Source: a bacterium (GTDB lineage: Bacteria; JAMCPX01). From it: a stretch of 38,704 nucleotides of DNA. The first letter of the stretch is position 1. Each line of letters starts with the position of its first letter. Positions 1 to 38,704 of this stretch are shown here, piece after piece. Made by a program: the position numbers and the translations under genes. The notes below the pieces were generated by a model that was given only the letters and a program-made list of their open reading frames with translations, had not been told where the DNA came from and searched no databases. The DNA is taken from contig JAJYLN010000022.1 of assembly GCA_021787665.1 (NCBI GenBank), forward strand, positions 1 through 38,704, written 5' to 3'.

Positions 1-163
1 TAACGTCGACAGGGATGAACTCGTTGTACAGAACGCGGAGGACGCCGACATGGGCAAGCCCCCGTATTGCTCCGCCGCTCAGACATACCCCTATCTTCAA
101 GGGACTCCGCGGCTTGCGGTTGTATTCTACTATCATTTTCTGCAAAGGCTTTTTCGCTCCCAT
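1..163 (-). CDS. Patatin-like phospholipase, N-terminal part (gene runs off the window)
   Basis: The first 54 codons are visible and read toward position 1. They begin MGAKKPLQ and contain LSGGAIRGLAHVGVL. This is the glycine-rich oxyanion-hole segment (GGxxRG) of bacterial patatin-like lipases of the RssA/YlbK type; the catalytic GxSxG serine and DG(A/G) aspartate would lie outside the window. Family members are Ser/Asp-dyad lipid acyl hydrolases. The start is set by a strong Shine-Dalgarno sequence (GGGAGG, complement of about 171-176) eight bases upstream. It is divergent from the HD-GYP gene. No signal peptide is visible, so a cytosolic or peripheral membrane location is likely. The substrate cannot be inferred. 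Confidence 0.8.
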   Translation of the reverse strand, partial: MGAKKPLQKMIVEYNRKPRSPLKIGVCLSGGAIRGLAHVGVLRVLYNEFIPVDV

Positions 164-297
164 GAATAACCTCCCTTAGCACTATAGGTGCCGTAACATC
201 ACATGGCAATAGATTTTTTATTTTGTATTCAAGTATATAGAACGGGGTCCCGGGACAGGCGCTTGAAAAAAATTGCAAAAACGGTACGCTTTACCTT
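164..297. promoter_or_regulatory. Divergent intergenic region between lipase and HD-GYP genes
   Basis: This AT-rich spacer must hold promoters for both flanking genes. On the plus strand TTGAAA (about 263-268) is followed after 16 bases by TACGCT, a weak sigma70-like pair just upstream of the HD-GYP ATG, which has no Shine-Dalgarno sequence of its own. No clear operator is visible. Confidence 0.3.
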
Positions 298-1551
298 ATG
301 GCCGGGAAATCAAGCAATAAGAACCTTGACCAACTGCTCACGACACTTTCACTGATAATCGATTATCAGGGCGGCGAACAGCTCTACCATGCGTGGCGTG
401 TGGCAATCGTTGCGAAGTGTATCTGCGACGAGATCAGTCCCGCGGAGTCCCCTTGGCTTTTTTATGCAGGTCTGCTCCATGATATAGGCATAACAGGGAT
501 GAACGACCATCCCGCGCGCCACCCGGAACTCACGATGTCGCACCTGTCTCACAGGCTCAAGTATCATCCCGTCATAGGCGCCGGTATCGTTGGCGAGATA
601 CCCGGTCTCAACCGTGTGGCTCCCTGGATAAGGGACCATCACGAATGGATCGATGGGAACGGCTTTCCCGCGCACAAGAGGGAGCAGGACATTCATGTAA
701 ACAGTCAGATACTCAGGATGGCGGACGATTACGACCTGAGATTCAGGGCCAGGGCCGGGCTGACCCGGTCCGACCTGTACGAGTTTTTCAGATCGCGCGT
801 TGGCACGGAGTTCAGCCCGGCTATGTGGGACGCGCTGCGACGGCTGAATAGCGGTGACATGGGACTTTTTTTCTTCGAGGTAAACGATGAAAGCAGGCTG
901 CCTTATAAGCTCAGGGAGATCCTGCATGACCTCCCGGCTATCGACCGTACGATGTCCGGGGAGGCGTTCATAGATGTGATCCTCAGGGTATTCGGCATCG
1001 TCATCGATGCCAGGCACCGCTATACGGCAGGGCATTCCGAGCGGGTGAGGCAGTATGCTGCAATCCTGTCTAAGCGGCTCGGGATAAAGGGGCATGAGCT
1101 CAAAGACATAGCAAGAGCTGCGTATCTTCATGACCTCGGCAAGATTGCCACACCTCTCTCCATCCTCGACAAGGCCGGGCCCCTCAACGAGTCGGAATGG
1201 AGGATGATGAAAAAGCATACGATCTATACGATGGAACTGATAGACGCGGTGGAGGCGCTGTGGCCGTTGGGCCCTCTGGCCGGCTATTCACAGGAGCGCT
1301 ACGACGGCAAGGGGTATCCGGACGGGCTCCGGGGCAGCAAGATACCTTTGGGCGCAAGGATAATAGCGGTGGCCGATGCCATGGACGCGATCAAGACGAA
1401 GCGATCGTACAAAGAAGCGCTGAGCTGGAAGGTCGTCATCGGAGAGCTGCAGAAGAGCGCCGGGAACCGGTACGATCCCGAGATTATTGATCATGCGATC
1501 GCCTATATTACTCAGGAAAAAATGTTTTTTGATCACAAATCAATCAGTTGA
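298..1551 (+). CDS. Tandem HD-GYP domain protein (putative c-di-GMP phosphodiesterase)
   Basis: The 417-residue soluble protein carries two HD-superfamily metal-dependent phosphohydrolase domains and no sensor or receiver domain. The C-terminal half (about 225-405) is recognisable HD-GYP: HSERV at 246, HDLGK at 278-282, KKH at 307, DGKGYP at 336-341 and the VADAMDA motif near 360. The two metal-binding histidines before ERYDG are replaced by Ser331-Gln332. The N-terminal half (about 25-150) has HDIG at 61, a conserved His at 90, and HHEWIDGNGFP from 114, so it keeps the HH pair but has GFP in place of GYP. HD-GYP proteins hydrolyse cyclic di-GMP; which half is active here is uncertain. No ribosome binding site is visible before the ATG, so the start is provisional. 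Confidence 0.85.
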   Translation: MAGKSSNKNLDQLLTTLSLIIDYQGGEQLYHAWRVAIVAKCICDEISPAESPWLFYAGLLHDIGITGMNDHPARHPELTMSHLSHRLKYHPVIGAGIVGEIPGLNRVAPWIRDHHEWIDGNGFPAHKREQDIHVNSQILRMADDYDLRFRARAGLTRSDLYEFFRSRVGTEFSPAMWDALRRLNSGDMGLFFFEVNDESRLPYKLREILHDLPAIDRTMSGEAFIDVILRVFGIVIDARHRYTAGHSERVRQYAAILSKRLGIKGHELKDIARAAYLHDLGKIATPLSILDKAGPLNESEWRMMKKHTIYTMELIDAVEALWPLGPLAGYSQERYDGKGYPDGLRGSKIPLGARIIAVADAMDAIKTKRSYKEALSWKVVIGELQKSAGNRYDPEIIDHAIAYITQEKMFFDHKSIS

Positions 1552-1612
1552 CAATCTGTGGCAGGGAGTTTACACAAAGCCATGTACTCGAGGCTGAGCC
1601 ATTGATACGAAC

Positions 1613-3034
1613 ATGCGTGAAGGAATAAAGCCCCGCAACGTCGTTGCGCTCTATCCTTATATAAAAGAAGTGCCCATTTACGAATTCTTTCCACCCATCG
1701 GTCTCGAATACGTAGCTGCAGCCGTCAGCGATATGGTCCAGAGCATCCGTATCGTTGATTCCAGATATGTGAAAGACCCGATCGGCCATTTTACCCCTTC
1801 CATCGATACTGCTCTCGTGAGCGTGAACTGGAACTACACCTATGACGAGGTATGCGAGATGATACGCCGGATTCCGTCCCACGTCAGGGTCATCGTGGGA
1901 GGGAGGCAGGCAACGGATTGCGTGGAGGACCTGTTCCAGCGGTGTCCGAATATATCCATCATCGTGAGAGGGGAGGGCGAGGCGACGGCCAGGGACCTGT
2001 TCGGCGGCCGGCCCCTGCACGAGGTGGAGGGAATCTCGTACGTGGATGACGGAAAGGTCGTCCACAACGGCCCCCGGCCCCTGCCCCGGCTCAATACGCT
2101 GAAGAGCCCGGACAGAAAACTCAGGACTACGGCGTACCGCGCTACCATACGGGGCATCGATCTCGGTCTGGGCTTCGACGCCATCATGAGCTCACGCGGA
2201 TGTCCGTACAACTGTAAGTTCTGTACCTTCAAGCTCAATCCTCTTGGCCAGTTGCGGAAGTGGGAGGCGAGGACGCCGGAGTCGACGGTCCAGGAAATCG
2301 AGGCCATCGATGCGGACTTCGTCGCGTTTGTCGACGATAATTTTACCGCGGACATGAACAGGGTCGAGAGGATCTGCGACCTCATCATATCGAAGGGCAT
2401 AAAGAAGATGTTCCTGTGTAATGTCAGGATCGATATCGCGCGCAGGCCCTTATTGGTGGAAAAGATGAAGAAGGCCGGGTTCAAGATTCTCATGGTCGGG
2501 CTGGAGTCGGCGCAGGACAAATCGCTGACGGCACTGCAGAAAGGCTTCAAAACAGACAGGGTACGGGAGGCGTTCAAGGTCCTGTCGAAGTCCGGCATGC
2601 TGATCAACGGGTACTTCATCATCGGGATTATCGGCGAGGCAGAAGAGGAGATGCTGATGATCTCGAAGTATGCCAGAGAGATAGGAATAGACTTCATATC
2701 GCTGAGCAGGCTCAGGTGGGAGAAGTTCTCGCCGCTGGAGGACATCGTTCGGACAACGCCCGGCTATTACATAGGCAAGGACAACGGTATATATTCCGAA
2801 AGGTACGGAAGGAAGGAGCTCACGGCGATCCTGAAGAGGATCGACCACGATTTTTATTCCCCGGGGCAGATAGGGCAGATCACGAGGAAGGCATTCAGGC
2901 TCGGTATCCTTACACCCGGCCGCCTATTCAGGCTCATCTCCTATGTGCCGTACATCCTCGTGAAGACCGGCGCGAGCAAGCGGCGACTCAAGAGGACGAT
3001 GAGGACGCTTGCAAGAGAGAGGGCTTCGAAATAA
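1613..3034 (+). CDS. B12-binding domain radical SAM protein
   Basis: This 473-residue protein has an N-terminal cobalamin-binding fold (about 5-140), marked by PPIGLEYVAAAV, VGGRQAT and RGEGE segments. A radical SAM core follows, with SRGCPYNCKFCTF near residue 200; the CxxxCxxC cysteines bind the [4Fe-4S] cluster that cleaves S-adenosylmethionine. Members of this class often methylate unactivated carbons or act in lipid, cofactor or natural-product synthesis. The substrate is not evident. The C-terminus is basic and ends in an Arg/Lys-rich tail. It lies 61 bases after the HD-GYP gene and 42 before a lipoprotein gene. The ribosome binding site is weak, so the exact start is less certain. Confidence 0.85.
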   Translation: MREGIKPRNVVALYPYIKEVPIYEFFPPIGLEYVAAAVSDMVQSIRIVDSRYVKDPIGHFTPSIDTALVSVNWNYTYDEVCEMIRRIPSHVRVIVGGRQATDCVEDLFQRCPNISIIVRGEGEATARDLFGGRPLHEVEGISYVDDGKVVHNGPRPLPRLNTLKSPDRKLRTTAYRATIRGIDLGLGFDAIMSSRGCPYNCKFCTFKLNPLGQLRKWEARTPESTVQEIEAIDADFVAFVDDNFTADMNRVERICDLIISKGIKKMFLCNVRIDIARRPLLVEKMKKAGFKILMVGLESAQDKSLTALQKGFKTDRVREAFKVLSKSGMLINGYFIIGIIGEAEEEMLMISKYAREIGIDFISLSRLRWEKFSPLEDIVRTTPGYYIGKDNGIYSERYGRKELTAILKRIDHDFYSPGQIGQITRKAFRLGILTPGRLFRLISYVPYILVKTGASKRRLKRTMRTLARERASK

Positions 3035-3076
3035 AAGTCCGTCGAAGTACCGTAACATTACGTAAAAGGAGAATAC

Positions 3077-3424
3077 ATGAAGACGTTCAATCTTGGTCGT
3101 AACAATGGGTTACTCTGGGCTATGGTGTCATTGCTATTCGCTTCTGTGGCCTTCGTTTCCTGCGGCCCGCCTTCTTATTTTCTGAAGCCGAACGCCACGG
3201 CGCAGGACTTCCTCAAGGACGAGTACGCATGCTCGAAGGACGTGTCGCAGTATATGTACAACATCCAGCTCGATGAAGGGAGCAGCGATTATGACAGCGT
3301 CTTTCAGGAACAGTGGTGCGAGTGTATGGGCATACGGCAATGGATGTATAAGCAGTTCAAGACACCCTGTAAAGGGTGCTTTAAGTCCGACAGGTCTGAT
3401 TCCGATTGCAAAGGCAGACTGTGA
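3077..3424 (+). CDS. Small cysteine-rich lipoprotein
   Basis: The gene has a good ribosome binding site (AAAAGGAG) before ATG. The 115-residue product has a basic N-terminus, a hydrophobic stretch (about 12-28) and a lipobox-like AFVSC-GPP, giving a predicted lipidated Cys29 and a mature protein of about 87 residues. Six further cysteines occur in the mature part, including CEC and CKGC pairs, which suggests disulfides. I recognise no family. Its stop codon overlaps the GTG start of the next gene, so the lipoprotein and the OmpA-like protein are probably translationally coupled and may work together in the envelope. Confidence 0.7.
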   Translation: MKTFNLGRNNGLLWAMVSLLFASVAFVSCGPPSYFLKPNATAQDFLKDEYACSKDVSQYMYNIQLDEGSSDYDSVFQEQWCECMGIRQWMYKQFKTPCKGCFKSDRSDSDCKGRL

Positions 3425-4803
3425 GACGGACGGCGTATATACTTATTCTTTCCGTCCTGCTTCTGCCGTCATGGGCGAACGCTCATGACGTTTTCAGGAG
3501 CGGCATATCGGTGAGCTCCGGATGGACCGGGCTGCCGTCATTCGCAAAAAGCGCCTTCGGTAAGCTCTCTGACACGACGTTGAATCTTCAGGGCTCTTCC
3601 TTTGGTGTGAGCTATGTATCGTACGGAGACAAAGGCCCCGACGGTGTGCTCTCCGGCAGGTACACGCTCACCTACGACCATTTCCATTCCCTCCCCGGCA
3701 CGAAGGAGTTCACCGCGCAGAATGCGGACGTCATGCTGCTCGACGCTGCCGAGATCGTGACGATGTTCCCTTCAAGGCTCGTGAACCTTTATACAGGCAT
3801 AGGGCTGGGCCTGGGCATTATCCATATATACCACTGGGGCCCGCCGGGGCCGGGTGCCGATCCCGGTACCGTGGACAGCCTTAAAAAGACAGCAAAGACC
3901 ATCCTCCCCCTCCTCTCAATATATATACCCATCGGAATCAGTGTGAGGATCCGGGACTTCATCATAAGCGCTGAGGCCGGCATACGGGACTTCCCGTATC
4001 TTGTAGGCATGGTCACGTATACCTTCGGGAGGGAAAGGAATATGAGGGCCATGCGCTGTCCCCTCCGGACTTCCCCCCTGCCGGAAACCGGGAAGGTTGC
4101 CGGACGAGTCATCGACAAGGCGAGCGGCAGGCCGATCGGCCGGGCGGTGGTCGAGATGAAGGCCGCCGGACTTACCGACCTTTCGACTGCACCCTTGAGC
4201 GGCGCGTTTACCACGCCCGAACTCAAGCCGGGCAAGGTCGAGCTCTACGCCCTGAAGGATGGTTACGTGGCGGGCGCTGTTACGGTTACCGTGAATGCCG
4301 GTCAAACCATTTCAACGACGATCCCCCTTAAAAGGCAGCTTGCCGGAACAACGGTAAGTGCCCGCACGAAGACCCGCACTCTCTTGGCACCTCCTCCGGT
4401 TAAGGCCGTCCCGGTGGTAAACATAGAGAGGCCAAAGGTCTTTTTAGAGAAGGGGAAAAAGAAGATCGTCATAACGGAATCAATCTTTTTCAGGATGGGC
4501 AGGGCCACGATACTGTCACGCTCGTTCGGACTTCTGGACGAGGTTGCGCATGTCCTCCAGCAGGAACCGGGCATAAAGATAAGAATAGAAGGCTATACCG
4601 ACAATGTCGGGAGTGACAGGGTCAACCTGAGACTTTCGCAGGCAAGGGCCGTATCGGTCATGAGGTACCTGATAGGCAAAGGTATTGCCCCGGGCAGGCT
4701 GACCGCGAAGGGCTTCGGGAAGGCCAATCCCATAGCGAGCAACAGGACCGCGGCGGGCAGGGCGAAGAACAGGCGTGTCGAATTTACGATAAGGAGGCGG
4801 TGA
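3421..4803 (+). CDS. OmpA-family outer-membrane protein with carboxypeptidase-regulatory-like domain
   Basis: Read from GTG 3421 (GTGA overlap with the upstream stop), the protein is 460 residues. A TTG five codons earlier is the alternative start. A signal peptide (about 1-22, ending WANA) is followed by a probable beta-barrel-like region to about 205, then a carboxypeptidase-regulatory-like fold (about 220-305, GRVIDKASGRPI motif). The C-terminal OmpA/MotB peptidoglycan-binding domain (about 345-460) is recognised by the IEGYTDNVGSD, NLRLSQARA and NRRVEFTI segments. OmpA domains anchor the outer membrane to diaminopimelate in peptidoglycan. It is coupled to the Cys-rich lipoprotein. The role is structural or adhesive; nothing enzymatic is visible. 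Confidence 0.8.
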   Translation: MRRTAYILILSVLLLPSWANAHDVFRSGISVSSGWTGLPSFAKSAFGKLSDTTLNLQGSSFGVSYVSYGDKGPDGVLSGRYTLTYDHFHSLPGTKEFTAQNADVMLLDAAEIVTMFPSRLVNLYTGIGLGLGIIHIYHWGPPGPGADPGTVDSLKKTAKTILPLLSIYIPIGISVRIRDFIISAEAGIRDFPYLVGMVTYTFGRERNMRAMRCPLRTSPLPETGKVAGRVIDKASGRPIGRAVVEMKAAGLTDLSTAPLSGAFTTPELKPGKVELYALKDGYVAGAVTVTVNAGQTISTTIPLKRQLAGTTVSARTKTRTLLAPPPVKAVPVVNIERPKVFLEKGKKKIVITESIFFRMGRATILSRSFGLLDEVAHVLQQEPGIKIRIEGYTDNVGSDRVNLRLSQARAVSVMRYLIGKGIAPGRLTAKGFGKANPIASNRTAAGRAKNRRVEFTIRRR

Positions 4804-5003
4804 CGGATGTACTCTGCGTGCATTACCCCGCACCGAGATGACGGACAAGGATCGGGCATACTCAATTAACAATGGCTGTCTTAAATCTACCTGTTCTGAT
4901 CTGTTCAGGTGGTTAGTAACTGAAATGTCGGCGTGGCTTTAACATGATTCGGCAATAAACATGTTGATAATTTCTTCATACGTGCATACTACGGTACAAT
5001 TCT
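4804..5003 (+). promoter_or_regulatory. Intergenic region with candidate MFS promoter
   Basis: The 200-base gap contains an inverted repeat AACATG...CATGTT (about 4940-4965) and a possible sigma70 promoter, TTGATA (4964-4969), 17 bases, TACTAC (4987-4992). That would place transcription only a few bases before the MFS start at 5004. ACCTG...CAGGT arms near 4898-4920 could form a weak hairpin after the OmpA gene, without a T-run. Confidence 0.3.
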
Positions 5004-6239
5004 ATGTTTCGGCAGGAAATCAAAGAACTTCATCCGGCAACGGCAAAACTGCTTGCCGCACGTATGATTCGCAGCATCGGACAAGGTATTCTGATCGTGG
5101 ATTTCACGCTGTACCTCCATGTCATGCACTGGAAGGGCAGCTCGATCGGGCTTGTCCTGGGTGTGTCGGGGCTGTTCGGTGCACTGCTCAGCCTCATGAT
5201 AGGTATCGGCAGTGATCGCCTGAAAAGAAAACCGTTTCTCCTGGTCTATCAAGTCATCCTCATACTCAGTGCTCTGATCGCTATGCTCACAGCACAACCA
5301 TGGTTGATCGGTATCAGTGCGGTCCTGGGCGGTTTTGGCCGCGGGGCCAACGGTGCTGCCGGCCCGTTCTCGCCCGCTGAACAGGCCTGGCTTGCAGAAA
5401 ACATCCGTTCGTCAAAACGCGGGTTGGTTTACAGTATGAATACCGCACTGGGCTTTTTCGGAACTGCGGTTGGTGCACTTCTTGCAGTCCTGCCGACGCT
5501 GTGGACGACGTGGTTCAGCGGGGCACTGGCCTATCGCCCGTTATTTGCCATGGTCGGTATTCTCGCTCTGGCAGATCTAGTCCTCATAGGGACAACCGAG
5601 GAAAATTATAAAGGCAGTAAACAGAACACAACTGCAGAAACCCACAAGGAACAGCGTACCAGGACGAAAAAAGAAAACTATTCTCTTTTGAAATTGGTGT
5701 TCGTCAACGTGTTCAACGGAGCTGCCATCGGCATGACCGGCCCGCTCATTGCTTACTGGTTTGCCCTTAAGTTCCATGTGGGACCTGACTTTATAGCCCC
5801 GGTCATGGCAACGACGTTTGTTGTCACCGGTATTGCCTCCCTGATCACCGGGAAAATGACACAGCATGTTGGCCTCGTCCAGTCCGTCGTTTTCCAGAGG
5901 ACCTTCGGCCTTATCATGCTCGTATTGCTGCCAATCATTCCGTTTTACTGGCTTGCCTCACTTGTGTATATGCTCCGGTCAGCATTCAACCGGAGTACTG
6001 CAGGCGCACGCCAGGCTTTTGCTATAGGGCTGGTAAGAAATGAGCGCCGGGGGCTGGCTACCAGCCTCAACACCGTCTCCATGCAGATACCGTGGGCCAT
6101 AGGGCCTACCATTACGGGATATTTTTTCGCGGCGGGACAGCTTGTCCTGCCATTTTATATTGCTGCATTACTTCAGGGAGCTTATATACTCATGTACAGG
6201 AAATTCTTCGGCGGATATAAACCCCTTGAGGATGAATGA
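5004..6239 (+). CDS. Major facilitator superfamily transporter
   Basis: This 411-residue protein is hydrophobic throughout, with about 12 membrane segments. Between the second and third helices it has a GSDRLKRKP loop, the MFS motif A (usually GxxxDrxGrr). A long hydrophilic loop (about 195-225, Lys/Thr/Glu-rich) separates the two six-helix halves. The length is usual for 12-TM MFS efflux or uptake carriers. The substrate cannot be named. It appears monocistronic, with a 200-base gap before and a 227-base gap after it. No convincing Shine-Dalgarno sequence precedes the ATG, so a nearby alternative start is possible. Confidence 0.85.
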   Translation: MFRQEIKELHPATAKLLAARMIRSIGQGILIVDFTLYLHVMHWKGSSIGLVLGVSGLFGALLSLMIGIGSDRLKRKPFLLVYQVILILSALIAMLTAQPWLIGISAVLGGFGRGANGAAGPFSPAEQAWLAENIRSSKRGLVYSMNTALGFFGTAVGALLAVLPTLWTTWFSGALAYRPLFAMVGILALADLVLIGTTEENYKGSKQNTTAETHKEQRTRTKKENYSLLKLVFVNVFNGAAIGMTGPLIAYWFALKFHVGPDFIAPVMATTFVVTGIASLITGKMTQHVGLVQSVVFQRTFGLIMLVLLPIIPFYWLASLVYMLRSAFNRSTAGARQAFAIGLVRNERRGLATSLNTVSMQIPWAIGPTITGYFFAAGQLVLPFYIAALLQGAYILMYRKFFGGYKPLEDE

Positions 6240-6401
6240 CTGCCCGTTCGTAGCGATCCCGGTACCCCTGATCATGGGATCTCTCTTCGTTTCACAGGGT
6301 TTCCAAAAACTGTACGTTTGTTTTGTACCCGTAGTAAGGGTTATTCTTCACGATTGCCTGAGAGTAGTTCAATTTTGGTCCGATGTTTGCTATATGATTC
6401 G

Positions 6402-6430
6402 TTGTTATCGTGCTTATTATCCTGTATATT
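6402..6430 (+). promoter_or_regulatory. Candidate sigma70 promoter for the hydrolase gene
   Basis: TTGTTA at 6402-6407 and TATATT at 6425-6430 are separated by 17 bases and lie about 37 bases before the hydrolase ATG. The rest of the 6240-6466 gap holds only a GATCCC...GGGATC inverted repeat (about 6256-6282) and no gene. Confidence 0.4.
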
Positions 6431-6466
6431 CTGTTCTTCGGATAAGATCATTACCAAGGAGGGTAT

Positions 6467-7255
6467 ATGGCTGGTAAGGACATACGGTACAAGACCTACG
6501 ACAACAGTGAGATCAGGGCGTATCTTGCTGTTCCCGAGGGAGAAGCGCCGGATTCGGGCATCATCGTCATACAGGAGATCTTCGGTCTTACAGACTTTAT
6601 CAGAAGCGTGTCTGAAAGGCTTGCGAAACAGGGCTATGTCGCGCTAGCACCGCACCTTTATTCAAGGGAAGAGCTGTTTACCCAGAAGAACATCCTCAGT
6701 GCCATGACACCGATGTTCTCGATACCGCCGGAGAAAAGAAGGGATCCGAATGTGTTGACAGAGATCATGTCAAGAGCAAATGAGACGCAGAAAAAGATAC
6801 TTACCGACCTTATGATCAACAGGCAAAAGGTTGAGGAAACCATGATAAAGGATCTGGAACATACCTACGATTATGTTAAGGCAACGTATAAGCTCCGGAG
6901 GATGGGTGTCATCGGTTTTTGCATGGGGGGAGGCCTGACGTTCCAGATATCTACCAGAAAGCCATTTGATGCATCTGCAGTGTATTACGGTGCCAACCCC
7001 AAGCCTATAGAAGCGGTAGCGAACATAAAAGGTGCTGTGCTCGGCATATACGCAGGTGAGGACAGCAATATAAATCAGGGGCTGCCGGACCTGATGAAAG
7101 CCATTGCAGAGTATAAAACGGATTTTGAGATGAAGCTCTATCCGGGTACGCGTCACGCTTTTTTCAACGATACGGGCCCTGCTTACGATGAGCGCGCTTC
7201 AAAAGACGCATGGGAAAGGACGCTTAGGCTCTTTAAAGAGCACCTTGGTGTCTGA
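6467..7255 (+). CDS. Dienelactone hydrolase family protein
   Basis: A strong AAGGAGG precedes the ATG. The 262-residue alpha/beta-hydrolase has the complete dienelactone hydrolase triad: Cys152 in GFCMGGG (Cys nucleophile instead of Ser), Asp199 in GEDSN and His230 in TRHAF. It also keeps the conserved Glu37 (QEIFGL). Classical members open 4-carboxymethylenebut-2-en-4-olide in aromatic degradation; many homologues act on other esters or lactones, and no aromatic pathway lies nearby. An insertion-like helical stretch (about 66-125) makes it slightly longer than the usual 230-240 residues. Its stop overlaps a following small ORF (TGATG). Confidence 0.9.
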   Translation: MAGKDIRYKTYDNSEIRAYLAVPEGEAPDSGIIVIQEIFGLTDFIRSVSERLAKQGYVALAPHLYSREELFTQKNILSAMTPMFSIPPEKRRDPNVLTEIMSRANETQKKILTDLMINRQKVEETMIKDLEHTYDYVKATYKLRRMGVIGFCMGGGLTFQISTRKPFDASAVYYGANPKPIEAVANIKGAVLGIYAGEDSNINQGLPDLMKAIAEYKTDFEMKLYPGTRHAFFNDTGPAYDERASKDAWERTLRLFKEHLGV

Positions 7256-7401
7256 TGGAAAAAGAAGAAGACAAAGGTATACTAGACGCATGTTTCCTGA
7301 TCTGGATGCGACTCATGGAAGAGAACGGAAAAGGGAAGCAACCAAGCCCGTCGGAGACGCTGAACGAACCACGGCCCGAACATCCTGAAGGAGCAGTATA
7401 A
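7255..7401 (+). CDS. Small hypothetical protein coupled to the hydrolase gene
   Basis: A 48-codon ORF starts at ATG 7255, overlapping the hydrolase stop (TGATG), and ends at TAA 7399-7401. It begins MEKEEDKGILDACFLIWMRLM and has a Pro/Glu-rich C-terminus. I recognise no family. The overlap suggests reinitiation, but the ORF is short and could be fortuitous. Confidence 0.35.
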   Translation: MEKEEDKGILDACFLIWMRLMEENGKGKQPSPSETLNEPRPEHPEGAV

Positions 7402-7596
7402 AGAGTGCAGAGGCGATTCAACCTATCGGCACGGGTTAGCCGCGATACGCCATCTGGTGTTAAGGCCGTAATAAATAAAAAGCCTTACCAGTATTGCTTT
7501 ATTGTCGAAGTTTTATTAACATAGACGTGATGTTGAAAAAGGAGGATGACTTGATGCACCACCAACAGAGGTATCTGTAATCTAAGCGAAGGATTT
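7402..7596. other. Intergenic region before the PIN gene, with an 8-codon ORF behind a perfect Shine-Dalgarno sequence
   Basis: This 195-base AT-richer stretch has no sizeable ORF. Near 7541 an AAGGAGG precedes ATG 7553, which opens only MHHQQRYL before TAA. It may be a decayed antitoxin start or a leader peptide; nothing else is visible. Confidence 0.3.
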
Positions 7597-8061
7597 ATGA
7601 AACAAAAAGTCTATAGTGATACATCGGTAATAGGTGGCTGTTTTGATGATGAATTTTCCCAATGGTCGAGACTACTTATTGATGAATTCCGTTCGGGGAT
7701 AAAGATTGCTGTAGTGTCTGACCTTACGCTTGAAGAGCTGGAGATAGCCCCGGAAAAGATAAAGGCAATAGTATCAGATTTACCGGTCTCATCAATCGAA
7801 TATGCTTTTCTTAGTTGAGAGGCCGTAACATTGGCGGATATGTATATAAAACAAGGTGTCGTTAACAAGAAACATAGTATCGATGCTCAGCATATTGCAC
7901 TTGCTACAAGAGAACGCGTGGATGTATTGGTCAGTTGGAATTTTAAACATATCGTAAATCTCGGTCTTATTAGAAAGTTCAATGCGGTCAACCTTATGCA
8001 AGGCTATCAGCTTTTGGAAATAAGGAGCCCGCTGGAGGTGTTGTATGGAAAAGAAGATTGA
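7597..8061 (+). pseudogene. PIN-domain protein interrupted by an in-frame TGA
   Basis: One frame reads from ATG 7597 (ribosome binding site GAAGGA) to TAA/TGA near 8061 except for TGA at 7816-7818. The first part has the PIN opening YSDTSVIGG (Asp8) and the acidic EELE. The second part, EAVTLADMYIK onward, has SIDAQHIALATRE and the VLVSWNFKHIVN strand typical of VapC-like ribonucleases. The two parts join without frame change, so the gene is a nonsense-mutated PIN toxin of about 154 residues. PIN domains are Mg2+-dependent RNases, often acting on tRNA. Neither half alone holds all acidic ligands, so activity is unlikely unless TGA is read through. A small partner gene follows. Confidence 0.8.
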
Positions 8062-8197
8062 TGCCGTAAAGTTAATGCGAGATATAAGGACGAAGCTTGT
8101 AGGGAGATATTTAAAATCTCACGAAAAAGAACTGAAAGAATTAAATAAGAAATTCGGCCATTTAAAAGAAGAACGATTGAACTTACAATCGAAATAA
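8045..8197 (+). CDS. Small charged protein, probable partner of the PIN gene
   Basis: The 50-residue ORF starts at ATG 8045, overlaps the last 17 bases of the PIN gene in another frame, and ends at TAA 8195-8197. It begins MEKKIDAVKLMRDIRTKL and is almost entirely Lys/Glu/Leu, compatible with one or two helices or a short coiled coil. Small proteins with a similar DAVKLMRDIR-type start often sit next to PIN-domain genes; I infer it is the antitoxin-like partner. No DNA-binding fold is evident. Confidence 0.55.
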   Translation: MEKKIDAVKLMRDIRTKLVGRYLKSHEKELKELNKKFGHLKEERLNLQSK

Positions 8198-8412
8198 CCT
8201 TGACACTACCCTTTTGAAGGGTGGGTCGTATTAAAAAATCCTGAGAGGAGGTTTGTCATTGCGCCCCGCCGACGGCGGGACAGATTCCGATGGAAATACG
8301 GATGCCTTCAAATTACCGCAAGGGCGGTTCCCAAACCGCCCGTCCAGTAGAGCACCGTGCCGAACGTCTCTGTGCCTCTACCTATAAGGTTGTCAGAGGT
8401 GGGGTGAGATAA
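8198..8412. repeat. Cluster of short palindromes upstream of the cas3 remnants
   Basis: Three clear hairpins occur in about 140 bases: ACCCTT-TTG-AAGGGT (8208-8222), CCCGCC-GAC-GGCGGG (8265-8279) and GGGCGGTT-CCCA-AACCGCCC (8322-8341). A looser GTAGAG...CTCTAC pair follows (about 8345-8382). There is no ORF of note. The arrangement resembles the hairpin cluster at 18835-18971, and the GGGCGGTT/AACCGCCC arm is a typical dispersed intergenic palindrome. Confidence 0.6.
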
Positions 8413-8526
8413 ATGCCCGTTGCGGAAGAAAAGACGAAGGAATTTTATGCACACAACATTGAGGGAAAACCAGTTCAAGAATGGCAGCTGTTCGAATATC
8501 ATCTAAACAGAACGGCAAATATATAA
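8413..8526 (+). pseudogene. Cas3 N-terminal remnant (37 codons)
   Basis: ATG 8413 opens 37 codons ending at TAA 8524-8526. Residues 10-35 read EFYAHNIEGKPVQEWQLFEYHL, which matches the usual first line of type I-C-like Cas3 HD domains (YAHS...GKP...WQ.LE.HL). It then stops. The TAA overlaps the ATG of the next cas3 ORF (TAATG), so two Cas3 N-termini lie in tandem. I interpret this as the stub of a second Cas3 left by recombination. It cannot be a functional nuclease. Confidence 0.6.
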
Positions 8527-9971
8527 TGTCAGCATTTTACGCTCATTCAGAAAATAGCCATGGTGAGAAACACGGTTTGTCAGAGCACGCACATCAAACA
8601 GAAGAATTTGCCGAATCTTTTGCATGTAAAGAAGATTACAAACAAATTCTAAAAACGACAGGATTACTGCATGATCTCGGTAAGTATCAACCCGATTTTC
8701 AGAGCTACCTTGTTAACGGAGGAAAACGTGGAAGTGTTCCTCATGCAGCATGGGGTGCAGGCTATAGTCGGCTTAAGAGAAGTATTGAAGCATCAATTGC
8801 AATTGATGGCCACCACAAAGGGTTGCCAGATAATGCCGCATGGAAAAGCGATACTCAGCCTTTCACAAGTGGCGATATTTTAAACTTTAAGAGCATCATC
8901 GAAAGTTTTATTGAGGATACGAAAATTAATGATACGGAGATAATTGATTCAAATTTCCTAAAGTTTTCTTCATCATACCAACGTGAAATATTTATTAGGT
9001 ATCTCTTTAGTGTACTTGTTGATAGTGATTGGCTTTCTACGGAAAAACATTTTGATCAAGACAAATTCAATCTACGTATAGGGATGTTTTTGCCAATAGA
9101 TGAAATGATACAAACACTTGATAACGTATTCTCTGAAAAACCCAAAGATAGTGAAATCAATCAACTACGCAATGATGCTCGCTATCAAGCCCTTCAGAAA
9201 ACAGATATGCCTTGTGGTTTTTTTTCGTTAACACTACCAACGGGATTGGGTAAGACGCTTACATCGTTGGCATGGGCTTTACGCCACGCGAAAAAGAATA
9301 AATTGAAACGAATAATAATTGTTCTGCCTTACATAAACATTATTGATCAGACCGCACAGATTTTAAAAGAAATATTTGGCGAAGAATGGGTACTTGAACA
9401 TCATTCAGGCTATAATGAAGATGAATATAAGGATCAAGACATAACGGAAAACTGTTCCACCATTGCAGAACGTAAAAAGATTGCATGTGAAAACTGGGAT
9501 TATCCTATAATTGTAACAACCACTATTCAATTTTTTGAATCGCTTTTCAGTAATAAGCCATCAAGATGTAGAAAAAACCACAATATAGCCAATTCTGTGG
9601 TGATATTCGATGAGGTTCAAGCAATCCCGAAAGAAGTCATACTGCCAACCCTGCAAATGCTACGAGATGTTCAAAGTGTTATGAAAACATCTTTCCTATT
9701 TTGCACTGCGACACAACCCGCTTTTGAAAAAAGACAGGAATTTGATGGAATAAGTGAAATCTGTCCTTTGGTTTACGATGCTGCGGTTCTTTATGAAAAA
9801 ACAAAGCGGATTGAATATCAAATATTGGATGGTTTGCAACAAATTGGCTATGAGAGATTACTTGAGTGTGTAATAGGAGCAGATAATTCTGCACTTGTAA
9901 TATTTAATACAAAGAAAGCTGCTTTAGATTTTGAGAACAAACAAGATATTGAGAAGGTCTTTGACAATTGA
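8526..9971 (+). pseudogene. cas3: CRISPR-associated helicase/nuclease Cas3, C-terminally truncated
   Basis: Read from ATG 8526 the product is 481 residues; intact Cas3 is usually 700-800 or more. The HD nuclease domain looks complete: His in LSEH, HD in LLHDLGKYQ, VPHAAWGA and IDGHHKG. The first RecA-like helicase domain is also present: Walker A TGLGKT, DEVQ in IFDEVQAIP and motif III CTATQPAF. The second RecA domain begins (SALVIFNTKKAA) and is cut off at a stop 35 codons later. Cas3 unwinds and degrades target DNA recruited by Cascade; without its second RecA lobe, helicase action is lost. Cas5, Cas8c, Cas7, Cas4, Cas1 and Cas2 are absent; the CRISPR array begins 80 bases downstream. Base composition is AT-richer than the neighbouring genes, consistent with transfer. 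Confidence 0.85.
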
Positions 9972-10051
9972 ATATGTTGCGGGGCGCTTTTAAGAATGAT
10001 CGCAGAAAGCTGCCGATAAGTAATGAGTTATTAGAAAGTTAGATGAAAGCA

Positions 10052-10215
10052 GTCGCGCCCCATGTGGGCGCGTGGATTGAAACATTCTCTCGCCTGAGGC
10101 ATACGGGTTGACGAACGTCGCGCCCCATGTGGGCGCGTGGATTGAAACTGGGCAAACTTACCATACAAGCTATTGAGTATCATGTCGCGCCCCATGTGGG
10201 CGCGTGGATTTAAAC
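10052..10215 (+). CRISPR. Type I-C CRISPR array, three repeats and two spacers
   Basis: A 32-base repeat starting GTCGCGCCCCATGTGGGCGC and ending GTGGATTGAAAC occurs at 10052-10083, 10117-10148 and 10184-10215. The spacers are 33 (10084-10116) and 35 bases (10149-10183). The third copy has one change (GGATTTAAAC for GGATTGAAAC), as is common for the leader-distal terminal repeat, so the leader side is at about 9972-10051 next to cas3. The repeat sequence is that of subtype I-C. With only a truncated cas3 nearby, the array cannot adapt or interfere by itself; an effector elsewhere in the genome would be needed. Confidence 0.95.
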
Positions 10216-10494
10216 TTTCCCTGTCCAGATACGTATGGTGCGTATGGTCCCGGCGTTACGAAAGACGGAAACGTATTCAAAATGTACTATACCGGCATCA
10301 GCGCCACGGGAGTACTGACGATCAACTATGCGACATCATTGGACGGAATTACCTGGGTGAAATCATACTCGAATCCGAGACTGAGTTATTTGAGCGGATC
10401 ACAGTCACCTGCGTTTCTCCCGGACAGCATGTTTCTGTACTTCTCGTATTTCAACGGCACGGACTGGCAGGTAGCCCTCGCTTCATACCCGTAA
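10216..10494 (+). pseudogene. Fragment of a beta-propeller (glycosyl-hydrolase-like) protein
   Basis: From the end of the array to TAA 10492-10494 a frame encodes about 92 residues with YGPGVTKDG, FKMYYTG and INYATSLDGITWVKS. These are blades typical of five-bladed propellers of GH43/GH32-type or related sugar-binding repeat proteins. There is no proper start: the frame enters from a GTG inside the last CRISPR repeat. It is therefore the 3' end of a gene truncated where the array ends. It is convergent with tonB. Function is lost or unknown. Confidence 0.6.
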
Positions 10495-10500
10495 CGGTCC

Positions 10501-10528
10501 CGGATCAGTCGACCGAGAACCTGATCCG
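10501..10528 (-). terminator. Hairpin at the tonB 3' end
   Basis: CGGATCAG (10501-10508) and CTGATCCG (10521-10528) form an 8-base-pair stem with a 12-base loop. It overlaps the tonB stop and lies between convergent genes. No T-run is visible, so intrinsic termination is only possible. Confidence 0.3.
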
Positions 10529-11161
10529 CAATTTCAGAGTGCCTGTCACGGGTTGACCGTTCAGGGTCGCTGGTGAAAATTTCCACCGTTTGAGCGTTCG
10601 CAGGACCACCCTGTCCAGTTCGTCGTACCCGGTCGAAGAGAGGAGCCTCGAAGTAAATGTGGCGTTCGTGTTTACGAAGAATTCAACGCGTACAAACGTG
10701 GCAAACCGCCGGGTCCTCAGGTCCGATGGTATGACCGGCATGGGGTTGAATACCGGGAGCGGCGGAATAAAGAGGTTGTCCGCGGACGTGGATGTTTCGG
10801 ACATTCCCTGGCGGGCAAGTACGGTCCCTGCTTTTACCTTGCCTCCGGACGGCACTGAAAATCCGTGGTTCGTTGCCGTCTTCCGTGCCAGGAACTTGTT
10901 ATGTCCGGCCGGTATCGGTGCATGGGCGGTTTTGATCGGTCGAAGGGGCCGATGATACATCTGCCGGGGAGGGACCGCTCTTTTTTTGTCGACGGTTTGC
11001 AGGGGAGGCTTGATCTGCATGGTGACCGGTATAAGTACCTTCCCCGGTCGTTTGCTGCCTGCGACGCCGATCCACCCTACGATATACAGTACTGCTCCAT
11101 GTAGCAGCACAGCCAGGAGTGCTGCTGCGACAAGGAATTTTTTCTGCTGATTCGGGCTCAT
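10505..11161 (-). CDS. tonB: TonB-like energy transducer
   Basis: The 218-residue protein has one N-terminal membrane anchor (about 10-30), a Pro/Lys/Arg-rich periplasmic linker (about 40-130) and a C-terminal TonB domain (about 145-218) with FFVNTNATFTS, GYDELDRVVLRTLKRWKFSPA and NGQPV, the usual Tyr-Pro-x-x-Ala/Trp-x-F-x-P layout. It transmits proton-motive energy from ExbB/ExbD in the inner membrane to the outer-membrane receptor. It is the last gene of the receptor-exbB-exbD-tonB run, four bases after exbD, so it very likely serves the receptor encoded upstream. Confidence 0.9.
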   Translation of the reverse strand: MSPNQQKKFLVAAALLAVLLHGAVLYIVGWIGVAGSKRPGKVLIPVTMQIKPPLQTVDKKRAVPPRQMYHRPLRPIKTAHAPIPAGHNKFLARKTATNHGFSVPSGGKVKAGTVLARQGMSETSTSADNLFIPPLPVFNPMPVIPSDLRTRRFATFVRVEFFVNTNATFTSRLLSSTGYDELDRVVLRTLKRWKFSPATLNGQPVTGTLKLRIRFSVD

Positions 11162-11165
11162 GGCG

Positions 11166-11570
11166 TCATTTTGTTACAGCAGCGATAGCAAACTTTGTGG
11201 CACCGGCTTTCCGGGATATGTTCATGATGTTGACCACATCGCCATAGTTCGAATTTGTGTCGGCATTGATCACGACCACGTCGTGCGGATGCTCGATCAG
11301 CTCCCGCGACAGCCTCCCGGAAAGATTCTTTATCCCGGTAGGCTTGCCATTGACAAACAATGTCTGATCTTTTGTCAGGGTTATGGTGATGAACCTTGCA
11401 TCCGTTGTCGTGGCTGTTGATGCGTGAGGCAGGTTGACCTTGATACCCTTCATGGCGATGATGGACGCCGAAGTTACCATGAAGAACACGAGCAGGAAGA
11501 ATATCACGTCGATCATATTGATGATTTCTATCCGCGCCTTTTTCGGCGGCTCGAGTTGCCGTATCTTCAT
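11166..11570 (-). CDS. exbD: ExbD-type biopolymer transport protein
   Basis: The 134-residue protein has a short cytoplasmic start, one membrane helix (about 17-38, IEIINMIDVIFFLLVFFMV) carrying the conserved membrane Asp24 that takes part in proton translocation, and a periplasmic domain ending NISRKAGATKFAIAAVTK. Size and layout are those of ExbD/TolR. Its start overlaps the exbB stop by four bases. Together with ExbB it forms the proton-driven motor for TonB. Confidence 0.92.
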   Translation of the reverse strand: MKIRQLEPPKKARIEIINMIDVIFFLLVFFMVTSASIIAMKGIKVNLPHASTATTTDARFITITLTKDQTLFVNGKPTGIKNLSGRLSRELIEHPHDVVVINADTNSNYGDVVNIMNISRKAGATKFAIAAVTK

Positions 11571-12193
11571 GATCCTGCCTGCCTGACCATTCTGATGAAT
11601 TCATTGGATGCAAATTCCATGTCCTTGATCAGCCGCCGTACCCTGAAATTGAAATAGTTGTAGAACAGCAGGGTCATGACGGCGACAATCAGTCCGGTTG
11701 CCGTGGCAATGAGCGCTTCGCCGACGCCGCCGGATATTGCGGTCGGCTGGTTGAGGCCCCTGGTCGAAAAGATCTGAAACGCATTGATCATACCGGTTAT
11801 TGTCCCGAGAAGCCCGAGCAGCGGCGCCATGGTGATAATGGTGTCGAGTATCCACAGCCTGCTTTCAAGCTGCGGTATGATGCTGACTGCGTGCTGCTCC
11901 ATTGCCAGATCGATGTCATCGGTTTTGGCGTCTATATTGCCGACCCCGGTCATCAGGACATCCGCAACCGGCGTCTTTTGTTCCTTGAGCAGGGTCATTG
12001 CATCGTCTATTTTTTTGCCCGCAATAAGTTGTTGTATCCTGTGCAGGAGCGAGACGTCCAGATTTTTGATGGTGCCGAAGAACAGGAGGCGCTCGATGAT
12101 CAGTGTCAGAGAAACGACGGAAACCAACAGGAGGGGGTACATCATAATACCTCCCTTCATGATAAAACTTAAAGCATTTGATAGAGTGTGCAT
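11567..12193 (-). CDS. exbB: ExbB/TolQ/MotA family proton-channel protein
   Basis: The 208-residue protein has three membrane helices (about 15-35, 110-135 and 150-175) and the family signature ATAPLLGLLGTITGMI-like segment (here TMAPLLGLLGTITGMINAF) plus GVGEALIATATGL. ExbB pentamers surround the ExbD helices and use the proton gradient. It lies eight bases after the receptor gene and overlaps exbD by ATGA, so the operon order is receptor, exbB, exbD, tonB. TolQ is the alternative family, but the context favours ExbB. Confidence 0.92.
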   Translation of the reverse strand: MHTLSNALSFIMKGGIMMYPLLLVSVVSLTLIIERLLFFGTIKNLDVSLLHRIQQLIAGKKIDDAMTLLKEQKTPVADVLMTGVGNIDAKTDDIDLAMEQHAVSIIPQLESRLWILDTIITMAPLLGLLGTITGMINAFQIFSTRGLNQPTAISGGVGEALIATATGLIVAVMTLLFYNYFNFRVRRLIKDMEFASNEFIRMVRQAGS

Positions 12194-12201
12194 GGTTTAC
12201 C

Positions 12202-14445
12202 TCATAGATATTTTTTGAAGAGAAGGGCAATGGTGCGCGGACTGCCCCAGTGCGTATTGTTGAAACCGTTTTGCTGGTTTATCAGGTACGACGTGTTCAT
12301 GATGTTGCCGATATCCAGCTCTATATCAGATTTGCCCAGGTAGAATGCCCTGTTGAAGCGATAGCCGATGTTCAGTCCGGCAATGGCGTGCGGCGGGACC
12401 CTCAGGTAGTTTACGTTCCCGGTGACCGTGTTGTAGCCGTACGGAAGGCCGCTGCCGTATTCCACGTCCAGCATGCTCCAGAAACCGCGATAATCATAGT
12501 TGATGATTGCCGACGATGTGTAGGTTTGATCGTGATCGAAGTAAAAATACCCGGGCGGAACGGGCTGTACCGTGAACAGGCCGCCCGTGATTGCCCCCTT
12601 GCCCTGGGATTTTTCCCAGGCTATGTTGAACTGTCCTGACAGGCCGTCCACATTCCGCGATTGAAGACTGAACTCGATGCCCCTGGTATAGCCGGACTGG
12701 ATGTTGTAGGGAACGTAGATGTTGGAGTTGAGCAATTGATTGTAGTCAATGACATTCGTCATCAGCTTATAGTACCAGGTGAGCTTTGCGAGGAGGTAGC
12801 CGGCTATCGACTGCTGGTCTCCGACCTCAAAATAATTGTCCCGCTCAGGCTGAAGGGGTATGCTCATGTTCTGTTGTGCAAACATGGGTATGGAATTTAC
12901 GTGGATATTTTCGAATGGTGCAGGCTGGAAGAAACGGCCGTAATAACCGTGGATTGAGTTCGTTTTGAATACCTTCACCGCTATGCCGAGACGCGGGCTG
13001 ACCTGATCCGCGGTGACAAATTCGTCGATCGAGTCATACCGGAGGCCCGCATTGATGGTCACCGGGTCATAGGATAGTTCATCCTGCACATAACCGCCGT
13101 ATTCGAATCCTCGGGATGTATGGCCGTCAAAGAACGGAGGAAACGATTGCGGGCTTTCCTCGAGGTAGAAATTCTGACGGTTGGTCAGATAGTCGTAGCT
13201 GACGCCTGCCTTTATATGGTTATGCTTGATAACGCGGTTGGAATAGTGTGCCGCTGCACCATACCCGAGGAATGATTCCGCAACATCGTTCAGATACGCC
13301 GGGGAGGTCAGGGTCCCGCCATCCAGGTCTGCGGGACTTCCGTTGTAACCGAGCGTGGATCCCCGCCGGTACGCGGAAACGACGAAGTCGGAATCATCTC
13401 TGAAATAATGGTGCCAGAGAACGGTCTCGTAGTCATTGGATTCATCCTGATTGTCGTTCACGCCCGCAGTCTGCTGTGTGTTGGTGTTCGGTATCTGATA
13501 CTGTGAGATACCCCCATACAACAGCAGGCTCAGCCGGTCGTTATTGTCGATCATGTAACTGAAGGTACCGAAGAGCGAATGCTTGACAAGGTCGTCATGC
13601 AGAGGATTGACAACCGGGGTATCGAGTCCCCGTCCGGTCATAGAGCTGATGCCCGAGAGAGCATAGGTAAAAGCTCCTTTGCTGCCCGACACGTTGAAGT
13701 TTATGCTGTGCGTACCGAAATTGCCTTCTTTCACTCCTATCTCTTTTTCAGGATGTTGCCGTGTTGTGATATTGACGACCCCTGCGAGGCTGTTCCCGTA
13801 TTCAGCGGGATAGCCGCCGGTCAAAACATCGATGCTCTGGATGTCCTGCGGATCGAGTATGTCCGAAAAACTCCCCGAGACAGCGGACGGGATGTTGATG
13901 CCGTCGATCCGGTAGGTGATTTCCGTATGAGCTCCCCTGAAGTGTACCTCTCCGAAGGGTCCCTGGGCAGCACCCGGCACCGTGTACAGGAGCTTGGACA
14001 GGTTATCGCTGCCTGCCAGCGTTGCTACGGTCTTTTGCGGTATTTCCGTGGAAGACGAAGTACTCTTCGTGTTGATGACCAGTGCATGAGCGTGCACGGT
14101 ATAGACAAGCTCACTGGAGAGGTTTATTGTGCGCATAGATACCTGTTTGCTGACCACGTCGACCCTTAGTGTCCGTTCTTCGAAACCTTTTGCCTGGATC
14201 CTGACGTTATAGGTACCCGGATTAAGATTACCCATGATGCATTGCCCATACGTGTTTGTGGTACCTGTTACCGAACTACTGTCCGAGAATGCCGTTATGG
14301 CGGCGCCGGCCAGCGGCTTCCCTGTGTCACCGATCGACACATGGAGTATAAGTGTACCAGGCGGCAGCATGGTATATGCCTTTGCCGGAGAGGCACCGGC
14401 GATTAATACAATAAAGAACATAACGATCGTTTCTATAAATTTCAT
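12202..14445 (-). CDS. TonB-dependent outer-membrane receptor with N-terminal carboxypeptidase-like domain
   Basis: The start at ATG 14445 is chosen because AAAAGGAGG lies just upstream and a signal peptide begins there (MKFIETIVMFF...SPAKA); the open frame extends 28 codons further. The 747-residue product has a carboxypeptidase-regulatory-like domain (about 30-110, NLNPGTYNVRIQAKGFE), a plug domain (about 140-245: VHFRGAHTEITYRIDGINIP, VLTGGYPAEYGNSLAGVVNI) and a long beta-barrel ending in aromatic-rich LLFKKYL. Such receptors import siderophores, cobalamin, metals or glycans. The substrate is unknown. A small His/Cys-containing membrane protein upstream hints at a metal, which is inference. 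Confidence 0.9.
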   Translation of the reverse strand: MKFIETIVMFFIVLIAGASPAKAYTMLPPGTLILHVSIGDTGKPLAGAAITAFSDSSSVTGTTNTYGQCIMGNLNPGTYNVRIQAKGFEERTLRVDVVSKQVSMRTINLSSELVYTVHAHALVINTKSTSSSTEIPQKTVATLAGSDNLSKLLYTVPGAAQGPFGEVHFRGAHTEITYRIDGINIPSAVSGSFSDILDPQDIQSIDVLTGGYPAEYGNSLAGVVNITTRQHPEKEIGVKEGNFGTHSINFNVSGSKGAFTYALSGISSMTGRGLDTPVVNPLHDDLVKHSLFGTFSYMIDNNDRLSLLLYGGISQYQIPNTNTQQTAGVNDNQDESNDYETVLWHHYFRDDSDFVVSAYRRGSTLGYNGSPADLDGGTLTSPAYLNDVAESFLGYGAAAHYSNRVIKHNHIKAGVSYDYLTNRQNFYLEESPQSFPPFFDGHTSRGFEYGGYVQDELSYDPVTINAGLRYDSIDEFVTADQVSPRLGIAVKVFKTNSIHGYYGRFFQPAPFENIHVNSIPMFAQQNMSIPLQPERDNYFEVGDQQSIAGYLLAKLTWYYKLMTNVIDYNQLLNSNIYVPYNIQSGYTRGIEFSLQSRNVDGLSGQFNIAWEKSQGKGAITGGLFTVQPVPPGYFYFDHDQTYTSSAIINYDYRGFWSMLDVEYGSGLPYGYNTVTGNVNYLRVPPHAIAGLNIGYRFNRAFYLGKSDIELDIGNIMNTSYLINQQNGFNNTHWGSPRTIALLFKKYL

Positions 14446-14721
14446 GAAACCTCCTTTTGCTCGTTGTTTTTGTTCATTACAGGAACAACACGGATTGTGA
14501 CCGGGTTTCGATGGTCTGAAATACAACATCCATTCCCCCGCGACATGCCCGCGAACGTGGAAACCCGTTTTTCACTGTCCGGAATTGTTCACTTCCTGCG
14601 TAGGACAGGTTCTGTCAATCGCCGGATAGTACCGTGTTAACAATTCTCCGATACAGTCGTCTCTGACGGAAACCCGTTTACGACGTGCTGTCCCGTAATC
14701 TTGAGGAAACTTGCTTTGTTG
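14446..14721 (-). promoter_or_regulatory. Receptor upstream region with repeated AAACGGGTTTCC motif
   Basis: On the transcribed (minus) strand AAACGGGTTTCC occurs twice (complement of 14668-14679 and 14559-14570), and a related GAAACCCGG lies at the complement of 14501-14509. The core AAACSSGTTT is nearly palindromic. A separate pair GGAATTGTT (about 14580) and AACAATTC (about 14640) is inverted. I could not match this to a B12 or other known riboswitch. These are candidate operator sites for the uptake operon. Confidence 0.35.
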
Positions 14722-15036
14722 CTATGAAGCGAATGAAGGAGGCGCCCTGTCGTCGACAGAGGAAAGGGCCGCAGAGGTAATTTTGACAGTACAGACCGGT
14801 AGTACAGAGATGAATGAGAAGAAGAGAACTACCAGAGGAATTGCAGTATGAACAACACCATTACTTGCAATAACAAAGGCATGTTCCGGACAATTTGCAG
14901 GTTCCGGCTGGCCAAGGACAAGAGGATGATCGTGCAGAAACGGGAGAAAGATAATTATTGACAAATAAAGAGATGCAAGCGCTGTTCTTACAAGCCGTGC
15001 TTTGTCTGGTTTTTTTCGGAAGTATTCAAAGGTCAT
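14722..15036 (-). CDS. Small membrane protein upstream of the TonB receptor operon
   Basis: From ATG 15036 (GTG 15057 is an alternative) the 104-residue product has a basic start, a membrane helix (about 15-35), a short loop with HDHPL and NCPEH, a second helix (about 65-90, IPLVVLFFSFISVLPVC) and a charged tail. This layout resembles small two-helix proteins (DUF2946-like) often encoded near TonB receptors for metal handling. The His/Cys loop could bind metal, which is inference. It is co-directional with the receptor, separated by about 280 bases. Confidence 0.5.
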   Translation of the reverse strand: MTFEYFRKKPDKARLVRTALASLYLSIIIFLPFLHDHPLVLGQPEPANCPEHAFVIASNGVVHTAIPLVVLFFSFISVLPVCTVKITSAALSSVDDRAPPSFAS

Positions 15037-15059
15037 ATCCAAAAGTATATAAATCACTC

Positions 15060-15225
15060 CGGATTTATTTTCAAGTTCTTCTTAACCATTCTTCTTAACC
15101 ATTGATCCACTATTGACTTATCATGCAAGCGGCTTTAAAATTTTCATAAGATAACGATAAGAAGAGGAAAATATAGGGGTCAAGCCTACACATTTGACAA
15201 GTGTATTTATATGAAGAAATACAAC
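15060..15225. repeat. Left flank of the IS with GGGGTCAAG repeats
   Basis: No gene is visible. TATAGGGGTCAAGCCT at about 15173-15188 is followed by CGGGGTCAAGTC at the IS edge (15225). The inverted AATAGGGGTCAAG sits at the right edge (about 16843-16855), and a variant AATAGGGGTTAG at about 17741. These look like a dispersed REP-like motif. Confidence 0.45.
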
Positions 15226-16851
15226 GGGGTCAAGTCTTTACAGGCTGTTGAAAAACTCCTCTCAAAAAAGTATTTAATTTGCGATCTGATCATGGTAGAA
15301 CAAGAGTAATTCAATCGTAGGAGGCATGATGTTAGGAGAGAAGAAAAGGTCAGAGCCGATGTTCTACCACATCAACGTGGACGCATTAATTCCGGAGAAC
15401 CACCTTCTGAGACTTGTAACAAAGTACGTAGATTTCAGTTTCATCCGCGAGCAGGTGAAGCACCTGTATAGCCACACGGGAAGGCCTTCGGTAGATCCAG
15501 AGATCCTTCTGAAGATGCTTTTGGTCGGATACCTGTATGGGATCAATTCTGAGCGGAGATTATGCGAAGAAATCAACATGCACATAGGATACCGGTGGTT
15601 TGTAGGTCTCACGCTTGAAGATAAGATACCGGACCACTCGACGTTTTCGAAGAACCGGCACGAACGGTTTTCCGAGAGCGGGATATTTCAGGGATTATTC
15701 GACGAGATCGTAGGGCAGTGTATCAGGGCAGGACTGTTAACGGGGAGACACCTGACCGTGGACAGCACGAACATCAAGGCGAATGCATCGATCAAGAGCC
15801 TTGAACCCATCGTGGTGGAGATGAAGCCGCAGGAATATATAAAGAAGCTTGAGCAGGAGAATCCGGTAAAAGAAGAAAAGCCCTGGGAACCCGGGGAAGG
15901 ATATCCCCATCGTGGGGAGAAAATCAGCAACGAAACCCATCGATCACAAACAGATCCGGATGCCCGGCTCGCCCGGAAGTCATCCTTGGGGGCAACGGAA
16001 CTCAGCCATGCAGCAACGTATGTTATGGACAGCAAGAGCAGGATAATACTGGGGACGGATATCGGGAAGCCCGACAAGAATACGGACTGCAAGAATGCAC
16101 TGAAGCAGCTCCAGAGAATAAAGCAGAGCTACAACATAACGCCCCAGACACTCGGAGCGGACAAAGGATATTGTGCAGGAGAGTTTATCGATGCAGTGTT
16201 AAAGGAACGGATACAGCCGCATATACCGATTGTGGATAACCCGAGCCGCAACGAGAAAGGCATCTACCCCATAGAGCAGTTTACGTATGACAAACAGCGC
16301 AACCTATTTGTGAGTCCCGAAGGTAAGGAAATGAAGTATCATGGGATCCACAAACACAGCCGGCAGCATGTCTACCGGGCGAATGGGAAGGATTGCGGGG
16401 TATGTCCCAAGAAAACAGCATGTACAAGAGACCGGGCTCGGTCGGTCAGTTATCACCTGTATGAAGATGCTCTCCAGGCAGCAAGATGGTTGAACCGGAC
16501 AGCGGAATATCGGATATCCCAGCGGATGCGCAAACGGATCGAAGAATTATTCGGGGAGGCGAAAGAGTTTATGGGCCTGAGGAGAGCGAAGTTTCGAGGT
16601 GCTGCGTTTGTGCGGGAACAGGTAATGATGACGGCGACAGCACAAAACATCAAGAGGATGGTTAAAATGCTTGCCCGGCGAGTGCCACAAAAGAACGTAA
16701 CCGAGGCAAATAAGCCCCTTATTGCTCCTCCGTTAACCGGAATAAGGGAATTATTTTATCGGTTTTTCCGCAACGGCAACATACTGCTCTGCAATGAATA
16801 AAAATGCTCTAAAAAATGGAGTTTTTCAACAGCCTGTAAAGACTTGACCCC
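15226..16851 (+). mobile_element. IS1182-family insertion sequence
   Basis: A transposase gene is flanked by perfect 34-base terminal inverted repeats, 15226-15259 (GGGGTCAAGTCTTTACAGGC...) and 16818-16851. The inner 19 bases (CAGGCTGTTGAAAAACTCC) look like the usual end of this family. The outer 15 bases on each side (GGGGTCAAGTCTTTA and its complement) may instead be the two halves of a pre-existing palindrome. No target-site duplication is obvious with either boundary. The element looks intact. Confidence 0.85.
15326..16801 (+). CDS. IS1182-family transposase
   Basis: The 491-residue protein has the N-terminal DUF772-type helical domain (about 15-125: FYHINVDALIPENHLLR, GRPSVDPEILLKMLLVGYLYGI, DHSTFSKNR) and a DDE catalytic core. 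The core includes HLTVDSTNIKANAS (first Asp), LGADKGYC (second Asp), a CGVCPKKTACTR zinc-like segment and a C-terminal RKRIEELFGEAKEFMGLRRAKFRG motif with the catalytic Glu. A strong AGGAGG precedes two ATGs; the second (15329) has better spacing. The frame is uninterrupted, so the enzyme may be active. Confidence 0.92.
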   Translation: MMLGEKKRSEPMFYHINVDALIPENHLLRLVTKYVDFSFIREQVKHLYSHTGRPSVDPEILLKMLLVGYLYGINSERRLCEEINMHIGYRWFVGLTLEDKIPDHSTFSKNRHERFSESGIFQGLFDEIVGQCIRAGLLTGRHLTVDSTNIKANASIKSLEPIVVEMKPQEYIKKLEQENPVKEEKPWEPGEGYPHRGEKISNETHRSQTDPDARLARKSSLGATELSHAATYVMDSKSRIILGTDIGKPDKNTDCKNALKQLQRIKQSYNITPQTLGADKGYCAGEFIDAVLKERIQPHIPIVDNPSRNEKGIYPIEQFTYDKQRNLFVSPEGKEMKYHGIHKHSRQHVYRANGKDCGVCPKKTACTRDRARSVSYHLYEDALQAARWLNRTAEYRISQRMRKRIEELFGEAKEFMGLRRAKFRGAAFVREQVMMTATAQNIKRMVKMLARRVPQKNVTEANKPLIAPPLTGIRELFYRFFRNGNILLCNE

Positions 16852-16861
16852 TATTCTTTTT

Positions 16862-16979
16862 GGTCGAGCGTGCACTGATTGGATATTTCTACTGGGATCT
16901 GAATTACCTCTTCGGCTTAACGAAGGATGAAAAGACCCGGTATCTGGGGTATATGAAACAGTTTGTGAAGAAGGAATGA
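16862..16979 (+). pseudogene. 3' remnant of an unidentified gene next to the IS
   Basis: A frame open from the IS edge to TGA 16977-16979 encodes about 38 residues containing YFYWDLNYLFGLTKDEKTRY and LGYMKQFVKKE. The composition is protein-like and the end looks like a genuine C-terminus, but there is no start. I do not recognise the family. It was probably cut by the IS insertion or an associated deletion. Confidence 0.4.
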
Positions 16980-16992
16980 GGAGCTCTGCGTA

Positions 16993-17342
16993 TTATTTCC
17001 AGTTACTTAAGAACTCCAATCTATTTTTTATATCCATATTATTGAGTGAGAACCATAGTTTCATAAATCGTTTTAATAGCACACCTATTGGAAGTTGATC
17101 CGTTACTATTATTCCTGCATGCTCTCTACCCGACTTTAAATAATCATTATGCAACAAAATAAAGTCCCTTTTATTATGGGTGAAAATTACTCTTTTTCTG
17201 CCGTTGCAAATACAAGTTGTGCCCTGTCAGAACTTCTTCTATTCCTTGATTGTTGAGTCGTAATTACGTCTACACCTCTGTTTTTAAGTGCTTGTGCGAA
17301 GGAAAAAGGGACATCTTCATCGAGATAGATCTTTATTTTCAT
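16993..17342 (-). pseudogene. DUF5615 PIN-like toxin gene with a frameshift
   Basis: From ATG 17342 the frame reads MKIKIYLDEDVPFSFAQAL, the usual DUF5615 (Mut7-C/PIN-like) start, and runs to a stop at 17187-17189. The neighbouring frame continues the family sequence with VIFTHNKRDF, HAGIIVTDQ and a C-terminus ending LSNWK at 16993. One extra A in the A5 run at about 17192-17197 would join the two halves perfectly. The gene is therefore a one-base frameshift pseudogene of about 116 residues. Its start overlaps the DUF433 stop (ATGA). DUF5615 proteins pair with DUF433 as predicted VapC-like toxin and antitoxin. Confidence 0.8.
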
Positions 17343-17611
17343 TTAACAAACGCTTTCTTCATATTATCCTCGCTTTCCGATTCTATTTCCTTATCAATCT
17401 TTTCTTGATGCTCATAGTAATACGAAAGCGCATCATGGATTTGCGAAAGGCTAAGATGCGGAAATTCTCTTGCGAGTTCTTCTGGAGAAAGTCCCAATTT
17501 GTAATAAGCTGCTATAGTTACAATTCGTGTTCTCGTTCCAGTAATTATTGCAGTCTCATAACCCATTTTTTTATTAACAGTTACATAGGGATGAAGAACT
17601 TTAACAAACAT
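17339..17611 (-). CDS. DUF433 antitoxin-like protein
   Basis: The 90-residue protein has a DUF433 helix-turn-helix-like core: GTRTRIVTIAAYYKLGLSPEELAREFPHL..QIHDALSYYYEH. Family members are predicted antitoxins of PIN-like DUF5615 proteins; here the toxin gene follows with a four-base overlap but is frameshifted. A GGAGG lies just before the ATG on the minus strand (about 17615-17620). An extended acidic C-terminus (EIESESED) is visible. With the toxin broken, this is probably an orphan antitoxin. Confidence 0.8.
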   Translation of the reverse strand: MFVKVLHPYVTVNKKMGYETAIITGTRTRIVTIAAYYKLGLSPEELAREFPHLSLSQIHDALSYYYEHQEKIDKEIESESEDNMKKAFVK

Positions 17612-18059
17612 TTTAACCTCCTTATTTTTTACACAATATCTTATATGTGTAAGATTAGCTCAATATATAATAAATAACAACAGTAAAGAACTTCAGTTGT
17701 GATACCCACGTGAAAATGTCAGTACTAACTGCCACGGACAGAATAGGGGTTAGCCCTTGACATAGGACATTGCAGCATCTATCTATTCAACCTCTTTCCT
17801 CAGGTCCTTATCGGTTTTCAGTCTCTCGACCATCCTTCCATAGGTCTTCGATACCGCTGAAGAGAAGCAATGGGGGGCGGCGCTCATTTCTCACACATCC
17901 TTTCCCGGGGAGTCCTGTACTTTCCGGGAAAGCATAGTGGTCCCCCATTGCAGGTGCCGTATCACGAAAAAATCTGAAGAACACGGTCAATTCCATGCTT
18001 CGGATAATAGGGGATATCGGCTTTTAAAGCCACGCCGGGGGAATGAAGGGCCGTATCGC
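17612..18059. other. Gene-poor stretch with REP-like motif and a C-terminal remnant
   Basis: The first 90 bases are AT-rich. AATAGGGGTTAGCCCTTGAC lies at about 17740-17761. On the minus strand, codons ending at TAG 17783-17785 read YGRMVERLKTDKDLRKEVE, which looks like the true C-terminus of a lost gene; upstream the frame has no homologue I recognise. No intact gene is seen. Confidence 0.3.
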
Positions 18060-18098
18060 TTGCAATCTGCAAAGATAGTATATATTATAAATATATAC
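18060..18098 (+). promoter_or_regulatory. vapBC promoter and palindromic operator
   Basis: A perfect inverted repeat, GTATATATT-ATA-AATATATAC, spans 18078-18098, sixteen bases before the vapB ATG. A promoter TTGCAA (18060-18065), 17 bases, TATTAT (18083-18088) overlaps it. This is the standard arrangement for autorepression by a VapB dimer or a VapBC complex. Confidence 0.6.
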
Positions 18099-18113
18099 CA
18101 AAGGAGGTGGACA

Positions 18114-18344
18114 ATGAAGACAGCGAAGATATTCAGTAACGGTCAGAGCCAGGCCGTCAGGCTGCCGAAAGAGTTCAGGTTCGACGAGGACACCGTATTT
18201 ATAAAAAAATCTGGCAACGTCATCCTGCTGATACCGGTCAACGGCTCATGGGAGGCCCTGGAAAACAGCCTTACGAAATTCTCCGATGATTTCATGACGA
18301 AAAGGCACCAGCCGAAGCTACAGAAAAGGGAGTCGTTTTCGTGA
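18114..18344 (+). CDS. vapB: VapB-type antitoxin (AbrB/SpoVT fold)
   Basis: AAAGGAGGTGG precedes ATG 18114. The 76-residue protein has the swapped-hairpin DNA-binding domain: AKIFSNGQSQAVRLPKEFRF and VFIKKSGNVILLIP, then a C-terminal tail (about 50-76) that would wrap the toxin. The Gly-Gln-Ser-Gln-Ala-Val-Arg-Leu-Pro motif is diagnostic of VapB. It likely binds the palindrome just upstream. Its stop overlaps the GTG of vapC (GTGA), so toxin translation is coupled. Confidence 0.9.
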   Translation: MKTAKIFSNGQSQAVRLPKEFRFDEDTVFIKKSGNVILLIPVNGSWEALENSLTKFSDDFMTKRHQPKLQKRESFS

Positions 18345-18754
18345 AGCTCCTGCTGGATACCGACACCTGCATTTATATCATAAAGAGAAAGTACCCCGGG
18401 ATTTTACGGCGTCTGAAAAACCATTCTCCGGGCGAGATAGGCATTTCCACGATTACGCTCTCGGAGCTCCGGTACGGCGTGTCAAAGAGTCAATATGTTC
18501 AGAAGAACCGGCAGGCACTGAATGAATTCCTTATACCTCTCGAAATTGCAGACTTTGATGAAAGGGCCGCAGAGATTTATGGAACCATCCGTGCAGAGCT
18601 CGAGAGAGAGGGCAAACCTATCGGCCCCATGGACATGTTGATCGCCTCTCACGCCCTGAGTCTCGGCGTAACCCTCGTTACCAGTAACGTCAGAGAGTTT
18701 GAGCGCATACATAAGTTAAAGGTGATCGATTGGGCGTCGGGCGGTAAAAATTAG
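18341..18754 (+). CDS. vapC: VapC-type PIN-domain toxin ribonuclease
   Basis: GTG 18341 overlaps the vapB stop. The 137-residue PIN protein has Asp6 in LLLDTDTC, Glu42 in TLSELRYG, Asp98 in GPMDMLIASHAL and the closing VTSNVREFERI, with Asn116 where a fourth acidic residue is often found. VapC enzymes cleave tRNA or rRNA and arrest growth when not bound by VapB. The module looks complete, in contrast to the broken TA genes on both sides. Confidence 0.92.
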   Translation: MKLLLDTDTCIYIIKRKYPGILRRLKNHSPGEIGISTITLSELRYGVSKSQYVQKNRQALNEFLIPLEIADFDERAAEIYGTIRAELEREGKPIGPMDMLIASHALSLGVTLVTSNVREFERIHKLKVIDWASGGKN

Positions 18755-18834
18755 GGACTGATGCCCTCTATGAGGTACTTGCGAGTCATGACGCGCACAT
18801 AGCACGATGATACGATACAATAGTAACGCCATCG

Positions 18835-18971
18835 ACCCATCCTCCGGATGGGTACCACGCCTCTTAATCTAAGAGGGATAAGGCAGATGATGTCCCATGA
18901 GAGCCAAGGGTTCCCTGCGCTCTTGGCGCAGGGTGAACCGTAATCCCGGAGGGCAGGTTTCAAACCTGCCC
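18835..18971. repeat. Four consecutive perfect hairpins downstream of vapC
   Basis: Four palindromes follow one another: ACCCATCC-TCC-GGATGGGT (18835-18853), CCTCTTA-ATC-TAAGAGG (18860-18876), CCCTGCGC-TCTTG-GCGCAGGG (18913-18933) and GGGCAGGTTT-C-AAACCTGCCC (18951-18971). There is no T-run after any of them. It resembles the cluster at 8208-8382 and is probably a dispersed intergenic element; termination of vapBC is a possible side effect. Confidence 0.65.
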
Positions 18972-19008
18972 CTACACTTGCTACAGGGTTTAACGCTTTG
19001 TGGTCAAG

Positions 19009-19116
19009 TCAGGCTATTTTGAGTTCCTTCTTGATTATTTCACTGGGCCATTGCCGTACCAGCGTCTGATAGGGCATGTTTCTCATGGTGGCAATCTTCT
19101 TGATGGACTGGCGATA
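19009..19116 (-). pseudogene. CopG/BrnA-type antitoxin C-terminal remnant
   Basis: The minus-strand frame ending at TGA 19009-19011 reads IKKIATMRNMPYQTLVRQW followed by PSEIIKKELKIA, closely resembling the C-terminal ribbon-helix-helix end of CopG/BrnA-like antitoxins (..GMPYQTLL..W..E...E). The upstream part is missing, so only about 36 codons survive. No toxin partner is visible beside it. Confidence 0.5.
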
Positions 19117-19217
19117 AAGGGGGGTCTATTGTTGTATTGACGGAGTAAGTTGAAATGATACAAATCGAAGAAAGTACGGGGCTTTCATTTTCATAGCCAG
19201 CCCGGCCGCAATCTGCT

Positions 19218-20177
19218 ATGCAATCCACTGGTATGGACGAGAAAAAAATTGTGATCAAGGCGGAACGGCTGTTCAAGAGCTACGGTAACAAAATCGCGGT
19301 GAACGGGATCGACTTCGGGGTGCGGCGGGGAGAGGTGTTCGGTATCGTCGGTCCGAACGGCGCCGGTAAGACGACGATCGTGAATATGTTGACCGGTAAG
19401 TGTACGATCGGCGGTGGCGGGCTGTCCGTGTTCGACCGGGACGTCAAAGGCCATGACCGCGGTATACGCCGGATCATGGGGGTCGTCTCGCAGGACGACA
19501 GCCTGGACCCTGACCTCAGTGTGTCCGAGAACCTCGCGATCTACGCGCGTTATTTCGGTGCCGTATCGGTGCCGAGGATCCATGAGCTTCTGAAGTTTTT
19601 CGAGCTCGAGAAGTACGTGGACTACAACGTCATGAGCCTTTCCGGGGGTATGCGCAGGAGGCTCTCCCTTGTCAGGGGACTCGTGAATGATCCGCTGCTG
19701 CTCGTGCTCGACGAGCCGACAACTGGACTCGACCCGCAGGCACGGCTCCACACGTGGGACAAGCTTCTGCAGATAAAGGATCAGGGTATTACGATCCTCA
19801 TCACCACCCATTACATGGAGGAGGTCACCAGGCTGTGCGACAGGGTCATGATTATGCATAGCGGAAATATCATTGCCGTGGACACGCCGGCCAATATCAT
19901 CGCCTCGCATTACCCCACCGACATCATAGAGTTGAAGATAGGCAACGGACAGGAATTCAGCACCATGCTGGCGGCGCTGACGGATTTCCAGTTCACATAT
20001 GAGATTACCAGCAAATTCGGGCTGATCATACCCTCGAAGTTCGAGGACGTGCGCGCCATCGAGAAAAGGCTCATCGAGATCTATCCTCATGCGTATCCGG
20101 TGAGGAGGGTACCGAACCTCGAGGACGCCTTCCTTGCGATCACGGGCGTGTCGTTGCAGGAGGGGACTGAGCCATGA
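19218..20177 (+). CDS. ABC transporter ATP-binding protein (DrrA/NodI-like)
   Basis: The 319-residue ATPase has Walker A GPNGAGKTT (45-53), a Q-loop VVSQDD, signature LSGGMRRRL, Walker B LLVLDEPTTGLD and the H-loop His in TTHYMEE. A C-terminal extension of about 80 residues is typical of DrrA/NodI-type ATPases of ABC-2 exporters for drugs, polysaccharides or lipids. ATG 19233 is an alternative start; neither has a clear ribosome binding site. The expected permease gene begins by ATGA overlap at 20174 but is cut after 14 codons, so the ATPase is an orphan. Its last 38 bases overlap the convergent radical SAM gene. Confidence 0.9.
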   Translation: MQSTGMDEKKIVIKAERLFKSYGNKIAVNGIDFGVRRGEVFGIVGPNGAGKTTIVNMLTGKCTIGGGGLSVFDRDVKGHDRGIRRIMGVVSQDDSLDPDLSVSENLAIYARYFGAVSVPRIHELLKFFELEKYVDYNVMSLSGGMRRRLSLVRGLVNDPLLLVLDEPTTGLDPQARLHTWDKLLQIKDQGITILITTHYMEEVTRLCDRVMIMHSGNIIAVDTPANIIASHYPTDIIELKIGNGQEFSTMLAALTDFQFTYEITSKFGLIIPSKFEDVRAIEKRLIEIYPHAYPVRRVPNLEDAFLAITGVSLQEGTEP

Positions 20178-21588
20178 GCGTGGGGGGGGCGGAGAGCCTC
20201 TTTCTGATGAGGTTGTAGACATATTCGGGGATCACCTTGATGTTGACGATGTTGAGCATACTCCTGATTTTGCGCGGCCTGAGATAGAAGCGCAGGTATG
20301 CTTTCAACTGCTGCGCTTCGAGACGTTTTCTCGGTACCTGCTCCAGTTCTGCGGATCCGCCCATCTGCCATCCGTACGTCTCCCAGTCGTCAGTCAGAAA
20401 GCGGAGGCCCCCCTCGCCCTTCGTTGCCATCGAGTACACCTCGGCCCCCGGGTACGGCACGATGATGAAAAAGTTTGCGTAGTGCGGATCGAGCCTGATG
20501 GCGAACTGTATCGTGTCATGCATCGTTTTTCTGGTCTCGTAGGGCAGTCCGAGGATAAAGAAGGTGTCAACCGTCATCCCGGCCTGTTTCGCCCATCTCA
20601 CGGCGTTCATCGCGTCGTCAAGACGAGTGCCTTTCTTCATGTGGTCGAGAATGTCCTGGTTACCGGACTCGATGCCGTAGGCGACCAGGAAGCAGCCTGC
20701 CTGTCGCATCTCTTTCAGCAGGTCCGGTTCCACCCGGTCCACCCTCGTCTGGCACAGCCACTCTACCTTCTTCGAGAGCCCAGACTGAAGTATCGCGTCG
20801 CACAAATCATGGGTACGCCTCCCATTGATAGTAAACGTCTCATCCATGAAAACGAACCTCTTTGCGTTGAACCTCTCGACCATTGCCTGCATCTCGCCAA
20901 CGACGCTCGCAGCCGAGCGGTATCTAACCCGTGTCCCGGTTACCCTTGCGCAGGTTATGCACCTGCTGACGCAGCCCCTGCTCGTGGCTATAGGCAGCTC
21001 GAGGAAGCCCTTATTAAACGAATAGTGCGGATGGTATAGGTCGAGATTGAACAGATCCCACGCGGGCAGTGGCAGGGTGTCGAGGTCGGTGATGGGCGCT
21101 GCCTGCGGGTTTACCATGATGTTGCCGTTGTGCCTGTATGCTATTCCTTGTATTTCCCGCAGTTCGCGCTTGTTCACTATCGCATGCAGGAGCTCGAGGA
21201 ACGGGATTTCGCCCTCTCCATGGACGAGCAGGTCAAACGATGGAAACTCCCTCAGGGTCTGCTCCGGCAGCGCGGTTGCATGGTACCCGCCGATGACCGT
21301 GACGATGTCCCTGCCCAGTGCCTTGACTATCCCCGCGGTCTCATGTGCGCTCTTTATGAGAAAGGTAGGAGCGGTTATCCCGACTATGGCCGGTCTCTCG
21401 ACCGCGATCCTTGCCCGAAGACCGTCAACCGTCAATTGCTCGGCTTGTGCGTCGAGGATGGAGACCTGAAAGCCGTGCTGACGCACGTATGACGCGATGT
21501 AGGCGAGCCCTTGGTGCGGCTCATGCACGTACGAGACCCTCTCTGTAATGGCGGAGCTCTTCGGCGGATTGATCAATAGTACCTTCAT
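20140..21588 (-). CDS. B12-binding domain radical SAM protein
   Basis: The 482-residue protein starts MKVLLINPPKSS with a cobalamin-binding domain (about 1-140: GLAYIASYVRQHGF, VIGGYHATALPEQ, HGEGE). The radical SAM core has SRGCVSRCITCARV near residue 205 (CxxxCxxC) and GIESGNQDILDHMKKG. The length and order are those of the BchE/HpnP/HpnR-like class that modifies lipids, tetrapyrroles or natural products. The last 17 residues (about 466-482) are read antisense to the permease stub and the ABC ATPase 3' end, so the native C-terminus was probably altered by rearrangement. It is divergent from the GT39 gene, suggesting a possible link to envelope lipid or glycan chemistry. Confidence 0.87.
   Translation of the reverse strand: MKVLLINPPKSSAITERVSYVHEPHQGLAYIASYVRQHGFQVSILDAQAEQLTVDGLRARIAVERPAIVGITAPTFLIKSAHETAGIVKALGRDIVTVIGGYHATALPEQTLREFPSFDLLVHGEGEIPFLELLHAIVNKRELREIQGIAYRHNGNIMVNPQAAPITDLDTLPLPAWDLFNLDLYHPHYSFNKGFLELPIATSRGCVSRCITCARVTGTRVRYRSAASVVGEMQAMVERFNAKRFVFMDETFTINGRRTHDLCDAILQSGLSKKVEWLCQTRVDRVEPDLLKEMRQAGCFLVAYGIESGNQDILDHMKKGTRLDDAMNAVRWAKQAGMTVDTFFILGLPYETRKTMHDTIQFAIRLDPHYANFFIIVPYPGAEVYSMATKGEGGLRFLTDDWETYGWQMGGSAELEQVPRKRLEAQQLKAYLRFYLRPRKIRSMLNIVNIKVIPEYVYNLIRKRLSAPPTLMAQSPPATTRP
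20174..20218 (+). pseudogene. Stub of an ABC-2 permease gene
   Basis: ATG 20174 overlaps the ATPase stop (ATGA), the usual start for the membrane partner, but the frame reads only MSVGGAESLFLMRL before TAG. The rest appears to have been lost at a junction with the convergent radical SAM gene. The identification rests on position and coupling only. Confidence 0.35.
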
Positions 21589-21648
21589 GCCTGTTCTTCT
21601 CGTGTAGCAGATCCCGGTCAGTTCTGCAACAGGCAGTGCAGGGGGATT

Positions 21649-23223
21649 TTGTTTGACCTTATGAAGGGTGTGATGATAAGGATTGCATCAATGCATGTGG
21701 GAAAAGAGAGTTTCATTCAGGTACCCGGGACGGACGGTAAACGTGCAGGGAACAGCGGTGCGAGGCTTTCCCCGACGGTGTATTTCGTCCTGCTGCTCGT
21801 CGTCTTGGTCGGCATCAGACTCGTGTTCATTTTCACCCTGAACCTGAGCGACGACGAGGCCTACTACTGGCAGTACGCGCGCCACCTCTCACTAAGCTAC
21901 TACGAGCACCCTCCGCTTGTGGCATGGTCGAACTATCTTATGATGAAGCTGTTCGGCAGTACCGCGTACGCCGTGAGGATGTCCGCGCTGCTCTATTCCA
22001 TAGGCGATTCGATCCTCGTCTGGCTCATCGCAATCAGGGTGCTGAACGACAGAATGAAGGCCTTCCTTTCAGTCCTTGCGATGAACATCATTCCAGCCTA
22101 TGCAATAGGTGGCTTGATGATGCTGCCGGATGCGCCGCTCGGTTTTTTCTGGCTCCTCACCCTGTACTTCCTGATGAAAGTATTCATGGACAACAGAGGA
22201 CACTACTGGTATGCTGCAGGTATAGCGCTCGGACTCGACATGCTGAGCAAGTACCACTCGGTCTTCATACCCCTTTCGGCGCTCATTTTCATGATCATTT
22301 CGAAAGAGGACAGGAAATGGCTTAAAGATATAAGACCTTATGCGGCGACCGCTCTTGCGTTGATCATCTTTTCCCCTGTCATTTTATGGAATGCCCGTCA
22401 CCACTTCGAGTCACTCGGGTTCGAGCTCGTGTCGCGTAACCCGAACTTTCATATCAGCATCGATAAGTTCTTTACCTTCCTCGGCTCCCAGGTCGGACTT
22501 ATCTCTCCGCTTGTATTTTGCCTGATCATCGCTGCGATCTATTACGGGTTCAGGACACAAAGAAAGGAGTACCTGTTCTTGTCCACCTTTGCCGCACCTA
22601 TCATAGTCTTCTTCTTTGTGGTGAGCTTTATCGTCGACTCAAAGCCGAACTGGGCGCTGATGGGGTATATCCCCGGGGTGATACTGTCAGTACAGCTCGC
22701 ATACGATGCATACGGAAGGGGCTGGTTCAGGAAATACCTCTGGATAGGGTGGTCGCTTGCGCTGCTGTTCACGGTGCTGATCCATGTCCAGCTTTACTAC
22801 CCGCTCATCCCTATGAAGCCGGTCGATGCTGACCTGACGAACGACCTCTATGGATGGCGTACCGCCGGGAGGGCGGTCATCAAGGCTTACCAAGGACTTG
22901 AGAAAGCAGGGCCGACATTTCTCTTTACACATAAGTACCAGCTCTCCAGCCAGCTCGCGTTCAATGCTCCGGGGCAGCCACAGGTCTATACATCGAACAC
23001 GACCGGGGACGCTTACCATGACTGGGGCCTGAATGTGACGTCGGCACTGGATGGCTGGAACGCCGTTTATATCAACGACAACAGCTTCAAGATCGACCCG
23101 TACAAGCATTTCAAGTGCAGAAAGTGGATCGAGCTTCCGCAGATAAAGATCTACAGATATGGACATTATGCAAGGACATTTTTTATATACGAGTGCTACG
23201 GTTTCGAAGGAATCATCAAATGA
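21649..23223 (+). CDS. GT39-family (ArnT/PMT-like) glycosyltransferase
   Basis: This multi-pass membrane protein has up to 524 residues. The first external loop carries DDEAYYWQYARHLSLSYYEHPPL, with the acidic pair and EHPPL motif of ArnT/PMT-type enzymes that transfer a sugar from a polyprenyl-phosphate donor. About ten or more helices follow, then a soluble C-terminal part (about 395-524). The partner gene downstream makes polyprenyl-phosphate sugar, and the stop overlaps its start (ATGA). The start is uncertain: TTG 21649, ATG 21661 and ATG 21691 (AAGG nine bases before it) are in frame, and homology begins only near residue 40. Confidence 0.85.
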   Translation: MFDLMKGVMIRIASMHVGKESFIQVPGTDGKRAGNSGARLSPTVYFVLLLVVLVGIRLVFIFTLNLSDDEAYYWQYARHLSLSYYEHPPLVAWSNYLMMKLFGSTAYAVRMSALLYSIGDSILVWLIAIRVLNDRMKAFLSVLAMNIIPAYAIGGLMMLPDAPLGFFWLLTLYFLMKVFMDNRGHYWYAAGIALGLDMLSKYHSVFIPLSALIFMIISKEDRKWLKDIRPYAATALALIIFSPVILWNARHHFESLGFELVSRNPNFHISIDKFFTFLGSQVGLISPLVFCLIIAAIYYGFRTQRKEYLFLSTFAAPIIVFFFVVSFIVDSKPNWALMGYIPGVILSVQLAYDAYGRGWFRKYLWIGWSLALLFTVLIHVQLYYPLIPMKPVDADLTNDLYGWRTAGRAVIKAYQGLEKAGPTFLFTHKYQLSSQLAFNAPGQPQVYTSNTTGDAYHDWGLNVTSALDGWNAVYINDNSFKIDPYKHFKCRKWIELPQIKIYRYGHYARTFFIYECYGFEGIIK

Positions 23224-23915
23224 GGACGCTCGTCATTATCCCCACATACAACGAGTCCGAGAACATCGGGAAGCTCGTCGCAGAGGTCATAGCCCATCTT
23301 CCGGGGGCGTCGATACTCGTGATCGATGACAACTCTCCGGACGGTACGGGCGGGATAGTGGATGGCCTCGCCGATCGAAACCCCGCACTTCACGTGATCC
23401 ACAGGCCCGGGAAGATGGGTATGGGTAATGCCTATAACCAGGGCTTCAGGTATGCCATGGAGCAGGGGTACGATGTCGTTTTCGAGATGGATGCGGACTT
23501 TTCCCACAAGCCGTCCGATCTCCCGCGCCTGCTGGATGCCCTGCAGGAGAACGGCCTTGTGATCGGTTCCCGGTATGTCGACGGCGGCGGCACGATGAAC
23601 TGGGGGCTTGCCAGGAAGGTAATAAGCATGTCGGGCAACCTGTACGCGAGGACGGTCCTCGGCATGGACGTGCGCGATAGTACCGCAGGGTTCCGGTGCT
23701 ATCGTGTCCAGGCCCTGAAGAAGGTGGACCTTGACATGGTAAAGTCTGATGGCTACGGCTTCCAGGTGGAGATGGCATACAGGATACAACAGGCAGGATA
23801 CGGTATAAAAGAGGTGCCGATATTCTTCGAGGACAGGAGGGCAGGGCAGTCAAAGATGTCGGGCAGGATCATCATAGAGGCATTCATACGGGTGTTGCTG
23901 ATGAGGTTGCTATAG
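23220..23915 (+). CDS. Polyprenol (dolichol)-phosphate mannosyltransferase-like GT2 enzyme
   Basis: ATG 23220 overlaps the GT39 stop. The 231-residue soluble GT-A protein has VIIPTYNESENIGKL, VIDDNSPDGTG, the DxD-like MDADFSHKP, GSRYVDGGG, STAGFRCY and GYGFQVEM, the full signature of DPM1-like enzymes. It has no C-terminal membrane domain. It would transfer mannose or a related sugar from GDP- or UDP-sugar to polyprenyl phosphate on the cytoplasmic face. The product could feed the adjacent GT39 enzyme, giving a two-step lipid-linked glycosylation pair. Confidence 0.92.
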   Translation: MRTLVIIPTYNESENIGKLVAEVIAHLPGASILVIDDNSPDGTGGIVDGLADRNPALHVIHRPGKMGMGNAYNQGFRYAMEQGYDVVFEMDADFSHKPSDLPRLLDALQENGLVIGSRYVDGGGTMNWGLARKVISMSGNLYARTVLGMDVRDSTAGFRCYRVQALKKVDLDMVKSDGYGFQVEMAYRIQQAGYGIKEVPIFFEDRRAGQSKMSGRIIIEAFIRVLLMRLL

Positions 23916-23952
23916 TGAATGGTATGGTCTATAAGGTCGATTGGGTTCCCTT

Positions 23953-25110
23953 ATGGATCTATTGAAAGGCATACGAGTCCTGGACCTGACACGGCTCCTG
24001 CCCGGCCCGCTGCTTACCCTGTTCCTTGCAGATCTTGGGGCCGAGGTAATAAAGATAGAGGACACGGAGCAGGGCGATTATCTCAGGTGGATGTTGCTGT
24101 CCGGCAACGGACAGAACAACCTGTTCAGCGTGCTGAACAGGGACAAGAAGGGTATACGGCTCAACCTTAAATTGCCGGACGGCATCGAAGTATTCAAGGA
24201 GCTCTCGAGGCGTGCAGACGTCATCGTGGAGGGCTTCAGGCCCGGGGTCATGGATAAACTCGGCGTCGGATACCCGGCGATCAAAGAGGTCAACCCGGCG
24301 ATCGTATACTGCTCCTTATCCGGTTACGGCAAGGACGGGCCCTATTCTTCATGCGCGGGCCACGACCTTAACTATATCGGCGTTGCAGGCGCTCTCGGCG
24401 TGACCGGCGGCAGAAACAGGCCTGTCATACCGGGCGTACAGATCGGCGATATAGGAGGAGGCTCCCTCACCGCGTTCGGTGCGATCATGCTCGGTCTGTA
24501 TAATAAGGAGAGGACCGGGAAAGGCATGTACCTCGACATAGCGATGACAGACAGTCTGCTGAGCTTTATGGCACCCTATCTGCCGTACCTGAAGACGGAC
24601 ATGAAAAGGGGCGAAATGGAGCTGAGCGGCAGTATACCGTCCTACAACGTGTACAGGACCAGGGACGGGAAGTTCGTGACCCTTGCAGCACTCGAGCCGA
24701 AATTCTGGGACCGGTTTCTGCGCATGGTCGACAGGACTGACCTCAGGGAGGATCAGCTTGCACGGGGGAGGGACTTTGAGAGGGTATACAACGAGCTCCA
24801 GCAGGTCTTTCAATCGAAGACCAGGGAAGAGTGGGTCGAGTTCTTCAAGGACGAAGACGTATGCGTTGCCCCGGTCAACGAGATCGACGAGATCATGGAA
24901 GACCCGCACATCGTCTCCAGGGGCATGTTCGGGTATGCCGGTATCGGGGACACCCGGTCCCTGACCATCATGAACCCTTTCTACAGGGACCGTCAGCTCA
25001 GGCCCCGTGAAAAGGCACCTGAGGCAGGTGAGCATACCGTGGAGATCCTGAGACAGGCAGGCTATTCCGAGCAGCGGATAGAGCAACTCAAAAAGAACGG
25101 CGCTATATAG
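23953..25110 (+). CDS. CaiB/BaiF family CoA-transferase (alpha-methylacyl-CoA racemase-like)
   Basis: ATG 23953 gives a 385-residue protein; the upstream TTG 23941 is less likely because the family starts near LKGIRVLDLTRLLPGPL. Other family segments are ADLGAEVIKIED, NRDKKGI, GFRPGVMDKLGVGY, SLSGYGKDGP and GHDLNYIGVAGALG with the catalytic Asp138. GHDLNY is the racemase-type version of this motif, so alpha-methylacyl-CoA racemization is as likely as formyl/succinyl-CoA transfer. It sits between the glycosyltransferases and hisB with gaps of 37 and 18 bases, probably co-transcribed. A direct role in histidine synthesis is not expected. Confidence 0.9.
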   Translation: MDLLKGIRVLDLTRLLPGPLLTLFLADLGAEVIKIEDTEQGDYLRWMLLSGNGQNNLFSVLNRDKKGIRLNLKLPDGIEVFKELSRRADVIVEGFRPGVMDKLGVGYPAIKEVNPAIVYCSLSGYGKDGPYSSCAGHDLNYIGVAGALGVTGGRNRPVIPGVQIGDIGGGSLTAFGAIMLGLYNKERTGKGMYLDIAMTDSLLSFMAPYLPYLKTDMKRGEMELSGSIPSYNVYRTRDGKFVTLAALEPKFWDRFLRMVDRTDLREDQLARGRDFERVYNELQQVFQSKTREEWVEFFKDEDVCVAPVNEIDEIMEDPHIVSRGMFGYAGIGDTRSLTIMNPFYRDRQLRPREKAPEAGEHTVEILRQAGYSEQRIEQLKKNGAI

Positions 25111-25128
25111 ATAGGTACAGGAGGTATG

Positions 25129-25707
25129 ATGAGAAAAGGAAAGTTCGAGAGAAAGACGAAAGAGACGGAGATAAGCGTGGAGATCAACCTCGACGGCTCG
25201 GGGAGGGCGGAGATCGATACGCCCGTCGGTTTCCTCAACCACATGCTTGAGCTGTTTACCTTCTTTTCAAAGATGGACCTGAAGCTCAGGGCCAAGGGCG
25301 ACGTGAATGTTGATTTCCATCACACGGTGGAGGACATCGGCATCGGCATCGGTGAGGCACTATTCGCTGCTGTGTCTGACAAGAGCGGTATCCACAGGTT
25401 CGGCCATGCCGATACCCCCATGGACGAAGCCATGGCGCAGGTCGTCGTCGATATCAGCGGGAGGCCCTTCCTTGTGTACAGGGCGCTGCCGCTCCCGGAG
25501 AAGGTCGGTCAAATGGACTCGGAGCTGTTCGAGGTATTCTTCCAGGCACTTGCGTTCCGGGCACGGATTACCCTGCACGTGAACATGCTGTACGGAGAGA
25601 ACGGACACCATAGTATAGAGGCGTGCTTCAAAGGACTCGGCAGGGCTATGAGACAGGCGGTCAGGGTGACGGAGAAGGACATACCGAGTACCAAGGGAGT
25701 GATATGA
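25129..25707 (+). CDS. hisB: Imidazoleglycerol-phosphate dehydratase
   Basis: The 192-residue enzyme catalyses the sixth step of histidine synthesis, IGP to imidazole acetol phosphate. Family motifs are FLNHMLELFTFFSKMDL, DFHHTVEDIGIGIGEAL with the metal-binding HHxxED, and GHHSIEACFKGLGRAMRQA with the second HHxxE set. This is the monofunctional form without the phosphatase domain. AGGAGGT at 25119-25125 better fits the second of two adjacent ATGs (25129). It is first of the his cluster, 18 bases after the CoA-transferase gene. Confidence 0.96.
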   Translation: MRKGKFERKTKETEISVEINLDGSGRAEIDTPVGFLNHMLELFTFFSKMDLKLRAKGDVNVDFHHTVEDIGIGIGEALFAAVSDKSGIHRFGHADTPMDEAMAQVVVDISGRPFLVYRALPLPEKVGQMDSELFEVFFQALAFRARITLHVNMLYGENGHHSIEACFKGLGRAMRQAVRVTEKDIPSTKGVI

Positions 25708-25711
25708 GCCC

Positions 25712-25795
25712 AAAATCCCCCTTAGTCCCCCTTTTTCAAAGGGGGAAAAAACAGTTAGTAACTCCTCTTTGGAAAAGAGGGGTAGGGGAGATTTT
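25712..25795. repeat. Composite palindromic element between hisB and hisH
   Basis: Outer arms AAAATCCCC (25712-25720) and GGGGAGATTTT (25785-25795) enclose two hairpins, CCCCCTTT-TTC-AAAGGGGG (727-745 of 25 kb) and CCTCTTT-GGA-AAAGAGG (25764-25780). It fills nearly all of the only long gap in the his run and could fold in the mRNA without touching the hisH ribosome binding site. Relatives lie in hisF and at 29945-29998. Confidence 0.7.
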
Positions 25796-25813
25796 CCTAT
25801 ATAAGGAAGAGCG

Positions 25814-26434
25814 ATGATCGTGATCGTTGATTATGGTATGGGCAACCTGCGCAGCGTGGAGAAGGCGATCGCGTCCATCGGCGCGTCGTCCGTCATATCG
25901 AATGACCCGGATGCGATAGTAAAGGCCGACAAGCTGATAATACCCGGGGTCGGCGCCTTCGGCGATTGCATGAAGAACCTGAGGAGCTACGGTGTCGAGG
26001 ACGCAGTGAGGCAGTTCATCGCCAAAGGCCGGCCGGCCCTCGGTATATGCGTGGGTATGCAGATACTTTTCGAAGACGGCGAGGAGAGCCCGGGTATAAA
26101 GGGTCTCGGCTTGATGAAAGGCAGTGTTAAGCGGCTCGATCACGGGCGGCTTTCCGTACAGGGACTGAAGATACCGCACATGGGCTGGAATACCGTGCGA
26201 CAGGCAAAGGGGAGCTTTTTGTTCGAAGGCATCGCTGACAAGAGCTATTTCTATTTTGTGCACTCTTATTGTCCTGCCCCGCTCGAAGACGTTGCAATCG
26301 GTGTTACGGACTACGGTGTCGATTTCACGAGCGTCGTACGGAAGGACAATATCGTCGCCACCCAGTTCCACCCGGAAAAGAGCCAGGCGAACGGTCTGAG
26401 ATTGCTGTCGAATTTTTTCAGGTACAGAGGTTGA
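25814..26434 (+). CDS. hisH: Imidazole glycerol phosphate synthase, glutamine amidotransferase subunit
   Basis: The 206-residue class I glutaminase has the triad Cys79 (LGICVGMQ), His186 and Glu188 (QFHPEKS) and the PGVGAFGDCM oxyanion-strand segment. It hydrolyses glutamine and channels ammonia to HisF, making IGP and AICAR from PRFAR. AAGGAAG precedes the ATG. hisA starts two bases after its stop, so translation is probably coupled. All key residues are present. Confidence 0.96.
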   Translation: MIVIVDYGMGNLRSVEKAIASIGASSVISNDPDAIVKADKLIIPGVGAFGDCMKNLRSYGVEDAVRQFIAKGRPALGICVGMQILFEDGEESPGIKGLGLMKGSVKRLDHGRLSVQGLKIPHMGWNTVRQAKGSFLFEGIADKSYFYFVHSYCPAPLEDVAIGVTDYGVDFTSVVRKDNIVATQFHPEKSQANGLRLLSNFFRYRG

Positions 26435-26435
26435 G

Positions 26436-27158
26436 ATGAACGTACTACCTGCGGTGGACATAAAGTCCGGTAAATGCGTAAGGCTCTGGCAGGGCTCGTT
26501 CAACAGGGTGGACGTGTACGGGGACGACCCCGTGGAGATGGCGCTGCGATGGGAGAGGGAAGGCGCGGGCATGCTGCATGTCGTGGATCTCGATGCGGCC
26601 GTTTCCGGCAGGCCGATGAACAGGGACTCCATTACAGAGATATTGAAGCGTGTGCACGTCCCGGTGCAGGTCGGCGGAGGGGTGCGGGACAGGGGCATGG
26701 TGGAGTACTATATCGCGCATGGCGCCGGGTCCGTCGTTACGACGACACTTGCGTATGAGAACCCTGAAGAGGTGATCTGTATCGCACGGCAGTACCCCCG
26801 GAAGGTGTCCATAGGCGTGGACGTGCTGTCCGGGGCCGTGGCAATACGGGGATGGACGCAGACCGGGGGCATAGCTCCGTATGATTTCATCAAGAGGTTC
26901 AGCGGCGTGCCGATCTATGCATTTGTCCTGACGGACATCTATAAGGACGGGACGCTCGGCGGTATAGAACAAGGCAGGATAGAGAAGGCGCTCGAGGGCA
27001 TAGCGGAGCCCGTGATCGTATCGGGCGGTATAGCGAAGGTCGACGACATCGTGACCTTAAAGCAGATAAAGGGCAAGAACATCACCGGGGTCATCATCGG
27101 CCGGGCGCTCTATACGGGTGCGATAAAGCTCGAAGACGCGATAAGGGCGGCTGCGTGA
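26436..27158 (+). CDS. hisA: ProFAR isomerase
   Basis: The 240-residue (beta/alpha)8 barrel isomerises ProFAR to PRFAR. It has the catalytic pair Asp8 ([16 protein letters not shown]) and Asp129 (SIGVDVLSG), the phosphate-binding segments GGGVRD and [10 protein letters not shown], and the HVVDLDAA motif. The length is standard. Its stop overlaps the hisF start (TGATG). No anomaly is visible. Confidence 0.96.
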
Positions 27159-27949
27159 TGCTGACCAAGAGGATAATCCCCTGCCTCGATATAAAAGACG
27201 GCCGGGTGGTGAAGGGCATAAATTTCGTCGCGCTGAGGGACGCTGGAGACCCTGCCGACAATGCGCTGATATACGACAGGGAAGGCGCGGACGAGATCGT
27301 CTTTCTCGATATAACGGCATCGAGCGAGCAGCGCTCGCCCCTGATAGACGCCGTCGAGAGGACGGCGGACGCGGTCTTCATGCCGCTGACCGTGGGGGGC
27401 GGGATAAAGACGCTCGACGACATAAAGACACTGCTGCGTGCCGGCGCCGACAAGGTCTCGATAAACACGCAGGCCGTGCTCGAGCCGGATTTTGTAAAGA
27501 AGGCGTCTTACCGGTTCGGCGCCCAGTGTATCGTCGTGGCGATCGATGCAAAAAGAGTACCCCCCCATCTCCCCCTTACTAAGGGGGGAGACAGGGGGGC
27601 ATGGGAAGTCTACATATACGGCGGCAGGAAGCCCACGGGCATAGACGCCGTCGAATGGGCCATGAGGATGGAAGAGGCAGGGGCGGGCGAGATCCTGCTT
27701 ACCAGCATCGACAGGGACGGCACGAAGTCGGGCTACGACATAGAGCTTACCTCGGAGATAGCACGGAAGGTGGGCGTGCCCGTCATAGCGTCCGGCGGGG
27801 CCGGCACCATGGAGCATTTCTACGAGGGCTTCGTCCGGGGGGGCGCTGATGCGTGTCTTGCGGCGAGCCTCTTCCATTTCAGGGAGCTCTCGATAAAGGA
27901 GCTCAAGGCGTATTTAAGCAGCAAAGGCGTTGCGGTAAGGATGGTGTAA
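27158..27949 (+). CDS. hisF: Imidazole glycerol phosphate synthase, cyclase subunit, with an in-frame palindromic insertion
   Basis: ATG 27158 overlaps the hisA stop; GTG 27155 is one codon earlier. The 263-residue barrel has catalytic Asp11 (IPCLDIKDG) and Asp130 (VAIDAKR), phosphate-binding GGGIKTLDD and [11 protein letters not shown], and family segments throughout. It is about 10-12 residues longer than usual (about 251-253) because of a stretch of roughly residues 134-148, [15 protein letters not shown], coded by a CCCCC...GGGGG palindrome. The stretch lies in the loop after strand 5 beside Asp130. The frame is preserved, so the enzyme is probably functional. HisF pairs with HisH. Confidence 0.95.
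27557..27601 (+). repeat. Palindromic repeat inserted in frame in hisF
   Basis: The central hairpin is CCCCCTT-ACT-AAGGGGG (27571-27587), flanked by further C-runs (27560-27566) and G-runs (27594-27599). It resembles the hairpins between hisB and hisH and after the Fe-S gene. Its length, close to 45 bases, keeps the hisF frame. Confidence 0.8.
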
Positions 27950-27990
27950 GATCGAACGGTGTGTTACGATGCGTGCGAATTTGGAGCTCC

Positions 27991-28677
27991 ATGAATATCG
28001 ATGAATTCATAAAGACCATCAAGCTCGACGAGCACGGTCTCGTGCCAGCTATTGCTCAGGACCACGTAACGAACGAGGTACTCATGCTCGCCTATATGAG
28101 CAAAGAAGCAGTGAGGAAGACGCTGACGACCGGCACGGTCCATTATTATTCCCGATCGCGGCAGAAGCTCTGGCTCAAGGGAGAAGAATCCGGGCACCTC
28201 CAGTATATAAAACAGCTTTTTTATGACTGTGACAGCGATACCCTCCTTCTGAAGGTCGAGCAGATTGGCGTCGCATGCCACACGGGCCACAGGACATGCT
28301 TCTTTTCGGAATTTAAAAATGACCGCGTTGTCGAGAAGACGGATACGGTACCGGAGAGTGCCGGTATACTCGACGCCGTGTACGGCACGATCCTCCAGAG
28401 AAAGAGCAGCCCGCCGCCGAAGTCGTACGTCCATTCCCTCATGACCAAGGGCATCGATGCCATCAACGCGAAGATCCTCGAAGAGGCCGGCGAGGTCGCG
28501 GAGGCGGGTAGGATAAAAAAGGATGCAGACGTTGTTTATGAATCAACAGATCTGATTTTTCACCTGCTTGTTTTGCTCGGCTTCAGGGACATACCGCCCC
28601 GGGACATTTACAGGGAGCTCCAGAAAAGGTTCGGGGTTTCAGGGATAGAAGAAAAAGAAGCAAGGAACAAAAGATAA
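27991..28677 (+). CDS. hisIE: Bifunctional phosphoribosyl-AMP cyclohydrolase / phosphoribosyl-ATP pyrophosphatase
   Basis: ATG 27991 is preceded by TTGGAG and begins at the family start. Residues 1-110 are HisI: EVLMLAYMSKEA, TVHYYSRSR, LWLKGEESGH and the metal site Asp79/Asp81/Asp83 with Cys96 and Cys103. Residues about 150-228 are HisE: KGIDAINAKILEEAGEVAEA and DLIFHLLVLLGF with its acidic Mg2+ ligands. The 228-residue fusion does the second and third steps of histidine synthesis. It follows hisF by 41 bases. hisG, hisD and hisC are not in the window. Confidence 0.95.
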   Translation: MNIDEFIKTIKLDEHGLVPAIAQDHVTNEVLMLAYMSKEAVRKTLTTGTVHYYSRSRQKLWLKGEESGHLQYIKQLFYDCDSDTLLLKVEQIGVACHTGHRTCFFSEFKNDRVVEKTDTVPESAGILDAVYGTILQRKSSPPPKSYVHSLMTKGIDAINAKILEEAGEVAEAGRIKKDADVVYESTDLIFHLLVLLGFRDIPPRDIYRELQKRFGVSGIEEKEARNKR

Positions 28678-28687
28678 GGAAGTGATA

Positions 28688-28726
28688 GGACGGCGCCCTA
28701 TTTTGAGTCACCATAGGGCGCTGTCC
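28688..28726. repeat. Long hairpin between hisIE and the Fe-S gene
   Basis: GGACGGCGCCCTAT (28688-28701) and ATAGGGCGCTGTCC (28713-28726) form a 14-base-pair stem with one G-U pair and an 11-base loop. It begins 11 bases after hisIE and ends about 20 bases before the first conserved codon of the next gene. There is no T-run. It is probably a mobile palindromic element or an RNA-processing site. Confidence 0.7.
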
Positions 28727-28745
28727 CATAAATAGAGAGACGACC

Positions 28746-29924
28746 ATAGATCTGCTCAAAAAATACAAGCGGGAGATAGAGTACTGCACGTTCTGCCCGA
28801 GGCTGTGCAGGTTCGTTTGTCCTACCGCGCTCGCGGAGGACAACGAGACCTACACGCCCACGTCCAAGATGACCCTTGTGTATCTCACCGAGATAGCGAG
28901 CGCGAAGCCAGGAGAAGTAAAGAAGGCCTTCTCCATGTGCGTGGATTGCAGACACTGCATGACCCCGTGCATCCATAAGATCGATGTGCCGAAGGTATTG
29001 ATAGCCGCCCGGGCAAAGGTGTTCGCGTCAGGCATCGCGGACGACAACATCAAAAAGTTCGCCGGCTCATTGGAAAAGTACGATCATCCGTACAGCCACG
29101 TCATGGAGGACAACCTGAAGGAGGTACTGGACGGAGTTTCCATGACTCGCCCGGCCGCATCCGTCTCGGGGCCTTCTCCTGTACCTGGAGGCACACAGAC
29201 GGTGCCTGCCCCCCCTGCAGGTGGCACAACGGAGCGGGTGCTCTACTTCCCGGGCTGCACTGCCCTGAGGTACGACAAAGAGCTTGTGAAGGGCGCGGTG
29301 AGGCTCCTCGGCAGGCTCGGCATCGGTGCGGATGTCATGGATACGCCCCTGTGCTGCGGCTACCCAGGCTATGCCGCGGGGAACACGGAGTGGTTCATAA
29401 AGATCGCCTCGAAGCTAAAGAAAGTGCTCGACGGGTACGACACGGTGATAAGTACGTGCCCCACGTGCATAACCACGTTCAAGACCCTGTACCACCGGCA
29501 CGGCATCGACAGCAAGGCAAGGCCCGTACACATGCTCGAGTACATAGCACCAGCGCTCCAGCCGCTGCTCGACGGTATCAGGAAAGAAGACGGCACCGCA
29601 GCATACCACGACCCCTGCCATCTCGGCAGGCATCTCGGGGTCTATGATGTCCCCCGGGAGATCATAGACCGCCTCTATGCGGGGCGTGTGGAGTTTCTGT
29701 GGAACAGGGACGATGCCAACTGCTGTGGGGGCGGGGGCGCAGTGCCCCTGACGCTGCTCGGGACTTCCGCACGGATAGCGAAGCGGAGGATGGACGAGTT
29801 CAGGCGCACCGGCGCCGGCGTCCTGCTCACGGCGTGTCCGAGCTGCGTGCGCTGGCTGCGCAGGGCCGACCAGGACGCAAAGGTCAGGGACATCACCCAC
29901 GTCCTCATAGAGAGGCTTGTGTAA
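28746..29924 (+). CDS. (Fe-S)-binding protein with two CCG domains (GlcF/HdrD/LutA-like)
   Basis: Conserved sequence starts at about 28746 (IDLLKKYKREIEY). It contains two [4Fe-4S] motifs, CTFCPRLCRFVCP and CVDCRHCMTPC, then a proline-rich linker and two CCG domains: FPGCTALRYDKEL with CCGYPG, and HDPCHLGRHLGVYD with CCGGGG. These are the iron-sulfur subunits of glycolate/lactate oxidases and heterodisulfide reductase-like redox complexes, working with a flavin partner not seen here. The frame is open from 28707 but has no ATG, GTG or TTG before ATG 28869, which would delete the first cluster. ATA 28746 (possibly a mutated ATG) and CTG 28752 are candidate starts. Confidence 0.8.
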   Translation: MDLLKKYKREIEYCTFCPRLCRFVCPTALAEDNETYTPTSKMTLVYLTEIASAKPGEVKKAFSMCVDCRHCMTPCIHKIDVPKVLIAARAKVFASGIADDNIKKFAGSLEKYDHPYSHVMEDNLKEVLDGVSMTRPAASVSGPSPVPGGTQTVPAPPAGGTTERVLYFPGCTALRYDKELVKGAVRLLGRLGIGADVMDTPLCCGYPGYAAGNTEWFIKIASKLKKVLDGYDTVISTCPTCITTFKTLYHRHGIDSKARPVHMLEYIAPALQPLLDGIRKEDGTAAYHDPCHLGRHLGVYDVPREIIDRLYAGRVEFLWNRDDANCCGGGGAVPLTLLGTSARIAKRRMDEFRRTGAGVLLTACPSCVRWLRRADQDAKVRDITHVLIERLV

Positions 29925-29944
29925 TAACCCGGCTTTAAACTTAC

Positions 29945-29998
29945 GAAGCCCTCTTTCCCAAAGCGGGGACTCCTCCCTTTTGAAAAGGGAGGGATTTG
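29945..29998. repeat. Palindromic element after the Fe-S gene
   Basis: CCTCCCTTT-TGA-AAAGGGAGG (29972-29992) follows a CCCTCTTTCCCAAAGCGGGG stretch. It is related in style to the elements at 25712 and 27557. The stem could end transcription of the his run, though only a short T-rich stretch follows. Confidence 0.6.
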
Positions 29999-30043
29999 GT
30001 CTTTTATGTCTATACAATTATGGACTGATTGATAAGTACAACC

Positions 30044-30324
30044 ATGAAATCGAAGAAATCGTCTGAAACGCGCGGCGCCTACCATGGCGTCTATAAAATC
30101 AGCAAGCCCGAAGCGGGCGACGTGGTCCTGAGGACGAGGCTATTCCGTCTGCTGGACGGCCTCAGGTCGAAGCCCGTCTGGAAGTCCCTGCATTCATCCG
30201 GTGGTTCTTCGAAGAGTTCTACGGCATGATAGGGCACGGGAAAAGACTCGTCATCGTCTTCGACGATTACCAGGAAGTGCCAGCAGACTCCATGCTCCAT
30301 GCCGCAACGATCTTCAATCTGTGA
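30044..30324 (+). pseudogene. Collapsed remnant of a MalT/LuxR-like or SARP-type ATPase regulator
   Basis: ATG 30044 opens a frame with YKISKPEAGDVVLRTRLFRLLDG and KPVW, which is the N-terminus of MalT-like STAND regulators just before Walker A. After about 48 codons the sequence continues in another frame with FIRWFFEEFYGMIGHG and LVIVFDDYQEVPADS, the Walker B region of the same family, ending at TGA 30322. The Walker A part and the whole C-terminal half are missing. It is therefore an internally deleted, frameshifted and truncated gene. Confidence 0.55.
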
Positions 30325-30378
30325 CCGATCTGTGACTTTTATCGAACTATAGGATAACATATCGAAAATGAGGAACCT

Positions 30379-31371
30379 ATGAATAAAAAAATGATGGCCG
30401 CCAAGGGTACTATGTATTGTCAAAAGTGCGGGGCAGAAAACCCGCATGATGCAAAATTCTGCTCCAAGTGTGGCGCTGATCTGGGGAAGACCACAGGAAA
30501 GCCGAGACATCCGGCGAGATATGGAGTATGGCTTCTTATCATCCTTTTGATAATAGGCGGCATTATAGGATATAGACTGCACAACAGTGCCGTTCGGAAG
30601 GCTGGACAGGCACGACAAGCGGCAGTCCGGCGGGAAAAACCAGCTCAAGTACCTGCGGCGACACTGAAGACACGACAGGGGGCACCGCAGATTCCCGGCA
30701 TGGTCTATGTCCCGGCCGGCTGGTCCTGGATGGGGTGTAGCCCGAAGGACAGCAACTGTAATAACGATGAGAAACCCTATCACCGGGTATATCTTGACGC
30801 ATACTACATAGACCGCAACGATGTGACCGTCAACGAGTATACGCGGTGTGTAAACGCAGGCAGGTGCACAAAGCCGGACACCGGGAAAGGCTGCAACTGG
30901 GGCATGAATGGCAGGGGCAGCAATCCGATTAACTGCGTTGACTGGAATCAGTCGGTAGCGTACTGCCAATGGGCCGGTGGAAAGCTGCCGACCGAGGCAC
31001 AGTGGGAGAAGGCGGCGCGAGGAACGAACGGACGGATCTATCCATGGGGCGATGTCTGGGACCCGGCAAAGGCATGCGTTAATCTGCAATCGACCTGTCC
31101 TGCTGGCAGCTACCCGCAAGGGGCGAGTCCCTATGGAGTAATGGACATGGCAGGCAACGTGTGCGACTGGTGCAGCGATTGGTATGGTGCAAGCTATTAC
31201 GGCACTTCTCCGGACCATGACCCGCAGGGACCTGCAAAACCTGATGCTGGACAACGTGTTTTGGGAGGGGGATCCTGGGCCGGCAATCTCTTACAACTGC
31301 GCACTTCGTATCGCGGCAACTACATACCGTCCGGCAGTGACGTCACCATTGGGTTCCGCTGCGTTCGTTAG
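30379..31371 (+). CDS. Zinc-ribbon, membrane-anchored FGE-sulfatase (SUMF1) domain protein
   Basis: ATG 30379 follows GAGGAACCT. The 330-residue protein starts with a zinc ribbon (YCQKCGAENPHDAKFCSKCG, about 14-33), then one membrane helix (about 53-70, WLLIILLIIGGIIGY), a linker, and an FGE-sulfatase domain (about 110-330: MVYVPAGWSWMG, PYHRVYLDAYYIDRNDVTVNEYT, LPTEAQWEKAARG, WPWGD-like YPWGD, GNVCDWCSDWY, GGSWAG, GFRCVR). True formylglycine-generating enzymes activate sulfatases; many bacterial members with this layout are of unknown role, and no sulfatase is nearby. The domain would be outside the inner membrane, with the ribbon in the cytosol. Confidence 0.88.
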   Translation: MNKKMMAAKGTMYCQKCGAENPHDAKFCSKCGADLGKTTGKPRHPARYGVWLLIILLIIGGIIGYRLHNSAVRKAGQARQAAVRREKPAQVPAATLKTRQGAPQIPGMVYVPAGWSWMGCSPKDSNCNNDEKPYHRVYLDAYYIDRNDVTVNEYTRCVNAGRCTKPDTGKGCNWGMNGRGSNPINCVDWNQSVAYCQWAGGKLPTEAQWEKAARGTNGRIYPWGDVWDPAKACVNLQSTCPAGSYPQGASPYGVMDMAGNVCDWCSDWYGASYYGTSPDHDPQGPAKPDAGQRVLGGGSWAGNLLQLRTSYRGNYIPSGSDVTIGFRCVR

Positions 31372-31480
31372 GACCTTACTTTGGGACTTCTATGCAGAAT
31401 GCAAAGGAAAGTCGAGGTCGCTCTCTTAAGGCGGCCACAGGGCGATCTCAAAGCGCCATGTCCGGGGGAAAGGGCCCCTT
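31372..31480. other. Convergent gap between the FGE gene and livG
   Basis: GGGCG-ATCTCAAAG-CGCC type arms (about 31438-31455) and AAAGGG-C-CCCTTT (31469-31481) are the only structures. No livF or other gene is present. Confidence 0.4.
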
Positions 31481-32254
31481 TCAGGTCCCCAGATAGGCCT
31501 CTATCACGGCCCTGTTTTTTTTGACGTCGTCCGGCAGCCCCTCCGCGAGTTTCTTCCCGTAGTCGAGCACCACGATCCAGTTTGCAATGTCCGACACAAA
31601 CCGCATATCGTGCTCTATGAGCACCACATTGATCTCCTGCTCCCGGATTCGGCGTATTACCGTCACGAGTTCTGCTTTTTCGGTGGGGTTCAGTCCGGCA
31701 GCGGGCTCGTCGAGCAGGAACAGCTTCGGCTTCGTGATGAGCCCCCGTGCAAGCTCAAGCAGCTTCCTTTCTCCGTACGAGAGCTCTCCGGCCTTTCTGC
31801 CGCTCTTCTCCACGATGCCCGTGAACCTGAGTATCTCGAGCGCCTCTTGTCTCAGTCTGGCCTCTACCGACTTGAATGTCGGCGTTGCGAGCATGGCGTC
31901 CAGAATGCCATAGGAGAGGTCTTTCCTCTTCAGGCCGCCGATCAGCATGTTCTCGAGCACGCTCAACTGATTGAACAGAGCTAGGTTCTGGAAGCTGCGG
32001 TAGATGCCGCAGCCCGCTATCTGGTAGGGCTTCTTGCCGGTCAGCTCGGTTCCGCCGTCGTAGACGATATTTCCGGAAGTCGGCCTCAGGAACCCGGTGA
32101 TACAGTTGAACAGCGTGGTCTTGCCAGCGCCGTTAGGCCCTATGATACAGAGAACCTCGCCCTTTTTCATGTCTATATCAACGCTGTCGAGCGCCTTCAG
32201 TCCGCCGAACATAAGGCTCAAGTTGCTGATAGACAGGATCGAGCTACCGATCAT
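31481..32254 (-). CDS. livG: Branched-chain amino acid ABC transporter ATP-binding protein
   Basis: The 257-residue ATPase has Walker A GPNGAGKTT (about 38-46), the LivG-type insert between Walker A and signature (YRSFQNLALFNQLSVLENM), signature LSYGERKLLELARGL, Walker B LFLLDEPAAGLNP and H-loop IEHDM. The C-terminal VIEAYLGT is the classic LivG ending. It overlaps livM by 11 bases and powers amino acid or related uptake with LivM and LivH. The usual second ATPase gene livF is absent downstream. Confidence 0.93.
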   Translation of the reverse strand: MIGSSILSISNLSLMFGGLKALDSVDIDMKKGEVLCIIGPNGAGKTTLFNCITGFLRPTSGNIVYDGGTELTGKKPYQIAGCGIYRSFQNLALFNQLSVLENMLIGGLKRKDLSYGILDAMLATPTFKSVEARLRQEALEILRFTGIVEKSGRKAGELSYGERKLLELARGLITKPKLFLLDEPAAGLNPTEKAELVTVIRRIREQEINVVLIEHDMRFVSDIANWIVVLDYGKKLAEGLPDDVKKNRAVIEAYLGT

Positions 32255-33398
32255 GGTAGGCCCTCCTGCCGAGCAGCCCCTCCGGCCTGAACAGCATCAT
32301 CGTAATGAGGAGCAGCGCAAAGATCAGCATCCGGTAGAGGACGAACTCCCGGAGCATCTCTGGTAAGACAACGAGCGTGAACGCACCGGCGATAACCCCG
32401 GCGATGTTACCCATGCCCCCAAGGATGACCATCGCGAGAACGTAAACCGACTCGATGAACGTAAAGCTATCCGGGGACACGAACATCTGCTTCGAGGCGA
32501 ACAGGACGCCGGCAACCCCTCCGAAAAATGCGCTGAGCATGAAGTATATCGCCTTTACCCGGTAGGTATTTATGCCCACCATCTCCGAAGCTTGCTCGTT
32601 CTCGTTGATGGCGAGGGCGTACCTGCCGAGTCTGGACCTGTCGATTCGATAGAGGACGTATACCTCCACGATCACGAACGCGAGGGTGAGGTAGAAGAAG
32701 CGTATGCCGGTCGAGAGCTGCAGCCCGAGCAGGGACGGCCTGGGAATGCCCATGATGCCGTTCGGCCCGTTTGTGAGGCTGTCCCAGTTATTGAAGACGA
32801 TCCTCACGATTTCCCCGAAGCCGAGCGTTACGATGGCTAAATAGTCGCCCTTGAGCCTGAGCGTCGGGATTGCGATGACCAGGCTGACCACGGCGGCCAT
32901 CACTCCTCCGGGCAGGACGGCGTCCCAGAAGCCCAGTCCGAGCATTGCGTGGAGAATCGCATAGGTGTATGCCCCGATGCCATAGAACGCGATGTACCCG
33001 AGGTTGAGCAGGCCGATGTTACCGACAAGCAGGTTGAGAGCGAGTGCAAGCATCGTGTAGAACAGGGCCGAGGTGAAGACATCGATATCGTAGTTATTCA
33101 TGAACAGCGGGAGGACGATGGATACAGCCAGAACGAGTGCCGGGCCGTACCTCCGCAGGTAACCCGGAAGCTGCCCATGCATATACCTTGCAACGGCTTC
33201 TTGGTAGCCGCCGCGTCGGACTGCGCCGATTGACTTAGGACCTTTGAGCGTGCGGTAGAGTATCAGGCCGGCGACCAGCAGCCCGGCGCTCACCATAGAT
33301 TTCAACAAGCCCATGATCGGCATCGCTATGGCGAACATCCACAGCGGAGGGACAATATACGATCTCAGTGCCGCTCTGACTTTCGCCCGGGCACTCAT
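32244..33398 (-). CDS. livM: Branched-chain amino acid ABC transporter permease
   Basis: The 384-residue membrane protein has about ten helices. LivM-type segments include ALNLLVGNIGLLNLGYIAFYGIGAY, LRLKGDYLAIVTLGFGEIVR, the EAA-like loop NENEQASEMVGINTYRVKAIYFMLSAFFGGVAG, and VYVLAMVILGGMGNIAGVIAGA. The first about 80 residues are an extension with two extra hydrophobic stretches relative to short LivM proteins. Its start overlaps livH (ATGA) and its stop overlaps livG. It forms the membrane channel with LivH. Confidence 0.93.
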   Translation of the reverse strand: MSARAKVRAALRSYIVPPLWMFAIAMPIMGLLKSMVSAGLLVAGLILYRTLKGPKSIGAVRRGGYQEAVARYMHGQLPGYLRRYGPALVLAVSIVLPLFMNNYDIDVFTSALFYTMLALALNLLVGNIGLLNLGYIAFYGIGAYTYAILHAMLGLGFWDAVLPGGVMAAVVSLVIAIPTLRLKGDYLAIVTLGFGEIVRIVFNNWDSLTNGPNGIMGIPRPSLLGLQLSTGIRFFYLTLAFVIVEVYVLYRIDRSRLGRYALAINENEQASEMVGINTYRVKAIYFMLSAFFGGVAGVLFASKQMFVSPDSFTFIESVYVLAMVILGGMGNIAGVIAGAFTLVVLPEMLREFVLYRMLIFALLLITMMLFRPEGLLGRRAYHDR

Positions 33399-34300
33399 GA
33401 GCGGCTGCTTCCGAACAGACCGGACGGCCGTATGAGCAGGAGCAGGATGAGGACGATGAATGCGAACGCGTCCTTATACTCTGACGATAGGTAGGCGGCG
33501 CCGAGGCTTTCGAGCAGGCCGAGCACGAGCCCGCCCACCATCGCTCCCCCGATGTCGCCTATCCCACCGAGTACCGCAGCGGTAAAGGCCTTCATACCGG
33601 CGAGGTAGCCGATGGAGAAGTTGATCACGCCGTAGTAGAAGCCGACCAGCACGCCTGCAGCCCCGGCGAGAGCGGAGCCGATGACAAAGGTCAGCGATAT
33701 GATCCTGTCCGTGTTTATCCCCACGAGCTGAACGGTCACCGGATCCTGAGAGGCCGCCTTCATCGCCCGTCCGGTCATGGTCTTATTGATGAATAAATCC
33801 AGGCCGAGCATGATCGCGAATGCGGCTATGAAGATGACGATCTGGCTCATGGTTATCGACACCCCCCCCACGATAAAGTTTCTGTTCAGCATACCGATAG
33901 AAACGTATGTCTTGTCGGAAGCACCCTGGCCGATCATCACGAAGTTCTCGAGAAACAGGGAGACGCCGAGTGCGGTGATGAGGAGCGAAAGCCTCGATGC
34001 CTTGCGGAGCGGCCTGTATGCGAGTTTTTCCACGGTAAAGCCGTAGGCGGCGGCCAGGAGCATGCCGGCCATCAGCCCTACGAGCAGCGCGCCCATGCCG
34101 GACAGGTGTAACGCCGTGCTCATGGTACCGAGGAGCGTGAGCGCGATCAGCCCTCCATAGGCGCCGACCATGTAGATGTCGCCATGGGCGAAATTGATGA
34201 GCTCGATGATACCGTACACCATGGTGTAGCCCAGAGCGATCAGGGCGTACACGCTCCCGGTCGTGAGGCCGTTTATGATCTGCTGGATGAGGATCCTCAT
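33395..34300 (-). CDS. livH: Branched-chain amino acid ABC transporter permease
   Basis: From ATG 34300 the product is 301 residues and starts MRILIQQIINGLTTGSVYALIALGYTMVYGI, the family N-terminus. GTG 34327, overlapping the nadA stop, is the alternative and would add nine residues. There are about eight helices, with INFAHGDIYMVGAYGG, the EAA-like loop ASQDPVTVQLVGINTDRII and the VLGGIGDIGGAMVGGLVLGLLE ending. It pairs with LivM. A periplasmic binding-protein gene (livJ/K) is not in the window. Confidence 0.93.
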   Translation of the reverse strand: MRILIQQIINGLTTGSVYALIALGYTMVYGIIELINFAHGDIYMVGAYGGLIALTLLGTMSTALHLSGMGALLVGLMAGMLLAAAYGFTVEKLAYRPLRKASRLSLLITALGVSLFLENFVMIGQGASDKTYVSIGMLNRNFIVGGVSITMSQIVIFIAAFAIMLGLDLFINKTMTGRAMKAASQDPVTVQLVGINTDRIISLTFVIGSALAGAAGVLVGFYYGVINFSIGYLAGMKAFTAAVLGGIGDIGGAMVGGLVLGLLESLGAAYLSSEYKDAFAFIVLILLLLIRPSGLFGSSRS

Positions 34301-34323
34301 GACGTGCGACGTATCAAACGTTG

Positions 34324-35265
34324 TCACTGCGTGGCGGCTGCACCCATAGCGATCATTCTTTCGAGAGGAATGCGAGCCTTTTCTATGATTCCCGGGGAGA
34401 GCCGTATTTCGTGCCGACCCTGCTCGAGCGCCGCGACGACGTCCTCGAGCCTTGTCCGCTTCATGTTGGGGCAGACAAAGCCATTGGATGCGATCAGGAA
34501 CCTCTTTTCAGGGCTGTTCTTACGCAATTGATACAGGATCCCTTCTTCTGTCCCTATGATAAACTCCGTGTGCGTGTCTTCCTTCGCGAACCGTATGATC
34601 CCGGACGTGGATGTTACCATGTCCGCAAGCCCGACGACCTCCGGCCGGCATTCGGGATGGCACAGGAACAGTGCGCCCGGATGCTGCCGCTTCAAGAGAG
34701 CTACCTCCTCGGGATGGACATGATGATGTGTCGGGCAGTAGCCGTCCCAGATGATCATCTCCTTGTCGACAAAGCGCCTGACGTAACTGCCGAGGTTTTT
34801 GTCCGGTACGAAGATGACCGTATTCCCGGGGACTGCCCTGACGATGTCCACCGCATTGGACGAGGTGCAGCATACGTCAGAAAGTGCCTTGACGTCCGCG
34901 TTCGTGTTGACATAGCTCACCACGTACGCGTCCGGGTGCAGGGACTTGAGCTTCCCGAGCTCTTCCGCGCTGATCATATCGGCCATGGGACAGCCCGCGT
35001 CCGCGTTCGGCAGGAGCACCGTCTTTCCCGGCGACAGTATCTTTGCGCTCTCGGCCATGAACCGGACGCCGCAGAACACGATGACAGCGGCGTCCGTCCT
35101 CGAGGCCCTGACGCTGAGCTCGTACGAGTCGCCGGTGAGGTCTGCGATCTCCTGTATCTCTGCCCGCTGGTAGTTGTGCGCGAGCAAGATCGCGTTCTTT
35201 TCTTTCAGGAGCCTGCGAATGCGGTCCTGCAGTTCCTTGATCTTCGTAGACTTCGATGAAGGGAT
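34324..35265 (-). CDS. nadA: Quinolinate synthase
   Basis: NadA condenses iminoaspartate with dihydroxyacetone phosphate to quinolinate for NAD synthesis, using a [4Fe-4S] cluster. The three cluster cysteines are visible in VFCGVRFMAESA, VCCTSSNA and CHPECRPEV. Substrate-binding HNYQ near the start, NADAGCPMAD, YVNTNADVKA and THHHVHPEEV are all present. Family similarity (KIKELQDRIRRLLKEKNAILLAHNYQ) reaches upstream of TTG 35187, yet no ATG, GTG or TTG exists before it. ATC 35265, seven bases after TAGGAG, is my provisional start (about 313 residues). It is the first gene of a nadA-livH-livM-livG run. Confidence 0.9.
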   Translation of the reverse strand: MPSSKSTKIKELQDRIRRLLKEKNAILLAHNYQRAEIQEIADLTGDSYELSVRASRTDAAVIVFCGVRFMAESAKILSPGKTVLLPNADAGCPMADMISAEELGKLKSLHPDAYVVSYVNTNADVKALSDVCCTSSNAVDIVRAVPGNTVIFVPDKNLGSYVRRFVDKEMIIWDGYCPTHHHVHPEEVALLKRQHPGALFLCHPECRPEVVGLADMVTSTSGIIRFAKEDTHTEFIIGTEEGILYQLRKNSPEKRFLIASNGFVCPNMKRTRLEDVVAALEQGRHEIRLSPGIIEKARIPLERMIAMGAAATQ

Positions 35266-35275
35266 GGGAGCGCTC

Positions 35276-35671
35276 CTAAGCGATCTGCTCGCCGGCGCCC
35301 GGCACGCTGAGATTGAAGATCTTCTCGATCCGGATATTTATGACGGCCTTCGGCGCAGGTCTCCCGACCTTCTGTGCCAGACTGGCTGCATCTTCGTAGA
35401 GCTTGCCGGACGTCACAATCTCTGGTGTCCCCATGAACCGGAAGCCCCTGAGCTTTTCTCTGTCGACAACGGCAATGGCAACCTTGGAGCCCTTGTTGAC
35501 GTTACTCCATGTTTGTTTCGCAGTTGCCTCGTTGTAAGCAATGTGCTCGTCGTCGATCACCCTCGTGCTCCTCTTCGGGCCTACGTTCGGGGTGCCGTCA
35601 GCGTTGACGGTCGCGACAAAGCACTGTTGGGCAGCGATGAGGTCTTTCATCTCCTGTGTCAGTTTAGCCAT
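35276..35671 (-). CDS. Pyridoxamine 5'-phosphate oxidase family (FMN-binding split barrel) protein
   Basis: GGAGG lies nine bases before ATG 35671. The 131-residue protein has the split-barrel core: CFVATVNADGTPNVGPKRSTRVIDDEHIAYNE, SKVAIAVVDREKLRGFRFMGTPEIVTSG. Small members bind FMN or F420 and catalyse varied redox reactions; true PdxH is larger. A specific role cannot be assigned. It ends about ten bases before the nadA start and probably shares its transcript. Confidence 0.85.
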   Translation of the reverse strand: MAKLTQEMKDLIAAQQCFVATVNADGTPNVGPKRSTRVIDDEHIAYNEATAKQTWSNVNKGSKVAIAVVDREKLRGFRFMGTPEIVTSGKLYEDAASLAQKVGRPAPKAVINIRIEKIFNLSVPGAGEQIA

Positions 35672-35759
35672 GGCATGGTACCTCCTTTTTGATACAAGAC
35701 TTGCGGCTTACTCTTTACGTCTATAATGATTCGTTTGTTCAGTCAATCTTTCGTTGCGA

Positions 35760-37307
35760 TTACAACCCCAGCGGGGACCTGTCCAGGCTGCGGTACTGGA
35801 TAGCCTCTGCGATATGGTGCGGCCTGATGTCCGATTCCTGGTCGAGGTCTGCGATCGTCCTGGCGACCTTGAGGAGTCTCGTGTACGCTCGTGCCGACAG
35901 CCCGAGTCTCTCGATCGCGGTCGAGAGCAGGGTAACCGATGCCTCGTCAAGTCTGCAGAATTTCTTGATGTGCCTGGACATCATCTGGGTGTTCGAGAAT
36001 ATCCTCATTCCCCTGAAGCGCTCCTGCTGCACGAGCCTCGCTTTCTCCACCCTCTCAAGTATCCGGGCCGATGACTCCTGCGTCCCCTCCCGGATGATGT
36101 CCGTGAATCTCACGGCGGGTACGTCGATCTGAATATCGAATCTGTCCAGCAATGGCCCGGAAATCCTGGATCGGTACTTCACAATCGATGATACCGAGCA
36201 GATGCACTGATGGTTCGGGTCCCCGTAGTACCCGCACTGGCACGGATTCATTGCTGAGACGAGCATGAACCTCGAGGGGAAGGTAATGGTCTGCTGTGCC
36301 CTCGATATCGTGACGTACCCGTCTTCCAGGGGCTGGCGCAGCGCTTCGAGTGCGTTCCTTTTGAACTCCGGAAGCTCGTCCAGGAAGAGCACGCCGTTGT
36401 GTGCGAGGCTCACCTCTCCGGGCCTCGGTTGCTGGGTACCGCCCACGAGTCCCACATCCGATATCGTATGGTGTGGCGAGCGGAACGGCCTCTTCGTGAC
36501 CATGGCGGTGCCCGGTCCGAGGATGCCCGCCACGCTGTGGATCTTGGTGGTTTCGATTGCCTCCTTCAGGGTCATGCGCGGCAATATCGCCGGCAGTCGC
36601 ATAGCGAGCATCGTCTTGCCGGAGCCAGGGGGCCCGATCATCATGACGTTGTGTCCCCCGGCAGCGGCTATTTCGAGGGCGCGCTTCGCATGCTCCTGAC
36701 CTTTTACCTCATTGAAGTCCGGGTCGTAGGCAGATAGGCTGCTGTCTGGCGCGGTGCGACCGACTTTTACCGGACACAGCGACAACTCCCCGCGCAGCAG
36801 GCTCACCACCTCGGAGAGGTGCCCGGTCTCAAAGACCTTTACACCGTCGACCACCGCGGCCTCAGTTCCGTTGCCCCGGGGGACGATGATGCTGCTGAGC
36901 TTCATCTCTGTGGCCATCATGGCGGCAGAGAGGGCGCCTTTGACCGGCTTGATGATACCGTCGAGCGAGAGCTCGCCCAGGATTACAACGCCATCGACGT
37001 TGCCTATCTCGATCACGCCGAGTGCGGTGAGCAGGCCAATGCATATCGGGAGGTCGAACGCGGAGCCTTCCTTCTTGATATGCGCCGGCGCCAGGTTTAC
37101 CGTTATCCGCTTCGGCGGGATGGTATAACCAGTATTATGGATGGCGCTCTTGATGCGCTCCTTGCTCTCTTTGACAGCGCCGTCCGGCAGCCCCACGATC
37201 GTGAACGAGGGGAGGCCGTTCGCTATGTCCGTCTCCACCTCGACGAGCAGGGCATCCACCCCGTACAGCGCCGAACTGATCACTTTCGAATAGTTGACAC
37301 GACTCAT
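35760..37307 (-). CDS. comM: YifB/ComM family magnesium-chelatase-like AAA+ ATPase
   Basis: ATG 37307 (MSRVNYSKVISSALYGVDA) is the family start; the open frame extends 108 codons further but is antisense to radC. The 515-residue protein has an N-terminal Lon-protease-like S5 domain (about 20-170), an AAA+ core with GPPGSGKT Walker A, FLDELPEFKRNALEALRQPLEDG Walker B region, a Cys-rich MNPCQCGYYGDPNHQCICS insertion, and a C-terminal winged-helix-like part. In naturally competent bacteria ComM is a hexameric helicase that promotes branch migration of incoming DNA. It is divergent from radC with 43 bases between starts. Confidence 0.93.
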   Translation of the reverse strand: MSRVNYSKVISSALYGVDALLVEVETDIANGLPSFTIVGLPDGAVKESKERIKSAIHNTGYTIPPKRITVNLAPAHIKKEGSAFDLPICIGLLTALGVIEIGNVDGVVILGELSLDGIIKPVKGALSAAMMATEMKLSSIIVPRGNGTEAAVVDGVKVFETGHLSEVVSLLRGELSLCPVKVGRTAPDSSLSAYDPDFNEVKGQEHAKRALEIAAAGGHNVMMIGPPGSGKTMLAMRLPAILPRMTLKEAIETTKIHSVAGILGPGTAMVTKRPFRSPHHTISDVGLVGGTQQPRPGEVSLAHNGVLFLDELPEFKRNALEALRQPLEDGYVTISRAQQTITFPSRFMLVSAMNPCQCGYYGDPNHQCICSVSSIVKYRSRISGPLLDRFDIQIDVPAVRFTDIIREGTQESSARILERVEKARLVQQERFRGMRIFSNTQMMSRHIKKFCRLDEASVTLLSTAIERLGLSARAYTRLLKVARTIADLDQESDIRPHHIAEAIQYRSLDRSPLGL

Positions 37308-37350
37308 GCGTGTGATAGTAGTATATAAAAAAGAAAAACGCAAGCATACT

Positions 37351-38067
37351 ATGAACGATTTTAAAAACAGGCCTTCCGGTGATTTGCCGAGAGAGAAGCT
37401 TATGCGTTCCGGGGCGCAGTCTCTGAGCGAGACGGAGCTTCTGTCTATCATACTCCAGACCGGCACGCAGGGGAAGGACGTGTTCGCGCTCGCCGTGGAA
37501 ATCATCAACGTATGCGGAGGGATCGCCGGTATAGAAAGGGTAGGGATAGACGAACTCGTTAAAGTCGGCGGGATGAGCACCGTGAAGGCGACCAAGCTCA
37601 AGGCCGCCGTAGAGATGGGGAGGAGGACCATATACGCAGATAGACGCCTGAGGCGCAGGATATCGAACTCTCACGACGCCTTCATGATGCTCGAGCCCGT
37701 GCTGAGGTCGCTGCCGAAAGAGAATTTTATCGCGATGCTCCTGAACAGCCGCAACGACGTCATCGATGTCAGGAAGGTGGGCGAGGGTACCGTAAATGCT
37801 GCTTCGATCTATCCAAGGGAACTGATGGAGCTTGCGATACGGTCGTCTGCCACCGGCATCATCCTTTCCCACAACCATCCGTCCGGCAGCACCTCCCCGA
37901 GCGCCGAGGACAGGAGGCTCACGATGAACATCCTCGTGCTCGGCGAGCTGTCCAATATGGTGCTGCATGACCATATTATCGTCGGCGCCGATGGCTACTT
38001 CAGCTTTGCTGATGACGGCGCGCTCGCGTCCCTGAAGCAGCAGTTCCTCCGGGCCATCGCGGTCTGA
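37351..38067 (+). CDS. radC: RadC-family JAB domain DNA-associated protein
   Basis: ATG 37351 gives a 238-residue protein; the upstream in-frame ATGs lie inside the comM promoter side and are less likely. The N-terminal helix-hairpin-helix region (about 1-100: LPREKLMRSGAQSLSETELLSIILQTGT, VGGMSTVKATKLKAAVEMGRR) precedes a JAMM/MPN metalloprotease-like domain with ILSHNHPSGS and Asp in SAEDRRLT. Despite the historical name, a radiation-repair role is not established. It is divergent from comM, another DNA-uptake-linked gene. Confidence 0.93.
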   Translation: MNDFKNRPSGDLPREKLMRSGAQSLSETELLSIILQTGTQGKDVFALAVEIINVCGGIAGIERVGIDELVKVGGMSTVKATKLKAAVEMGRRTIYADRRLRRRISNSHDAFMMLEPVLRSLPKENFIAMLLNSRNDVIDVRKVGEGTVNAASIYPRELMELAIRSSATGIILSHNHPSGSTSPSAEDRRLTMNILVLGELSNMVLHDHIIVGADGYFSFADDGALASLKQQFLRAIAV

Positions 38068-38244
38068 CACAGGCTATATAATAACAAAAGATAAAATTAT
38101 TCTTGACATAGTATCCTCTGTATGCGATGCTACTCACAAGCGCAACACTGACTATCTGACGTGGTGACCTCTGAAAACGATTTGTATGCTGTTTAATCCC
38201 CCAGAGGGATTGAAGATATATAAAAAGTTAGTACAGGAGGCTCT
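38068..38244. promoter_or_regulatory. Intergenic region upstream of the CA-tract gene
   Basis: TTGACA at about 38103-38108 is a good -35 match but lacks a clear -10 at 16-18 bases. AATCCC-CCAGA-GGGATT arms lie at about 38195-38211. CAGGAGG precedes ATG 38245. No gene is visible otherwise. Confidence 0.35.
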
Positions 38245-38573
38245 ATGAAGCAGTCAAAGGCTGTGTGCCACACACACACACACGGTGTTGTGTACAGTTT
38301 TTGGGGTTAGTTGCAGGTCTTTTGTTCTGTAGTGCAACAATGGCCGATGGGCCAACGCCCTCCCAGCTTTCTTATTTCAATACGTATAAATCCATGTATG
38401 GTAATTCATGGAGCATGGTATGGGACAAGGGGAGCAATATACCTCTTGCATTCTACGGCGGACATTTTACATCAGAGGGTCAAACAAGCTCCAGTATCTC
38501 ATTAAATAAAATGAGTCTTACCAACATCGGACAGGGAAATCTCTTACCCAATTGTGGCTCTTCTCCAAAGTGA
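38245..38573 (+). pseudogene. Secreted-protein N-terminus, out of frame at a CA dinucleotide tract (possible phase-variable gene)
   Basis: CAGGAGG and ATG 38245 open MKQSKAVCHTHTHG..., which stops within 25 codons. A second frame continues with VQFLGLVAGLLFCSATMADG, a signal peptide with cleavage near ATMA-DG, then TPSQLSYFNTYKSMYGNSW and SMVWDKGSNIPLAFYGG to TGA 38571. Loss of one CA unit (or gain of two) in the tract 38269-38283 would join the two into one signal-peptide protein of about 109 codons. A GTG at 38265 in the second frame could also start it. The NSW..VWD..S..P...GG pattern recalls the N-terminal propeptide-like part of large secreted proteins, so the gene may also be truncated downstream. 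Confidence 0.5.
38269..38283 (+). repeat. CA dinucleotide microsatellite
   Basis: Seven and a half CA units run from 38269 to 38283, 24 bases after the ATG of the secreted-protein gene. Slippage by one unit changes the reading frame. Confidence 0.9.
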
Positions 38574-38704
38574 GTGGGTAAAAAAGACCTCTTATGTAGA
38601 AGCAACCACTTGTAATTAAAAGAGAAAAACAGCTTGGCAAGCGTACTATTTCATGCGATCTTTTAAGCATGAATAAAATGAGTTTGTATCAAGCCTATAC
38701 TTTC
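38574..38704. other. Right edge, no gene recognised
   Basis: The AT-rich last 130 bases contain no frame I can support. They could be the continuation of the interrupted secreted-protein gene in another frame, but no family motif is visible. Confidence 0.3.

Follow-up and report, generated by a model that had tools for sequence, protein, structure and literature searches.

Palindromic Repeats Within Bacterial Protein Genes

The closest described system is that of the Rickettsia palindromic elements (RPEs), which are found between genes and also in frame within unrelated conserved protein genes, where the inserts are thought to be neutral or mildly costly (Ogata et al., 2000, as reviewed in PMC2229807; PMC10969869). 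RPEs are 105–146 bp in length, and a guanylate kinase with an insert is translated and active (PMC2229807). In several species, GTAG/CGTC-tagged REPs form small single or paired palindromes, some of which lie inside known protein genes (PMC3733652), and bacterial MITEs such as ERIC/RU and Correia (PMC2229807) or the Coxiella QMITE (PMC5896051) can fuse in frame with genes. Palindromes that code for protein have so far mostly been regarded as a peculiarity of Rickettsia, apart from REP cases in other bacteria; both RPEs and REPs inside genes have already been published, and it is the element and its hosts that differ here. From sequence comparison, a dispersed REP/MITE-like palindrome has very probably entered a length-tolerant loop of the hisF gene of an uncultured bacterium in frame, and has been tolerated there as protein.

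Like the RPEs, this element is repeated between genes and in frame in unrelated protein genes, but with 48–50 bases (80–90 in a double form) it is set apart from them by their described length, and it resides in an uncultured bacterium, not in a Rickettsia; the nearest named record for this host carries the label Deltaproteobacteria. It works like an RPE without being classed as one, as it falls short of the described length. The single and double forms are shared with the GTAG/CGTC REPs; in contrast to these, the foot of the element bears no terminal tag, the hisF copy is untagged, and the printed copies end in AAATC/GATTT, with GTAG confined to the inner connector in certain copies of one family genome (G005). 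Furthermore, the Y1 transposase genes that were inspected have no copy in their vicinity, as none of the 27 Y1_Tnp (RAYT) loci of the family, with flanks limited to those loci, holds a match to the repeat model R1 (described below). As a non-autonomous repeat able to join genes in frame the element resembles MITEs, yet it is smaller than these (~100–200 bp, with terminal repeats), and no related insertion sequence was identified.

The hisF Gene and Its Insert

The window analyzed here, i.e., the whole stretch of 38,704 nucleotides of contig JAJYLN010000022.1, harbors a his operon on its plus strand in the order hisB, hisH, hisA, hisF and hisI/E, the names hisB, hisH and hisI/E having been assigned by reading the translations. 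The hisF gene (27158..27949, plus strand; Pfam His_biosynth, 280.7 bits) starts with the ATG at 27158, while the corresponding entry in the list of open reading frames (ORFs) opens at the in-frame GTG at 27155. It is present in a single copy, hisA being the sole other match in a search of the genome. The codon of Asp130, a residue whose catalytic role in HisF we take as established, was placed at 27545..27547 (plus strand) by alignment to HisF-LUCA and the family, and the invariant HisF columns, including Asp11 and Asp130, are kept. The dN of 0.069 and dS of 0.70 to a genome of the same genus, which matches contig JAMCVD010000072.1 of a metagenome assembly labelled Deltaproteobacteria, point to purifying selection on HisF. 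AlphaFold2 predicts an ordinary barrel with a mean pLDDT of 91.7 (63 for residues 141–150), which agrees with HisF-LUCA at TM scores of 0.90–0.94 and for which the Foldseek matches are HisF structures. Family match, active-site residues and predicted fold are hence all those that a functional HisF would have.

A 15-residue peptide (residues 134–148; 27557..27601, plus strand) is encoded in frame after VVAIDAKR, between Asp130 and the conserved WEV strand, by the palindromic DNA GTACCCCCCCATCTCCCCCTTACTAAGGGGGGAGACAGGGGGGCATGG, and a full-length R1 match (27554..27605) scores 38.2 and 33.5 bits on the two strands. Upon single-stranded folding, this C-run/G-run palindrome, which had been noted in the original prediction, forms a 6-bp outer and a 10-bp inner stem with 16 of 16 stem pairs intact, and its fold (z −2.64) was equalled by 1 of 200 shuffles and, in a repeat run, by 2 of 300.

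The insert had been described as about 15 residues in place of a short turn close to the active site. This is correct for the peptide itself, but the net gain of the loop is only 11 residues relative to HisF-LUCA, 9 relative to the shortest family member and 7 relative to the same-genus genome, i.e., less than the palindrome encodes, and homologous loops vary in length. Rather than sharing one length, the loops after Asp130 differ across the family, and in unrelated HisFs they range from a few to more than 25 residues. Because long loops without such palindromes exist at the same site elsewhere, loop length alone is not evidence of insertion. The insert does follow Asp130, but the risk implied by its proximity to the active site was overstated: the modelled peptide is a low-confidence turn between strands 126–134 and 150–154, from which we infer an exposed β-hairpin turn that joins the two strands after Asp130 and tolerates length change.

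A Dispersed Repeat Family

The covariance model R1 was built from 11 copies of the element, with the hisF copy left out. In its own genome, R1 has 51 strand-wise matches, corresponding to ~25 places, among which the hisF copy is the second-best site (E 6.7e-10); the palindrome is thus far from being the lone copy that would have spoken against a repeat. Both intergenic relatives that had been noted near hisF were confirmed. The first, in the gap between hisB and hisH (25711..25797), is a double hairpin with 31.7 bits in its first half, the DNA of which folds into two hairpins closed by an outer stem in a three-way junction (z −3.05), while the second, downstream of hisF (~29945..29995), is degenerate and matches in the core only (18.1 bits). 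The element occurs as a single hairpin of ~48–50 bases (e.g., AAATCCCCCCTACCCCCCTTTACTAAAGGGGGGAGAGGGGGGATT) and as a double hairpin of 80–90.

R1 matches are present in nine of nine family genomes, and a search with a strict core found 4–22 copies per genome in these nine, compared with 0–4 for a reversed control. At stricter settings, 24 of 117 genomes had matches, 16 of them outside the family; all these tallies were obtained by searching with patterns and models and from selected stretches, in genomes that are mostly metagenome assemblies. In several assemblies, contig breaks coincide with copies of the element. A looser pattern, CCCCT-N-AGGGG, was dropped as noisy (73 matches vs. 34 for the control). 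For the exact element sequences no match was found in the literature searched, which is weak evidence.

Copies in Frame Within Other Genes

We inspected 72 family sites. A qualifying ORF, defined as one of at least 130 aa with at least 20 aa beyond the site on both sides, was absent at 57 of them and present at 15, several of these being spurious. Since an open ORF was the search criterion, copies that keep the frame and are free of stops were selected by design. Recognized proteins with copies are, in G005, an ABC ATPase, LpxB, TruA and a BtuF-like binding protein (past its signal peptide), and, in G002, a GDPD; the search for the palindrome inside other ORFs, suggested originally, was therefore positive. 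For the ABC ATPase, copies are found in two species. The copy-bearing LpxB has ~57 residues where a solved structure has 4, and ~45 residues of the G005 protein are absent from LpxB of G006, G007, G008, G000 and G001, while LpxB of G002 and G003 have related or eroded loops. In G002, the LpxB and GDPD inserts share one composite repeat, in which AATCCCCGACCCAAGC...GCTTGGGTACCC precedes the palindrome, and both read it in the same frame. The TruA insert of G005 comprises 72 residues compared with 6 in E. coli TruA. Outside the family, near-perfect copies lie inside Sua5/TsaC and a GT2 glycosyltransferase of a genome listed only as of the same domain (G093), although TsaC is a softer case, its loop being only ~6–7 residues longer than in solved homologs, so that part of the loop may have been replaced by the element there. 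One copy is also found in an SBBP protein of another genome (G049).

Several loci were not counted as insertions. L154, L194, L323 and L327 lie near ORF starts and may reflect misassigned start sites, and sites such as L163, L166 and L170 lack the outer arms and were set aside as chance palindromes. Copies are also placed ahead of the prepilin cleavage motif in two pilin-like genes, L233 (G005) and L194 (G002), where they may be part of long leader peptides or may precede a start codon located further downstream.

Some of the affected sites show further repeats. The TruA insert of G005 (L266, G005:C55, 1070–2017, minus strand) contains two repeat types within its 72 residues, the second, beside the palindrome, being of the VIARSDDAGDTTKQS...IASPSARNDG type; the corresponding position in G000, G001 and G006 is occupied by ~33–37 residues that do not align to the G005 insert. 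In the ABC ATPase, the loop YARLY-KEKLELV (L287–L289) carries differing repeat-like insertions in G005, G002 and G008, suggesting an insertion hot spot.

Origin and Age of the hisF Copy

Fourfold-site identity of hisF is 0.62 to the same-genus genome and ~0.3–0.4 to other genera. Because its stems are intact despite the identity of 0.62, the hisF copy probably postdates the split from the same-genus genome, or was renewed; by our own estimate, the probability that eleven freely varying sites all remain unchanged at a dS/2 of ~0.35 in this lineage is near 0.02. In five other family members, the loop also has stretches rich in C and G, with PP or KGG-like remnants (MSPPPLSK, IPGPANGGKSGT, ISASTEGGKSVA, ISHPTPHKGEKGGR and VQDTPPLRERGQMGS), and resembles an eroded copy. 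Against R1, the loop of G005 scores 8.9 bits, which is at noise level, and those of the other relatives give no match. More than one insertion may have taken place at this site, which may alternatively have contained an older copy. A single insertion in the common ancestor of the family, since eroded to differing lengths and best preserved, or selected for pairing, in this hisF, would account for these remnants, the right halves of which align by eye, for the 7-bp outer arms kept in G005 and G004, and for similar remnants in LpxB of three species. Yet the similarity of the remnants is without statistical support, synonymous sites approach saturation between genera, and already at a dS of 0.70 to the same-genus genome an unselected ancestral palindrome should lose its pairing, which makes this history rather unlikely.

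The stable hairpin in the hisF coding strand, together with the similar element between hisB and hisH of the same operon, could be kept for a function in RNA or DNA, such as mRNA stability, pausing or processing, with the peptide as a by-product, but the loop in most relatives has no significant structure (that of G005 is weak, with 18 of 300 shuffles), copies occur in unrelated genes and an Rfam search of the window gave no match, so that we consider such a role improbable. Even less credence is given to ordinary variation in loop length, with the palindrome arising fortuitously from biased codons or slippage in C/G runs: the loop indeed differs widely among unrelated HisFs, but the match of the independently built repeat model to the hisF copy (E 6.7e-10) contradicts the strong form of this proposal. 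Bypassing elements are a known precedent for ribosomal skipping, and this precedent is all that speaks for removal of the insert after transcription or for its being skipped by ribosomes. All in-gene copies observed keep the frame and are free of stops, with the reservation that open ORFs were searched for, and this route is likewise highly improbable.

Probable Tolerance of the Insert as Protein

The entry of a dispersed palindrome that is tolerated as protein is the best reading because of the in-frame copies in LpxB, TruA, ABC ATPase, GDPD, TsaC and GT2. The original proposal of a mobile palindrome is supported as to tolerance by such copies in unrelated genes, while mobility itself is deduced from the dispersal of the element. 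A dispersed REP/MITE-like palindrome of ~48 bases would have inserted into hisF in a frame without stops, the ribosome would translate the insert, and the enzyme would work with the peptide present, which, being rich in Pro and Gly (PPxxPLxKGGxxG), would suit a loop. Full-length copies that were tested are open in 2–4 of six frames and encode PPxxPPFxKGGxGG-like peptides, hisF using such a frame. Tolerance would follow from this, as a palindrome that is open in at least two of six frames yields a Pro/Gly-rich loop peptide, and also from the site, which accepts length change in many HisFs.

More generally, we put forward tentatively, and as somewhat less probable than its opposite, that a class of short C-run/G-run palindromes repeatedly enters conserved enzymes across distant lineages, as several of its frames are free of stops and the peptide encoded is turn-forming and rich in Pro and Gly; it would then be a protein-compatible selfish repeat outside the Rickettsiales that had entered some sites, namely loops of HisF, ABC ATPase, LpxB and TruA, repeatedly. 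A palindrome of different appearance, which does likewise in uncultured bacteria, would be a more widespread counterpart of the Rickettsia case. For the affected enzymes HisF, LpxB, TruA and TsaC, solved homologs and simple complementation assays are available, and related species offer natural insertion experiments with empty, fresh and possibly eroded states of one site, by which the fate of selfish DNA turned into protein can be traced. Loop peptides like PPLLKGGxGG in proteins from metagenomes can derive from repeats, which is a warning for their interpretation.

Two further repeat-associated features were observed in the window. At 15226–16851 lies an apparently complete insertion sequence, the sole complete one in the window, with 34-bp perfect terminal inverted repeats around a 491-aa transposase-like ORF; the ends of this insertion sequence are unlike the palindrome. 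At 10052–10238, three copies of the 32-bp CRISPR-like repeat GTCGCGCCCCATGTGGGCGCGTGGATTGAAAC, with spacers of 33–35 bp and a mismatch in the last copy, look like a short or residual CRISPR-like array.
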